Virus record (IMG/VR): IMGVR_UViG_3300023099_000120
Location: 1-51,168 of that record
DNA: 51,168 nt
Source of the DNA: a virus
Direction: 5' to 3' (one strand)
Part shown: positions 1 through 51,168 of the stretch, piece after piece
Layout: each line of letters begins with the position of its first letter
Position numbering within the stretch: position 1 is the stretch's first letter
Translations under genes and position numbers: made by a program
Notes under the pieces: model-generated
Told to the model about the DNA's origin: nothing
Database searches by the model: none
The model's input: only the letters and a program-made list of their open reading frames with translations

Positions 1-225
1 ATGGCAACAATAACTAAAAAAAAGATAAAGCTTAAAGATGAGATTTACAGCATCATTAGGAATGACATTCCGTTAAGAGCGAAACTTGCTAAAGCATTAA
101 ATATCGAACGTGATTCTGTATATCAAGCTGCAGTTCGAAAATATTCAAAATTAAGTTTACCATTTGTTTTGGAAATTATTTCAAAACATACCGGCAAACC
201 TAAAGATGAATTAACCGATGTCTAA
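1..225 (+). CDS. Small basic protein, possible HTH DNA-binding protein
   Basis: A 74-residue protein of unknown function. It has a lysine-rich first 12 residues, then a mostly helical body in which residues 24-47 (RAKLAKALNIERDSVYQAAV and on) have the spacing of a helix-turn-helix: a helix, a short turn at NIERDS and a second helix. This would suit a small Cro-like regulator at the head of the early operon, but the fit is from reading only. It begins at the first base of the window, so its promoter is outside. Its end overlaps the next microprotein gene by 8 bases, which suggests coupled translation. Confidence 0.6.
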   Translation: MATITKKKIKLKDEIYSIIRNDIPLRAKLAKALNIERDSVYQAAVRKYSKLSLPFVLEIISKHTGKPKDELTDV

Positions 226-328
226 GTTAATATCAGTCGAGGACTTTATTCTGTTTTTGGCAGCCTTAATTGTTCTTCTAGGCTTTATTAACATCATTTA
301 TTGGATTTCTAAAAAGATAAACAGATGA
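218..328 (+). CDS. 36-residue single-pass membrane microprotein
   Basis: The ORF starts with ATG inside the end of the preceding gene and ends in TGA within an ATGA overlap with the next gene. Residues 8-30 (from EDFILFLAALIVLLG) form one hydrophobic segment, followed by a basic tail KKINR, so the tail probably stays in the cytoplasm. Function unknown. Overlap at both ends with neighbouring coding frames, plus the clean membrane segment, argues that it is a real gene. Confidence 0.55.
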   Translation: MSKLISVEDFILFLAALIVLLGFINIIYWISKKINR

Positions 329-555
329 CACTAAAAACAATAACAATACCTCTGGAAACATACAAATGTCTGCGGGGACATTTAGAAAAGGCGAATGAAA
401 TTTTCAATAGCCTGGGAATGGCCGGGGGGCTAGCAAGTGATAGCAAGCCTCCTAAGCCGGAACCTAAAGAAACAAGATCACAGAAAGTTAATAAATACAA
501 AGAATTAATTGGAAGTGGTAAACGGGTTAAAAAGCCTGAACATTTAAAGAAATAA
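325..555 (+). CDS. Small basic hypothetical protein
   Basis: A 76-residue protein that I do not recognise. The N-terminal half (about 1-40) could form a helical or beta-alpha unit; the C-terminal half from residue 41 (SKPPKPEPKETRSQKVNKYK) is charged, proline- and lysine-rich and probably disordered. It starts in the ATGA overlap with the membrane microprotein, so the two are probably co-translated. A hairpin follows just after its stop codon. Confidence 0.55.
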   Translation: MTLKTITIPLETYKCLRGHLEKANEIFNSLGMAGGLASDSKPPKPEPKETRSQKVNKYKELIGSGKRVKKPEHLKK

Positions 556-558
556 AAA

Positions 559-582
559 AAAGCCACTTGACAGAGTGGCTTT
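559..582. terminator. Hairpin after the first microprotein cluster
   Basis: Inverted repeat AAAGCCACT / AGTGGCTTT with a 6-nt loop. A run of A precedes it and only TTT follows, so the U-tract is better for the - strand (TTTTTTT) than for the + strand. It may act as a weak bidirectional terminator. A GTG codon lies inside the right arm, which argues against a start there for the next gene. Confidence 0.5.
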
Positions 583-628
583 CGCAAATAATTCAATCAC
601 GGACCTCGAATCCTTAATACAAATTATT

Positions 629-850
629 ATGAATACAAATCTAATACAAAGATTCTGCAATACCACATTGTCGAATGATAAAACGAAATTCCTTTTAGGG
701 GAATGCTTAAAAAAGGCATTTGATGATGCTATCTCCGATCCTATAGAATCTGAAAATATTTTGGCTTTAGCCTGGAAGTTTCAAGTTCCTCAATTTGATG
801 AAATGTTTGAAGATCATCAAAATCATGATTATCCACCTTTTAGATGTTAG
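629..850 (+). CDS. Acidic hypothetical protein
   Basis: A 73-residue protein without a recognised family. The frame stays open back to a GTG at 575, but that codon is inside the hairpin at 559-582, so I prefer the ATG at 629. The sequence is helical in character (LGECLKKAFDDAISDPIESE), then has a W-containing segment and an acidic, His-rich end (EMFEDHQNHDYPPF). It is followed directly by the next gene, with the stop codon 2 bases before the preferred ATG of that gene. Confidence 0.45.
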   Translation: MNTNLIQRFCNTTLSNDKTKFLLGECLKKAFDDAISDPIESENILALAWKFQVPQFDEMFEDHQNHDYPPFRC

Positions 851-852
851 TT

Positions 853-1074
853 ATGGAAATCAAGAAAAATCAAACTTTCAAAACTCCGGTAGGATTGTTT
901 TTAAAAGTACAAACTGTTCGTGAGTCTGGTTTGCACACTCTAGTCCTGATTGATAAAAAGGGTAAGGCAATCCCGGAGAAACGAAATATTCGCGGACATG
1001 TTATCCAAAGAACAGAGCGCTTATGCACAGAGGAAACAATCAGATCATTTAAAAAAGTTTCGATATGTCATTAA
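853..1074 (+). CDS. Small basic hypothetical protein
   Basis: A 73-residue protein, or 76 residues if the ATG at 844 is used. I prefer 853 because it follows the stop of the upstream gene closely. It looks beta-rich (TFKTPVGLFLKVQTVRESG, then TLVLIDKKG), like a small barrel with basic loops, and could bind nucleic acid, but no family is recognised. Its last 10 bases overlap the start of the next small gene. Confidence 0.5.
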   Translation: MEIKKNQTFKTPVGLFLKVQTVRESGLHTLVLIDKKGKAIPEKRNIRGHVIQRTERLCTEETIRSFKKVSICH

Positions 1075-1205
1075 CCAAATCCAAACGGGAACAGGAGCTT
1101 TTTGATTTTTACAAAAAGTACTTGAAAGATCCTTCTTTAATTGATGAGAATGTGATCAAAGCTTATAAACAAGATGTAAAACACATCAGGAACTCTAAAA
1201 AATAA
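1065..1205 (+). CDS. 46-residue charged microprotein
   Basis: ATG lies 10 bases inside the previous gene; TAA at 1203-1205. The product is highly charged and helical (SKREQELFDFYKKYLKDPSL, then IDENVIKAYKQDVKH), with no cysteine or membrane segment. Function unknown. It ends 24 bases before the SbcC-like ATPase gene. Confidence 0.5.
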   Translation: MSLTKSKREQELFDFYKKYLKDPSLIDENVIKAYKQDVKHIRNSKK

Positions 1206-1229
1206 TAATATCATCTAATTCTAATAAAA

Positions 1230-3236
1230 ATGAAAACAATTGAAATTAAAGGATTGATCCTTACCAACTTTAAAGGAATCGTAAAGTTAAAAGTAAACTT
1301 TCAACACAATACTGATGTTTTTGGTGCTAATGGTACCGGAAAATCTACAATATATGACGCTTTCTTATGGCTGCTTTTTGGTAAAAATGCGGAAGAGAAA
1401 AAAGAGTTCAGCATTAAAAACACTGTTGATACGTCGCTTAATAGACAAGATCATGAGGTTGAAGGCTTTTTAAATGTAGACGGCGATGATGTTACCCTTA
1501 AGAAAATATACAAAGAAAAATGGGTTAAAACTAAAGGAGAGGAAATTGCAAAATATACTGGAAACGAAACCATTTACTACTACAATGAGGTTCCAATGAA
1601 TCAAAAGGAATTTCAAGCAAAGGTTTATTCCATTTTGGATGAAACTGTTTTTAAACTGATCACTAATCCTTTTGCGCTTAATTCTATGAAATGGCCCGAT
1701 CGTAGATCAATTATTACACAAATGGCTGGAGAATTTACCAACGAACAAGTTGCAGCTGGGAATCCGGAGTATGAAGCTTTAGTTGCAAACCTTACACAAG
1801 GTAAAACGATGGAAGAATATTTGAAGCAAATAAAAGCCAGCGTTAAAAAATCAAAAGATGATCTGAAATTGATTCCAACTCGAATTGATGAGGTTTCAAA
1901 AACAAAACCACAAGCGTACGATTTTCAAAATCTTAAAAATTTACTTTCTGCTAAAGAATCGGAGCTTGCAAGAATTGATGAAAGTATTCAAGATAAATCA
2001 AAAGGTTTAGAAAGAATTTTAGAAGCGAATGAAACCGCACAAAGATCAGCATCAAGTCTAAGATCTGATATTTCAAATATTGAATTTGAAACTAGAACGA
2101 AAGCTAATAACTCTACAAAAGTAGATACTTCTGTTTTGGATGGTTTAAAAACAAATCTTCAAAACAAAAATGCTGAGTTGCAAACCGCTTCAAATGGCTT
2201 GGTAACGATTAAAGGTTTGGTTACAGCAAAAGAATCTGACTTAAAAGCTTTGGAGGTTACCATTCAAAACAAACGTAATGAATGGACCGATGAAAATGGA
2301 AGGGCATTAACATTTGAAGAAAATTCTTTTTGCTGCCCAACTTGCCAACGTGCTTTTGAGGAATCAGATGTTGAAACAAAAAAGACGGAAATGTCTAACA
2401 ATTTTAAGACTGATAAAAGAAACAAACTAGCGGAGATTAACCGTCAAGGCGGCTTGCTTGCTACTCAAAAAACAAACCTTGAAAAAGAATTGGCTGACTT
2501 AAAAGTGAGAGTTACAAACGGCGAAACCTTAATATCAAGTTTAGATACTGATATCAAAACAATTAAAAGTAGTATTGAAACTGAAACATCTAAATATTCA
2601 AGTGCAACGCCGGTTGATATTGAAACGATTTACACTGAGATGTTAGCTTTAAATACTGATTACAGTTCTAAAAAACTACAGCTAGAAACGATTGAAAAAT
2701 CAATACTAGAAGTTCCAAAAGTAGACGATGCTCAATTGAAAGAAGACAGAAAAGCCATTGTTTCCGATATTGATGGTATCAAAACTAATTTAAGAAACGA
2801 AGATCAACTAAACACGATCAATGCTCGTATCGATGCTTTGAAAGCAGAAGAGACAAAATTAGCTCAGGAGATCGCCGGAGTTGAAAAAACTCAGTTCTTA
2901 ATTGAACGATTTGAAAAAGATAAAATGTCGGCAATTGAAGCAAATGTCAATTCTAAATTCAGAATCGTAAAATTCAAAATGTTTGAAGATCAAGTTAACG
3001 GCGGAGAAAATCCTGCTTGTGAAATCCTGGTTAATGGCGTTCCTTTTGCTGATGCAAATACTGCTTCAAAAATAAATGCCGGCATAGACATCATTTCTAC
3101 TCTATCGAAATTCTATCAAGTATCTGCTCCAATTTTCATTGATGGCGCAGAATCCATCCATTCTATAATGGACACGGAAAGCCAATTGATCCGATTGGTA
3201 GTTAGTGAACCTGATAGCAAAATCAGAGTTGCATAA
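1230..3236 (+). CDS. SbcC/Rad50-like SMC-type ATPase
   Basis: A 668-residue ABC/SMC-family ATPase, predicted to act on DNA ends during phage recombination or repair. Walker A GANGTGKST is at residues 32-40. A long charged coiled coil follows. A zinc-hook-like CCPTC is at 368-372, in the middle of the coil as in Rad50/SbcC, then the return coil, and a Walker-B-like IFID ending at D638. It is much shorter than typical bacterial SbcC (about 1000 residues). There is no SbcD/Mre11 nuclease next to it; the nearest nuclease candidate is the MBL-fold protein two genes after it. Its stop overlaps the next ATG by one base. Fold is secure; exact role is inferred. Confidence 0.85.
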   Translation: MKTIEIKGLILTNFKGIVKLKVNFQHNTDVFGANGTGKSTIYDAFLWLLFGKNAEEKKEFSIKNTVDTSLNRQDHEVEGFLNVDGDDVTLKKIYKEKWVKTKGEEIAKYTGNETIYYYNEVPMNQKEFQAKVYSILDETVFKLITNPFALNSMKWPDRRSIITQMAGEFTNEQVAAGNPEYEALVANLTQGKTMEEYLKQIKASVKKSKDDLKLIPTRIDEVSKTKPQAYDFQNLKNLLSAKESELARIDESIQDKSKGLERILEANETAQRSASSLRSDISNIEFETRTKANNSTKVDTSVLDGLKTNLQNKNAELQTASNGLVTIKGLVTAKESDLKALEVTIQNKRNEWTDENGRALTFEENSFCCPTCQRAFEESDVETKKTEMSNNFKTDKRNKLAEINRQGGLLATQKTNLEKELADLKVRVTNGETLISSLDTDIKTIKSSIETETSKYSSATPVDIETIYTEMLALNTDYSSKKLQLETIEKSILEVPKVDDAQLKEDRKAIVSDIDGIKTNLRNEDQLNTINARIDALKAEETKLAQEIAGVEKTQFLIERFEKDKMSAIEANVNSKFRIVKFKMFEDQVNGGENPACEILVNGVPFADANTASKINAGIDIISTLSKFYQVSAPIFIDGAESIHSIMDTESQLIRLVVSEPDSKIRVA

Positions 3237-3445
3237 TGACTGAGTATAGAGTCAAAAGAGACTCCGATGGAACCCTTACTGAAAATTGTAAAGAAAGCAT
3301 CGGAGTTAAAATCGGAAGTTTTGATTGTACGGCCAATTGTCAACATAATCAAAATACCCAAAAAGAAATTCAAGAACAGGCTTTCGATTTAAAAATCGTT
3401 AGGTGTCCAAAACTTCAAAGTAATCAATTAACAATCGAAATTTAA
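3236..3445 (+). CDS. Small cysteine-containing hypothetical protein
   Basis: A 69-residue protein lying in the recombination block, starting on the last base of the SbcC-like gene. It contains C18, a CTANC pair (about residues 31-35) and a late C57, so it may bind a metal, though the spacing matches no motif I know. It is hydrophilic and has no membrane segment. Position between the ATPase and RecT suggests an accessory recombination factor, but that is context only. Confidence 0.5.
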   Translation: MTEYRVKRDSDGTLTENCKESIGVKIGSFDCTANCQHNQNTQKEIQEQAFDLKIVRCPKLQSNQLTIEI

Positions 3446-3451
3446 TTAAAA

Positions 3452-4516
3452 ATGAGCACAGATATAAAAGCTGCAGAACCTGCAAAAACGGAATTAGCAA
3501 TTACACAACCATCACAAAGTGAAAGATTCACAAATGCTGTGATGAAAGAGTTTTCATCAAATAACGGTGCAGTTACTTTGACACCGTTTCAAAAGAAGCT
3601 TTGCCAGAACTACTTCATTAAGATTGATCAGACTCTAAAAGACAATGAGAAAAAAAGATTAGCAAAACAAGATCCTGATCCGCTACCATTTACATGGGAA
3701 AATGTGAACATGGCAAAATTGGCTGTTGATGTGATCGCATATTCAAGTGTTGAATTAGATCCTACACAGCCAAATCATATCAATATAATTCCTTATAAAA
3801 ATACTGCGAATAATAAGTATGATATGGGATTTGTAATTGGATATCGAGGAATGGAAATTAAAGCCAAAAAGTATGGTTTAGACATTCCGTCTGACGTGGT
3901 TTTTGAATTGGTTTATTCTACAGATAAATTTAAACAATTTAAAAAGGACAAAGATAATCCGGTTGAGTCTTATTCTTTGGAAGTAATAGATGATTTCAAT
4001 AGAGGTGAAGTTGTTGGCGGTTTTTGGTATCATGAGTTTAAAGACAGTCCTGAGAAAAATAAAATCAAGGTTTTCTCTCTGAAAGATATCGAAAAAAGAA
4101 AACCAAAGTATGCATCAGCTGAGTTTTGGGGTGGAGAAAAGGCAGTTTGGAAAAATGGTCAAAAGACTGGAGTCGAAAAAATTGAAGGATGGTTTGAAGA
4201 AATGGCCATCAAGACAATTTCCAGAAATGCTTACAACGCAATAACCATCGACAGCAAAAAAATTGACGATAATTATTTGGCTATCCTTCAAAAGGAAAAC
4301 GAAATGAATGATTCAATAATTCAAAATCAAATTGATGCCAACGCAAACAAAGAACCATTAGATTTTGAAGATGCGGAGTTAGTTGATGAGAAGCTTTTGG
4401 AAGTTGCCGGAACAACGGTAATAGATCAAAAAGCTAATCAGGATCCAGAATCTGAAAACGCAACTCAGCAAACGTTAGATATGGATCAATCACAAGGAGA
4501 AGGACCAGGCTTCTAA
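3452..4516 (+). CDS. recT: RecT family single-strand annealing protein
   Basis: A 354-residue RecT-type recombinase, which binds single-stranded DNA and anneals complementary strands during phage recombination. Family features seen: FTPFQKKL-type N-terminal region (about 45-50), LAVDVIAYSSVELDPTQ near residue 90, the conserved YKNTANNKYDMGFVIGYRGM stretch near 115-130, then the EFWGG and KTISRNAYNAI regions. The C-terminal 60 residues are acidic, Gln-rich and probably disordered, and contain QQTLDM, similar to a sliding-clamp-binding peptide. It is 2 bases before an MBL-fold gene that may encode its exonuclease partner. Confidence 0.9.
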   Translation: MSTDIKAAEPAKTELAITQPSQSERFTNAVMKEFSSNNGAVTLTPFQKKLCQNYFIKIDQTLKDNEKKRLAKQDPDPLPFTWENVNMAKLAVDVIAYSSVELDPTQPNHINIIPYKNTANNKYDMGFVIGYRGMEIKAKKYGLDIPSDVVFELVYSTDKFKQFKKDKDNPVESYSLEVIDDFNRGEVVGGFWYHEFKDSPEKNKIKVFSLKDIEKRKPKYASAEFWGGEKAVWKNGQKTGVEKIEGWFEEMAIKTISRNAYNAITIDSKKIDDNYLAILQKENEMNDSIIQNQIDANANKEPLDFEDAELVDEKLLEVAGTTVIDQKANQDPESENATQQTLDMDQSQGEGPGF

Positions 4517-4518
4517 TT

Positions 4519-5262
4519 ATGAAATTAAAAGTTATTTCAACAGGCAGTATTGGTAACGCTTACATTCTTGAAACAGAGAATGAAGCGTTGCTTATAGAAT
4601 GTGGTGTCAATATTATGGACATCAAAAAAGCATTGAATTTTGACCTTAGCAAAATTGTAGGTTGCTTAGTCACTCATGAGCATCAAGATCACGCTAAATC
4701 AATTAATGACGTAATGAGTATAGGAGTGGAAGTTTATGCGTCCAAAGGGACATTTTCGGCTACTGGTTTTTCGATTAAAAGTCATAAACAAAATGAAATT
4801 GCTTCAAAGCAAATTTTCAAAATTGGAAACTTTAAAGTGATGGCGTTTGATGTCAAACATGATGCCGTTGAACCTTTAGGTTTTTTGATAGAACATCCGG
4901 AATGCGGCAAAGTGCTTTTCTTAACCGATACCAATTATTGCGAGTACACTTTCAAAGGTTTGAACAACATCATAATTGAGGCGAATTTCTCCAAAGAAAT
5001 TATTGATAGAAAGTTTGGTTCTGATAGCGGAAAGGAATTTCTAAGAAATAGGATCCTTAAATCTCACTTCTCATTAGAAAACTGCAAAGAAATGTTGGCA
5101 GCGAATGACCTTTCAAAAGTCAACAATATAGTTCTGATTCACTTATCAGATAGCAATTCAAATGCTAAACAATTTCAAAGAGAAGTTTCAGATCTGACTG
5201 GCAAGAATGTGACAGTGGCCGAAAAGGATTTAATAATTGATTTCAACCTAACACCCTTTTAA
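4519..5262 (+). CDS. WalJ/YycJ-like metallo-beta-lactamase-fold protein, probable nuclease
   Basis: A 247-residue MBL-fold protein. The HxHxDH metal motif is THEHQDH with H53, H55, D57 and H58; later ligands fit VKHDAVEP, LTDTNY and IHLSDSN. The N-terminal pattern STGSIGNAYILETENEALLI resembles the WalJ/YycJ branch, members of which are reported 5'-3' exonucleases. Position directly after recT, where lambda-type phages carry an exonuclease, supports a role in 5' resection. No RecE, YqaJ or lambda-Exo-like gene was seen. Fold is clear; nuclease activity is inference. Confidence 0.8.
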   Translation: MKLKVISTGSIGNAYILETENEALLIECGVNIMDIKKALNFDLSKIVGCLVTHEHQDHAKSINDVMSIGVEVYASKGTFSATGFSIKSHKQNEIASKQIFKIGNFKVMAFDVKHDAVEPLGFLIEHPECGKVLFLTDTNYCEYTFKGLNNIIIEANFSKEIIDRKFGSDSGKEFLRNRILKSHFSLENCKEMLAANDLSKVNNIVLIHLSDSNSNAKQFQREVSDLTGKNVTVAEKDLIIDFNLTPF

Positions 5263-5267
5263 AAATT

Positions 5268-5708
5268 ATGCTTTACAATCCAGAAAAACCGATCGATGTC
5301 CATAGAGCTGTTGAACAGTTAAAATATTTTGTAAAGCATAATAAAGTATTTGAACTATCAGCCAAGAAAGTTCCAAAGACATATCCGCAATTAAAGTATG
5401 CTCATCTTATTATGTCCTGGTTCGCATTAGAATACGGCGAACAAGTTGAATATATAAAGCTTGAGTATTTTAAAAAGCTTGTTAATCCTGCCATTTTTAA
5501 ATATGATTTTGTTAACCATAAAACTGGCGAAATACGAGTTGAATACAAAAGCTTGGCGAACATCACTAAAGATGAATTAACGTTAGCAATTGATCAATTT
5601 AGAGACTATGCAAGCAAAGAGGCGGGTATATATCTTCCAGAGCCTAAAGACTTAGCTATCATCAGAGAAATAGAAATTCAGATTAAAAATAACGAGCGAT
5701 TTTTATGA
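5268..5708 (+). CDS. NinB/Orf-like recombination protein (tentative)
   Basis: A 146-residue protein, the same length as lambda NinB (Orf), a recombination mediator that binds SSB and single-stranded DNA. The pattern fits loosely: a basic segment with PKTYPQLKYAHLIMSWFALE in the place of the NinB SLDQNRKLW region, then SLANITKDELTLAIDQFRDY followed by GIYLPEP like the C-terminal helix and edge strand. It sits in a recombination operon 5 bases after the MBL gene. No catalytic residues can be named. A 60-bp spacer without a gene follows. Confidence 0.5.
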   Translation: MLYNPEKPIDVHRAVEQLKYFVKHNKVFELSAKKVPKTYPQLKYAHLIMSWFALEYGEQVEYIKLEYFKKLVNPAIFKYDFVNHKTGEIRVEYKSLANITKDELTLAIDQFRDYASKEAGIYLPEPKDLAIIREIEIQIKNNERFL

Positions 5709-5768
5709 ATCAGCAGTAAGGCAAATACAAAGAATATTACTTAAAAATTAACCAATAAATAATAACTC

Positions 5769-6356
5769 ATGACTAAGACGATAACTATCAATTCAGATAA
5801 ATTTGTTCAAGCTTTAGAGAAGATTTCAGAAAAAGAAGTTGAGATAAAAGGTGCGTCGATAAGTGATGCACTATGCGCATATTCATACGAACTTCTAAAA
5901 GGGCCAACCAAAGGAGATACTTTAAATCGAAAAGGAGCACATATTGTGCACGATGATCTACAAATTAGATTTGATCAATTGGATGTGTTTTTTGCTCATT
6001 TAGATGATGCTTACACAGGAAATACAAATGTTACTCCACTGGAAGAATTAGAGGCTGAGATTGAAACCGAAAAATACCATGTTACCGGGTTTAAAATCTC
6101 AGGTGTCGAAGAAAACAAGTCAGTTATTCTTTCCGGATGGAAAGAGGTAACTAACGGTATTGTAAAGTTTGATGCTCCAAAAATAAAATATTCTACTGCT
6201 TATTTATATCTAAGCGACATGAAGGAGAGAGTCCAAAATGCAATTGATGAGGTTGAGCTGTATATGAATGGGAAAACGGCGCCGCAAGAAGATCCTAATC
6301 AAGTTCACATGTCTTTTGCCGAAGAAGATGCTGTATTTGAAAACGCCAAATTGTAA
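5769..6356 (+). CDS. Hypothetical early protein with acidic C-terminal tail
   Basis: A 195-residue protein of unknown function between the recombination and helicase genes. About residues 1-150 look like a folded alpha/beta domain (a helix 8-20, DALCAYSYELLKG, strands VTGFKISGVEENKSVILSGW). The last 30 residues are acidic and probably disordered and include QVHMSF, which resembles the hexapeptide form of a sliding-clamp-binding motif. It stops 2 bases before the helicase start codon. It could be a DNA-end or nucleoprotein factor; nothing in the sequence fixes this. Confidence 0.6.
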   Translation: MTKTITINSDKFVQALEKISEKEVEIKGASISDALCAYSYELLKGPTKGDTLNRKGAHIVHDDLQIRFDQLDVFFAHLDDAYTGNTNVTPLEELEAEIETEKYHVTGFKISGVEENKSVILSGWKEVTNGIVKFDAPKIKYSTAYLYLSDMKERVQNAIDEVELYMNGKTAPQEDPNQVHMSFAEEDAVFENAKL

Positions 6357-6358
6357 TT

Positions 6359-7519
6359 ATGGCTTTTCAGTTACGACCTTATCAAAGTGATTCGATTAAT
6401 TTAAGTGTTGACTTTCTTAAAGATAGTACTAAAGGAAATGCATTGGTAATACTTCCGACAGGATCAGGAAAATCAGTTGTAATTGCTAAAATATTGGAAC
6501 CGCTGGAGGGCAAAACTGTTGTTCTCCAGCCTTCAAAAGAGATTTTAGAACAGAACTATGAAAAGTTTTCCAATTACGGTAAAGCGTCCATCTATAGTGC
6601 ATCTGCAGGTGAAAAAAGAATTGATAAAGTTACTTTTTGCACGATTGGGAGTATCATCAATAAAAAGCATCTTTTCAAAGGATTAAAAAACATTCTTATT
6701 GACGAATGTCACCTTGTTAATTCCGATGCCGGAATGTATATTGATTTTATAAAAGCCTTTCCCAATGCTAAAGTGTTGGGATTAACTGCAACACCTTACA
6801 GATTAGATCAAGCTTCCACCGGTCCGCAACTTACTTTCTTAACGAGAAGTGCCCCGGCAATTTTCGACAAAGTTCTTTACTACGTTCAAAATGACATACT
6901 TTTTAACGCCGGGTTTCTTGCGGAACTAGAATACTACAATTTTGATGTCATTGATAGAAGCAAATTAGAAGTTAATAGTTCCGGAACTGATTTTACGCAA
7001 ACATCCTTACGAAGATATTACAAGTCAATTGACATGCCGTCAAGAATTGTAAAAACGGCTTTAACTATTCTGAGCAAAAGAAAAAATATATTAATATTCT
7101 GCTCTTTAATTGAAGAAGCTAAGACAGTTCAAAAGCGCATACCAGGATCCGAAATACTGACTGGAGAAACTAAAAAAGAAGAAAGAGAGCGAATTCTAAG
7201 TCAGTTTAAAAAAGGCATTATAAAGTGCTTAATCAATGTTGGAGTATTGACAACGGGATTTGATTATCCAGCACTTGAAGCAGTTCTTATGGCCCGTTCA
7301 ACAATGTCGCTATCCTTGTATTATCAAATTGTTGGTCGCGTTATGCGAATATTCACTTATCCTGATGGTACTAAAAAGATAGGTTGGTTCGTAGACATGG
7401 GAGGTAATGTCAACTTCTTCGGAAAGATAGAAACAATGCAAATTAAAGTTGATTCTGAAGGCAGGTTTGCTATCTGGAACAATGGCCGGCAACTAACCAA
7501 CGTACCATTTAAAAAATAG
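6359..7519 (+). CDS. Superfamily 2 DEAD/DEAH-box-like helicase
   Basis: A 386-residue compact SF2 helicase predicted to unwind or remodel nucleic acid with ATP. Motifs in order: Q-motif-like LRPYQ at the start, Walker A LPTGSGKS (32-39), DECH box (115-118), LTATPYR (motif III region), a C-terminal RecA domain with NILIFCS, TGFDYPALEAV (motif V) and QIVGRVMR (about 323-330, motif VI with the arginine finger). It resembles the short RadD/SSL2-type helicases of phages. It lies between the recombination genes and the initiator, so it may help D-loop or origin processing. Confidence 0.85.
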   Translation: MAFQLRPYQSDSINLSVDFLKDSTKGNALVILPTGSGKSVVIAKILEPLEGKTVVLQPSKEILEQNYEKFSNYGKASIYSASAGEKRIDKVTFCTIGSIINKKHLFKGLKNILIDECHLVNSDAGMYIDFIKAFPNAKVLGLTATPYRLDQASTGPQLTFLTRSAPAIFDKVLYYVQNDILFNAGFLAELEYYNFDVIDRSKLEVNSSGTDFTQTSLRRYYKSIDMPSRIVKTALTILSKRKNILIFCSLIEEAKTVQKRIPGSEILTGETKKEERERILSQFKKGIIKCLINVGVLTTGFDYPALEAVLMARSTMSLSLYYQIVGRVMRIFTYPDGTKKIGWFVDMGGNVNFFGKIETMQIKVDSEGRFAIWNNGRQLTNVPFKK

Positions 7520-7524
7520 AAAAT

Positions 7525-8265
7525 ATGGCTGATGATAAACTAGATTACTTCAAGCTTATGCGTGATTTTTGGGAGTTTGCTTTTAAAAACCCTGAAAGTA
7601 TAAAGCCAAACCATTGTGCTGTGTATGCCTATGCTGTAGAACACTGTAATCGTTTAGGATGGAAAGAGAAGTTTGGCTTTCCAACCTCAATGGTTTTAGA
7701 TTATGTTGGAATTAAAAGCTACTCAGTTTATAAAAAAACCTTTGACGATTTGGTTCAATTTGGTTTTTTCGAAGTAATAGAATATAGCAAAAATCAGTAT
7801 TCAGCCAACATAATTGCTTTGAAAGAAAATAACAAAGCACCTATCAAAGCACATGCGAAAGCAACCCCAAAAAATGAAGAATGCTTTGAAAGAAAATTAC
7901 AAAGCACATGCGAAAGCACCTATCAAAGCACCTTACAAAGCACGGAGAGTATAATAAAACAAGAAAACAATATAAAACCTTTAAAACCTCTTTCTAAAAA
8001 TGAAATTTTCGGAAATGAAGTTTTAGAAATGCCAAGTTGGGTTGAAGCCATTTCGATGCAAAACAAAATTAGACCCGAAGATGTTAAAAAATGGATTGAT
8101 GAATTTGTTTTGAAACTAGTTTCTGAATGTGACGAAAAACAAACCAAACAAGATTTTGCCGGACATTTTTCCCGGTGGCTTCCAGGAGAAATTTTAAAAT
8201 CAAAAAAAGTAAACAAAGATGGAAACACAAAAGGCACGGGAGGATTTACTAAAAATAGGGGGTAA
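7525..8265 (+). CDS. Replication initiator, lambda-O-like, with origin inside the gene
   Basis: A 246-residue protein likely to be the phage replication initiator. Residues 1-95 (YFKLMRDFWEFAFKNP, VYAYAVEHCNRLGW, FPTSMVLDYVGIKSYSVYKK) look like a winged-helix domain as in O/DnaD-type initiators. Residues 100-145 are a low-complexity linker coded by the iteron array at 7815-7943. The C-terminal 80 residues are helical (RPEDVKKWIDEFVLKL) and would contact the loader. The next gene encodes a DnaC-like ATPase and overlaps it by 47 bases. The assignment rests on domain look, iterons and neighbours, not on a database hit. Confidence 0.7.
   Translation: MADDKLDYFKLMRDFWEFAFKNPESIKPNHCAVYAYAVEHCNRLGWKEKFGFPTSMVLDYVGIKSYSVYKKTFDDLVQFGFFEVIEYSKNQYSANIIALKENNKAPIKAHAKATPKNEECFERKLQSTCESTYQSTLQSTESIIKQENNIKPLKPLSKNEIFGNEVLEMPSWVEAISMQNKIRPEDVKKWIDEFVLKLVSECDEKQTKQDFAGHFSRWLPGEILKSKKVNKDGNTKGTGGFTKNRG
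7815..7943 (+). repeat. Iteron array, candidate phage replication origin
   Basis: Repeats of the unit SAAAGCAC start at 7833, 7845, 7857 (cluster 1) and 7900, 7912, 7924, 7936 (cluster 2), always 12 bp apart; degenerate units GAAAGAAA precede each cluster at 7821 and 7888. An inverted copy, GCTTTG, opens each cluster. The 26-bp stretch 7815-7840 recurs at 7882-7907 with one mismatch. A very A-rich stretch (about 7948-8030) follows, suitable as an unwinding element. The two clusters are read in different codon frames, so the repeat is conserved as DNA. Confidence 0.75.
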
Positions 8266-9088
8266 ATTAATTCCGATAATTGGAATTCACAAATACAACG
8301 AGTTAAAAAGCTTCAGTAGTGATAAATTAACCGAAGATCAAAAAAGTCAAATTGCTGCATACGAATCCAAAAACGTAGAAGCTACTGACGAACAATTAGC
8401 ATTTAGAGCAAAATGGGTTCAAATCGTTCATAGCCCTAAATCAAAACCAAAGTTTTCAATTACTGCACGAAAGCTTTACAATCTTTTCAAGGCAAATTTT
8501 CAAAAAATATGTGAAAGGCCGTTTATCAAAATTGAGGGTGTTACGATAAAAAACTTAGAGCCATTGATTTATTATTTTTCAAAAGATGAGCGCTTCTTCC
8601 AATGTGAAAATTTATCGAGAATTTCCGAACCAAGTTTTGATAAAGGACTTTTGATAATTGGAAATTATGGAAACGGGAAAACGTCAGCGATGAAAGTTTT
8701 TGAACATATTTTTAAAGGCATTCCCGGAGTCGGATTTAGAAGTTTTTCTGCAAACGAAGCAGTCACAATGTTTGAAAAATTATCAAGTGATGTCGACCGG
8801 GATAATTTTGAAAAGATCATGTGGCGTGGAATTATAAACTTCGATGATTTAAAAACAGAACGTATCGCCAGCAATTATGGTAAGGTTAATATTTTCAAAG
8901 AGATCCTCGAAGAGAGATATCGCCTTAAATCAAAAACATTCCTGATTTGTAACTTCAAAGAAGGCTATGAAGATGATCTGCAAGCTGCAATTGATGAAAT
9001 CGGCGAAAAGTACGGTGGCCGGGTTTGGGATAGGATTTATGAAATGTTCAACATTATCGAATTCAAAGGTAAATCCTTTCGAAAATAA
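8219..9088 (+). CDS. DnaC/IstB-like AAA+ ATPase, helicase loader
   Basis: A 289-residue AAA+ protein. Walker A GNYGNGKT spans 148-155, Walker B INFDD ends at D209-D210, and an arginine-finger-like GGRVWDRIYEMFN is near the C-terminus, as in DnaC and phage loaders. Residues 1-140 are a separate helical N-terminal region that would bind the replicative helicase. No phage DnaB was found in the window, so it should load the host DnaB at the origin inside the upstream gene. It overlaps that gene by 47 bases, which supports coupled expression. Confidence 0.85.
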   Translation: METQKAREDLLKIGGKLIPIIGIHKYNELKSFSSDKLTEDQKSQIAAYESKNVEATDEQLAFRAKWVQIVHSPKSKPKFSITARKLYNLFKANFQKICERPFIKIEGVTIKNLEPLIYYFSKDERFFQCENLSRISEPSFDKGLLIIGNYGNGKTSAMKVFEHIFKGIPGVGFRSFSANEAVTMFEKLSSDVDRDNFEKIMWRGIINFDDLKTERIASNYGKVNIFKEILEERYRLKSKTFLICNFKEGYEDDLQAAIDEIGEKYGGRVWDRIYEMFNIIEFKGKSFRK

Positions 9089-9096
9089 TTGATCTC

Positions 9097-9321
9097 ATGA
9101 ATCACATTAGCCAACGCAATCTTTTAGAAGTTCAACTTAAAAGCTTCAAAGATTTTGTTCCTTTTTGTCCAAATGATTCGCTTCAACCGTTGCTTCAGGA
9201 GATTGCAAAAATTCATGATCGACTGGAAAAAATAAGAGAATTTACAATTGAACAATTGGTAGAAGAGGTTCATTACCACTACGAAACGCGTCAAAGCAAA
9301 TCTAACTTTAGAACTATTTAA
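9097..9321 (+). CDS. Small helical hypothetical protein
   Basis: A 74-residue protein, all-helical in look (NLLEVQLKSFKDFV, then LQEIAKIHDRLEKIREFTIE). The last 15 residues are basic. It starts 8 bases after the helicase loader gene and ends one base before the next ATG. Function not recognised. Confidence 0.5.
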   Translation: MNHISQRNLLEVQLKSFKDFVPFCPNDSLQPLLQEIAKIHDRLEKIREFTIEQLVEEVHYHYETRQSKSNFRTI

Positions 9322-9322
9322 A

Positions 9323-9544
9323 ATGGGGAATATAGAAATTGTAGCTGACTTGACTGAAATCAAGAAGCAAATTGCAGAATTAGGAATGAAATATGTTGAA
9401 AATCAGATGCCAGTATCTTTAAGTGATGTTGGATTAACCCTGAGGCCATTTACCAGTATTGATTCTTCGATCGACCAGGCTATTAAAAAACTTAGTTCCG
9501 GTAACGTTGGTCTAATTCCAAAAGCAAGCACACTGAAATCATGA
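9323..9544 (+). CDS. Small hypothetical protein
   Basis: A 73-residue protein with an acidic N-terminal helix (IVADLTEIKKQIAELGMKYV) and a less ordered C-terminal part ending in a short basic tail. The stop codon overlaps the resolvase start codon (ATGA), so these two genes are probably translated together. Function not recognised. Confidence 0.5.
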   Translation: MGNIEIVADLTEIKKQIAELGMKYVENQMPVSLSDVGLTLRPFTSIDSSIDQAIKKLSSGNVGLIPKASTLKS

Positions 9545-9978
9545 TCAAGAAAAAAGAAAAGTTTATTGTTGGTATTGATCCGGATGTCGATAAATCAGGA
9601 GTTGCTTTTTTAAGTGGAAATCAGTTGCAATTGGATAATCTTACTTTCTTTCAGCTTTTTGATTACTTCAACGAAATGAAAAAAAAATATCCTGGGCTTG
9701 AAGTTTATGTCGAATGTGGATTTTTAAACAAATCAAATTGGCATAAAAAAAGTGATAGATCAGCTGCTTTTAATTCTAAAATTGGTGAACATACTGGAGC
9801 AAATTTTGAGACAGCGAAAAAGATTGTCGAAATGTGCGAATATTTAAAGATCACTCACTATAAAATCAAACCAACCAAAAGTAAAATAACTAACGACTAT
9901 TTTAAATCGATCACCGGCTATACTGGTAAAACTAATCAAGAACAAAGAGATGCATTTATGCTGATTTTTGGAAGATAG
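9541..9978 (+). CDS. RuvC-like Holliday junction resolvase
   Basis: A 145-residue protein with an RNase-H-like nuclease fold. The first strand carries VGIDPDVDKSG, giving the first acidic ligand D13; a second acid is E58 in VYVECG; a C-terminal acid is D137 in QRDAFML. This spacing matches RuvC-type phage resolvases, which cut four-way junctions before packaging or in recombination. It is slightly shorter than E. coli RuvC (173). The gene is the last of the operon, and a terminator hairpin follows 30 bases after its stop. Confidence 0.75.
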   Translation: MIKKKEKFIVGIDPDVDKSGVAFLSGNQLQLDNLTFFQLFDYFNEMKKKYPGLEVYVECGFLNKSNWHKKSDRSAAFNSKIGEHTGANFETAKKIVEMCEYLKITHYKIKPTKSKITNDYFKSITGYTGKTNQEQRDAFMLIFGR

Positions 9979-10008
9979 TTGATCGATTCAATTCAAAACA
10001 TTTTTAAG

Positions 10009-10033
10009 GCTCTCGATATCGAGCGCTTTTTTA
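10009..10033 (+). terminator. Rho-independent terminator after the resolvase gene
   Basis: Palindromic stem built on CTCGATATCGAG with GC closing pairs, followed directly by TTTTTT. It ends the first early transcript, so the next operon (10058 on) needs its own promoter or readthrough. Confidence 0.75.
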
Positions 10034-10057
10034 TTGCCTAACCACAAAACATAAGTT

Positions 10058-10312
10058 GTGAAAACAATCTTCTTAAATATGGGAAATATCATCATCGATA
10101 AAATCGAAACCGAAAAAATAGTTACATCTGTCTGGGTCGCAAAAACTACAATCTATACTCCAACTAAAACCGATATAGAAATGAAAGGAGAAAGCGAAAT
10201 CAACGCTTACAAAAAGCTAATTGATTTTTTAAAATGCGAGCAAAAACCTAGAGAGGTTAAAACGCTGCCGAACGGAAACAAAATCTATCACTTTAAAAAT
10301 CCAACCACATGA
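10058..10312 (+). CDS. Hypothetical protein upstream of pcfK
   Basis: An 84-residue protein if it starts at GTG 10058, or 77 residues from the ATG at 10079; the choice is open. It is beta-rich with threonine- and lysine-rich strands (KIETEKIVTSVWVAKTTIYT) and a C-terminal segment TLPNGNKIYHFKN. The stop overlaps the PcfK gene start by 4 bases (ATGA). Function not recognised. Confidence 0.55.
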   Translation: MKTIFLNMGNIIIDKIETEKIVTSVWVAKTTIYTPTKTDIEMKGESEINAYKKLIDFLKCEQKPREVKTLPNGNKIYHFKNPTT

Positions 10313-10716
10313 AAACATCAAATGCATTTAAAGAAGCCATAAAAAAATATTTAGATGAAAGAGCATCGACCGATCAGCTTTTTGCCGTGACTTATAGTAA
10401 GGAAAATAAGTCTTTAGAGGAGTGTTGTAATTATGTTACACAATGTGCTCAGAAAGGTGGTTGTGGCGGTTATAGTGATGAAGAGGTCTTCGGATGGGCC
10501 ATACATTATTATGATGAAGATGACATAAAAAACATTAAACCAATCAAGGCAAAAGTAATTGTAAATCATAATGTGGAACTTACTTCAATAGATATAGAAG
10601 AAGCAAAAAAAATTGCGTTTGAACGTGTTATTTCAGAAGAAAAGGAGCGTTTGAAAAAGAAAGTCTCGCATAAAAAGCCAGAGTCAGGAAGCACTGTTCA
10701 ATCCGAATTATTTTGA
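10309..10716 (+). CDS. PcfK-like protein
   Basis: A 135-residue member of the PcfK-like family, named after a gene of the enterococcal conjugative plasmid pCF10 and common on Bacteroidota mobile elements; its molecular role is unknown. Family signature seen: FKEAIKKYLDERASTDQLFA, the Cys/Gly stretch CAQKGGCGGYSDEEVFGWA, IHYYDEDDI, then VIVNHNVELT. The C-terminal 35 residues are basic and flexible and end in QSELF, a good match to the sliding-clamp-binding pentapeptide. Its partner pcfJ follows after 3 bases, and the clamp gene comes next. Confidence 0.85.
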   Translation: MKTSNAFKEAIKKYLDERASTDQLFAVTYSKENKSLEECCNYVTQCAQKGGCGGYSDEEVFGWAIHYYDEDDIKNIKPIKAKVIVNHNVELTSIDIEEAKKIAFERVISEEKERLKKKVSHKKPESGSTVQSELF

Positions 10717-10719
10717 ATT

Positions 10720-12078
10720 ATGAAACCAAAAACCAGATTGCAAGTAGAAGTTTGGAATCTTCATAAGAAACTTTCCGAACCAATAGAACATGAGCCGTTT
10801 GTCATTTCAAAGCATGATTTTTATTACACCACTCACTATAAGAACCTTGTATGCTTAGAATGTAACCACACGTGGAAACCAGAAACTGAAACTAAAAAAA
10901 ATGTTTCAAATGTAATCTGTCCTTCGTGCAAAAAGAAAGTGAAAAAACTGGCTATTCATAACGGGCAGTTTATTAGAATACTAAGTTATTCTGTCGTTCA
11001 GGTCGTTGACAGATTTCAGGTCTTTCGATATTATTCTTGCTGGAAAATCATGGATAAAAATAAAAAACCAAGATATAACTTCCGAAGTTTATTTGAAGAA
11101 TGGACTGAGTACGATAAAAATAAGAAAGTAGTAATAGGTAAAAATACTACCTGGTCCGGTGATGGATTTAGTTCCTCTGATTACGAAGTTCGTTATAATA
11201 ATCCACGATACGGTCAAAGTGAATACGATCGATTTGCATCTGATTTTAATTGTCCTGGTGCAGAGTTTCATCCGAGGTTTAAAAAATATGGTCTCAGTGT
11301 AGATTTTCATAATTGTGACTATCGTTACCTACTCAATAAACTTGAAAGAAGTTCACAAATTGAAACTCTTTTAAAAGCGAAACAAAAAGAACTTTTGTTT
11401 TATGCGGTCCATAAAGATGAACGGTATTATTCGTTTTGGCCACAAATAAAGATCGTGCTCCGAAATAAATACAAAATTAAAGATGCCGGTATGTGGTACG
11501 ACTACTTGGAATTGTTGAAATACTTCAAAAAGGATATCCGAAATCCAAAAATAATTCTGCCTAAAAACCTTAAGAAGGCGCACAATGAATTTGTCGTGAA
11601 AAAGCAAAAATGTATAGATAAGGAAAGAGCCGCACAAGAAGTGAAGCGCCAAGAGAATGAGAGATTACGTGCCGAAGCTGAAACTGCTCTAAAAAATATA
11701 AAGACTGAAGTATTTAAAGGTTTCTCATTAAAACAGGGAAAGCTTTTAATTGTTCCATTGATTGAAGATAATGATGTTAAGGAAGAAGGTAAAATATTAA
11801 AACATTGCGTTCATACAAATAACTATCATAAAAAGTCTGGTATACTACTTATGTCCGCTAGAATTGATGGCAATCGGATTGAAACAATTGAGATTTCATT
11901 AGCAACATATTCAATTATTCAGTGCCGTGGATTCGATAATAAACCAACCGAATTTCACGATCAAATTATTGATGCCATAAAGAAAAATATGGGCAAGATC
12001 TCGAGATTAGTTGAAAAGCAAAAGCAATTTAAAGAGGTTGACTCAAAATTAAAAAATCTGCAAAATCACGCAGCATAA
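10720..12078 (+). CDS. PcfJ-like protein
   Basis: A 452-residue PcfJ-family protein. Near the N-terminus are two CxxC pairs (C45/C48 and C67/C70), a zinc-ribbon-like knuckle. The middle is helical and Lys/Tyr rich with a charged coil (about 300-330). The C-terminal block has the family hallmarks LKHCVHTNNYHKKSG, a TIEISLATYSIIQCRG strand pair and DNKPTEFHDQI. PcfJ and PcfK are usually neighbours, as here; their biochemistry is unknown. The zinc ribbon and the location between resolvase and clamp suggest a DNA-metabolism role. Confidence 0.85.
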   Translation: MKPKTRLQVEVWNLHKKLSEPIEHEPFVISKHDFYYTTHYKNLVCLECNHTWKPETETKKNVSNVICPSCKKKVKKLAIHNGQFIRILSYSVVQVVDRFQVFRYYSCWKIMDKNKKPRYNFRSLFEEWTEYDKNKKVVIGKNTTWSGDGFSSSDYEVRYNNPRYGQSEYDRFASDFNCPGAEFHPRFKKYGLSVDFHNCDYRYLLNKLERSSQIETLLKAKQKELLFYAVHKDERYYSFWPQIKIVLRNKYKIKDAGMWYDYLELLKYFKKDIRNPKIILPKNLKKAHNEFVVKKQKCIDKERAAQEVKRQENERLRAEAETALKNIKTEVFKGFSLKQGKLLIVPLIEDNDVKEEGKILKHCVHTNNYHKKSGILLMSARIDGNRIETIEISLATYSIIQCRGFDNKPTEFHDQIIDAIKKNMGKISRLVEKQKQFKEVDSKLKNLQNHAA

Positions 12079-12095
12079 CCACTAAAAACAACATC

Positions 12096-13211
12096 ATGAA
12101 CTTCATTCTAAATAGTAAAAATTTACTCGACAAGCTATTAATTCTAAACGGAGTTATCAATTCGTCAAATACGCTTCCAATTCTGGATTGCTTTTTATTT
12201 GAAATCGATGGAAATCAATTAAAAATTACAGCCTCAGACTTAGAAACTACTATTACTTCAACGCTTGAAATTACCTCATCAGACAAAGGATCAATTGCGG
12301 TACCATCCCGAATGCTGATCGATATACTAAAAGCTTTCCCGGAACAGCCGCTTGATTTTTTTGTCAATGAAAATAGCACGATCGATATTAATTCCGGCGC
12401 TGGAGTTTATTCGATAGCTTATGCACTTGCAAAAGAGTATCCGCAAGCTGTACTAATCGAAGATCCTCAAACCGCAACGATCAATTCTAAAATTTTAGGA
12501 AAGGCGATCACTAAAACAATTTTCGCAACTGGTACCGATGATTTAAGACCGGCCATGAGCGGAGTGTTATTTCAATTTTCGCCTTTGGGATTAAATTTTG
12601 TTGCGACTGATGCGCATAAATTGGTAAAATACCAAAGATCCGATATTACATCTGCAGAGGAAATTGATTTCATTGTTCCTAAGAAACCTCTGAATGTTCT
12701 AAAAGGAATTCTCTCGACATTGGATATCGATGTTTTAATTTCCTTTAATCAGACAAATGCAATTTTCACTTTTGAAGATTATGTTTTAATGTGTCGTTTA
12801 GTTGATGCCACTTATCCAAAATATGAAAACGTAATACCAAAGGATAATCCAAACAAGGCAATTATTGACAGATCTAAACTTTTAAGTTCCGTTAAGTGTG
12901 TTTCTATTTTTGCAAACAAAACAACAAAACAAGTTGCGTTGAACTTCACTGGCAATGAAATTAATCTTTCTTCTGAAGATGTGGACTATTCTAACAAGGC
13001 AGATGAGCGCCTAAATTGTAATTACGAAGGTCAAGATACTAAAATCGGTTTCAATGCGAAATACCTCGCTGAAATGATCAGCAATTTAAGTTCAGAAGAA
13101 ATCAAATTCGAATTTTCTTTACCAAATCGAGCTGCGATTTTAACTCCGATTGATGATCAGGATGATCAAGAGAAGATCCTGATGTTAATTATGCCGTCAT
13201 TAATAAACTAA
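12096..13211 (+). CDS. dnaN: DNA polymerase III beta subunit (sliding clamp)
   Basis: A 371-residue bacterial-type sliding clamp, close to the usual length (about 370). Three repeated clamp domains can be traced: residues 1-120 with KLLILNGVINSSNTLPILD and ASDLETTI; 125-245 with TDDLRPAMSGVLFQF and VATDAHKLVKY; 250-371 ending in EKILMLIMPSL, like the terminal VMPMRL motif of DnaN. It would dimerise round DNA and hold polymerase and partners. No DNA polymerase gene is present, so the clamp probably works with host Pol III or with phage proteins carrying clamp motifs. A strong terminator follows. Confidence 0.92.
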   Translation: MNFILNSKNLLDKLLILNGVINSSNTLPILDCFLFEIDGNQLKITASDLETTITSTLEITSSDKGSIAVPSRMLIDILKAFPEQPLDFFVNENSTIDINSGAGVYSIAYALAKEYPQAVLIEDPQTATINSKILGKAITKTIFATGTDDLRPAMSGVLFQFSPLGLNFVATDAHKLVKYQRSDITSAEEIDFIVPKKPLNVLKGILSTLDIDVLISFNQTNAIFTFEDYVLMCRLVDATYPKYENVIPKDNPNKAIIDRSKLLSSVKCVSIFANKTTKQVALNFTGNEINLSSEDVDYSNKADERLNCNYEGQDTKIGFNAKYLAEMISNLSSEEIKFEFSLPNRAAILTPIDDQDDQEKILMLIMPSLIN

Positions 13212-13239
13212 TATAAATCCTTTTTCTATAGAAGAATCT

Positions 13240-13334
13240 TTGCTTGTCGGCAAGGTAGCTAGTTATAATGTGTTAAGATTGGGAGAAAAAGGGAAAAGTT
13301 TCATTAACCCAATCAAATTATAATCAGACTTTTT
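13240..13334 (+). ncRNA. Structured leader between dnaN and the next operon
   Basis: The 170-bp gap after dnaN has no ORF but holds a small hairpin CTTGTCGGCAAG and a longer stem GATTGGG (13277-13283) / CCCAATC (13308-13314). The CCCAAT arm can also pair with ATTGGG at 13346-13351 inside the following terminator, an arrangement like a transcription attenuator. No good TAnnTTTG promoter was found here. The call as an RNA element is tentative. Confidence 0.35.
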
Positions 13335-13360
13335 AACCGCCCGTAATTGGGCGGTTTTTT
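13335..13360 (+). terminator. Strong terminator after dnaN
   Basis: Perfect 8-bp stem AACCGCCC / GGGCGGTT, loop GTAATT, followed by a run of six T. One of the few GC-rich stems in the window. It separates the replication operon from the small genes at 13382 onward. Confidence 0.85.
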
Positions 13361-13381
13361 ATTAACTAAAATGAAAAAATC

Positions 13382-13513
13382 ATGTATACCACATTAGCAG
13401 TTTTAGGAATGGGATTTATCATTTTCACGCTTTACATCTTGTGTGATACGATAACAGAATCTTTGAGTGAAGGAAAGACTTTCACAACTAACGAATTAAA
13501 AGGATTTATATAA
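13382..13513 (+). CDS. 43-residue single-pass membrane microprotein
   Basis: ATG at 13382, TAA at 13511-13513 sharing one base with the next ATG. Residues 4-21 (from TLAVLGMGFIIFTLYIL) form one membrane segment; the short polar tail TESLSEGKTFTTNELKGF follows. Function unknown. The one-base overlap with a convincing gene supports translation. Confidence 0.5.
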   Translation: MYTTLAVLGMGFIIFTLYILCDTITESLSEGKTFTTNELKGFI

Positions 13514-13836
13514 TGGAATTTATAGATGGAGAATTTGAATATGAATTTTCTGAATTAGAAGAAATGGAAATGCCAACGCCTTGTCAAAAATGTGGAGAAT
13601 GGTTTGATCTTCATGATGGATCCGCTTCGGAAAAGTGGTTCCCAAGAACTATAATTTGTCCGACATGTGGAGAAAAGGAACAAAACATCATTGAAGTTGA
13701 ACAGGATATTGAAGATATGCAAGATGAAATAGACCAGGCTCAAGATTCGATTGCTGAAGCTACCGAGACTATCTCTGAGAACACTGGAAAAATACTTGAA
13801 TTGCAAGATAAACTTAAGATCCTGGAAGAGGAATAA
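13513..13836 (+). CDS. Zinc-ribbon and coiled-coil protein
   Basis: A 107-residue acidic protein. Two CxxC knuckles (CQKCG near residue 24 and CPTCG near 53) form a likely zinc ribbon. From residue 60 to the end is a strongly acidic heptad-like helix (VEQDIEDMQDEIDQAQDSIA) that should form a coiled coil. It may be a small adaptor that dimerises through the coil. No family name can be given. It follows directly on the membrane microprotein and precedes a 153-residue gene by 19 bases. Confidence 0.6.
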   Translation: MEFIDGEFEYEFSELEEMEMPTPCQKCGEWFDLHDGSASEKWFPRTIICPTCGEKEQNIIEVEQDIEDMQDEIDQAQDSIAEATETISENTGKILELQDKLKILEEE

Positions 13837-13855
13837 CATTTAAAAAAAAACAAAT

Positions 13856-14317
13856 ATGAAAACAGTTTATAAAAATATGGAAGTGCTTAAAAAATTATAC
13901 GATAACATCACTAAATCTCAATTAATAAGCGATGATGCAAAAACAATTGTCGCTGCTTTTATCGTTAATGAAGTTGAATATTTAGATCAGAATCCTATCT
14001 CCGGTGTCGAAATGATCAACATTGAACGTGATAGGCAAATTAATGAATTAGGCTACGATTATACTAATGATTGCTTATATGCGAACAATCAATTGTCAGA
14101 TGCCGCAATATGCTATGCAATGACACCTGATACAAGAGATTTTGAAAATGAAGAAGGTGCTTCATTGAACTTAGCAATATGGCCATGGGATGATAAGTAT
14201 TGGAAGCCAGCACCAGAAGATAGAGTTAGAGAACTGGTAAAAGCCGGTGCTCTAATAGCAGCGCAAATTGATTATGAATTATCTAAAGTAAGTTCAGATC
14301 AAAAGCCTCAACCGTAA
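13856..14317 (+). CDS. Conserved phage protein of the ERxRQ...AxxYA...WPW type
   Basis: A 153-residue all-helical protein. From residue 55 it has a pattern met in many phage proteins of unknown function: IERDRQINELGYD, then LSDAAICYAM, an aromatic WPWDDKYWKPAPED segment and REDLVKAGAL-like helix (VRELVKAGALIAAQID). I know the pattern but no biochemical role. The end overlaps the open frame of the next gene, which lies in the -1 frame and has no normal start codon, so a frameshift fusion is conceivable though no classic slippery heptamer is present. Confidence 0.6.
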   Translation: MKTVYKNMEVLKKLYDNITKSQLISDDAKTIVAAFIVNEVEYLDQNPISGVEMINIERDRQINELGYDYTNDCLYANNQLSDAAICYAMTPDTRDFENEEGASLNLAIWPWDDKYWKPAPEDRVRELVKAGALIAAQIDYELSKVSSDQKPQP

Positions 14318-14400
14318 AATCCTGTATTACGAAAAAAGATAAGCCAAAATTATATTTTAAGACTATCGATGATACGTTTTGCAGCTCCTTAGAAAGTCAC

Positions 14401-14634
14401 TTGCAAGATGCAAAGAATGAAGGTTTAGAAGAAGTTACTTTGATCGAGGCGGATCCGGATAATGACAATCCAGACTTTATTTGGTGTACAAGTGAAGGTG
14501 AATGTGTCGAAAGGCATATGTGTAAAAAATCACTATGCTCTAGCTATAATTCTAAATCGGGCAGAGGCGTATGTTCCGACCGTGGGAATTTATATCAGCA
14601 TGGAGATGAGGTTTTATTTAAAATAGAAAAGTAA
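14401..14634 (+). CDS. Cysteine-rich small protein, start uncertain
   Basis: At least 77 residues from TTG 14401, but the same frame is open from 14287 and reads sensibly upstream (KKDKPKLYFKTIDDTFCSSL), without ATG, GTG or TTG before 14401. An ATT at 14326 or a frameshift from the previous gene are alternatives. The C-terminal half carries C-x7-C-x5-C-type cysteines (WCTSEGECVERHMCKKSLC, then a late C) that may bind zinc or form disulfides. Function unknown. A perfect terminator follows. Confidence 0.45.
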   Translation: MQDAKNEGLEEVTLIEADPDNDNPDFIWCTSEGECVERHMCKKSLCSSYNSKSGRGVCSDRGNLYQHGDEVLFKIEK

Positions 14635-14642
14635 TAGCAATC

Positions 14643-14668
14643 AAAGGTGTCGAATTCGACACCTTTTT
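14643..14668 (+). terminator. Terminator after the cysteine-rich gene
   Basis: Perfect palindrome with arms AAAGGTGTCGAA / TTCGACACCTTT running into TTTTT. It isolates the outer-membrane-type gene that starts 15 bases later. Confidence 0.85.
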
Positions 14669-14682
14669 AATACATCATATTT

Positions 14683-15165
14683 ATGAAAACAGAAAACCTG
14701 GTTAAAATTTTTAGCTACATAGTCGCAATTATATTCATTTTTGGAGCATCTAAATTAAATGCTCAATCTCAATTATCCGTTATGGCAGGATATAAAGCAA
14801 TTGAAGTTTCAGGCGCTTATACAGCAGAAAACGAGCTAATTTTTGGAGTTGCAATATCTGCAGTAGATTCAAAAATAACACAGAAAAGAGCAAATACAAA
14901 TGATAGAGGTTCTAATCACGAATTCGAATCAGATTATACGCCAGCTACATTTGGTTTAATTGGCGCTAAGTTCGATGAATTATCCATCATTGGCAAAATC
15001 GGCGGCGCTTATATCAAACAAAAAATCAACGGTAAACCCGAACCGCAAAACATCTATTTAGCGGTTGGAGTGATCATCGATTATAAAGTATCAGAATTGA
15101 CGGGCCTAAGAGTTTCTTATGATGCTGTTAGTGGTCCAATGGCCGGAATCAGTTTAAACTTATAG
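14683..15165 (+). CDS. Secreted beta-barrel-like outer membrane protein
   Basis: A 160-residue protein with a clear signal peptide: basic start, hydrophobic core (residues 8-22, FSYIVAIIFIFGA region) and a probable cleavage after LNA at residue 27. The mature part alternates short amphipathic strands (SVMAGYKAIEVSGAYTAENE, LIFGVAISAV, FGLIGAKF, IIGKIGGAYI, NIYLAVGVIIDYKV, LTGLRVSYDA) and ends in NL, as in small outer-membrane barrels. It is not a phage structural or replication protein. It could alter the cell surface of the lysogen and block related phages, or simply be cargo. Its neighbour on the right is convergent. Confidence 0.6.
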   Translation: MKTENLVKIFSYIVAIIFIFGASKLNAQSQLSVMAGYKAIEVSGAYTAENELIFGVAISAVDSKITQKRANTNDRGSNHEFESDYTPATFGLIGAKFDELSIIGKIGGAYIKQKINGKPEPQNIYLAVGVIIDYKVSELTGLRVSYDAVSGPMAGISLNL

Positions 15166-15176
15166 ACTAGTGGAAA

Positions 15177-15473
15177 CTACCTTAACCACTCTTCTAACCA
15201 TAGTACATAACTTGAAATCTGAAAAAATAAATGATTATCAACTTTGTCTTCTTTAAAGTGCTTTTCAATATACTCTCTGTCTTCTCTATTTTGTATTTTT
15301 TCTACCAAAGATTTACTAAGTGCATCATTATTAATAAGTGTATAAAGATCTTTTATCAAGACTTCGTATTGTATTTTGTCAATAGTTCCGCGGCTAGATT
15401 GATTATTAAATTGTTTATGTGATTCTTTACTATAGGCTTTGAGATCTGCACTTAATTTCTGTCTAGTGGTCAT
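15177..15473 (-). CDS. Hypothetical helical protein with own promoter
   Basis: A 98-residue charged helical protein (LSADLKAYSKESHKQFNNQ; VLIKDLYTLINNDALSKSL; EKIQNREDREYIEKHFKED) ending in an aromatic stretch SSYVLWLEEWL. No family recognised. It is transcribed against its left neighbour, and upstream there is a TAAATTTG box with an adjacent palindrome, so it seems to be an independently regulated unit. Confidence 0.55.
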   Translation of the reverse strand: MTTRQKLSADLKAYSKESHKQFNNQSSRGTIDKIQYEVLIKDLYTLINNDALSKSLVEKIQNREDREYIEKHFKEDKVDNHLFFQISSYVLWLEEWLR

Positions 15474-15500
15474 TATTTTATTAGATTAAAAGTTTATTTA

Positions 15501-15527
15501 CAAATTTAAGGCTTAATTACAAGCCTT
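15501..15527 (-). promoter_or_regulatory. Promoter -7 box with adjoining palindrome
   Basis: On the - strand TAAATTTG (15508-15501) fits the Bacteroidota TAnnTTTG box for the gene ending at 15177. Touching it is the inverted repeat AAGGCTT / AAGCCTT with 6 bases between (15508-15527), located where the -33 region should be. Lying between divergent genes and lacking a T-run beyond four, it looks more like an operator than a terminator. Confidence 0.45.
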
Positions 15528-15588
15528 TTACAGGTGTCGTTTCCTTTTTTTACAAACAAAAAATAGTTTACAAAATAAAATTTAAATT

Positions 15589-16089
15589 ATGAAAGCACTT
15601 TCAGTAAAGAATCCTTGGGGGTACTTGATTGTACTCGGAATCAAAGACATTGAAAATAGATCCTGGCGTACTAATTTCAGAGGAACATGCTATATTCATG
15701 TATCTGGACAGATTTACCCATTCTTCAAAGGAAATAATTTGGCTTTTCCAGCAGATCAATGGGCGGATATAAACAAAGTAATTGATCTTAAAATTCCAGG
15801 TGAAAAAGAAAAGTTTTTTATAACCTCAGCAATTATTGGCCAAGTTGAAATAATCGACTGCGTTCAGAATCATCCGTCAATTTGGGCAGAAAAAGCAGCT
15901 CCCGAAGAAAACCCAATTTGGAACTGGGTTCTTGCAAATCCGGTCCTTTATGATAAACCAATTTTAAACGTAAAAGGTAAACTTGGGTTTTGGAATATTG
16001 AACTCGATGTTTGTAATTATTGTCTTCAGTGGTGTAAAAAGCTAGTAGATGGTTTTGGATGTAAGGAGTGTTCTGAAAAATATAGATAA
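15589..16089 (+). CDS. ASCH-domain protein
   Basis: A 166-residue protein. The first 60 residues give the typical ASCH (PUA-like) opening: ALSVKNPWGYLIVLGIKDIE followed by NRSWRTNFRG, with the conserved KxPW and IENRxW elements. ASCH domains bind RNA or modified nucleobases; some cut nucleosides. The C-terminal 25 residues add four cysteines (CNYCLQWC and GCKEC), a probable zinc knuckle. It is followed by a remnant that looks like a PAPS-reductase-type gene; such pairs occur in phages. The exact substrate is unknown. Confidence 0.75.
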   Translation: MKALSVKNPWGYLIVLGIKDIENRSWRTNFRGTCYIHVSGQIYPFFKGNNLAFPADQWADINKVIDLKIPGEKEKFFITSAIIGQVEIIDCVQNHPSIWAEKAAPEENPIWNWVLANPVLYDKPILNVKGKLGFWNIELDVCNYCLQWCKKLVDGFGCKECSEKYR

Positions 16090-16095
16090 TAAAGT

Positions 16096-16194
16096 ATGAA
16101 AAAAGATATAATATGTTGGTGGAGTGGCGGTGTGAATGATTTAGATGATCGTAACCCGACAGAAAAACAGATTAATTTTGATATCGCTTCTTAA
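16096..16194 (+). pseudogene. Remnant of a PAPS-reductase-like (PP-loop) gene
   Basis: A 32-codon ORF. The first 13 residues, MKKDIICWWSGGV, match the start of phage PAPS-reductase-family proteins, where CWWSGGxTS is the PP-loop ATP-binding motif. After V13 the sequence switches to a polar tail (NDLDDRNPTEKQINFDIAS) that could be the far end of the same gene. I read this as an in-frame internal deletion that joined the two ends. It could still be translated as a short peptide. Terminator follows at 16223. Confidence 0.45.
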
Positions 16195-16222
16195 ATTTTA
16201 ATTAATCAATTGCAGTTAGAAC

Positions 16223-16256
16223 AAAACTCAACAGTATAGTCTGTTGAGTTTTTTTA
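16223..16256. terminator. Bidirectional terminator between convergent genes
   Basis: Long stem AAAACTCAACAG / CTGTTGAGTTTT with loop TATAGT and a T-run on the + side; the - strand reads into TTTTGTTCT. It lies between the ASCH unit (+) and the membrane protein gene (-), serving both. Confidence 0.85.
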
Positions 16257-16260
16257 ATTT

Positions 16261-17079
16261 CTAATTATATTTCGCTAAATAATCGTAAAAATATCTTCCT
16301 TTTTCAGTTATTGTAATTTTATCTTGTACGCTTATAATGATTAGTCCCAGACCTACGAATTTATTTAATTGGTCTGAGTTTGCTTTGCTCTTTGGCGGTC
16401 CAAATGCATTGCTTTCACATAAACCTAAGAAACTCTCTTTATCAAATTTTGTAAGTACAGCATTTATAGCTGATAATTGATCAAGTAAAATAGTTTCTTT
16501 ATCAATTGAATTTGTTTTTTTATATTTCTCGTTTAAAATATCGTACGTCACACGAAGGTCATCTAATTTCTCGTTTAGATCATGTTCTTTAGTAACTAAT
16601 CTATTTATCTCCTTGGCATTCCTGGCGTTTATTTCTTCAATTTCTTTTAATAATGCATCATTTTTACTGGTCAAGTCTTTTATTAGACTTGTTCCCGCTT
16701 TTGCGTCTATCACTTTTTTTTCTGCAATTGCTTCAAGTTCCTTTTGATCATACTTAGCAAGTTTTGCGCTGTTTTTTTTCTCTAGTTTTGATTCAGAATA
16801 ATAGTTAAGTACTTTATCAAAAAGCATATTTACATAAGGCAGACCCATAATATAAAAAAGAGCAATGAGAAGTGGAACTACATAGTTGTACCAATTACAG
16901 TAATTTTCTTCAATCCATTCAATTCGACAGTGCACCGGCCAATCTGCGTAAAATAATATTGCGACTGCTCTCCAATTAAAAAGTAAATATGATAACAAAA
17001 ACGATCCAACGAAAGGGCTTTTGATTCTTTCTCTATAACTGTCATATATGCTTTGAAAAATTTCCTTAATTGTTTCCAT
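16261..17079 (-). CDS. Membrane protein with two TM helices, coiled coil and C-terminal winged-helix-like part
   Basis: A 272-residue protein of unknown function. Two membrane helices are at about 24-45 (GSFLLSYLLFNWRAVAILFY) and 65-85. A Lys/Glu-rich coiled coil covers about 95-195. The last 75 residues (LSAINAVLTKFDKESFLGLC; LGLIIISVQDKITITEKGRY) look like a winged-helix fold. The N-terminal RIKSPFVGSF...NW pattern is one I associate with uncharacterised accessory-island proteins. It has its own consensus promoter and terminator, as expected of a moron gene. A role in phage exclusion is possible but not shown. Confidence 0.65.
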   Translation of the reverse strand: METIKEIFQSIYDSYRERIKSPFVGSFLLSYLLFNWRAVAILFYADWPVHCRIEWIEENYCNWYNYVVPLLIALFYIMGLPYVNMLFDKVLNYYSESKLEKKNSAKLAKYDQKELEAIAEKKVIDAKAGTSLIKDLTSKNDALLKEIEEINARNAKEINRLVTKEHDLNEKLDDLRVTYDILNEKYKKTNSIDKETILLDQLSAINAVLTKFDKESFLGLCESNAFGPPKSKANSDQLNKFVGLGLIIISVQDKITITEKGRYFYDYLAKYN

Positions 17080-17095
17080 TCATTTTTAATTTTGG

Positions 17096-17126
17096 CAAAC
17101 ATAGGATTTTAATTGAAGTTTCCAAA
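17096..17126 (-). promoter_or_regulatory. Consensus Bacteroidota promoter for the 16261-17079 gene
   Basis: On the - strand: TTTG (17126-17123), 19-bp spacer, TATGTTTG (17103-17096). This is an exact fit to the TTTG-N19-TAnnTTTG consensus. The predicted start of the RNA is about 10 bases before the ATG at 17079. Confidence 0.7.
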
Positions 17127-17149
17127 TAACTTAACAATAGTGTGAAGCT

Positions 17150-17174
17150 AAAACAGGTATTTATACCTGTTTTT
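17150..17174 (+). terminator. Hairpin with T-run in a divergent intergenic region
   Basis: Stem AAAACAGGTA / TACCTGTTTT followed by TTTG. The neighbours are divergent, so no + strand gene ends here; it could end a short RNA antisense to the gene on the left or be an inherited border. A TATGTTTG box at 17219-17226 (+) further on may start the transcript of the next gene with a 120-nt leader; the rest of the 17080-17353 gap shows nothing else. Confidence 0.5.
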
Positions 17175-17353
17175 GCAATGGTCAGTTTTACACTTCATAA
17201 TTTAATAAAATAAAACTGTATGTTTGCTAAAATTTGATAGCAGAAGATAATTATGGAAATTTTCTAAAAGCTATAGATTTAACAGCACGCATGGAAGTAA
17301 TGTTTTTAATATATCGGCATTATTATTGCATAAACAATTTAATATAAAGATAA

Positions 17354-18310
17354 ATGATAGAAAAGTACTGGGACCCAATTTATAATTTTTACAAAAAAAA
17401 TGTGCTCTATATCATAGCGTTTTTATCCATAATTATTTTACTTATTGCCTACACATGTTTTGAAAAGGATTTCTGGGCTTTCGATGTTTTAAAAAGTCTT
17501 GGTTTTACATTGATATCTGGAGGTGTATTTGCTGTAATAGTAAAATCAGAACAGTTTTCTAATATATTTCAGAATGAGTTGCGTAATATTATTTATGGGG
17601 ATGAAGACTTAAAAAAAAGGGTCGACTTAGAAGAACTTTGGGACAAAGTAACGAAAGCTCTTTGTAATCAGAAATTCAAACTAATTAGTAAAAAATTGCA
17701 TGATGGTGTAAAAATATGTTATTTGCCAATCAATCATGAGTTTTATTATCGAGATCACAAAGTTGAAATTCATATCGAAATTGATAAGGAAAATCCAGAA
17801 TATGTAATTGTAAACGAACAAACTGAAACAACATTAATTTCAGAAGATACAAAGGAAATATGTTATAAATTTTCAAGTAGTATTCCGTTAATTGCAGGAG
17901 AAGAAGAATTAACTACATATGAAGTTTCAAATTTTACAGTCGACAAAGAGAAAAAAGTATTATCTGCTGATGAATTAGTAATAGTTAAAAAGGATAATTA
18001 TTTAAACGCGTACTGTCATTATAAAGTCAGTGGAAAAAAGAAATATAAAATAATACGAGTGGAAAAAAAACGATATAATCTTAAGGCAAATCCGTATAGA
18101 CAGCATAATGCAATTTGGTTATATCAAAACTTTTCATTAGATTTAATATATTCAAAAGAATTAAAAATTGATTTTATTGAAATGGGGGTCGTAAATAAAT
18201 TCGAAACTAATTTAAAAGATCACTTAGGGACACATAATAGATTAAATGCTCATTACGAGGGGCTTATATTTACGAAACAGGGGTTTATTTTGTTGTTAAA
18301 CAAACTTTAA
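17354..18310 (+). CDS. Two-TM membrane protein with large beta-rich cytoplasmic domain
   Basis: A 318-residue protein of unknown function. Membrane helices lie at about 17-35 (VLYIIAFLSIIILLIAYTC) and 44-63 (LKSLGFTLISGGVFAVIVK). The juxtamembrane part has FQNELRNIIYGDEDLKKRVD and LEELWDKVTKAL. From about residue 100 the protein is mostly beta strands with many charged and aromatic residues. This build, two helices plus a soluble beta-rich domain, recalls membrane effectors of immune systems, but it is longer than 2TM-beta (Cap15) proteins and no nucleotide-cyclase gene is near. It stands alone between terminators, so it is a moron candidate. Confidence 0.6.
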   Translation: MIEKYWDPIYNFYKKNVLYIIAFLSIIILLIAYTCFEKDFWAFDVLKSLGFTLISGGVFAVIVKSEQFSNIFQNELRNIIYGDEDLKKRVDLEELWDKVTKALCNQKFKLISKKLHDGVKICYLPINHEFYYRDHKVEIHIEIDKENPEYVIVNEQTETTLISEDTKEICYKFSSSIPLIAGEEELTTYEVSNFTVDKEKKVLSADELVIVKKDNYLNAYCHYKVSGKKKYKIIRVEKKRYNLKANPYRQHNAIWLYQNFSLDLIYSKELKIDFIEMGVVNKFETNLKDHLGTHNRLNAHYEGLIFTKQGFILLLNKL

Positions 18311-18476
18311 AAAAATTAAAATAATCATTGGATATTTAAATAAAAGAATATCTTTGGAAAGAAATTGTAATGCACTAAATCAATTTAAAATCAAATATTA
18401 TGGAAAAAATGGCGAAACAAGATGTAGTTCATGGTTAACCGATGAATACAACTAAAATTACAATTATCACTACTAT

Positions 18477-18501
18477 AGCCACTCAATTGAGTGGCTTTTT
18501 T
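18477..18501 (+). terminator. Terminator after the two-TM protein gene
   Basis: Palindrome AGCCACTCAA / TTGAGTGGCT followed by TTTTTT. The 18311-18548 gap otherwise has only a 12-codon ORF at 18400 (MEKMAKQDVVHG) that I do not consider a gene. Confidence 0.8.
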
Positions 18502-18548
18502 ATTTGCTCTATAGTAATGTTTCAGTAGATATTTATATTTAATAAAGC

Positions 18549-19229
18549 TTACTTTAATTCTTTTTGTAAGTTAGTGAGTATTTTTCCAAACGAATTATTG
18601 AAATTATCAAATTGATTCTGTGGAAACTCAGGAAAATCACCACTCCTTTTCTTCATATGCTCTACTACAAGATCAAAATATATAATAACTTCATTTAGAT
18701 CAATTACGAGCTGCTTAAATTCTTTAGCTGTGAAATCATATATAAATAAGTGTCCAAAACGATGATTAAATGTTAATAGAAAAACATGAAGATGTTTAAA
18801 TATCCTAGCTTTTTCTGCTAGTGCTTTTACTTTAGGGCCAAATTGTAGTTCAGGATAATGTAGGATCTCAATAAGTCCGGAAATATCATCATATAAATCA
18901 AAGAATATTTGATTTAGTGTAGGCAAATGGTCTGTTAACTTCTCATAGCTATCTATTCTCTTTAAAAGTAAAGTTACATTTTTATTTTCTTCACTTGACT
19001 GCTTGCTAACTGTATTGGTTAGAATGGCAAGAATTATTAAACTACTTAGTGAGACAAGTGTATTAATTGTTCCGCCAATGTAGTCACCAAATGTGCCCCA
19101 CACTGCTGAGTCATCAGATATTGGATGATCCCAAAAAGTTACAATATAAAATGCACCTGCAACTACTATAAATGATAAAGAAATAAGTGAGATTGTTACT
19201 AGTATATTTTTCTTAAAATAGTCAATCAT
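18549..19229 (-). CDS. putAbiC-like membrane protein
   Basis: A 226-residue protein from the ATG at 19229; an upstream ATG at 19262 would add 11 residues but lies almost at the predicted RNA start. Membrane helices at about 9-31 and 51-72 flank the loop WGTFGDYIGGTINTLVS, which resembles the GxFGDxxGGxxNP signature of the putative phage abortive infection (putAbiC) family; here NP is NT. The cytoplasmic part from residue 75 is helical (LLLKRIDSYEKLTDHLPTLN and on). A TAATTTTG box (19279-19272, - strand) lies upstream. Defence role is inferred from the family name and the moron-like setting. Confidence 0.6.
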   Translation of the reverse strand: MIDYFKKNILVTISLISLSFIVVAGAFYIVTFWDHPISDDSAVWGTFGDYIGGTINTLVSLSSLIILAILTNTVSKQSSEENKNVTLLLKRIDSYEKLTDHLPTLNQIFFDLYDDISGLIEILHYPELQFGPKVKALAEKARIFKHLHVFLLTFNHRFGHLFIYDFTAKEFKQLVIDLNEVIIYFDLVVEHMKKRSGDFPEFPQNQFDNFNNSFGKILTNLQKELK

Positions 19230-19291
19230 AGGTTCTGGTTTATAGTTGTTGCAAACATACATTTTTTACATCAAAATTAATTTGTATTTTT

Positions 19292-19642
19292 ATGGAAAGA
19301 AATAGCGATATGGCAAATCACACACTCATATTATCAACAGCAAAAGTGGCAATTCCGGAAAGAGTTACAATCGACTTTATCACAAGTTTGATTAATCGCG
19401 GATTAACGGGGATAGAATATTTTGGACCAGAGATCGATAACCAAGAAGATTTTATTGAACCAGATATGAAACTAGCCAGTGAAGAGATCTCGTATTTCGA
19501 ATTCTTTTTTGATACTGAAGAACCAATCGAATATGATCTACTTTCAGAAAGTGACGTTGACGGTTTTGTCCTGGAAGTAATAAAAAAATCCGCTAACATT
19601 GATCTGCGAGCGGATGAAAAGGACATAACTATTCATCTATAA
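19292..19642 (+). CDS. Acidic hypothetical protein
   Basis: A 116-residue protein (110 if it starts at ATG 19310, where MANHTLILST would be the N-terminus). Beta-alpha pattern: a strand TLILSTAKV, a helix RVTIDFITSLINRG, strand TGIEYFG, then a very acidic second half (EEPIEYDLLSESDVDGFVLE). Not recognised. It pairs with the next + gene, 7 bases after its stop. Confidence 0.5.
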   Translation: MERNSDMANHTLILSTAKVAIPERVTIDFITSLINRGLTGIEYFGPEIDNQEDFIEPDMKLASEEISYFEFFFDTEEPIEYDLLSESDVDGFVLEVIKKSANIDLRADEKDITIHL

Positions 19643-19649
19643 TTGAAAT

Positions 19650-19940
19650 ATGATCTACGAAAGAATTAAAGAAGAATTTATTAAAGAAATTGAAGAGCTC
19701 ATTCAAATAAAGAGAAAAGCTTTTGAAGGCTTAACAGGTGTAGAACTAGCTACTGCAAAATATCACTACTTGGAAGACTTTGATGATTATGTAAATGAAC
19801 TCAATATAAGAATTAATAAAAAGCTAGATGATCATAAAATTGATTTTGAAAGTCAAGAACAAGCTGATGATTTTCAAGTAGCATTTAAGCCCACTTTTGA
19901 TATGCTATATGAAGCATATACTGCTGGCTTAACAGTTTAA
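19650..19940 (+). CDS. Helical acidic hypothetical protein
   Basis: A 96-residue protein made of long charged helices (YERIKEEFIKEIEELIQIKR; KYHYLEDFDDYVNELNIRIN). No domain recognised. Its stop codon overlaps the stop of the convergent gene at 19937 by 4 bases, so no terminator separates them. Confidence 0.5.
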   Translation: MIYERIKEEFIKEIEELIQIKRKAFEGLTGVELATAKYHYLEDFDDYVNELNIRINKKLDDHKIDFESQEQADDFQVAFKPTFDMLYEAYTAGLTV

Positions 19941-20437
19941 ATTTCTTCAAACTCATCGTATTCAAATTCATCCTCGCTAGGGTAATCAGGAATAAACACA
20001 AGTGGAATATCTAAATCGATTTGTGTAATAATTATCGCTTCTTCATATTTGGTAATTATCGGTTCCAGTAATGGTTTCAACTCAAAATGCTTGTCTTCAG
20101 ATTTTATAATCTGAGTTTCATTGTCGAGCCATTTTCCCTCTTTATTTTTAGCTTTCTGTACAACTTTTAAAATTTTGTTGTAAAGAATTTCAAGACACTT
20201 ATTGACGTGGTAATCCAAAACCTCAAATCCTTCTTCAAACAACTGAGTTGGATAACTGTAATTCGTCAATTCCATTCTGCTGTGTAGAAGCTGAGTGAAA
20301 TATTTTATATACAGTTGATTATCTATGTGTGCGTAATAATCTGTAGGATCATCGGATACTGGTCTTTTCATCTTTTCAGCTATCTTATCAAATACTTCTT
20401 GCTGCTTTGGGGTAAATGAGGATTTCTTTTCTTCCAT
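19937..20437 (-). CDS. Hypothetical helical protein downstream of the SRAP gene
   Basis: A 166-residue protein taken from the ATG at 20437; the frame has an earlier ATG at 20461 inside the SRAP gene. It opens with a KQQEVFDKIAEKMKRP helix and later has long helices (EVLDYHVNKCLEILYNKILK) and a strongly acidic end (YPSEDEFEYDEFEEI). Unknown function. It is the last gene of a - strand unit that starts at 21744. Confidence 0.55.
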   Translation of the reverse strand: MEEKKSSFTPKQQEVFDKIAEKMKRPVSDDPTDYYAHIDNQLYIKYFTQLLHSRMELTNYSYPTQLFEEGFEVLDYHVNKCLEILYNKILKVVQKAKNKEGKWLDNETQIIKSEDKHFELKPLLEPIITKYEEAIIITQIDLDIPLVFIPDYPSEDEFEYDEFEEI

Positions 20438-20447
20438 GTTTATAATT

Positions 20448-21080
20448 TTATGCAGCTTCAAAAGCCACTAATTTAGCTTCATAAGGAAATGCAAATCTAG
20501 ATACATCATTTGTAGGGTCAAGCCAAGCTTGCTCATCCTCTTTTCGAAGCATTACAGGCATCCTTTCTCTATTATTGTGAATGTATTTCATTAATTCGTT
20601 TGCTTCTGTCGTAACCATTGTATACGTCTTTAAACTTTCACCAGTTGACGGATTTAGCCAAGTATCATATAATCCTGCAAAACAGAAAATTTCATCGTTT
20701 TGAGAAAATATTTGATACTTTTCTTTCTTCTTCCCTTTGGGATCTAACCAACGCCATTCGTAATAGCCAGTCGCTATTATCAAACATCTATTTGACTTAA
20801 TGTTTCTATAAGAAGGTTTTGAATCAAGATCTTCTATTCTTGCATTTAGTTTGCCAGTTCTGAATTCTAACTGTTCAATACCTGCCCATGAAGGCATCAA
20901 GCCCCATGTAAAATCAGTTTGGACTTGATCGGGATCCGTATTTGTAATAATAGGAATGTTAGGATGATCAAATCCATTCACAAAAACACCTTCATAATAT
21001 TGGCCAGTATTGTTCACAGAAATATTAAAGCGGATCTTTACATCTCGGCGACTTCCTTTTTGATCTACATAGTAGCACAT
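20448..21080 (-). CDS. SRAP/HMCES-family protein (SOS response-associated, YedK-like)
   Basis: A 210-residue SRAP-domain protein. These proteins shield abasic sites in single-stranded DNA by a covalent bond to Cys2. The key residues are in place: C2 after the initiator Met, N79 in LNARIED, E108 in GYYEWRW and H168 in IHNNRERMPVML, with the WGLMPSWA motif at 59-66. Length is that of YedK (222). For a phage, it could protect replication forks from damage or from host glycosylases acting on modified bases. Neighbouring genes are unknown proteins. Confidence 0.9.
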   Translation of the reverse strand: MCYYVDQKGSRRDVKIRFNISVNNTGQYYEGVFVNGFDHPNIPIITNTDPDQVQTDFTWGLMPSWAGIEQLEFRTGKLNARIEDLDSKPSYRNIKSNRCLIIATGYYEWRWLDPKGKKKEKYQIFSQNDEIFCFAGLYDTWLNPSTGESLKTYTMVTTEANELMKYIHNNRERMPVMLRKEDEQAWLDPTNDVSRFAFPYEAKLVAFEAA

Positions 21081-21104
21081 AAGCTTTATATTAGTAATAT
21101 AAAG

Positions 21105-21434
21105 TTAATCTTTTTTCACAATTATGTTATAACGCTCACAGTAGCTTTTTTCTGCTTCTTTCGGTTCTGGTGTCATTCCAAGTATATTTTTGTAATACTC
21201 ATTTATAGCATCGGTTTCTAATAGTACTTTATCAGCTCTAATCACAACTTTTAAACCAATGTTTTGTAACCATATAGCTAAGTCTCTATGAAGTTGTGGC
21301 TCGCGTAACATCCAAAAATCCCATTCGTTCTTATCAAATAATAGCTTGATTGCTTGGTATCCTTTTGTTGTATTATCAAATCCGGCTATCTTAATTATGT
21401 GCTCTGCTACGGCTTTTTTTTCTTCGCTATTCAT
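21105..21434 (-). CDS. Hypothetical protein, paralogue of the next gene upstream
   Basis: A 109-residue protein. Its N-terminus EEKKAVAEHIIKIAGF...KGYQAIKLLF and the later YYKNILGMTPE match the same places in the gene at 21427-21744, so the two arose by tandem duplication. Helical with a beta hairpin near LKVVIRADKVLLE. Function not known. The two genes overlap by 8 bases. Confidence 0.55.
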   Translation of the reverse strand: MNSEEKKAVAEHIIKIAGFDNTTKGYQAIKLLFDKNEWDFWMLREPQLHRDLAIWLQNIGLKVVIRADKVLLETDAINEYYKNILGMTPEPKEAEKSYCERYNIIVKKD

Positions 21435-21744
21435 CTTTTTTGATTTGAATATTTAAATTAAAGTCACTTGATATGGGTTGCAAGCCCATTACATTCTCGT
21501 AATATTTTACTATTATATCAGGAGTGATCATGATTCGGTCAAATCGCATTCCGCATTCGAAACGCAGAAACCAAAGTTCTTTTCTTAGTGAAACTAGATC
21601 GTCATAATTTACGTCGGTAAATAGTAGTTCGCCATCTTTAAATAGGCGCTGAATTAATTTATATTGCGGAGTTGCTGAGTGAAATCCGCACGCTTTGAGA
21701 AGGTGTACTTCAACTGCATTCTTTTCATCTGTTTTCATCGTCAT
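21427..21744 (-). CDS. Hypothetical protein, first gene of the SRAP unit
   Basis: A 105-residue protein, paralogue of the 21105-21434 product (DEKNAVEVHLLKACGF...PQYKLIQRLF; YYENVMGLQPI). Start at 21744, or two codons later at a second ATG. Upstream on the - strand is TAATTTTG within 40 bases, a possible promoter -7 box for the whole 21744-19937 unit. Function not known. Confidence 0.55.
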   Translation of the reverse strand: MTMKTDEKNAVEVHLLKACGFHSATPQYKLIQRLFKDGELLFTDVNYDDLVSLRKELWFLRFECGMRFDRIMITPDIIVKYYENVMGLQPISSDFNLNIQIKKDE

Positions 21745-21887
21745 TATTTTAGAAACGCAAAATTAATACAGATTATAACATAGTCGTTTGTATAGAGTGT
21801 TCTAAATTGGAACAATTGTTGAGAAGCGAGTAAAGATTGTTAATAAAAACAACGTTATAAAAAGTTAGCGTAAGATCTTTTTTGACG

Positions 21888-21895
21888 TATATTTG
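21888..21895 (+). promoter_or_regulatory. Possible -7 promoter box TATATTTG
   Basis: Exact fit to TAnnTTTG on the + strand, with no convincing -33 TTTG. An RNA from here to the terminator at 22250 would be about 350 nt, with only a 14-codon ORF (ATG at 21939 region) and antisense to the small gene at 22001. Such boxes occur by chance in AT-rich DNA. Confidence 0.25.
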
Positions 21896-21940
21896 TAAAA
21901 AAGTTTGTTATAATGCATTTGAAATACATTATAATGTAAA

Positions 21941-21980
21941 TGAAAAACCACCATACCAATTTAATTGATACAGTGGTTTA
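21941..21980 (-). terminator. Terminator for the small - strand gene
   Basis: Long imperfect hairpin with outer arms AAACCAC / GTGGTTT and inner CAATT/AATTG pairing, followed on the - strand by TTTTT. It lies 20 bases after the stop of the 59-residue ORF. Confidence 0.65.
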
Positions 21981-22000
21981 CTAAATTCATTCATACGTTC

Positions 22001-22180
22001 TTACTTCTTTCTACGTTTTGATTCTCTTAGGAGCTTCCTTAATTCTTTTAAGGTTTTCCTAAACTGTTTCAAAGATTTAGAAGTTTTAAAAAATAATTCA
22101 GAAATTGAACTCAATTTCGGTCTAACACTACATACTGTAAGTAACAATAAATAATGCTCATGCATGTCGACTAACATCAT
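22001..22180 (-). CDS. 59-residue basic peptide
   Basis: ATG ATG at 22180, TAA at 22003-22001. A hydrophobic stretch (HEHYLLLLTVCSV) is followed by a strongly basic amphipathic helix (KSLKQFRKTLKELRKLLRES, then KRRKK). The look is that of a membrane-active or nucleic-acid-binding peptide. It is the only sizeable ORF in the 790-bp gap 21745-22534 and has a terminator just after it. No promoter was found between it and the hairpin at 22220. Translation is uncertain. Confidence 0.4.
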   Translation of the reverse strand: MMLVDMHEHYLLLLTVCSVRPKLSSISELFFKTSKSLKQFRKTLKELRKLLRESKRRKK

Positions 22181-22219
22181 AGCTTTATTCTTTTAAGGTT
22201 AATTTAATTTGACCATCCA

Positions 22220-22250
22220 AAAACGAAGTTTCCGAGGCTTCGTTTTTTTT
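22220..22250. terminator. Bidirectional terminator
   Basis: Stem AAAACGAAG / CTTCGTTTT with a 9-nt loop and eight T on the + side; the - strand also reads into TTTTT. It closes the gene-poor block from the right. Confidence 0.75.
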
Positions 22251-22534
22251 ATGTCTTCTTGTGACTACAAAGATTGTCATTTATCGCTAAACATGAAAGC
22301 CAAACTTATGCACAATTCGACGTAGTTTTTAACAAAGGAGAAAAAATGAGATATTTTTCGGGCAATAACTAAGTTGTTGATATTGTGGTTTTTACAGTTT
22401 TAATATGTAGCTGTATTCCCGTAAAATATAGGCTTTTTATCATAAAAAGCAAGAAATTTTTAATTGTTTTTAAAGATTTATTTTTGAGTTAAAACTTTAT
22501 TTTTTGAGTTAAAAAACTGTTTGTGTAGCCGTAC
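22251..22534. other. Intergenic stretch without a gene
   Basis: About 280 bp next to the host-gene remnant. The longest reading of note is 8 codons after a rare AAAGGAG at 22337-22343. Two 18-bp direct repeats (TTTATTTTTGAGTTAAAA at 22477 and a version with one extra T at 22496) lie just beyond the remnant's 3' end. Nothing else is seen; this may be flanking DNA carried in with the remnant. Confidence 0.4.
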
Positions 22535-22855
22535 TTAAGTGAACATATGTTTTACGATGTTTTTAAGCTCTTCGGCCACTTTTTTAAGCTCAAAATACCA
22601 ATCCTGACCAAAGCGGTGAATCAATGCTTCTTTGACAAATTTATAAACCGGAACTTCGAGTTCTTTACCTATAGAACGGGCATCATCGCAAATATCCCAT
22701 TTATCATAATTAACCGCAGCAAATTCTGTAAAGGCTTTTACACGAATTGGGTACAAATGACAAGAAACCGTTTTTTTCCAATCTACGATTCCTTGATTGT
22801 AAGCTTGCTCGATTCCGCAAAGTGTAGATTTTCCGTCAAAATTACAAACCCGCAA
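22535..22855 (-). pseudogene. 5'-truncated DUF3109-family host gene
   Basis: About 106 codons that match, from memory, the C-terminal half of the DUF3109 family, a conserved cysteine-rich chromosomal protein of Flavobacteriia: FDGKSTLCGIEQAYNQG, VSCHLYPIRV, FTEFAAVNYDKWDICDDA, VPVYKFVKEALI. The N-terminal half with its own cysteine cluster is missing and the frame starts only with a TTG. One expected cysteine after WDICDDA is Arg. I read it as decaying chromosomal DNA carried by the element. It may still be expressed as a fragment, but a function is unlikely. Confidence 0.7.
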
Positions 22856-22907
22856 TCTTTTTCTTCGATTAAGGGCTACAAGATATCTTCTTAGATAGTG
22901 GTTTTAC

Positions 22908-23114
22908 CTAATTGAAACAATCTAATTGTTTCGTGAGTTCTTTTATAAACGATATAAGATCCTGATAGTTTTTTTCGTTAAACGAATGCCTTTCATTTTT
23001 TCCGGTTTTTTTACTTCGGAATGTATCATACGAAATTCCCATTGCTTGAGCTGCTTTTACGCCAGACATCCCGAAATCATCAAGTACTTTGTTTATTTTT
23101 TCACCTGGTTCCAT
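22908..23114 (-). CDS. Small HTH regulator-like protein
   Basis: A 68-residue protein with a probable helix-turn-helix: INKVLDDFGMSGVKAAQAMG is helix 1 to 2, and ISYDTFRSKKTGKNER is the turn and recognition helix. The C-terminal helix ISFIKELTKQLDCF may mediate dimers. Phage Cro or repressor-type role is possible. A TAAATTTG box (23147-23140, - strand) is 26 bases upstream of its ATG. It could act at the palindrome at 23923-23944, but nothing in the sequence links them. Confidence 0.6.
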   Translation of the reverse strand: MEPGEKINKVLDDFGMSGVKAAQAMGISYDTFRSKKTGKNERHSFNEKNYQDLISFIKELTKQLDCFN

Positions 23115-23181
23115 ATTGATATAATTATTACATTTACTGCAAATTTAATTTTAATAGTTAAGTTTCCTTTCTACAAAAGGT

Positions 23182-23211
23182 AAAACCTCTCCGATAAAGA
23201 GAGGTTTTTTT
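23182..23211. terminator. Terminator between the HTH gene and the next - strand gene
   Basis: Perfect stem AAAACCTCTC / GAGAGGTTTT, 7-nt loop and seven T on the + side; the - strand reads into TTTTACC. It lies after the 23221-23508 gene, so the HTH gene downstream must have its own promoter. Confidence 0.8.
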
Positions 23212-23220
23212 GTTTCCGGA

Positions 23221-23508
23221 CTATTCTATATATTTTCCGATCAATCTGTTTGCTGCTCCATACGGAGAGTAAATGATATCTTCGACCAAAAATAGCTTTG
23301 TGATATCTGGATTAGGAAAATCCCTGACCAGAACTTCTATCTTTGATCCAATATGTGGGACCGTTGCCATTTTGCAGACCAGGACCTTTTGTCCATTTTG
23401 AACCAATTGAATTTGAAAGCTCAATTCTTGATCAACGAAATCGATCAAAAATCCAGTTAATAGCCAATTGAAGAATCTCTTTTTAAATTTGTATGTTTTC
23501 TTTTTCAT
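23221..23508 (-). CDS. Hypothetical basic protein
   Basis: A 95-residue protein. The start is very basic (KKKTYKFKKRFFNWLL); strands follow (ELSFQIQLVQNGQKVLVCKM; GSKIEVLVRDFPNP), ending in IGKYIE. A single beta-barrel-like domain is possible. Not recognised. It follows the 23562 gene on the same strand, with a hairpin between. Confidence 0.5.
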   Translation of the reverse strand: MKKKTYKFKKRFFNWLLTGFLIDFVDQELSFQIQLVQNGQKVLVCKMATVPHIGSKIEVLVRDFPNPDITKLFLVEDIIYSPYGAANRLIGKYIE

Positions 23509-23526
23509 GATGTTTTAAGGTTTTTA

Positions 23527-23548
23527 AAGAGGAGCCTTTCGACTCCTC
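23527..23548 (-). terminator. Hairpin between two - strand genes
   Basis: GAGGAG / CTCCTC stem with 8-nt loop; on the - strand it is followed by TTTAAAAA, a weak T-tract. Partial termination after the 23562 gene is likely. Confidence 0.5.
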
Positions 23549-23561
23549 CGGATTAATTAAT

Positions 23562-23873
23562 TTAAAATAATTTAAAGTGACCATTGTCTTTGTGATACCA
23601 CTTCTTTGTTCCAGAATCGCCTTTTATTAAGAATCTGTAGCTATCAGTATTTAAGACTTCATACTCTTTTTCAAATGTTAGATTCTTAATACTTGCAGCG
23701 TGAACGTAAGTACATTTTACTTTGTCTCCTGGTTCTACTTCCTTTAAATTTCGGAACTTCTGAATTGCTTTATTTTCGATTATCTCTTTAATCTCTAGAG
23801 CTTCTAATCGAACTTGCTCATGATAAGCATTTACAATTCCAAGTGCTACTTGGTAAACTTCATTTGTAATCAT
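23562..23873 (-). CDS. Hypothetical protein with SH3-like C-terminal part
   Basis: A 103-residue protein. Residues 1-42 form a helix (VALGIVNAYHEQVRLEALEI); the rest reads as small beta barrel: EPGDKVKCTYVHAA, TFEKEYEVLNTDSYRFLIKG, KKWYHKDNGHFKLF, the pattern of KOW/SH3-like folds. It is transcribed away from terS from a promoter that contains a palindrome, which is where a phage regulator gene might sit. No family recognised. Confidence 0.55.
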   Translation of the reverse strand: MITNEVYQVALGIVNAYHEQVRLEALEIKEIIENKAIQKFRNLKEVEPGDKVKCTYVHAASIKNLTFEKEYEVLNTDSYRFLIKGDSGTKKWYHKDNGHFKLF

Positions 23874-23916
23874 TGTTTAAAATTTAGTTGTTAATAATTG
23901 TTTCAATTCTACCCTA

Positions 23917-23947
23917 CAAATATACGACGCAAAAATGTGTCGTACAA
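23917..23947 (-). promoter_or_regulatory. Promoter with palindromic operator, divergent from terS
   Basis: On the - strand: TTG (23947-23945), exactly 20 bp, TATATTTG (23924-23917). The spacer is filled by the inverted repeat TACGACGCA / TGTGTCGTA (23923-23944, one mismatch, 4-bp centre). A protein bound there would block the - strand promoter and lies 20 bp from the terS promoter. Confidence 0.6.
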
Positions 23948-23963
23948 GAGATTTTGAAACTTT

Positions 23964-24003
23964 AACATATTGTGCAATAAAATAATATATTGTACTACTT
24001 TTG
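23964..24003 (+). promoter_or_regulatory. terS promoter, AACATATTGT type
   Basis: AACATATTGT (23964-23973) with TTG at 23970-23972, a 23-bp spacer and TACTTTTG (23996-24003). The same upstream block and same spacing recur at 24675-24714. The start of the RNA would be near 24010, which supports ATG 24023 as the TerS start. Confidence 0.65.
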
Positions 24004-24022
24004 TATTGTTAATAGAATCACT

Positions 24023-24646
24023 ATGAAGATTAATAATTTGACTGAAAAACAGGAAGCCTTCTCAAATGCCTACATAAGAATAGGTGTAGGCTCGGAAGCG
24101 TATAAAGAAGCTGGTTATTCGTATTCAAACAAAAGCGATAAGTCAATTCATGAAGCCGCATGTAGAGTGCTAAACAACAGCAAGGTACAAGCAAGGATAA
24201 AAGAATTGCAATCTGTTGTGGCCGAGATTGCCGAAAAAGAATTTAAGATCACATCAGAAGAAATGCTTCGTCATTTGAATATTCTTCGTAAAGCGAGAAT
24301 CGATGAATACGTTGAATATTATGAGTACGAAGTTCCGATCACCACTACAACCGGAACCGGTAAGAATAAGAGTGTCTCAACGACAATTGAAAAGAGGACC
24401 GAATTGAGATTAAAGACTTTCGATATACTGAGTGAAGAGCAAAAGATGTGTATTGAAGGCATTAAGCAAACCAAATACGGCATTGAGATTAAACTTCACG
24501 GTAAGGAGTGGAGTATTGAAAAGATCAATAAGCACATTGGATTCTATGAAAAGGATAATGATCAAAAGAAAGCAACTTTGGAAATTGTGAACCCGGAAGA
24601 TCGCGATGCCAGGATCGCTGCTTTAAAAGCAAAATTGCAAAGCTAA
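24023..24646 (+). CDS. Terminase small subunit
   Basis: A 207-residue protein. The opening LTEKQEAFSNAYI, then SEAYKEAGYS, AACRVLNNSKVQARIKEL, is the HTH DNA-binding domain of the Terminase_2 family, which recognises the packaging site. The middle (ITSEEMLRHLNILRKARIDE) is the oligomerisation part; the C-terminal 60 residues contact the large subunit. The frame runs back to 23990, but that start would lie inside the promoter, so the ATG at 24023 is chosen. The large subunit lies 1.9 kb downstream, after five small genes and the exonuclease. Confidence 0.85.
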   Translation: MKINNLTEKQEAFSNAYIRIGVGSEAYKEAGYSYSNKSDKSIHEAACRVLNNSKVQARIKELQSVVAEIAEKEFKITSEEMLRHLNILRKARIDEYVEYYEYEVPITTTTGTGKNKSVSTTIEKRTELRLKTFDILSEEQKMCIEGIKQTKYGIEIKLHGKEWSIEKINKHIGFYEKDNDQKKATLEIVNPEDRDARIAALKAKLQS

Positions 24647-24674
24647 AGTCTTTCTGTTGCTTCATTAAAAAAGT

Positions 24675-24714
24675 AACATATTGTATAATAAAATAATAAT
24701 ATATGTTAGCTTTG
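24675..24714 (+). promoter_or_regulatory. Second AACATATTGT-type promoter
   Basis: AACATATTGT (24675-24684), TTG at 24681-24683, 23-bp spacer, TAGCTTTG (24707-24714). It matches the terS promoter in upstream block, the following AATAAAATAATA and spacing. It would start the transcript for 24740 through the large terminase. Confidence 0.65.
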
Positions 24715-24739
24715 TAAGGTTAACCAAAAACATCATATC

Positions 24740-25009
24740 ATGAGTATAGAAATTGTAAATGGCCGTGTATTCGTAGAAGGAAAAGAAACTAGTGATCCGG
24801 CTTTAATCGGGTATGCGGTTTTGGATATGGCAGAAGAAAAACAAAATGTTGTGTTTCATAGCTTTCGCATAATCGTACAAGAAGATAAACCTCATGAGTC
24901 AGTTGTGAAAGCGGCTGAAAAGCTTATAAAAAGCCTGAAACCATTTAAGGATAAAAGATGTTGTGGATGTGGTGGCATAATTGGGCCAATGCAGCATAAA
25001 TGCAGATAA
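24740..25009 (+). CDS. Small protein with C-terminal zinc knuckle
   Basis: An 89-residue protein. Residues 1-60 look alpha/beta (GRVFVEGKETSDPALIGYAV; VVFHSFRIIVQEDKP). The end carries CCGCGG...HKC (about 75-88), a probable metal site. Unknown role. It is first behind the second late promoter. Confidence 0.55.
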   Translation: MSIEIVNGRVFVEGKETSDPALIGYAVLDMAEEKQNVVFHSFRIIVQEDKPHESVVKAAEKLIKSLKPFKDKRCCGCGGIIGPMQHKCR

Positions 25010-25013
25010 AATT

Positions 25014-25172
25014 ATGATCAAGATAATTCCCATAAGCAAAAGGCCAAATCACATCATCCTTACTGTTTTCGATAAGACAAACTATCACTATCATTTAAAT
25101 GATCTATCAACCAAAAACAAAATATCTGATGTTGGAGTCTGGAATATAAAGTATAAAGTAAATGAGAGATAA
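25014..25172 (+). CDS. 52-residue hypothetical protein
   Basis: Starts at ATG 25014 (an upstream in-frame start at 24981 would overlap the previous gene). Beta-rich and basic (IKIIPISKRPNHIILTVFDK; YHYHLNDLSTKNK). Its end overlaps the next gene by 11 bases. Function not known. Confidence 0.45.
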   Translation: MIKIIPISKRPNHIILTVFDKTNYHYHLNDLSTKNKISDVGVWNIKYKVNER

Positions 25173-25521
25173 AAAAGCAAAGGTTGTTTATAATTCTTCT
25201 TTTAATGAAATTGATGAACCAATAATGAAAAAAGATATGAGTTTACTAACAGGAAAATGCGAGGTAACTTTTAAGAAATACATTCAAAATAAAATGTATT
25301 ATCTCGGAACTGAAAAATTAGGCATTTTGTTTTTAAGCGCACTTTATATTGAGTTCTTCGATTCAGTTGAAATCTATATAAGCATAAGAAGATATAACGG
25401 CGTTTTTGAGTGGAGAGTAAATCACAAAATAGGTCACTGTTACGGTGACACTTTAGAAAGACCAAAAGCAACATATGAGGCGATACATATGGCAAATGAT
25501 ATTTATAACAAACAAAATTAA
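25162..25521 (+). CDS. Hypothetical protein
   Basis: A 119-residue protein with a mixed alpha/beta pattern (SLLTGKCEVTFKKYIQNKMY; VEIYISIRRYNGVFEWRVN) and a C-terminal helix ATYEAIHMANDIYNK. The EIYISIRRYNG hairpin may be a small beta sheet. Not recognised; it starts inside the preceding small gene and ends 2 bases before the next. Confidence 0.5.
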   Translation: MRDKKAKVVYNSSFNEIDEPIMKKDMSLLTGKCEVTFKKYIQNKMYYLGTEKLGILFLSALYIEFFDSVEIYISIRRYNGVFEWRVNHKIGHCYGDTLERPKATYEAIHMANDIYNKQN

Positions 25522-25523
25522 AT

Positions 25524-25967
25524 ATGAAATCAATCCACTTTAAAGAATCTACAATTGAATTAAAGAAGCCGGCTTCAATGACCGATAAGGAATGCAAAAG
25601 CCTACATGTTTATCAAAATCCTGACGGTTCCTGCGTTTCGTGTTGGACCGTTTCGTTTTTACAGCGTTTAAGATTTTTATTTCATGGGAAGATCTGGTTG
25701 GGAGTATGCTCGGGACAAACGCAGCCACCAGTATGGTTAGACTGTACTAAAACCGTGTTTAAACCAAAAGTCGATAAAAGATTGTTGTGGCTTGGAATCA
25801 TTAACACCTGGTTTATCCAATTTTTATTCATCAGAATATTTAGTAATCGGGAACAAGGTAGTCACACTCATTACGGGATATTATATTGGGTCTATCCGTT
25901 TACTGGATGGACATCGAACTATAAGATTATCGGCAAAGAGATTAAGTACAAACACTTTAATAAGTAG
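25524..25967 (+). CDS. Hypothetical membrane-associated protein
   Basis: A 147-residue protein. The N-terminal part ASMTDKECKSLHVYQNPDGS and CVSCWTVSFLQRLRFLFHGK, then VWLDCTK, is a pattern I have met in Bacteroidota phage proteins without known role. A hydrophobic stretch LLWLGIINTWFIQFLFIRIF (about 91-110) may be a membrane helix. It is 2 bases before the exonuclease gene. Confidence 0.55.
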   Translation: MKSIHFKESTIELKKPASMTDKECKSLHVYQNPDGSCVSCWTVSFLQRLRFLFHGKIWLGVCSGQTQPPVWLDCTKTVFKPKVDKRLLWLGIINTWFIQFLFIRIFSNREQGSHTHYGILYWVYPFTGWTSNYKIIGKEIKYKHFNK

Positions 25968-25969
25968 CT

Positions 25970-26503
25970 ATGAAAGGATTCTTAGATATTGAGACAGGAG
26001 GTTTCTCGATTACCAAAAACGGAGTATGTGAGATTGCGTTGCTTGCAGTTGATGATAGTTTTAAGATCGTCGATACCTTTCATAAGTATATTAAACCTTA
26101 CACTAGAGAAGAATCTGACGAACTTGTATATTATCATCCTGATGCAATGAATATTAACGGCTTATCGCCGGAATATTTAAATAAGGTTGGAGAAGATGTC
26201 GGTTATGTTATGATCCAACTTTCTTATTTTATTATTAAACATAATATTACCGAAATAATTGGACATAATTCTAATCAATTTGATGTTCCAAGAATCGATT
26301 ATTTATTTAGAAGATTTTACCCAAATCAATTTACAGAAATTGGATTAAAGGATACTTTATTGATTGCGAAAGAACGGTTGGATCTTCCATCGTATAAGCT
26401 GGAACATCTTTGTCTACATTTCGGTATTCGCAATGAGCAAGCTCACTCTGCTGTAAGTGATGCCTTAGCAACTTTAGAACTATACAAAAAACTTATTGCT
26501 TAA
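25970..26503 (+). CDS. DnaQ-like 3'-5' exonuclease (DEDDh)
   Basis: A 177-residue DEDDh exonuclease resembling the proofreading epsilon subunit. Exo I: D6 and E8 in FLDIETGG; Exo II: GHNSNQFD with D105; Exo III: H159 and D164 in HSAVSDALATLE. The catalytic acids and the general-base histidine are all present. No polymerase is encoded, so it may act alone on DNA or RNA ends, or in packaging, since it sits directly against TerL (adjacent stop and start codons). Confidence 0.85.
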   Translation: MKGFLDIETGGFSITKNGVCEIALLAVDDSFKIVDTFHKYIKPYTREESDELVYYHPDAMNINGLSPEYLNKVGEDVGYVMIQLSYFIIKHNITEIIGHNSNQFDVPRIDYLFRRFYPNQFTEIGLKDTLLIAKERLDLPSYKLEHLCLHFGIRNEQAHSAVSDALATLELYKKLIA

Positions 26504-28015
26504 ATGTCAACCATTACCGATGATGAATTATTAGAATTAGAATTCCTTGTGACTCAAAAAGAGTTGCAAGGAAGCCTTTTCGAATTCACAAAGGTGTTTT
26601 GGAATACCATTATTACAGATCAGTACGTTCATAACTGGCACATTGAATATATGTGCGATGAAATGCAGCTAGTTGCAGATAAATACGTTTTAGATCGTAA
26701 ACCTCATATACCAAATGATAAATGGTATCTTGGCATAACAGAAAACATACAAAAGAATTTACTATTTAATGTTCCGCCCGGGACTTCAAAAAGTACAATT
26801 GCATCAAGAATTCTTCCAGCTTGGATTTGGGCCGTTAACAGTTCCAAAACTGTAATGACCAATACCGTTTCAGCAAGTAACGCAAATGAATTCTCATCAA
26901 AATCAAAGGATATCATTCAAAGTGAACTCTTTCAATACTACTTTCCAACCGTCCAAATTAGGCGAGATGTATCTGCTAAGACCTTTTATCAAACTGCAGA
27001 AGGAGGAGTTAGATTTTCGTTTTCAACGTTTGGATCAGTAACCGGAAAGCACGCAAGTATCTTAATTGATGATGATAGAATGGACGTTGCGATCGCTGAT
27101 AGTCCAGCCGATCGTAAAAGAGCGATAAGTCAATTTAAAGCCTTTCAGACAAGGAAAAAAGATAAGGCTAAAACTCCTTACATTTTGGTAGAACAGAGGC
27201 TATCCAGTAAAGATACAACAGCTCATTGTCTTAGTGTATTCAAAGATGAGTGCCGACATATTTGTTTGCCGGCTGAAAATGTATATAGAAATATCGAGCC
27301 TAAGGAAATTGAGAATTTTTATATTGATGGTTTACTAGATCCTGTTCGTCTAAGTCCAGCAATTCTTAAATCTACAAAGATGGGTTTAACTGATGAATCC
27401 AAACCGATATCTGAAATTGCTTTTAATATCCAATTTAATCAGGCTAATGAAACAGCTGAAGGTTTGCTATATGGAAAGCTGAATTTTGTTCCAGCATTAC
27501 CAGAAAACCGAGAAGGTATAATCAGATACTCATTTACCGATGTTGCTGATACCGGAGCAGATTACTTTGCGACTCCTTTCATTGAGATCAATAAGAATAA
27601 AATCTATGTATTTGATGCGATCTATACTCAGGAACCGAGCAGGGTAACCTCGCATAAAATAAAACAAAAGATCGAAACTCATAATTCTATTGTCAACAAA
27701 ATAGAGGTTAACAACCAGGGAAGTGTTTTTGTGACCTTAATGCAAAGTATGGGCGTAAATGTTTCCGGATATTATAGTGAGGGGAATAAGGAGCAAAGAA
27801 TAAGTGCGTGGGCTCAATTTATTTCATTTATATACTTTGTCGAACCAAACGAAAACAGCAGCCAGGAATACAGGCAATTTATCAAACACCTTCAAGCATA
27901 TCCGTTGACTGGGAAGCATGATGATGGCCATGATGATGCTGAAGATGCTCTTACAGAAATGATGAGGTACATCTGGGCTAATATGCGTCACTTATTTATG
28001 CCTCAAACCAATTAA
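26504..28015 (+). CDS. Terminase large subunit
   Basis: A 503-residue packaging motor. ATPase part: NVPPGTSKST (about 89-98) as the Walker A and LIDDD (187-191) as Walker B. The nuclease part follows about residue 330 with SFTDVADTGADYFATPFIEI (first acidic residue), then EVNNQGSVF and a late GKHDDGHDDAEDALTE acidic cluster. It cuts concatemers and drives DNA into proheads. The gene starts on the base after the exonuclease stop. A palindromic promoter lies just beyond its end. Confidence 0.92.
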   Translation: MSTITDDELLELEFLVTQKELQGSLFEFTKVFWNTIITDQYVHNWHIEYMCDEMQLVADKYVLDRKPHIPNDKWYLGITENIQKNLLFNVPPGTSKSTIASRILPAWIWAVNSSKTVMTNTVSASNANEFSSKSKDIIQSELFQYYFPTVQIRRDVSAKTFYQTAEGGVRFSFSTFGSVTGKHASILIDDDRMDVAIADSPADRKRAISQFKAFQTRKKDKAKTPYILVEQRLSSKDTTAHCLSVFKDECRHICLPAENVYRNIEPKEIENFYIDGLLDPVRLSPAILKSTKMGLTDESKPISEIAFNIQFNQANETAEGLLYGKLNFVPALPENREGIIRYSFTDVADTGADYFATPFIEINKNKIYVFDAIYTQEPSRVTSHKIKQKIETHNSIVNKIEVNNQGSVFVTLMQSMGVNVSGYYSEGNKEQRISAWAQFISFIYFVEPNENSSQEYRQFIKHLQAYPLTGKHDDGHDDAEDALTEMMRYIWANMRHLFMPQTN

Positions 28016-28033
28016 TTAAATAAAACAAAATAT

Positions 28034-28076
28034 TTATTTAGAATAATTCTAAATAACAAAATTCTTTTTACATTTG
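28034..28076 (+). promoter_or_regulatory. Late promoter with palindromic activator-type site (head operon)
   Basis: Perfect inverted repeat ATTTAGAATAATTCTAAAT (28036-28054, extends to 28034-28056), then 14 bp, then TACATTTG (28069-28076). No -33 TTTG. Dyad centre is about 38 bp before the predicted RNA start. The same arrangement with identical spacing occurs at 44576-44618. Confidence 0.75.
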
Positions 28077-28098
28077 TTTCATCATTATTTGTTAACTC

Positions 28099-28362
28099 AT
28101 GACTAATCAAAATCTTGTTTCAAAAGCATTTACTGAGATCAAATGCCCTTGTTGTGGAAGACACTTAGACAAGGTTAAAGTGATTGGCGAAATTGCTATC
28201 TCAAGAAAGTGTAAATCATGCAAAAACAACATTGTTACGGAATTATTAGATAGTAAAATCACAAGTAACAAGATCGATGCTATTGAGAACTCTAAGGACA
28301 TTATAAGTCCCAATAGATTTTTAACTAACCGTAATCCATTCAAGGATAATCAAAGATCATAG
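28099..28362 (+). CDS. Com-like zinc-ribbon protein
   Basis: An 87-residue protein. CPCCGRHL (about 17-24) and CKSCKNN (about 37-43) make a four-cysteine zinc ribbon, with KVKVIGEIAISRKCKSC between, resembling Mu Com-family proteins; Com binds mom mRNA and switches on its translation. The C-terminal 40 residues are polar and probably disordered. It is the first gene of the late head operon and ends in an ATAG overlap with the open frame of the portal gene, which lacks a normal start codon. Translational control of the portal is a possibility, not shown. Confidence 0.6.
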   Translation: MTNQNLVSKAFTEIKCPCCGRHLDKVKVIGEIAISRKCKSCKNNIVTELLDSKITSNKIDAIENSKDIISPNRFLTNRNPFKDNQRS

Positions 28363-28433
28363 GCTTCTGGGAATCTTTAAGAACATTTAGATTTGGTATA
28401 GAAACCAAAAACGATTCGATTAATGGCCAGCCG

Positions 28434-29552
28434 GTGAGGATGGAAATTGATGTTTTCGGCATTGGTACTAATGATAAGAAAACATACTATCCTGATTCTA
28501 CAAAGTTCGTTAAGCTCCAAAAAGAGAATTACGTCTTAAATAATGTCTTCAATAAAATTGCCAGCAAATTATCAAGCGCACAATTTACTAGTGAATCCGG
28601 TAAAAGTGAACTTCTTGATAAAATCAATAATCCAAATGATTCACAGTCACGAGAAGAGTTCTTAAAAGAGTTTGCAATTTTTTTACTGTCATCAGGATGG
28701 ACCGCCATGTGGAAGAGATATAAATCATTTGGCAATTTCAAAACACTAGAACTTATCAATTTGAACCCGGATAACACGGAGGTCAACGAAACGACTTTAA
28801 CAACTGAAATAGATGGTAAGTCCGAAACAATCTTACTTACTGATGTGATTTTGTTCTATGATAGTGTAAGGAACAACAAAAACAAAAAAGGTTATTCCAG
28901 GATCACACCCTTAAGAACTCAGATCAACAATATTAAAGATGCACAGCTTGCAAAAGGAATTCAAATTGAGAATTCCGGAACAACAATAGTTTCGCCAAAA
29001 CAAACTGCTGCAGGTAGCAATATTGATGAAGGTCTTAATGCTCCAGTGCCACAATTGGGTGGAGGTCTTAGAACCCAAAAAGAAGAGATGGAAGATCGAT
29101 TTAGCAGTCGCGGTCTAGTGAATAGGATCATAGTTTCGTCTAAAGGATTGGATGCTAAAAACCTCTCTGCCGAGCTGAACACAGTTAAGTTTCATGAAAT
29201 CGTTGAAACTGATATCCTGGCTGTTTATGATGCTTATAATTTTCCGGTCGAGTTGAGTCCATATGGTAAGAATGCAACATTTGAAAATAAGGAAGTTGCT
29301 GAGGTTGGTCTTATTGAAAACGAAGTTTCTCCTCTGGCTGAGAACCTAATCAATTCATTAAATGCCGATTTCGAGAAAAAAGAACCGCTGGATGTTGATT
29401 TTAATCACTTGAACTCAATGTCAGTTATTCAGGAAAGGATCCAAACTACAAATGGTAAAACGATAGATCAGTATGGAATTTTATTTGACAAAAAAATCAT
29501 TACTGAAGCTGAGTACAAGGAGATAATGAAAACTAAAAAAATATTGACATGA
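28434..29552 (+). CDS. Portal protein
   Basis: A portal protein of at least 372 residues (GTG start). It has the shape of HK97-type portals: NNVFNKIASKLSSAQFTSE near the start, LSSGWTAMWKR, LELINLNPDNTEVNE, YSRITPLRTQIN, and VYDAYNFPVELSPYG. The reading frame remains open upstream to 28350 and reads ATA GGC TTC TGG GAA TCT TTA, resembling the usual MGFWESL portal start. The true start may thus be ATA 28359, overlapping the previous stop. It forms the dodecameric DNA gate of the head. Confidence 0.85.
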   Translation: MRMEIDVFGIGTNDKKTYYPDSTKFVKLQKENYVLNNVFNKIASKLSSAQFTSESGKSELLDKINNPNDSQSREEFLKEFAIFLLSSGWTAMWKRYKSFGNFKTLELINLNPDNTEVNETTLTTEIDGKSETILLTDVILFYDSVRNNKNKKGYSRITPLRTQINNIKDAQLAKGIQIENSGTTIVSPKQTAAGSNIDEGLNAPVPQLGGGLRTQKEEMEDRFSSRGLVNRIIVSSKGLDAKNLSAELNTVKFHEIVETDILAVYDAYNFPVELSPYGKNATFENKEVAEVGLIENEVSPLAENLINSLNADFEKKEPLDVDFNHLNSMSVIQERIQTTNGKTIDQYGILFDKKIITEAEYKEIMKTKKILT

Positions 29553-29689
29553 AACATTTAGATAAAAAGTTGCCAAGCGACATTGAAAAGTTAAAAGCAA
29601 TTGCAGCAGAGACTGAGAATCCTCAAATGAAGCGTGCAATTGAAACCAGATTAAAAATAGTCGAGCGAGACCAAACTGTGAACAAATGA
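29549..29689 (+). CDS. 46-residue charged head-operon microprotein
   Basis: Starts in the ATGA overlap with the portal stop and ends in the ATGA overlap with the protease start. Entirely helical and charged (LDKKLPSDIEKLKAIAAETE; MKRAIETRLKIVERDQ). Unknown role; its length and place between portal and protease recall small scaffold or head-assembly helpers. Confidence 0.55.
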   Translation: MKHLDKKLPSDIEKLKAIAAETENPQMKRAIETRLKIVERDQTVNK

Positions 29690-30585
29690 TTTACTGTAAA
29701 GAATTAGACCAGGATTTTGATAGTGTTAATCAAATGCATAAAGCAATTATCGATAACATTTCTAAAATAATTGATGCTAAAAAATCAATTTTAAAAATGT
29801 CTGATGGCTATGGAACTGTTGTTAAGGTTGAGGGAATTACAAAAGAAGTTTTGAAATCTCTTAAAAATATCACGGTTAAAGCTTTCAATCAAAGTGATAA
29901 GGCGGTCGATTATACTAAGGAAGCAGATTTGCCAAATATTATTGTGACCGTAGTTTCAAATACGACTAATTATTTTGATTCTCATTACGATGTGCATCTT
30001 GATAACATTTGGAACAAAACTATTTCAGACAATAAGAATGGTTTTGATCACCTTCAGGAGCATAAAAACGGCTTTGCTAATGTCATTTCTGAAAATTGTA
30101 AAACCAAAATTCTTAGAACAACTTTCAAGGAATTAGGCTACGATTTCGAAGGTAAGACTCAAGCTTTGCAGCACACTTCAATCATTGATCCGATCAGAAA
30201 TTTGTTCATGTATAACCAGTACGCTAATGGTTGGGTTAATAATCATTCAGTTGGGATGAGGTACAAAGGAGATATAATCTACTGTGCAAATTCAGAAGTG
30301 GATTACATGAAAGAATACAAAGATAATTGGGATAAATACTATCCATTAATCGCTAACAAGGATGATGTCGATGAAGTTGGCCGTTTTTGGGCGGTACCAG
30401 AAGCTAAATTAATGGAGTTTTCAGCTGTTCCGAGAGGTAGCAACCCGATTACTCCAACATTAAACATAGAAACACAAGCCGAAAAATCACTTGTTGGTAA
30501 TAAAGATCCTCAAGCCGATAAGTCACTTGAAACGCCGGAGTCGCTGGAAAGCACTCAAACTGACAAAAAGAGAAGATTTATTTAA
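29686..30585 (+). CDS. Prohead protease
   Basis: A 299-residue protein placed between portal and capsid, with signs of the HK97-type prohead protease fold: SHYDVHLDNIWN, a histidine H126 in HLQEHKN, and NNHSVGMRYKG with S188, which fit the catalytic His and Ser; the end of the domain is LMEFSAVPRGSNPITPTL, a typical LxExSxVxxGANP motif. The C-terminal 50 residues are polar and repetitive (DPQADKSLETPESLES), perhaps removed during maturation. It would trim the capsid N-terminal delta domain. Confidence 0.75.
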   Translation: MIYCKELDQDFDSVNQMHKAIIDNISKIIDAKKSILKMSDGYGTVVKVEGITKEVLKSLKNITVKAFNQSDKAVDYTKEADLPNIIVTVVSNTTNYFDSHYDVHLDNIWNKTISDNKNGFDHLQEHKNGFANVISENCKTKILRTTFKELGYDFEGKTQALQHTSIIDPIRNLFMYNQYANGWVNNHSVGMRYKGDIIYCANSEVDYMKEYKDNWDKYYPLIANKDDVDEVGRFWAVPEAKLMEFSAVPRGSNPITPTLNIETQAEKSLVGNKDPQADKSLETPESLESTQTDKKRRFI

Positions 30586-30602
30586 TTTAAAAAACAAAAA
30601 TC

Positions 30603-31922
30603 ATGTTTGTAAAAAAGACACAAGCGCAAATTAATGCTATGACTGATGCAGAAGCTGACACATATGCAACCGAAAAGGCAGCACACGAGACTCAAGAAAA
30701 CAAAGCAGCCATCGATTCAGCTGTAAAGGCGGGAGTTGAAGCCCTTAAGACAGATTTAGATAAAACTATTGCTGAAAAGCAAAAGGAAGTTGACACTTTG
30801 AAAGAAACGGTCGAAACTCAAGGAGTTAAAATTGTTGAATTATCAAAATCAACATCTGAGGGTAAAATGGATTCATTGGAAAATCTTTTCAAAGAGAAAT
30901 ACGATGAAGCTGTATCCGGAGAATCGCACACAGTAAAAGAGGGCTTCTCAATGGATACCTCAAAGGCAATCGCATCTACTGATGTTATGTCAGTAAATAC
31001 GATTAATAGTACTGATTTCCCGGCGGCGGGTTCTACCGGAGTTGTTGGAGCGGGAGTTCAAACTTTGATGGGTAGATTGTTAGGTTATTTTGGTTACAGA
31101 AGTCCAGCATCTAAAATTCTTGATTTGGTTGATGTTCAACCTATGGATTCAGCTGTATTGATTGTGATCAATGAAACCGTAACCGGTACTGCAGAGATTA
31201 CCACTGAGTGTAAATTGAAGCCAATCGTTAAAGAAACTTTTGCCACACAAGAGAAATCAGCAGAGCCGGTTGCTGTTATGTGGTTCACAACTACAAAATT
31301 GAGAAGATTCTTTCCTGCATTGGTTAATCGTATGGTTCAGAAGTTCTCTGAATTGGTTAACGACAAATTGCCAAACGTTGTTTTAGACGCTGTAAAAGCT
31401 GGAGCATCTGCGTTTACGCCGGTTGCTGCATTAGCTATCAATAGCAATCCAAACAATTACGATGCAATGGGAGCTGTAATTGCAACAGTTGAAAACTTAG
31501 GTTTCAATGTTAGTGCATTTATGATGAATCCGATTGCGTGGAGAAACATGAAGCAAGAAAAGACCGCTGACGGTGTTTATACACTTCAAAACGGTCAATC
31601 TGTTAATATTCTTCAGAATGGTTTAGACTGGGGTGGTGTTTATATTCCGATCATCAAAGATTCTACTTTAGGAGTTGATGAGTTCGTAACCGGTGATATT
31701 TTCTCAACTGTAAAAGTTGGGGTAGATAGTGTGCTTATGTACATGGAGACAGATGGACGTACTGATGCTGTTGCAACAAATGCAGCTACTGGTCTTTCAA
31801 GAAACATCAGAACTCACGTGCTAGAGAAATTCTTCGCGGTGATCATTCCGGATGCAACTAAGATCGGATTGGTTAAAGATACTTTCACTAACGTGAAAAC
31901 TTTAATTACAAAGGCACCCTAA
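30603..31922 (+). CDS. Major capsid protein (HK97 fold)
   Basis: A 439-residue capsid protein. Residues 1-105 are a charged coiled-coil region (DTYATEKAAHETQENKAAID; AEKQKEVDTLKETVETQGVK) acting as an internal scaffold, as in HK97. The shell domain begins near GFSMDTSKAIAST and shows SPASKILDLVDVQPM, AVMWFTTTKLRRFFPALV, FMMNPIAWRNMKQEKTADGV and a late ATGLSRNIRTHVLEKFFA. The N-terminal 28 residues resemble those of the next gene's product. A terminator follows. Confidence 0.88.
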   Translation: MFVKKTQAQINAMTDAEADTYATEKAAHETQENKAAIDSAVKAGVEALKTDLDKTIAEKQKEVDTLKETVETQGVKIVELSKSTSEGKMDSLENLFKEKYDEAVSGESHTVKEGFSMDTSKAIASTDVMSVNTINSTDFPAAGSTGVVGAGVQTLMGRLLGYFGYRSPASKILDLVDVQPMDSAVLIVINETVTGTAEITTECKLKPIVKETFATQEKSAEPVAVMWFTTTKLRRFFPALVNRMVQKFSELVNDKLPNVVLDAVKAGASAFTPVAALAINSNPNNYDAMGAVIATVENLGFNVSAFMMNPIAWRNMKQEKTADGVYTLQNGQSVNILQNGLDWGGVYIPIIKDSTLGVDEFVTGDIFSTVKVGVDSVLMYMETDGRTDAVATNAATGLSRNIRTHVLEKFFAVIIPDATKIGLVKDTFTNVKTLITKAP

Positions 31923-31928
31923 TAATAT

Positions 31929-31953
31929 CCAACCCCTGACCGGGTTGGTTTTT
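31929..31953 (+). terminator. Terminator after the capsid gene
   Basis: Stem CCAACCC / GGGTTGG with loop CTGACC, followed by TTTTT. Partial termination here would give more capsid mRNA than tail mRNA. Confidence 0.8.
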
Positions 31954-31978
31954 AAATAATCTAATAAAGACACAAATT

Positions 31979-32326
31979 ATGTTTACAGAAAAAACACCAG
32001 AAGAAATTGCTGCATTAAATCCAGAAGAGTTGAAAACTTATAATGCAGAAAAGAAAGCGCATGATCTCAAAGTCGCAAAAGATGCAAAAGATGCAAAAAA
32101 GAACGATAAAAGTGCTGGAGCAACGCAGGAGTATTACGATAAAAAAGGAGCTGAAACTTTAGAAAACTACTCAAAAGGCGGGAAAGCTGCAACTGTAGAT
32201 TTAGTTAATAAAACATTAGTTGAATTTACTGAGGATTTTGGCTATTTCAAAAAAGGTGATTCTCAGGAAGTTTCAGATGTAGCTTTTGCTATCTATAGCG
32301 GAAAAGGAGTTATCAAAAAACTGTAA
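31979..32326 (+). CDS. Head-associated protein sharing the capsid N-terminal motif
   Basis: A 115-residue protein. The first 28 residues (MFTEKTPEEIAALNPEELKT and on) have 13 identities with those of the capsid protein, including KT...I.A, TY and EK.AH. A Lys/Asp-rich linker follows, then a small C-terminal domain (VDLVNKTLVEFTEDFGYFKK; VSDVAFAIYSGKGVIKKL). It may be a head decoration or cement protein, or one packed with the scaffold. No database family recalled. Confidence 0.6.
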   Translation: MFTEKTPEEIAALNPEELKTYNAEKKAHDLKVAKDAKDAKKNDKSAGATQEYYDKKGAETLENYSKGGKAATVDLVNKTLVEFTEDFGYFKKGDSQEVSDVAFAIYSGKGVIKKL

Positions 32327-32329
32327 TCT

Positions 32330-32947
32330 ATGTTTACCAGGATATCAAATTTCACTTACGGAGCATATCGCATTGCTAATATTGATACTGTTGGCGCCAA
32401 TAATAATATTGATCTAATTCTCCATATTCAAAAATATGAAAATGAATGTTTGAGATTGGTATTAGGCGAATGCTTGTATGAGGATTTGATGTCCAATGTA
32501 GAAAAAGATGCTGATGGCTATTACAAGTTAAAAGATTCTGTTGATGCAAAGTATGGTTGGCTCTTATTCGGTCATAAATATGAATACGATTGTTCTTGTG
32601 ATTCACAATGCAAAAACAAAATCTGGCAGGGATTGGTGAGAGAGGTTGCTGAAATCGAAAACACAAAGATTTTCGAAACAGTTATGTCCTCTTACATCTA
32701 TTTTAACTGGTCCTTAAACTATCGAACTCTTAATGTAGGAGTAGGAGAAGCAAAAGGTACTGCATCGAATACGGTAGTTGAAAATACAAGAAACAAACGG
32801 GTAGATGCCTGGAATAAAATGGTTCAGGATGTATCATTTGGATTTACAAATGCAAATGTTTCACTATACCAATTCTTAGATCATTTCAAAGATGATTTTC
32901 CCTCGGCCGAAAGAGTTTGTTTTAAAACAATGACCTATTATGACTAA
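32330..32947 (+). CDS. Head-tail connector protein (tentative)
   Basis: A 205-residue, mostly helical protein located where gp6-type connectors are found. Features: LILHIQKYENECLRLVLGEC, EDLMSNVEKD, three cysteines CSCDSQC, WQGLVREVAEIENTKIFETV and a helix NKMVQDVSFGF. The N-terminal helical bundle would match DUF6712/gp6-like adaptors. The call rests on position and fold impression. It overlaps the next gene by 8 bases. Confidence 0.55.
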   Translation: MFTRISNFTYGAYRIANIDTVGANNNIDLILHIQKYENECLRLVLGECLYEDLMSNVEKDADGYYKLKDSVDAKYGWLLFGHKYEYDCSCDSQCKNKIWQGLVREVAEIENTKIFETVMSSYIYFNWSLNYRTLNVGVGEAKGTASNTVVENTRNKRVDAWNKMVQDVSFGFTNANVSLYQFLDHFKDDFPSAERVCFKTMTYYD

Positions 32948-33467
32948 ATTATTTGATCTGGATAACGCTTTAAAGCCAACAGCTGAAAAAGTAATGCATA
33001 ACAGTAAACCTGTTGCTTATAGTTGGGGAAATGAAGATGCTTTGCACAAGTGGATTGAGGCGATGAACAAAAGACAGCTGGCGAAATCACTTGGTATTGA
33101 CAAATCTATAAAGTATCCCTTGATTTGGTTAGTTGAAGGTTGGAAAGCAAAAGAAAACATTCCTGGTATTAAGTTCGAAAAAGTTACTTTCTACATTTCT
33201 TGTAACTCAACTGTAGCAGCTTTGAATGAAGATCGAGTTCCAAACTTTGATTTATTATATAAAGTTGCAAATGAATTTATAAAGGAATTGAGATTCGTAA
33301 TTAAGATTTCAGAAGAGTCAATTACTTATGAAAAGAAATCAAACTTTAGCACGGTCAGTAGCCGCCAGGATAAAAAAAGCATAACATCGGACGTTTGGGA
33401 TACTTTAATTGTTCAAATGGATCTGATTGCAAACACTAATTGTTTAAAAAAATTATGTAGTCTATAA
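32940..33467 (+). CDS. Head closure or tail completion protein (tentative)
   Basis: A 175-residue alpha/beta protein between the connector and the tail tube gene. It contains YPLIWLVEGWKAKE followed by KFEKVTFYISCNS and VPNFDLLYKVANEFIKELRF, like the small minor proteins that close the head or cap the tail. The specific class cannot be named from the sequence. Confidence 0.5.
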   Translation: MTKLFDLDNALKPTAEKVMHNSKPVAYSWGNEDALHKWIEAMNKRQLAKSLGIDKSIKYPLIWLVEGWKAKENIPGIKFEKVTFYISCNSTVAALNEDRVPNFDLLYKVANEFIKELRFVIKISEESITYEKKSNFSTVSSRQDKKSITSDVWDTLIVQMDLIANTNCLKKLCSL

Positions 33468-33483
33468 AGACAAGAACCTATAA

Positions 33484-34362
33484 ATGGTTTACCAAGAATG
33501 TAAAAACAAAAAGAAAGCCAAAAAGAACACTGGTGCGAAAGAGCAGTGTCTTGAAGGGCTTACAATCAAAACGGCAGTCCACGTGCCGGGATTCTCTTTT
33601 GAATCGATAGCAGATGCAAAGGACAAAGCTAAATGGGATGCTGCAGTTGCTGCTAAGAAAGTAATTCCATTGTATGAGGTTGAAGAATTAGCATCTGCCA
33701 ATACTGAGGACACTGTTTTTGAAGGCAGAAGAAATCAGTTCATTACCTCAGAAGGTAAAAAAATTAGTAGTTATAACAGTTTTTTAAGTTTGTGTTCACA
33801 CTCAGCACTTAAAAGTTACCATAAATCTGAATTAGGCTTGTTCGAATTCACAGAAGATGGAGCAATCAAAGGAGTGATCAATGATGACGGAACTATAAAA
33901 GGCCAATCAATTGTAATGAACGTTGGAAAACGTATTGATCCTTTAGCAGATAGACCAGCATCAACAGGAGTTACTTTAAACTACAAAGACTTTAACGAGT
34001 TTGAAGATGATGGCGCAATCTTTCGTCCTGAAGGTTGGGGCGCTGATGATCTGTATGGAATTTTTGATATAACTATCAATCAGGTTTCAGCAACATCTAC
34101 AGAAATCAAATTCACTGCAACTGATGGTTGTTCCGGAGGCGATGAAGAGATCACTTCTTTCTTAGCTGCTAATATTGTGGTTAAAGATCTTGATGGAGCT
34201 ACAGAAAGTGTAACGTTTGTTCCTGCTGATTCTGAAGGTGTTTACACTGTTACCGGAACCGGATTTGCAACAGGATTCACTATTGGCTTAAATGGAGTGG
34301 TTACCCAAACCGGGACTTCATATGAGACTCCAGAACCTACAAAAATTAAAGTTACACCATAA
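33484..34362 (+). CDS. Major tail tube protein with C-terminal Ig-like domain
   Basis: A 292-residue protein. After a short basic start, residues 25-190 form a beta-rich domain (GLTIKTAVHVPGFSFESI; LGLFEFTEDGAIKGVIND; GQSIVMNVGKRIDPLADRP), consistent with a tail tube. Residues from about 200 (YGIFDITINQVSATSTEIKF; VVKDLDGATESVTF; GVYTVTGTGFATGFTIGL) form an Ig-like domain, often displayed on tail tubes. Position is right before chaperone-type genes and the tape measure. Its last base is the first base of the next ATG. Confidence 0.75.
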   Translation: MVYQECKNKKKAKKNTGAKEQCLEGLTIKTAVHVPGFSFESIADAKDKAKWDAAVAAKKVIPLYEVEELASANTEDTVFEGRRNQFITSEGKKISSYNSFLSLCSHSALKSYHKSELGLFEFTEDGAIKGVINDDGTIKGQSIVMNVGKRIDPLADRPASTGVTLNYKDFNEFEDDGAIFRPEGWGADDLYGIFDITINQVSATSTEIKFTATDGCSGGDEEITSFLAANIVVKDLDGATESVTFVPADSEGVYTVTGTGFATGFTIGLNGVVTQTGTSYETPEPTKIKVTP

Positions 34363-34589
34363 TGCGAGGTGAATACAAAGGGATAGTATTTGCAGAGGGC
34401 TATAACAAGCCCTTTGCAGATTTTAAAAAAGAGTTTGCTTCAACTCATGTTTTTAAAGATATCCCATCCGACGAAAGAGAAGCCGAACTAAAAAAAGCTC
34501 ACAAAATCGCAACCAATGGCAACATTTCAACAACAACTGGCAAGGGCAAAGAAGTTGAAACCGAAAAGCCTGGAGATAAACCTTTATAA
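34362..34589 (+). CDS. Small tail protein, first of an overlapping pair
   Basis: A 75-residue protein: a short folded start (GEYKGIVFAEGYNKPFADFK), helical middle and a disordered end (GNISTTTGKGKEVETEKPGD). The last 74 bases overlap the next gene in another frame. In long-tailed phages this position, between the tube and tape measure genes, holds tail assembly chaperone genes, often made by frameshifting. Confidence 0.55.
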   Translation: MRGEYKGIVFAEGYNKPFADFKKEFASTHVFKDIPSDEREAELKKAHKIATNGNISTTTGKGKEVETEKPGDKPL

Positions 34590-34974
34590 ATTCATTAGAA
34601 GTATTGAAAAGGATTTTTTAGATCTCGAGAAGAAAAGGTTGTCTGTTGATCATAAAGACATTTTCGGAAATCCGATTGGTTTTTATTCAGAGAACACAGA
34701 AATCATTTCAGGAGGTAGAAAAAAAGCCGGAGATCCATTTACCGGATTAGATTCTGGAGATTGGTTCAAAGGATTCTATATGCAAGAAGTTAATGGTGTT
34801 TTGAGATTTAGTTCTAAAGACCCTAAAAACTCAATCATCCTGAGTGATGGACCTGACAATACTTGGCTTTCTGATGAATTATTCGGATTAACTGATAAAG
34901 AATTAAAGGAAGTGATCACATCTCGATTGCTTCCTTTTTTTATACAAAACGCGCGAAAAATACTTGAGCTATGA
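34516..34974 (+). CDS. Minor tail or neck protein
   Basis: A 152-residue protein. N-terminal helix LYKFIRSIEKDFLDLEKKRL; then the pattern PFTGLDSGDWFKGFYMQEVN, FSSKDPKNSIILS, and LFGLTDKELKEVITSRLLPF, which is familiar from small Bacteroidota phage proteins between tube and tape measure. It starts inside the previous gene in the +1 frame. Its stop overlaps the next ATG (ATGA). Role unknown. Confidence 0.55.
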   Translation: MATFQQQLARAKKLKPKSLEINLYKFIRSIEKDFLDLEKKRLSVDHKDIFGNPIGFYSENTEIISGGRKKAGDPFTGLDSGDWFKGFYMQEVNGVLRFSSKDPKNSIILSDGPDNTWLSDELFGLTDKELKEVITSRLLPFFIQNARKILEL

Positions 34975-35570
34975 TTTACGATTCACTTGACATAATTCCT
35001 TATAAAACATTTTTCAAGATCGCTGAATCTGGAAATTTCGCTTTGTTATCTGATACTGAAAAGGATCCGGAAGTACTGTCAAAAATATGGGATTCTCTAT
35101 ATGAACAACATATTGAAATTGCGGGGGCCAGTTCTCAGGAAAAGAAAACTTTTAGAATTTCTAAACAGATCAGCGCTTTGGAAACCCAATACAAAGTGAT
35201 TCTTATGGCTTGTGATGCATTAAAATTTGATTTTAGTCAAGAACTGTTCGAAATACTAACTGTTGACTACGGCTATACTTTAAGAACTACAGATGAAAAA
35301 GTTTACTACGAAGACATTGAACAAATTGAAAGAGAATCGAAAGCGCTTAAAGTAAAAATAAACACTCTTTCTAAGCTGCTTCCTAAAGTTGATCAAGGGC
35401 AAGAATATAACATCGATGATGTGATGGCCTCGTATTGTTCCATCCTAGAATTTCAAATTGGGGACTTCAATAAGATCACTTATACAGCTTTTCATAGTTA
35501 CGAAAAGCAGGTGCACAACAAGATAGAACACATCAGACAACAAAACATTAAAAGTAAAAAAAATGGCTAG
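34971..35570 (+). CDS. Tail assembly chaperone-like protein (by position)
   Basis: A 199-residue helical protein directly upstream of the tape measure gene and overlapping it by 8 bases. Helices: YKTFFKIAESGNFALL, ISALETQYKVILMACDAL, QIERESKALKVKINTLSKLL, with an acidic middle. The position is that of the chaperone that coats the tape measure protein, but no motif proves it. Confidence 0.5.
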   Translation: MIYDSLDIIPYKTFFKIAESGNFALLSDTEKDPEVLSKIWDSLYEQHIEIAGASSQEKKTFRISKQISALETQYKVILMACDALKFDFSQELFEILTVDYGYTLRTTDEKVYYEDIEQIERESKALKVKINTLSKLLPKVDQGQEYNIDDVMASYCSILEFQIGDFNKITYTAFHSYEKQVHNKIEHIRQQNIKSKKNG

Positions 35571-38500
35571 TTCAGACGGTATAATTAGAAGAAAGCAGGT
35601 CATTGAAGATGATGCTCTTAATTGGGGGCCTGAATATGCAAAGCAAACTCAAATTGCTATTGATAAAAACAAAGAGGTTGTACAAGGGATTGTTCAAATT
35701 GCATCTATCCTAAAACAAATTAAAGATGCAACTGGTAATTCTGCTTATACAGCTGCACTTCAACAAGGAATACTGGCTACGCAGAAAACTATACTTAGTC
35801 TTAAGGAGCAGGAAGCAGCTGAGATTTCTCTAAATAGAGTAAGGATTTCTTCAATAGCTTTATCAGAAGCTGAACGAAAGGCAAAATTAGCGATTGAAAA
35901 TGCTGAAAGCAAACTGCAAAAATCAAAGGATGCGTTAATAAAGAAAACTGCTCAAGAGATATATGACCAAAGTGTTCTGACCAGAAATGCTAAGAATTTA
36001 GCAATAATAAATTCTAAATTATCAACTGAATATGAAAAATTAACTGCTAAGAAAAGATTAGCAGCTACTGCACTTCAGAATCTTATAATCGCTGGTAAAA
36101 AGGCAGATGAAACCACGGATCAGTATAACGCTCGATTGAGAAAGGCGCAAGCTGAATTTGATGCGCTTCATAAAAAGGTTGTAGCAGCGAATAGAGCTGT
36201 CAGTATATTTAATGACAATGTTGGTAATTATCCTAAGAATGCTGCGAAAGGGTTACGTGATTTAGTCGAAGCGTTTGGGTTGGTTGTAGGTATTCAAACC
36301 TTTGTAGATATTGCTAAACAAGCTTTCGATATTATAAGAAATTTTGAAGCTGAGATCGTAAACTTAGCTGCTATTGCTGGAAAAAGCCGTGCTGATATTG
36401 CGCCGTTAGAAGCAGATATTAGAGAGGTAGCAAAAGCAAGTATTAACAGTGCAACGGAAGTTGCAAAGTTGGCTACAGAATTAATTAAATTAGGTTCTAC
36501 TCCAGAAGAGGTTTCCAAATTACTTAAGCCGGTTAATGATTTATCTATTGCATTACAAGCAAGCGCTGAGGATAGTGCGACTTTAGTTAAATCGCTTTTG
36601 AATGCCTACCAAGAAGGCGCTGAAAAGGCAACTCACTTTACCGATGTATTAGCAGAAAGTGCAAATAGATCTGCATTAGATTTTGCAGGTTTAAGAGATT
36701 CATTTTCTTATATAGCGCCTGTTTCAAATACATTGGGAATTTCTGTTGAAAAGACAGCTGCCATCATCGGTACACTTACCGATAATGGAATTAAAGCTGA
36801 GAGCGCTGGTCGTTTGATGGCAACTGGTTTGGGGAAACTTGCAAAACAAGGACTTACTCTTGAAGCTGCATTGGCTAAAATCACGACGGCTCAGAAGCAA
36901 AATAAGTCAAGTATGGAAGTGCTTAATATCGCAAACAAGCTATTTGGAGGCGAAGCAGGGAAATTGGCTTTGATTTTGGCAAACAATACAAAAAAAATAG
37001 AGGAAAGCACTTTAGCTTATCAAAATAGTAATGGAGCATTGGCTGAACTTACTGACAAACAATTAAAGTCTTTAAACTCTGAATTAGAAATTCTTTCATC
37101 TGCCTGGGAAGAATATATATTGGATAACAATGAGGCGATTGGAGGAACTAAGGTTATGACCTCAGTTCTTAGCTTTTTAAGTTCTAATTTAAAAGAAATT
37201 ATAGATCTACTTGTGTTTTCCGGAACAATTTGGCTTGCGTATAGATCATCTTTGATTCTTGCTACAGTACAGGCAAAGTTGATGGCATTGACGACTGTGG
37301 AAAATACAGTAGCTACTGCAGCATCGACTGTTGCAACTACGGCATCAACTGTGGCAACAGATGTCAATACTGCTGCTCTTTTATTTCATTTGGAAGGATT
37401 GGAAGCAAATGCGAGTGCACAACTTACAAATGCGACTGCTACCAATACTGCGACAACTGCGACTCAGAAATTTAACGCAGCATTAAAAGCGAATATGCTG
37501 AGCATAATATTAGTTGCGCTTATTGCGGTGATTTACTACTACAATAAATTAACAAAGTCATTTGAACAAAACTATGAAGAGCTTAAAAAAAGCACATCTG
37601 AGTTTCTAAAAAATAAAGCCGTAACAGATAAAAATGCAAAATCAATCAATGATTTGTCTGATAGATATGATGTTTTGAAAGCGAAAACTAAATTATCAAC
37701 TGAGGAACAAAAGGAGCTGAATAAAATAATTGAAATTCTAGCAAAAACAGTACCTGGAGCAACCTCTAAAATGGATAAATATGGAAACGCCATTGCCATA
37801 AATACTGCTAAAACCAGAGAATATGTAGAAGCAAGAAATGAAATGTTTAAAGCGGAAAATGCTGTGAAATTGGATAAAAATATCGCACTGCTGAAAGATT
37901 TAAGGAAGGAACAAGATTATCTAAATGTTTCAAGTGATAAAAATAACGGTTCACTAGTCGAAGGAATTGGATATGTAGTTAAAATGGATGGAGTACTTAA
38001 AAAAAGGGGAAATACTTTTCAAGGCTATATTGATCTAACAAAAGAGGATATTGCTCTTTATGCTCGAAAAAGATTTCAGAATGAGGAAGCTATTGCTAAT
38101 ACAATCGCGCATATAAATGCATTGCGAGGATTAACAGATGAACAAAAGAAAGCAATTGCGTTAAGAGATAAAGAAGCGAAAGATACTGCTGACAATGGGC
38201 CGCGTACAATTGCAATAATTGATGCCGAGATAAAAGCTCAGGAAGATCTCATCGCAACATTATCTGATAAAACTGGTAAAGAAGGAAACGTAATAAAAGC
38301 AAAAATTAAAGCTTTAAATGCTGAACGAGACTTGATTTATAACAATAATAAAGGTCAGGAAAAGGATAATGAAAAACAGATTAGAAAGCAATTAGAGCAA
38401 ATGAAACGTATTCGTGACGCTATTTATAATCTAAATCAGTTTCGGCTACAAAATGCTATTGATATCAATCAGCAGATTCTTGATGATGAAAAGACTTCCA

Positions 38501-39999
38501 GCGAGCTTAAGCTAAATGCCTATATCGAAAATGAACAACTTCGCAAAGAGAAAAATGATGAAACGTTACAGTACGAATTATTTAATAACGCGCTAGAAGG
38601 TAAAGAATTAGAAAAGCTAACAGAGAAAAAGAGAAAGCTTTTCTTCCAGTCAAGTAAAGATCGTGTTGAAGCTATCATCGCCGGTAAAATCGCAACTGAA
38701 GAGATGACCAAATCAGAGTTGCTGATTTTGGAAAAGCATAACGCAGAGAAAAAAAGACTGGAGTACCAGGGAGCAAAAGATCGTCAGAAGATTATTGATG
38801 GTGAAGTTGATCGAGTGAAAAAGCGAATTGACGATGAGATTCTTAAAAAAGAAACTCAAATAAATAAGGCTATTGAGGCAGAGAACAATATGTTTAACGA
38901 AATCAATAAGGCAGAGAATCAATCGCGGAAAGAAAGGGAAATAGCTATTGAAGCGCATGAGCGAAAAATTTATGAGATTAGAAAATCCTTTGCCTTAGAT
39001 GCTTTAAAAGTCCAAATTGATGGTTTGCAAAAGGAATTAGACAAAGAAGCTTCAAGAGTTGATGGTGCAAAAGTTAGCGCTGATGTATTAAAAAAAGTTG
39101 AATTTGATTTACAGAAAGCAAAAACCGATTACTCGGATCTTTCCTATGAACAATATTTAGACCTGAATAAGGACAAAATTGAGCAAGAAAAATATACTGC
39201 TGAAAAGATTTTAGAAGTTTCTAATGAACTTACAAATTCATTGTCTAATCTAACTAACGCGATTTTCGACGCCAAGATTCAAAATATAGAATATGAGCAG
39301 AAAAAAAACGATGAGTATTATGCAAAACAAATTGAGTTAGCTGGTAAAGACGAACGTCAAAAAGATATTCTTCAAAAGGAACGTGATAAAAAGAATGATC
39401 TCTTAGAGAAAAAGAAGCGTAAAGAGCAAGAAAAGCAAGCCATATTTAACAAGGCACTAACGGTTGCTCAAATAGGATTACAGACGGCTTTAGCAATCAT
39501 TACAGCAGCTGCAGCAACTGCACCAACGTTTTGGGGAGTTGCTATTGCGGCCACTATTGGAGCAGTTGAACTTGGAGCAGCTCTGGCAACTCCAATCCCT
39601 AAATACAAAGATGGTCGTAAAGGAGGTCCGAAAGAAGTTGCAATGATCAATGACGGTGGAGTTACTGAGATCGTGGAATCTAAAGATGGATCTGCTAGAG
39701 TGTATTCAGGGAAGAATCGAATTGTTCAACTTTTGGAAGGTGATACTGTACATAAATCCTTTGATGATTATAACAAATTGCAAAGAGCTGCTATGTTGGC
39801 CAGTCTCAACATGGAAGGCAGAAACATGAGCGATTTCCAAGCTTCTCAATATTTTGAAGCTTCTTACGGTAAAGAATTGCTTGAAGAAATGAAATTGACA
39901 AGAAAAGCTATTCAGAATCAGAAACAGCCAGTTTACCACGGACCTAAAATCGATATTCCTCACGCTATTTGGAAATCAAAAAACACTAATTGGAACTAA
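35563..39999 (+). CDS. Tail tape measure protein
   Basis: A 1478-residue protein, the longest gene here, which sets tail length; by the usual 1.5 A per residue rule about 220 nm. N-terminal coiled coil (1-220); the TP901-type tape measure domain at about 225-440 (VADLATELIKLG-like VAKLATELIKLG, ADSALDFAGLRD-like RSALDFAGLRD, GISVEKTAAIIGTLTDNGIK). Hydrophobic segments near 545-575, 646-662 and 1300-1345. A Thr/Ala repeat (TVATAASTVATTASTVAT) sits near 580-600. Long coiled coils cover 900-1290. No lysozyme or peptidase domain was seen. Confidence 0.9.
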   Translation: MASSDGIIRRKQVIEDDALNWGPEYAKQTQIAIDKNKEVVQGIVQIASILKQIKDATGNSAYTAALQQGILATQKTILSLKEQEAAEISLNRVRISSIALSEAERKAKLAIENAESKLQKSKDALIKKTAQEIYDQSVLTRNAKNLAIINSKLSTEYEKLTAKKRLAATALQNLIIAGKKADETTDQYNARLRKAQAEFDALHKKVVAANRAVSIFNDNVGNYPKNAAKGLRDLVEAFGLVVGIQTFVDIAKQAFDIIRNFEAEIVNLAAIAGKSRADIAPLEADIREVAKASINSATEVAKLATELIKLGSTPEEVSKLLKPVNDLSIALQASAEDSATLVKSLLNAYQEGAEKATHFTDVLAESANRSALDFAGLRDSFSYIAPVSNTLGISVEKTAAIIGTLTDNGIKAESAGRLMATGLGKLAKQGLTLEAALAKITTAQKQNKSSMEVLNIANKLFGGEAGKLALILANNTKKIEESTLAYQNSNGALAELTDKQLKSLNSELEILSSAWEEYILDNNEAIGGTKVMTSVLSFLSSNLKEIIDLLVFSGTIWLAYRSSLILATVQAKLMALTTVENTVATAASTVATTASTVATDVNTAALLFHLEGLEANASAQLTNATATNTATTATQKFNAALKANMLSIILVALIAVIYYYNKLTKSFEQNYEELKKSTSEFLKNKAVTDKNAKSINDLSDRYDVLKAKTKLSTEEQKELNKIIEILAKTVPGATSKMDKYGNAIAINTAKTREYVEARNEMFKAENAVKLDKNIALLKDLRKEQDYLNVSSDKNNGSLVEGIGYVVKMDGVLKKRGNTFQGYIDLTKEDIALYARKRFQNEEAIANTIAHINALRGLTDEQKKAIALRDKEAKDTADNGPRTIAIIDAEIKAQEDLIATLSDKTGKEGNVIKAKIKALNAERDLIYNNNKGQEKDNEKQIRKQLEQMKRIRDAIYNLNQFRLQNAIDINQQILDDEKTSSELKLNAYIENEQLRKEKNDETLQYELFNNALEGKELEKLTEKKRKLFFQSSKDRVEAIIAGKIATEEMTKSELLILEKHNAEKKRLEYQGAKDRQKIIDGEVDRVKKRIDDEILKKETQINKAIEAENNMFNEINKAENQSRKEREIAIEAHERKIYEIRKSFALDALKVQIDGLQKELDKEASRVDGAKVSADVLKKVEFDLQKAKTDYSDLSYEQYLDLNKDKIEQEKYTAEKILEVSNELTNSLSNLTNAIFDAKIQNIEYEQKKNDEYYAKQIELAGKDERQKDILQKERDKKNDLLEKKKRKEQEKQAIFNKALTVAQIGLQTALAIITAAAATAPTFWGVAIAATIGAVELGAALATPIPKYKDGRKGGPKEVAMINDGGVTEIVESKDGSARVYSGKNRIVQLLEGDTVHKSFDDYNKLQRAAMLASLNMEGRNMSDFQASQYFEASYGKELLEEMKLTRKAIQNQKQPVYHGPKIDIPHAIWKSKNTNWN

Positions 40000-42260
40000 T
40001 GGGAAATATAAATCCACAATTTAACAACCGTGTTGAATACACCTTAAAAAATAAAAATTTTGGGGAGTTGGTAACTATCGAGCCGATCGGATGGACTGAT
40101 GATGATAAGGAATATTCACGTCATGAAAAGTATGACGGAATAGTCGCTAAGTTTTCCAACTCATTGAAGTTCATCGGTGATGCTGCAGAGTATATTCAAC
40201 TGATTTATGATATCGACGGGATTATGGCCGATGTCGAATTGACTCGAAGAGAGAGACATCCGCAAACTGACGTTTGGACATTGACTTATTCTGGCTTTTT
40301 AGATCTTTCAACCTGGAGTAGAGAAAATAGAGTTCAAGTGATGGTTAAATTCAATTCCGGGGGATTAGAACAGGAACTAAAAGCCAGGGAATCCGAAAGC
40401 GTGGAAGTTGATCGAACTACAACATTTGATGACACTAAGATTCCCGAATTGAATACAATCGATGTTGAATTAGATGGTAGACGAATTTTTCTGCAAACAA
40501 AATTTGCAACTAAGGCAAGTGATAATATAGCAAAATTAAGTAATCAAACAAACGGTAATACTAGAGGTAGTACGATCGCTGTTCCTCTTTCATTGGTAAA
40601 TAAGTCACATGAAAGTGCGCAAGCTCCAGTTCAAGGTGTTTTGGTTGGTGATAATACTTGGGATAGAACAGGAAAAGCAGAACCTGGAAACTTGTTTTTT
40701 GCCATTTCCGATCGTGATCGCGACTTAAAAGTAAGTTTGAAACTTACTTTTAAAGTTAATATTATTTCATTCGACGATGTTAATCATTTCACTTTTTATG
40801 CCAGAATAGGTAAATATAAAGATGGTATTGACTTCAATTTTAAGGAAAATATCATGTTGTTTTCTAAAGATTCTTACTCGACTTTAAATGGAAATACATT
40901 CACGGTAAATTATGATGGAATTATATCAGTTCTAACAGGAGAAAGTTTGCAATTGGTTTTTGATCAAAATTACGATGGTAGGAATGGACATAGTTCACAT
41001 TTGGAAATTACAGTTTCCGATGTTGTTTGTAAAGTTGATATCGACGAAGATAGTTTTCAGGAAAAATCTACAACAAAAGCAATTTTGGCTTATGAATTAG
41101 CTGATCGCTTAGTTACAATTTCAACGAACAAAGAGCGCGTATTTTATTCTAATTATTTTGGTAGAAAAGATTTAGGATATGCAGTTGATGGACCCGGAGC
41201 TTATATTGCTTTTACTCATGGTTTTTGGGTTAGAAAGTTCGACAAGCTTCCGATTCCACAAGAAGAAACTATCACTCAAGATAAAGTTACCAATCTATTT
41301 AAGCCATTGACAACATCATTCAGTGATTTTGCGACTTCTACCACTGCAGTCTTAAATATCGGAATTGGTATCGAAACAATTGATAATAAGGAAGTCGTAA
41401 GAATTGAAGAAAAAAGTTATTTCTATAATCGAAACGTAACTATAAGGCTTCCTAATCAGGTAAAAAATGTAAAAAGAAAAGTAGCTACCGACAAGTATTA
41501 TTCTGCTTTAGAATTCGGCTATGAGAAAGGTGGCGATTATGAAGAAGCGGTTGGACTGGACGAATACAATGTGAAATCTAATTTTTCAACGATCATCAGC
41601 AGACTTAAAAATGTTTATATCCAAATCTCAAAATATAGAGCCGATAGTTATGGAATGGAGTTCGCCAGGAGAAAACCTGTCACATTAAACGATACTGAAG
41701 ATACTTCTTATGATGAAGATATTTTCTGGTTAGACCTGTTTAAGAATCCAATCGGAGGATTTGAACAAAGATTTTGGTTTAATAAATACGATCGAACAAA
41801 GGATGATTTCGAGCAAGCTCCAACTGGTATATTTAGCCCGGAGACAGCCACAAATTTAAGATTCTCACCAGTTAATTGTTTATTGCGACATGGTTGGTGG
41901 ATAGCAGCTTCAGTAATTAAATACGCAACTGATAAATTGAAGTTTGGTTCATCTACTGCAAACAGATTGCTAAAAACAAAGATGATTGGCCGCAATGAAT
42001 ATGCTGAGAATGGTGATATTTTGAATTCAGAATTGCCAACTGCTCGTTTTATTCCGGAGGAAATAGAATTTGAACATATTTGTGATTTTGATGTTCTGCA
42101 ACAGATCAATGGTACCACAACAATCTTAGGTAAAGAAATAATAAATCTATACGGTTTGATTGAATTTATAAATGAAAACGGCGAAAAGGAGAGAGCTTTC
42201 TTCTTGAACATAAAGCCTAACGGAAAAGGTCAGTTTAAAGTTTTAAAACTAAATAGATAA
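39999..42260 (+). CDS. Distal tail/baseplate protein
   Basis: A 753-residue protein starting at ATG 39999, the last base of the tape measure stop; the earlier in-frame TTG at 39990 is less likely. It is beta-rich throughout (FGELVTIEPIGWTDDDKEYS; VWTLTYSGFLDLSTW; RRIFLQTKFATKASDN). Position after the tape measure gene suggests the Dit/Tal equivalent that forms the tail tip hub. No catalytic motif seen. Confidence 0.65.
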   Translation: MGNINPQFNNRVEYTLKNKNFGELVTIEPIGWTDDDKEYSRHEKYDGIVAKFSNSLKFIGDAAEYIQLIYDIDGIMADVELTRRERHPQTDVWTLTYSGFLDLSTWSRENRVQVMVKFNSGGLEQELKARESESVEVDRTTTFDDTKIPELNTIDVELDGRRIFLQTKFATKASDNIAKLSNQTNGNTRGSTIAVPLSLVNKSHESAQAPVQGVLVGDNTWDRTGKAEPGNLFFAISDRDRDLKVSLKLTFKVNIISFDDVNHFTFYARIGKYKDGIDFNFKENIMLFSKDSYSTLNGNTFTVNYDGIISVLTGESLQLVFDQNYDGRNGHSSHLEITVSDVVCKVDIDEDSFQEKSTTKAILAYELADRLVTISTNKERVFYSNYFGRKDLGYAVDGPGAYIAFTHGFWVRKFDKLPIPQEETITQDKVTNLFKPLTTSFSDFATSTTAVLNIGIGIETIDNKEVVRIEEKSYFYNRNVTIRLPNQVKNVKRKVATDKYYSALEFGYEKGGDYEEAVGLDEYNVKSNFSTIISRLKNVYIQISKYRADSYGMEFARRKPVTLNDTEDTSYDEDIFWLDLFKNPIGGFEQRFWFNKYDRTKDDFEQAPTGIFSPETATNLRFSPVNCLLRHGWWIAASVIKYATDKLKFGSSTANRLLKTKMIGRNEYAENGDILNSELPTARFIPEEIEFEHICDFDVLQQINGTTTILGKEIINLYGLIEFINENGEKERAFFLNIKPNGKGQFKVLKLNR

Positions 42261-42263
42261 GTC

Positions 42264-44291
42264 ATGGCATATTCAAAAATAACAATAATATTCAATTCTG
42301 TACCTAATAGCGGCAGTGTTTATTTTGATGTAGAAAGTATTAATTACTCGGCGTTTGTTCGAGAATCTTTTGTAGCAAAAAGATTAGGATCTTATCAAGT
42401 CGAAAGGCCGAAGCTTGTTTATGATGAAACAACAGGCGAAAGTAAATACAATGGATTTGTTTCTGATTTTTACCGAACAGCATTTAATTTAGATTTTAAT
42501 TCTTCGGGTTTATATACCGTTGAGTCGATTCGCGGAGATATTGGCTCAGGTCTGGGAACCGTAATTATAACAGCCAATTTCTCAGGCGTAGAATTTAATG
42601 ATGAATCGGCATCTGCAGATGTCACTTTTATTATAGAAAATGAACCAGCATTGCCGGATTTCAATATTACGAATGTCAGTTTCTCGCAAAGTTCAAGTAC
42701 GCCATGCCAGAATATAAAAGTAAACGTGACAACGGATCACTTAGCCGCGAAAGTAATTAGCCCGGTTTCCATTAATCCCAACACTAATAATCCCTTTTCA
42801 TTTGATTGGCTGCGTGGTGATACTGTGAATTTGGTTATTGAAGATTCAAACGGACAGCACGTGTCACAAAGTCTCGCACTACCAAGTTTACTGAACGCAA
42901 GTAATTTTGTGATTAACGTAAATAACAGTCCAAATGGTGCAACGGTTGTAATTGAAAATATTAATACATCCGGGTTGAATCTTGAGTATTCTTTAGACAA
43001 TTTAACCTGGCAAACATTAAACACTTTTTCAGGTCTTGACGTAGGTAATTTTACTTTGTATGTTAAGGATCAATTAGGCTGTTCTTTCAGTAAAGCTTTT
43101 TCAGTAAGTGAGTTTGGAATTCAAGTTCCGTATTTCTACATATCGAAAGCAAACGCAATAAGATATGCCAACCGAATTACGTGGGGAGATTCAGCAAATT
43201 ATAAAACAGATGAAAACACATTAAGCTACGAAGTTGATGTCGATGTTCCTTACAAAGAAGTTCAACAATTTCAAAGTGCTGATATTGTTCCAACACAGTT
43301 TAAATCTAATTATAGCAATATTGTAGCGAAAATTATAAAAGAGGATCTTTCAGAAGTTACTATTCCCATCGAAAAGAAAACAAGTAACATTGGTATTAAA
43401 GACAAACGTGATGCAAGGAAATACAATTTAGGTGACGGTAGAACAGGAATATACTTTTTGTCTGGAAACACATATAATTATGATACAAATGCTGTCAGTG
43501 GAACATACTCTTTAAACGGTAATTTGCCAGAATGGGCCATCATTGGTAATTACATTATTGTGGGAACTTCCTGGTTTCTAATTGAGGAAATTGCTTTTGA
43601 TGAAACGAAAAGTGCCGATGTTGTGATCTTCTCACAAAGTTATACCGGACCGGAAATTAATCTTGTTGTCGGTTCTATTTTTAATAGGTTCAACTATGAG
43701 GTTTACGAGTACTACATTGACATGGTTGATTATATTGATCAACATTTCAGTGTTCAGCTTGTGAATTCAGATCCTAATTTTACCACAATTACGCATTTGA
43801 GTGAAGAGATCTGGTGTAAAGTGAAACATGAAGATGTTGTTGAAATTAAATACAGGAATACGACAAATACTGATGTTTTATATGCAACCGGCATTGAGTT
43901 TAAAGTAAGAGTGCCGCTCACTATTCAAAAAGGTGTGCCGGATGAGGACAGTGAAATTCATAAAACGGATACGGATACAATTCTTTTAACTGCAGATTTA
44001 TATGAAGGTGATCAATTTGTTTTTGAACCAACTACGAAAGAAATTTGGAAAAAGAACATGATCGCTTTATCTCATGAAAAAGTCTGGGTAAATGGAGTAG
44101 GATATGTTAAAAACGGAAGCTTTAGCACTGAGGGGCCATTGGAGAAATCAAACCTCTACGTCTTAACTGCAAATATGCTTAAAACAGGAAATGTCTATAA
44201 TTCACAAGGAAGCGGCAATATTGATTTTGATGGAAGTCAAGTTGAGGTACCAGGATTAATTTCGACCGAATCCGGATATGTAAGTTACTAA
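42264..44291 (+). CDS. Tail tip protein with Ig-like repeats
   Basis: A 675-residue protein, beta-rich, three bases after the previous gene. An early domain (KITIIFNSVPNSGSVYFDVE) is followed by fibronectin/Ig-type repeats from about 130 to 285 (DFNITNVSFSQSSSTPCQNI; LEYSLDNLTWQTLNTFSGLD; VGNFTLYVKDQLGCSFSKAF) of the kind also found in host surface proteins. The second half contains DARKYNLGDGRTGIYFLSGN and a long acidic part. A role in tail tip or receptor contact is inferred from position. Confidence 0.6.
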   Translation: MAYSKITIIFNSVPNSGSVYFDVESINYSAFVRESFVAKRLGSYQVERPKLVYDETTGESKYNGFVSDFYRTAFNLDFNSSGLYTVESIRGDIGSGLGTVIITANFSGVEFNDESASADVTFIIENEPALPDFNITNVSFSQSSSTPCQNIKVNVTTDHLAAKVISPVSINPNTNNPFSFDWLRGDTVNLVIEDSNGQHVSQSLALPSLLNASNFVINVNNSPNGATVVIENINTSGLNLEYSLDNLTWQTLNTFSGLDVGNFTLYVKDQLGCSFSKAFSVSEFGIQVPYFYISKANAIRYANRITWGDSANYKTDENTLSYEVDVDVPYKEVQQFQSADIVPTQFKSNYSNIVAKIIKEDLSEVTIPIEKKTSNIGIKDKRDARKYNLGDGRTGIYFLSGNTYNYDTNAVSGTYSLNGNLPEWAIIGNYIIVGTSWFLIEEIAFDETKSADVVIFSQSYTGPEINLVVGSIFNRFNYEVYEYYIDMVDYIDQHFSVQLVNSDPNFTTITHLSEEIWCKVKHEDVVEIKYRNTTNTDVLYATGIEFKVRVPLTIQKGVPDEDSEIHKTDTDTILLTADLYEGDQFVFEPTTKEIWKKNMIALSHEKVWVNGVGYVKNGSFSTEGPLEKSNLYVLTANMLKTGNVYNSQGSGNIDFDGSQVEVPGLISTESGYVSY

Positions 44292-44298
44292 AAGAAGA

Positions 44299-44322
44299 AA
44301 GCCTCTAATTACTTAGAGGCTT
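44299..44322. terminator. Terminator between convergent genes
   Basis: Perfect stem AAGCCTCTAA / TTAGAGGCTT with loop TTAC. T-tract is short on the + side (TT) and broken on the - side (TTTCTTCTTTT). It ends the tail operon and the small - strand gene. Confidence 0.65.
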
Positions 44323-44327
44323 CAATA

Positions 44328-44531
44328 TTATTTGTTCAAATCTTTAAACTGTTTTCCATCAACATGAACACTTCTGTTGTCATGATAATGATGGTGATGT
44401 ACAATTGTTGTTGAATTATCAACGTATTTCTTCGTGTCATCTCTATCAGGGAAAAGAGCATTACCAATGCCTTTGCCGATCATCCAACATCCACCCACAA
44501 CAACAAAAAAAAGTACAATTATAAATCCCAT
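44328..44531 (-). CDS. His-rich small membrane protein
   Basis: A 67-residue protein on the opposite strand to the tail genes. Residues 2-20 (GFIIVLFFVVVGGCWMIGK) form a membrane segment; the tail contains HHHHYHDNRSVHVD, which could bind a metal. A TAAATTTG box (44543-44536, - strand) is so near the ATG that the RNA would be almost leaderless. Probably a separately expressed gene set between two late operons; function unknown. Confidence 0.5.
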   Translation of the reverse strand: MGFIIVLFFVVVGGCWMIGKGIGNALFPDRDDTKKYVDNSTTIVHHHHYHDNRSVHVDGKQFKDLNK

Positions 44532-44575
44532 AAAGCAAATTTATTAAATATTAATCTTTTAGCTAGTTCAAATTG

Positions 44576-44618
44576 TTATTTAGAATGATTCTAAATAGAA
44601 TAATATTTTTTACATTTG
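44576..44618 (+). promoter_or_regulatory. Late promoter with palindromic activator-type site (fibre and lysis operon)
   Basis: Inverted repeat ATTTAGAATGATTCTAAAT (44578-44596), 14 bp, TACATTTG (44611-44618). Same palindrome and same spacing as the promoter at 28034-28076. RNA start near 44625, 15 bases before the chosen ATG of the fibre gene. Confidence 0.75.
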
Positions 44619-44639
44619 TTGGATAAAATATTCATTATC

Positions 44640-47456
44640 ATGAGCTTTCAATCCTTTATTACTCAACAAGTCGCTGCATTAACTGAAAGATTAAATGCAA
44701 TTGCAAGTAATGCTAAGAAAATCATCGAATTACCGTGGCAATCAGTTTTGCGTCCAGAATCTGAAATTCATGTAAGTGATGGCGGTACATCATTTAAAAT
44801 TAAGATTCAACAAATATTTGATTGGTTTTATTCAATTCGTCAAAATCAAGTATTATCAGCTAATATTTCTGTTCTAGTAAACGAGGTGAAGGTTGCATCC
44901 GGCGCACAATGGATCATAGGCAATGTAAATTATTCAACAATTAGTGATACTTCATTCACTATTGAATATGCTGAAGATGGTTATACCCGAAATGATATTT
45001 TGGTTGCTGACAAAAACAATCACATCGTTCGTGTCATTGGCCCTGAAACAGTAGGAATTTCGCCGACTCCGCCAACTCCAATTGATACCGTATTAGTTAC
45101 AATTATTAATATTACAGATGCAACGATTGGTAATACACCACCGATAATAGGAGGAGATTACGAGAAAGTGATCAATAAACAAAACTCTTTGGCAGTTGAT
45201 GGGAGCGGAACTAAATATCCTACGGTTGATGCGGTGAATGCAGGTCTAGCTGCAATTGTAGTTCCTGATGCTACGACAGTTGTAAAAGGAATTGTAAAAC
45301 TTGCGGGCGATCTTGGAGGTACAGCTGATGCGCCAACAACTCCAACAGCACTGCATAGAACAGGTAACGAAAGTTGGACAGGTCAAAAAAGTGCTGCAAA
45401 TAGCAATGCCGTTGGAAATGCAAATTTATTACAAATAAATAATAATTATAGCACAAACCCTAACGGTAAGTCTTTTGCTTTGACGTCAGGTTCTACTTCT
45501 AATTCTGTATTAATGGGAGTTAGTTTGCAATCTCCTTTGGGAGGTAAAGGTATTGAAATAGTAAGCACGGTAAACAGTACAATTAAACCTATTTCGTTAG
45601 TCAATAATGCTACAGAAGTATTAAGCATTGATAAACTAGGTAATATTACAACTACTGGAAATGTAATTTCAGCAACACCAACTGCTGGAAATCATTTAGT
45701 AACAAAAGCATATGCTGATAACTTAGTTGTTGGATTATTGAATCTTAGGGGGTCTTATAATGCTTCTACCAATTTATATCCATCTACTGGAGGAAGTGGA
45801 GTTTCAGGAGCAATTCAAAAAGGAGATTTATGGTTCGTATCTGTTCCCGGAACTTTATCGGGTAGAGTAGTAAATAATGGAGATAGTTTTGTGGCTTTAT
45901 CAGATGCTCCAGGTCAAACGTTTACAAATTGGAATGTTATGGAATCTAACATTGGATATGTTCCCGCTGATGATTCTAATGTACTGCATAAAACAGGTAA
46001 CGAAACATTCTCCGGGATTAAAACCGTAACAAGTGCGAACGGATCTGTTAACGGTCTTACTGTAGTAAACAATGCTACGCTAGTGGGAGGAGGCGGTGGA
46101 TCGTTGGCGGTATTAAATACAAATACTGATGCCGGTGTAAAAGTTGAAAACACCGGTCTGGGTATTGGTTTATACTCCAATAATAACACAAACGGGAACG
46201 GCTCCGCGATAGTGGCAGATAATAACTCTCCATCGGGAACGGGGTTTAACTATGAAGGTAGAAATAGCACTGTAAGAACTTTTTCAGTTAATAGATTGGG
46301 TGATGTTGTTGGAAACAAATTCACAAAAACAGGAGGATTAGCAACCGAATATTTAAAAGCAGATGGATCAGTATCTACATTAACAAACCCAATTACAGGA
46401 ACAGGCGCAAGTGGTCAAATTTCTTATTTTAATGGTGTGTCTTCTCAGGCAGGAAATGCAAACTTTATTTGGGATAATACTAATGGACGTTTAGGATTGG
46501 GAACACCTAGCCCAACATCGAAGTTACATTTAGTAGTTCCAAATTCAGATGGTATTTCTGTAGAAAGTTCAAATAGCGGATTAATAGAAATAAGAAAAAC
46601 CGGAGGCGCAAGATGGAGATTTCAAAATGATTTAAATTCGGTAAACGGTTTAGAGTTATTGTACGGGAATAATATAACCCCTACTCAGTCTATGATTATG
46701 TTTCAAAACGACGGTAACGTTGGAATTGGAACAACAACCCCCACAAAAAAATTAGAAGTTAATGGTACTATTAGAGCAAACACAGTCCTTATGGCGGGTA
46801 GAGATAATGTTGTAGGTGATAAATTTATAATCTTAGAATCGTCTACAGATGGAAAAACACCTTCTATTAATTCTTATTTAGCCGGTACAGGAGTTACAGA
46901 TATTGCCATACAAAGAGACGGTGGAAATGTAGGTATAGGAACTACTAACCCTGCGGTTAAATTAGATGTAAGGGGTAAATTTATTGTAGCAAATGATGAT
47001 TTTGTATTAGGTTCTATCGGTTCCTTACTTCAAATAGACCAGGGTGCAACATCAGGTAATACTTATTCAAGAATAGGAGCTTACAATATAGGAGGTACTA
47101 ATCCTACAAATCTTGTTCTAAGTGCCGATGGAGGAAATGTTTTGATAGGAACTACTACAGGTAACGGAAGTACGTTAAACGTTGCGGGAACAGTAAGTGC
47201 TACAGGTTATAAAATTTTAGTTGTTGATGTTGCCGATACAGCCTTTAATAACACACCAGTCTCAAGTCAAAGAACTACTGCTAGTTCATCTATTGATATA
47301 GGCTTTGGTACAGGAGAAACTATTCTTGAAAGTTTTGTGTTCAGTACATCAGATTACGGAATGCAAAGAATAACCTATACAAATGTAGCTCTACAAAATA
47401 GAATTTTTATCAGAAGTAAAGCAGGCGGAACTTGGTCAGCGTGGGTTGAAAAATAA
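44640..47456 (+). CDS. Tail fibre protein with GIGTTxP repeats
   Basis: A 938-residue fibre starting at ATG 44640; a TTG at 44616 lies in the promoter. The first 70 residues are helical and would attach to the tail tip. LHRTGNESWTG and LHKTGNETFSG mark a repeated fibre module with GYVPADDSN nearby. From about 620 there are four GxxGIGTxxPxxKLxV repeats (for example GNVGIGTTTPTKKLEVNG), the beta-prism pattern of Bacteroidota fibres. The end (DYGMQRITYTN, then RSKAGGTWSAWVEK) resembles a pyocin-knob domain, the probable receptor-binding tip. Confidence 0.85.
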   Translation: MSFQSFITQQVAALTERLNAIASNAKKIIELPWQSVLRPESEIHVSDGGTSFKIKIQQIFDWFYSIRQNQVLSANISVLVNEVKVASGAQWIIGNVNYSTISDTSFTIEYAEDGYTRNDILVADKNNHIVRVIGPETVGISPTPPTPIDTVLVTIINITDATIGNTPPIIGGDYEKVINKQNSLAVDGSGTKYPTVDAVNAGLAAIVVPDATTVVKGIVKLAGDLGGTADAPTTPTALHRTGNESWTGQKSAANSNAVGNANLLQINNNYSTNPNGKSFALTSGSTSNSVLMGVSLQSPLGGKGIEIVSTVNSTIKPISLVNNATEVLSIDKLGNITTTGNVISATPTAGNHLVTKAYADNLVVGLLNLRGSYNASTNLYPSTGGSGVSGAIQKGDLWFVSVPGTLSGRVVNNGDSFVALSDAPGQTFTNWNVMESNIGYVPADDSNVLHKTGNETFSGIKTVTSANGSVNGLTVVNNATLVGGGGGSLAVLNTNTDAGVKVENTGLGIGLYSNNNTNGNGSAIVADNNSPSGTGFNYEGRNSTVRTFSVNRLGDVVGNKFTKTGGLATEYLKADGSVSTLTNPITGTGASGQISYFNGVSSQAGNANFIWDNTNGRLGLGTPSPTSKLHLVVPNSDGISVESSNSGLIEIRKTGGARWRFQNDLNSVNGLELLYGNNITPTQSMIMFQNDGNVGIGTTTPTKKLEVNGTIRANTVLMAGRDNVVGDKFIILESSTDGKTPSINSYLAGTGVTDIAIQRDGGNVGIGTTNPAVKLDVRGKFIVANDDFVLGSIGSLLQIDQGATSGNTYSRIGAYNIGGTNPTNLVLSADGGNVLIGTTTGNGSTLNVAGTVSATGYKILVVDVADTAFNNTPVSSQRTTASSSIDIGFGTGETILESFVFSTSDYGMQRITYTNVALQNRIFIRSKAGGTWSAWVEK

Positions 47457-47477
47457 AATAAATAACAAAAAGCGAAA

Positions 47478-47897
47478 ATGATTTTAAAATATATACCTGA
47501 TGGTAGTTTGGTAATTGGATTACTAATTATGTGTGCTTTAGATTTTGTGTTTGGGGTTACAAAAGCAACATTGACAAAAACTATTAGAACTTCGAAAGGG
47601 TTCAGAAAGACATTTACCAAATTCACTCAATATGGAGGTGCTATTGTGATGGGAATAGTTCTTTTAAATATAAAAAGCGTTAGCGATAGCAGATTTGGAA
47701 GTGAATACTCGAGTCTATTTGGGGATTCGATGATAAGTATAATGATTTACATTGAAGTTGTTTCGATTTTGGAAAACATGGAAGTCATAGGAAAAGATAC
47801 TGATTTTGTAAAATATTTTATCAGACCAGTTCGACGATTAATCACTTTTCAAGTAAAAAATTTATTCTCTGATACAGGGAATATAATAACTAAATAA
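47478..47897 (+). CDS. Phage holin
   Basis: A 139-residue membrane protein of the toxin-secretion/phage-lysis holin type. Hydrophobic helices near 10-30 (SLVIGLLIMCALDFVFGVTK), about 52-66 (YGGAIVMGIVLLNI) and 85-100. The short loop after the first helix, TLTKTIRTSKGFRKTFTKF, is the basic segment common in the family. It precedes the endolysin gene by 9 bases and would make the lysis pores in the inner membrane. Confidence 0.85.
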   Translation: MILKYIPDGSLVIGLLIMCALDFVFGVTKATLTKTIRTSKGFRKTFTKFTQYGGAIVMGIVLLNIKSVSDSRFGSEYSSLFGDSMISIMIYIEVVSILENMEVIGKDTDFVKYFIRPVRRLITFQVKNLFSDTGNIITK

Positions 47898-47906
47898 TTT
47901 ATAAAA

Positions 47907-48383
47907 ATGGACAAAGCTACAGAACAAAGAATTGCGCAATTGCATCCAAATATTCGTCAAGAAGTTACCAATATCATTAACGAATGTAATCGTTCACTTA
48001 CTGGGAGAGCACAAGTGAGAATTTCTCAAGGTTTGAGGACATTTAAAGAACAGGATGATCTTTACGCGATAGGTAGAACTAAGCCAGGGAAAATAGTAAC
48101 GAATGCCAAAGGTAGTCAATCGATCCATAATTATGGTTTCGCGGTCGATATCGTGTTGATCATTGATGGTATGACGGCTTCATGGGACACTGCAAAAGAC
48201 TGGGATGGAGATAAGATCTCGGATTGGACAGAGTGTGTAAACATATTTAAAAAATCTGGTTGGTCCTGGGGCGGTGATTGGAAAACGTTTAAAGATCTTC
48301 CACACTTTGACAAAAAAGGATTTTCTGACTGGAAAGTCCTAAGCAAGCTTAAACGAGATAAAAATAACTACGTAATTATCTAA
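47907..48383 (+). CDS. Endolysin, M15-type peptidase
   Basis: A 158-residue zinc peptidase of the M15/VanY-like group that cuts peptidoglycan stem peptides. Ligands: H74 and D81 in SIHNYGFAVD, and H133 in DLPHF; the early GLRTFKEQDDLYAIGRTKPG is also typical. No signal peptide, so it depends on the holin. It lies between the holin and spanin-like genes. Confidence 0.88.
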   Translation: MDKATEQRIAQLHPNIRQEVTNIINECNRSLTGRAQVRISQGLRTFKEQDDLYAIGRTKPGKIVTNAKGSQSIHNYGFAVDIVLIIDGMTASWDTAKDWDGDKISDWTECVNIFKKSGWSWGGDWKTFKDLPHFDKKGFSDWKVLSKLKRDKNNYVII

Positions 48384-48384
48384 T

Positions 48385-49002
48385 ATGCAGCTATCATTAA
48401 TAATTCAGAATATAAAAACTCTTTTGATCGGTGTAGCAATTGTTGCTGTTGTTTGGTTTTATAAAGATTATACTTTTCAAAAATCTGAAAATGAACGACA
48501 AACTGAAAATGCTAACCAAGTTCGAAAGCAAGATAGTTTGCATTTTGCAAGTCAATTATTGTCAAAAGATGAACTAAGCGATTATCTGCAGTATGAAAAT
48601 TCAGATTTGAAAAAGAAGCTTGTTAATGCTGGAATAAAAGAAAGTAGAATTAAAAGTATAATTTCCCAAACTTTAAAGTACCGAGATACCACAAAAAGAG
48701 AAACTGATGTTTCCGGATTAGTTGAAGCAATTAAAAATCGCATTCCTAGATCTCAATCCTGGAGTGACACAACAAAATGCATGACCGTAAGCGGAGTTGC
48801 TTCTTTTGACGGACAGAAACTCAAGGTTGTCGTAATTGATCGCCAGTTCAATAATAAATCGGATGCAGTTGCTTATTGGGAGCGCAGGGAGTGGAGTTTT
48901 TTAGGAATTAAGACTCGTTTTCTAGGTAAGAAGCAATTTACTTCTAAAGTATTTGATGAATGCGGAGAAAGCCGGACAATGAAAATTGAAAAGAAAAAAT
49001 AA
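48385..49002 (+). CDS. Spanin-like membrane-anchored protein
   Basis: A 205-residue protein starting one base after the endolysin stop. Residues 9-26 (IKTLLIGVAIVAVVWFYK) are one membrane segment, followed by a polar, coiled-coil-like region (SENERQTENANQVRKQDSLH). The C-terminal part is beta-rich (CMTVSGVASFDGQKLKVVVI; RFLGKKQFTSKVF). The place and build fit an inner-membrane spanin or i-spanin-like lysis protein of Gram-negative phages, but no outer-membrane partner gene was recognised. Confidence 0.6.
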   Translation: MQLSLIIQNIKTLLIGVAIVAVVWFYKDYTFQKSENERQTENANQVRKQDSLHFASQLLSKDELSDYLQYENSDLKKKLVNAGIKESRIKSIISQTLKYRDTTKRETDVSGLVEAIKNRIPRSQSWSDTTKCMTVSGVASFDGQKLKVVVIDRQFNNKSDAVAYWERREWSFLGIKTRFLGKKQFTSKVFDECGESRTMKIEKKK

Positions 49003-49140
49003 TATCCTGGAGGTGTAAATAAAAATATCCTCCAACAAATAAAAACACTTCTCACGGTAATTTATATTTAGCACAAGCCAGCGTTGGAGGACAGAAGTCT
49101 TCTATGCTGGCTTTGTTATTTTAATAAATTCCGTGAGAGG
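49003..49140 (+). ncRNA. Structured leader RNA before the TS-fold gene
   Basis: Nested inverted repeats: outer TCTCACGG-T-AATTTAT (49050-49065) with ATAAATT-CCGTGAGA (49124-49138); inner AAGCCAGC (49075-49082) with GCTGGCTT (49106-49113) followed by TGTTATTTT, a terminator-like end. TCCTCCAAC (49028-49036) can pair with GTTGGAGGA (49083-49091) in the inner loop or, over 6 bp, with TGGAGG at 49008. The alternatives are typical of attenuators or riboswitch-like leaders. The 40 bases from here to the gene start contain a CATCAAT repeat. Confidence 0.5.
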
Positions 49141-49179
49141 TACAAATGTAATAATCATCAATCATCAATCAAAGAACAA

Positions 49180-49830
49180 ATGGAATTAAAAATCAACAAG
49201 TATCATGAAATACTAAATACTATTATTAGTAAAGGAAAACGTCAAGAAAATAAGAAAGGATCTATAACATATTTACTAAATCAAGTAATTGTTTTTAAGC
49301 CTATCGACTTATTGGATCTTTTTGAGAGTCATGCTGTTGCGAAAAAGAAATTAAAAGACGAATTGGTTTTATTTATGGCAGGGGAACGTTCAACTGAGGC
49401 TTATCGTGAAATTGGTGTATCATGGTGGGATTATTGCGGGCCGATATTAGTAAATAGCTATCCAACATACTTTGAGCAGTTGCCGAAGCTCATTGAAAAA
49501 ATCAAAAGTGAAAAAAGAACTTCTAAGAATTATGTTTTGTTTTTGGGCGCAAATAATACTGAAAGTAATCAGCAGCCATGTTTAAGTTTAATACAGTTTC
49601 AAATCGATAAAGGTAAACTTATAATTAGCGCTTATCAACGAAGTTCAGATGCAAGTTTAGGATTGCCTTCCGATATTTATCATTTATACCTTATTAGCAA
49701 ACAGATAGATCTAGAATTAAAAAGTATAACGATTTTTTTAGGTAATGTCCATATTTATGAAAATAATTTAAAATCGACCAAGCAATTACTTAAAGGAGTG
49801 CCAGCGACATTTAACTTGAATGTCGGTTAA
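49180..49830 (+). CDS. Thymidylate-synthase-fold protein, predicted dCMP-specific
   Basis: A 216-residue protein (ATG 49180; the frame runs back to 49084 inside the RNA element). TS-fold signs: E61 in DELVLFMAGE, WWDYCG, catalytic C134 in QPCLSLIQF, YQRSSDASLGLP with R154 and D157, and H191/Y193 in GNVHIYEN. Where TS has Asn in PFNI (E. coli N177), here is D165 in PSDI; in T4 dCMP hydroxymethylase and in engineered TS, Asp there selects dCMP. The phosphate-binding Arg pair is weak (TSK instead of SRR). It is shorter than E. coli TS (264). It may methylate or hydroxymethylate dCMP, or be an unusual TS. Confidence 0.75.
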   Translation: MELKINKYHEILNTIISKGKRQENKKGSITYLLNQVIVFKPIDLLDLFESHAVAKKKLKDELVLFMAGERSTEAYREIGVSWWDYCGPILVNSYPTYFEQLPKLIEKIKSEKRTSKNYVLFLGANNTESNQQPCLSLIQFQIDKGKLIISAYQRSSDASLGLPSDIYHLYLISKQIDLELKSITIFLGNVHIYENNLKSTKQLLKGVPATFNLNVG

Positions 49831-49848
49831 ACTTAAAGTTTCGATAAT

Positions 49849-49887
49849 AGAAAAAGCAATCATTACTGATCGCTTTTTCTTTTTTTC
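49849..49887 (+). terminator. Terminator after the TS-fold gene
   Basis: Stem AGAAAAAGC / GCTTTTTCT with a 14-nt loop, followed by TTTTTTT. It overlaps the 3' end of the small - strand gene. Confidence 0.8.
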
Positions 49888-49997
49888 CAGCTATCGTTGT
49901 GATATTTATTGCTAGGATGTCCTTGAAACTTTTTAACTAGCAATGCTACTACAAGGACAATTACTGCTACTGTTATTAAAATGTCGGATAATTCCAT
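49863..49997 (-). CDS. 44-residue single-pass membrane protein behind the integrase
   Basis: ATG at 49997, TAA at 49865-49863, 10 bases after the integrase stop and on the same strand. Residues 5-21 (from DILITVAVIVLVVALLV) make a membrane helix; the tail is basic (NDSWKKRKSDQ). It is below usual size limits. Possibly co-transcribed with the integrase and thus present in the lysogen; function unknown. Confidence 0.5.
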   Translation of the reverse strand: MELSDILITVAVIVLVVALLVKKFQGHPSNKYHNDSWKKRKSDQ

Positions 49998-50007
49998 TTG
50001 AAAATTT

Positions 50008-51168
50008 TTAAAAGTCCGGTGACTTTTCCATAATTTGGTTTCTATTTACTTCTTTTACAACTTTTGCATATCTCAAGGTCATCATTTTTGAGGTGTGGCC
50101 GTATAGTTCACGAAGAGCATCAAGTTCTACGCCTGCCAGAATTTTTTTGTTTGCTCCAAGATGTTTTAACGAATACATGTTGACATTTATTTTAAGTCCG
50201 TCAATAATTAATTTTCTCCATAATTTAGAAGCACAATCTCTATTCAATCTTCGCGGCCCAGGAATGAAATCTAAATCTTTTTTTAAGCCACGATTTGTAA
50301 ATTCTCTTTTTGAGCCAAATACAAAATATTCATCTGGATAATCCGAAAGCTTCATTTCTTCAAAATAATTTTTCAGAAAGGGGTTTAATGGAACTATTCT
50401 TTCGATATCGGTCTTTGTTATTTCCGGAGGTAATACAATTTGTGATTTTTGTAGATTGATCATCTTTAATTTAATATGCAAAAGTTCTTCAGGTCTGATT
50501 CCGGTATGAAAGATCGAAATTATGTAAACGTAAAAACTCGGGAATTCAACAAGGATTTTTTCCTTTATTAGTTTCACTTCTTCATCAGTTGCCGGAGTGA
50601 AAGCGGTAATTTCGCCAACCTTTAAAGATTTTATCCCGTGCGCTGGGTTATTCTCTATTATATCCCATTGCATCAGTTCAGACAAAATTGCCTTTAGATA
50701 ACCTAAATTTTTATTGAATGATTTATTCGACCACTTTCGCTGCTCTTTTGTTTTCTCGATAATTAATTTTATATGGATCCTTTTAGTATCGGCTACAAGA
50801 AGTTTCGTCATATTAGTAGCTTTTAAAGCTTCCTTTATGAACTTGACTGTGCTTTTATAACCACAAAGAGTTTTGCTTCCTAGATTTGGCGTTTTCTTTT
50901 CAATAGCAAAATCTAAAGCTTCACTAAACGTCAGGCAGCTAAAATTATTTACTACATCCGGAACATTTGGATTCCATCCTTCTTTGAGTTTTTGAAGTAA
51001 AGCATCACAAATTATATTTGCTTCGGCTTCTCTTTTCTTAAGATTTGTAATGTAGTTTATTCCGTATTTGTAACGGAAGAGTTTGCCGCTATATCTAAAA
51101 AAGACAAACCACGGCTTTGAAAGATCGTCATACTTGACAAGCTTTGGGATTGTGTAAATTGATTTCAT
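50008..51168 (-). CDS. Tyrosine recombinase, phage integrase
   Basis: A 386-residue integrase that recombines attP with attB. The N-terminal part (about 1-70) is an arm-binding domain, 75-180 a SAM-like core-binding domain (LTFSEALDFAIEKKTPNLGS), and 195-380 the catalytic domain. Catalytic set: R225 in HTGIRPEELL, box II YSLKH with K335/H336, H358 in LYGHTS and Y367 in LRYAKV. Box II reads YxxK instead of HxxR, a variation I recall in Bacteroidota integrases. The ATG is the last base triplet of the window; the promoter and attP are outside. Confidence 0.9.
   Translation of the reverse strand: MKSIYTIPKLVKYDDLSKPWFVFFRYSGKLFRYKYGINYITNLKKREAEANIICDALLQKLKEGWNPNVPDVVNNFSCLTFSEALDFAIEKKTPNLGSKTLCGYKSTVKFIKEALKATNMTKLLVADTKRIHIKLIIEKTKEQRKWSNKSFNKNLGYLKAILSELMQWDIIENNPAHGIKSLKVGEITAFTPATDEEVKLIKEKILVEFPSFYVYIISIFHTGIRPEELLHIKLKMINLQKSQIVLPPEITKTDIERIVPLNPFLKNYFEEMKLSDYPDEYFVFGSKREFTNRGLKKDLDFIPGPRRLNRDCASKLWRKLIIDGLKINVNMYSLKHLGANKKILAGVELDALRELYGHTSKMMTLRYAKVVKEVNRNQIMEKSPDF

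What the first reader, a model, noticed from the sequence alone, without database searches (positions are those of the whole stretch)
7815..7943. Phased iterons inside the initiator gene, read in two codon frames
Units SAAAGCAC recur every 12 bp in two clusters. Cluster 1 is read as xxC AAA GCA C (Lys-Ala), cluster 2 as CAA AGC AC (Gln-Ser), because the clusters are 67 bp apart, not a multiple of three. The DNA repeat is kept while the protein sequence is not, so selection is on DNA. Each cluster starts with an inverted GCTTTG, and an A-rich stretch follows. This is the lambda-O style of origin inside the initiator gene, in a Bacteroidota phage.
Basis: partly seen in the sequence, partly recalled or inferred. 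Interest (0 to 1): 0.75.

Follow-up and report, generated by a model that had tools for sequence, protein, structure and literature searches.

The report
Phage replication origin inside its initiator
This phage gene very probably encodes the protein that starts phage DNA copying and also carries, in its own middle, the repeated DNA sites that protein binds; hundreds of related phages of Bacteroidota keep these sites although different copies are read in different codon frames.

Summary
The repeat is real and non-random. Seven (C/G)AAAGCA units stand at 12-bp steps in two clusters 67 bp apart, inside a 246-aa gene directly upstream of a DnaC-like helicase loader. The window alone cannot prove selection on DNA, because cluster 2 looks like a recent out-of-frame copy of cluster 1. 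The family does. In 132 non-redundant homologues the N-terminal winged helix is followed by the same array in all three codon frames (K-A, then K-H/K-Q, then (Q/E)-S), with exactly two 11-bp steps in 104 of 132. Codon choice follows the DNA: Lys is AAA in one frame, AAG in another. Units exceed a synonymous-codon null 376 to 50. Unit triplets occur 433 times inside these genes, never in flanking DNA. C-terminal domains and downstream replication genes are swapped while N-domain and array stay together. Two profile-confirmed distant relatives keep a 12-bp in-gene array with other motifs. Best reading: the initiator's own iterons plus an AT-rich stretch, an origin built like those in lambda O, SPP1 gene 38 and pSK41 rep. 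Lambda's iterons are also read in three frames, so the principle is known; the Bacteroidota family and its three-phase layout appear undescribed. Binding and origin activity are inferred, not shown.

The parts
7525..8265 (+). Initiator gene, 246 aa: winged-helix N-domain, linker that carries the array, helical C-domain with DUF7833 (PF25200) at residues 171-219
   Evidence: ORF; Pfam; AlphaFold model
7525..7830 (+). N-terminal winged helix-turn-helix domain, the proposed array binder (residues 1-102)
   Evidence: AlphaFold pLDDT 91.8 for residues 1-98; homologues with 54-98% identity
7815..7821 (-). Inverted box 1, TGCTTTG, 18 bp before the first unit; shared by one clade only
7833..7863 (+). 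Cluster 1: units at 7833, 7845, 7857, read as Lys-Ala (phase A)
7815..7839 (+). First copy of the 25-bp repeat (24/25 identical to 7882-7906), offset 67 bp
7882..7906 (+). Second copy of the 25-bp repeat, read in another codon frame (CFERKLQS instead of IALKENNKA)
7882..7888 (-). Inverted box 2, TGCTTTG, 18 bp before cluster 2
7900..7943 (+). Cluster 2: units at 7900, 7912, 7924, 7936, read as (Gln/Glu)-Ser-Thr (phase C)
7944..8030 (+). AT-rich stretch (77% A+T, A-rich on the + strand), proposed DNA unwinding element
   Evidence: family average AT peak just after the array
7831..7983 (+). Region coding for the low-confidence linker, residues 103-153, which coincides with array plus start of the AT-rich stretch
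   Evidence: pLDDT below 50
8219..9088 (+). DnaC-like helicase loader, overlapping the end of the initiator gene
   Evidence: PHROG phrog_50 E 8e-12, phrog_3277 E 1e-10

Best explanation
The array is the set of binding sites (iterons) of the protein encoded by the same gene, and with the AT-rich stretch behind it forms the phage's replication origin. The N-terminal winged helix would bind the AAAGCA units head to tail as a nucleoprotein complex, strain the AT-rich stretch open, and the C-terminal domain would bring in the helicase loader (here the next gene; a primase-helicase in many relatives). Shown here: the array, its conservation at DNA level in three codon frames, its restriction to this gene, its linkage to the N-domain but not to the C-domain, and replication genes downstream. 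Inferred: binding by the N-domain, unwinding and origin firing. The DNA code sits in the linker because the linker's amino acids matter little. 12-bp steps let units be gained or lost without shifting the reading frame, which would also explain why the two 11-bp steps persist: removing one alone would shift the frame of the C-domain.
For: Frame-independent conservation: 376 units against 50 (sd 7) from synonymous codons in 82 genes, and each of the three frames exceeds its null. Lys in K-A is AAA in 223/226, Lys in K-H/K-Q is AAG in 146/192 (background 20%), Ser in (Q/E)S is AGC in 176/212 (background 15%). Layout A-B-C with exactly two 11-bp steps in 104/132 genes, in 37/49 held-out genes, against 5.7% in synonymous shuffles. 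Unit triplets: 433 inside, 0 outside in 746 kb. Database-wide DNA pattern: 109 of 120 stretches with 12/11 spacing lie just behind an N-domain homologue, 0 of 11 with 13/10 spacing. N-domains similar in 100% of pairs, C-domains in 7%. Downstream genes: a cluster of 59/125 whose tested member is a primase-helicase, and one of 17/125 whose tested member is a DnaC-like loader. Linker pLDDT below 50 exactly over the array. Distant relatives keep a 12-bp in-gene array with another motif and hit replication-initiation PHROGs.
Against: No binding, footprint or depth data. A self-binding array could serve repression only. The winged-helix fold is generic: RepA initiators tie with Fur and LexA. GC skew does not mark an origin. 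Homologues share ancestry, so gene counts are not independent events. The null uses pooled codon usage.
Confidence: 0.8

Rival explanations
1. The array is bound by the protein but acts mainly as an autoregulatory or transcriptional roadblock site, with the true origin elsewhere.
For: Winged helices with the fold of repressors; in-gene sites can act on transcription; no direct origin evidence here.
Against: No units near a promoter or anywhere else in 746 kb; an AT-rich stretch follows the array in the family average; downstream genes are replicative; lambda, SPP1 and pSK41 with the same anatomy are proven origins (PMC7466680, PMC6316719, PMC5703833).
Confidence: 0.12
2. Protein-level repeat: the linker peptide (KALD, QST units) is what is selected and the DNA repeat is a by-product of codon use or slippage.
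For: Phase A and phase C give peptide repeats; slippage adds 12-bp units easily; in the single-frame distant relatives protein and DNA repeats cannot be separated.
Against: The same DNA core is kept in three frames with unrelated peptides; Lys codons flip AAA to AAG as the DNA core demands; 376 units against 50 under synonymous recoding; linker predicted disordered.
Confidence: 0.04
3. Recent tandem duplication only: the window's two clusters are alike because 67 bp was copied, with no function.
For: 7815-7839 and 7882-7906 are 24/25 identical and even linker bases are shared between clusters.
Against: The array predates the copy: L041 (89% identical N-domain) has the standard A-B-C layout and all 132 homologues keep units.
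Confidence: 0.04

Closest known systems
Lambda O / ori-lambda (lambdoid phages)
   Same: Iterons and an adjacent AT-rich region in the middle of the initiator gene, replication partner gene P directly downstream (PMC7466680). The four lambda iterons start in codon frames 0, 2, 2, 1 at steps 20, 24, 23, so reading in all three frames is not new.
   Different: Lambda has 18-bp iterons with partial dyad symmetry and 20-24 bp steps; here the core is a 6-7 bp asymmetric unit at 11/12-bp steps, 5-10 copies. No N-domain matched Pfam's lambda O family.
SPP1 gp38 / oriL
   Same: Origin-binding protein whose direct repeats and AT-rich element lie inside its own gene 38, with helicase loader gp39 (PMC6316719).
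   Different: SPP1 also has a second, distant origin oriR; no second array was found in this window. Repeat sequences were not compared here.
pSK41 Rep (RepA_N plasmids)
   Same: Winged-helix N-domain binds Rep boxes in the centre of its own gene; the linker they encode is dispensable; the C-domain contacts the replication machinery; pPR9 shows the N-domain plus origin swapped as a module (PMC5703833). Same N-domain, array, C-domain order and modularity here.
   Different: Plasmids of Firmicutes; four Rep boxes; no RepA_N match in 50 N-domains; fold similarity no better than other winged helices.
PHROG phrog_23776 (unknown function) and initiation families phrog_18020, 428, 270, 186
   Same: N-domains match phrog_23776 (28/50) and O-like phrog_18020 (12/50) weakly; a distant Riemerella phage relative matches phrog_23776, 428, 186 and 270 strongly.
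   Different: These profiles describe proteins only; no in-gene array is recorded with them.

Membership tests
Phage origin inside its initiator gene (lambda O / SPP1 gp38 type) | Array of direct repeats inside the initiator coding sequence | tested here: met
Phage origin inside its initiator gene (lambda O / SPP1 gp38 type) | AT-rich element next to the repeats | tested here: met
   77% A+T at 7944-8030 against 66%; family mean rises to 74-76% after the array. Modest contrast in an AT-rich genome
Phage origin inside its initiator gene (lambda O / SPP1 gp38 type) | Helicase loader or replicative helicase gene adjacent | tested here: met
   DnaC-like loader next door; primase-helicase or loader downstream in relatives
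Phage origin inside its initiator gene (lambda O / SPP1 gp38 type) | The gene product binds the repeats and replication starts there | not testable with these tools
   Needs binding assay and depth profiling
Lambda O protein family | Sequence homology of the N-domain to lambda O | tested here: inconclusive
   No lambda O Pfam match in 50 N-domains, but 12/50 match the O-like PHROG phrog_18020, best E 1.2e-5
RepA_N plasmid initiators | RepA_N domain (PF06970) | tested here: not met
   No RepA_N match in 50 N-domains at E up to 1
RepA_N plasmid initiators | RepA-type winged-helix fold | tested here: inconclusive
   4pql, 4pt7, 5kbj at Z 7.3-7.8, tied with Fur, PerR and LexA

The most novel reading that the evidence does not exclude
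Bacteroidota phages hold a large, undescribed class of self-contained initiator-origin cassettes: a winged helix plus a 12-bp-period in-gene array whose motif changes as the winged helix diverges (AAAGCA here, GAYACRGTTYTT in Riemerella phages, AGTAAYCAAAHY in one Bacteroidota genome). In the AAAGCA branch two fixed 11-bp steps divide the array into three helical sub-blocks with a structural role in building the initiator complex.
Probability: 0.25. Interest if true: 0.65.

Novelty: new variant of a known kind. Interest (0 to 1): 0.52.

Why it matters
It gives a testable origin and initiator for a very large group of phages of Bacteroidota, for which the literature searches here found no in-gene iteron origin. 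It is also an unusually clean natural case of one DNA code kept through three codon frames, with the same amino acid using different codons as the DNA demands. The cassette could serve to build replicating vectors for Flavobacterium and its relatives, and the swap of C-domains and downstream genes behind a constant N-domain and array shows how origin recognition and machinery recruitment are exchanged between phages.

Tried and rejected
The PDB sequence search found nothing; fold search gave only generic winged helices. BLASTing C-domains into clusters chained most of them together, so pairwise similarity was used instead. The SPP1 record was not available under the accession tried, so its repeats were not compared by frame. 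No match in the plasmid collection. Literature searches for iterons in phages of Bacteroidota found none; the library is open-access only. Considered and rejected: a pure protein repeat, and a functionless duplication (see rivals). Only the smaller gene set of 82 was used for the codon and synonymous tests. A fourth motif (AAAGTNNACCCT in L327) was set aside as support because its N-domain was not confirmed by profile comparison, only by a PHROG match.

Full report
What is there. The gene at 7525-8265 encodes 246 aa and overlaps a DnaC-like helicase loader at 8219-9088 in a phage early region with RecT, a NinB/Orf-like protein, a helicase, a RuvC-like resolvase and a DNA polymerase beta clamp. 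Seven (C/G)AAAGCA units stand at 12-bp steps: 7833, 7845, 7857 and 7900, 7912, 7924, 7936. The first cluster is read Lys-Ala, the second (Gln/Glu)-Ser. The record is a 51,168-base virus record.

The window alone is not enough. 7815-7839 and 7882-7906 are 24/25 identical, and linker bases between units are shared across the clusters. A recent 67-bp out-of-frame copy would give the two-frame pattern without selection. L041, with an 89% identical N-domain, has the ordinary array, so the window's layout is a derived one.

The family. Scans of IMG/VR and GTDB genomes with the N-domain gave 191 loci, from Flavobacterium, Chryseobacterium, Lutibacter, Cecembia, Pedobacter, Winogradskyella, Bacteroidales bins and the isolated Polaribacter phages Danklef. 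One scan alone counted 449 relatives. In 132 non-redundant genes the array sits at the same place behind the N-domain. Its units run through the three codon frames in fixed order: A (AAA GCA, Lys-Ala), B (xxA AAG CAx, Lys-His/Gln), C (xAA AGC Axx, Gln/Glu-Ser). Between phases the step is 11 bp, otherwise 12. Exactly two 11-bp steps occur in 104 of 132 genes, and in 37 of 49 genes fetched after the rule was set, against 5.7% of synonymous shuffles. No gene lost the units fully; 127 of 132 keep four or more exact copies. A simple tree of N-domains needs at least 32, 26 and 50 changes of unit number in phases A, B and C, so units come and go while the layout stays (counts include scoring noise).

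Selection on DNA. With synonymous codons redrawn from pooled usage, 82 genes should hold 50 (sd 7) units; they hold 376, and every frame is in excess: 177 against 23, 77 against 7, 122 against 20. Lysine is AAA in 223 of 226 Lys-Ala pairs but AAG in 146 of 192 Lys-His/Gln pairs, where the background for AAG is 20%; serine is AGC in 176 of 212 against 15%; alanine is GCA in 223 of 226 against 40%. Triplets of units at 11/12-bp spacing occur 433 times inside the initiator genes and never in the other DNA of the same loci, 746 kb in all.

Modules. All pairs of N-domains are similar, but only 7% of pairs of C-domains. The following gene falls into clusters: one of 59/125 whose tested member is a primase-helicase, one of 17/125 whose tested member is a DnaC-like loader, and two whose tested members are of unknown function. 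One relative ends in Phg_2220_C, a conserved phage C-terminus. The model of the window protein has a confident winged helix (pLDDT 91.8 alone), a linker with pLDDT below 50 at residues 103-153, exactly the array and the start of the AT-rich stretch, and a helical C-domain. The 20 bp after the last unit average 74% and the next 20 bp 76% A+T against a locus mean of 67%, with A much more common than T on the coding strand.

Distant relatives. A Riemerella phage protein (profile probability 97.9%, E 6e-13 to the window family) has in the same place a 12-bp array of another motif, GAYACRGTTYTT, followed by an A-rich stretch, and matches replication-initiation PHROGs with E down to 5e-16. A protein in a Bacteroidota genome (probability 95.5%, E 1e-8) has AGTAAYCAAAHY repeats and a helicase-loader-like P-loop ATPase next door. 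So the period, place and context outlive the motif, as expected if a diverging winged helix takes its binding sites with it. In these two cases the repeats stay in one frame, so DNA and protein repeats cannot be told apart there.

Mechanism. The most likely reading is an initiator that binds its own gene, opens the AT-rich stretch and hands the origin to a loader or helicase through its C-domain. The DNA facts and the linkage are shown; binding, unwinding and origin use are inferred. The 11-bp steps may be structural or simply frozen: a change of one step alone would shift the reading frame of the C-domain, while 12-bp units can be gained and lost freely. Arrays without 11-bp steps exist (window, L046, L052), so the steps are not indispensable.

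Known parallels. Lambda O, SPP1 gene 38 and pSK41 rep all place the origin inside the initiator gene, and pSK41/pPR9 show the same modularity (PMC7466680, PMC6316719, PMC5703833). Lambda's four iterons start in codon frames 0, 2, 2 and 1, so iterons read in several frames are not new. New here are the family, the short 11/12-bp units, the fixed three-phase order and its breadth in Bacteroidota phages. No literature on it was found in the open-access library.

Noticed in passing
L216, minus strand near 8589 (of 9918); L213 near 8164, L236 near 1001, L289 near 5423: Other initiator-like phage proteins without a detected relation to this N-domain carry in-gene arrays of AAAGCA-type units (e.g. 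KSTTESTMKAQSKHNEST, SKSKTKSKTKSK). In-gene arrays may be commoner than this family.
   Followed up: partly
L324:2799-2880 (Riemerella phage vB_RanS_PT33): 12-bp array of GAYACRGTTYTT inside a distant relative of the initiator; the annotated gene start (2705) would cut off the winged helix, so the annotation is probably wrong.
   Followed up: yes
OQ791282.1 (Shigella phage Henu10), hit H21: A record named a Shigella phage carries the Riemerella-phage type initiator at the same coordinates as Riemerella phage PT15 (ON933637.1); the host label may be wrong.
   Followed up: no
window 12096-13211: The phage encodes its own DNA polymerase III beta clamp with all three Pfam domains.
   Followed up: no
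window 7831-7943 against L001: The linker bases between units (CATGCG, CCTATC, CCTTAC) occur in different order in close relatives, which suggests shuffling or gene conversion among units across codon frames.
   Followed up: partly
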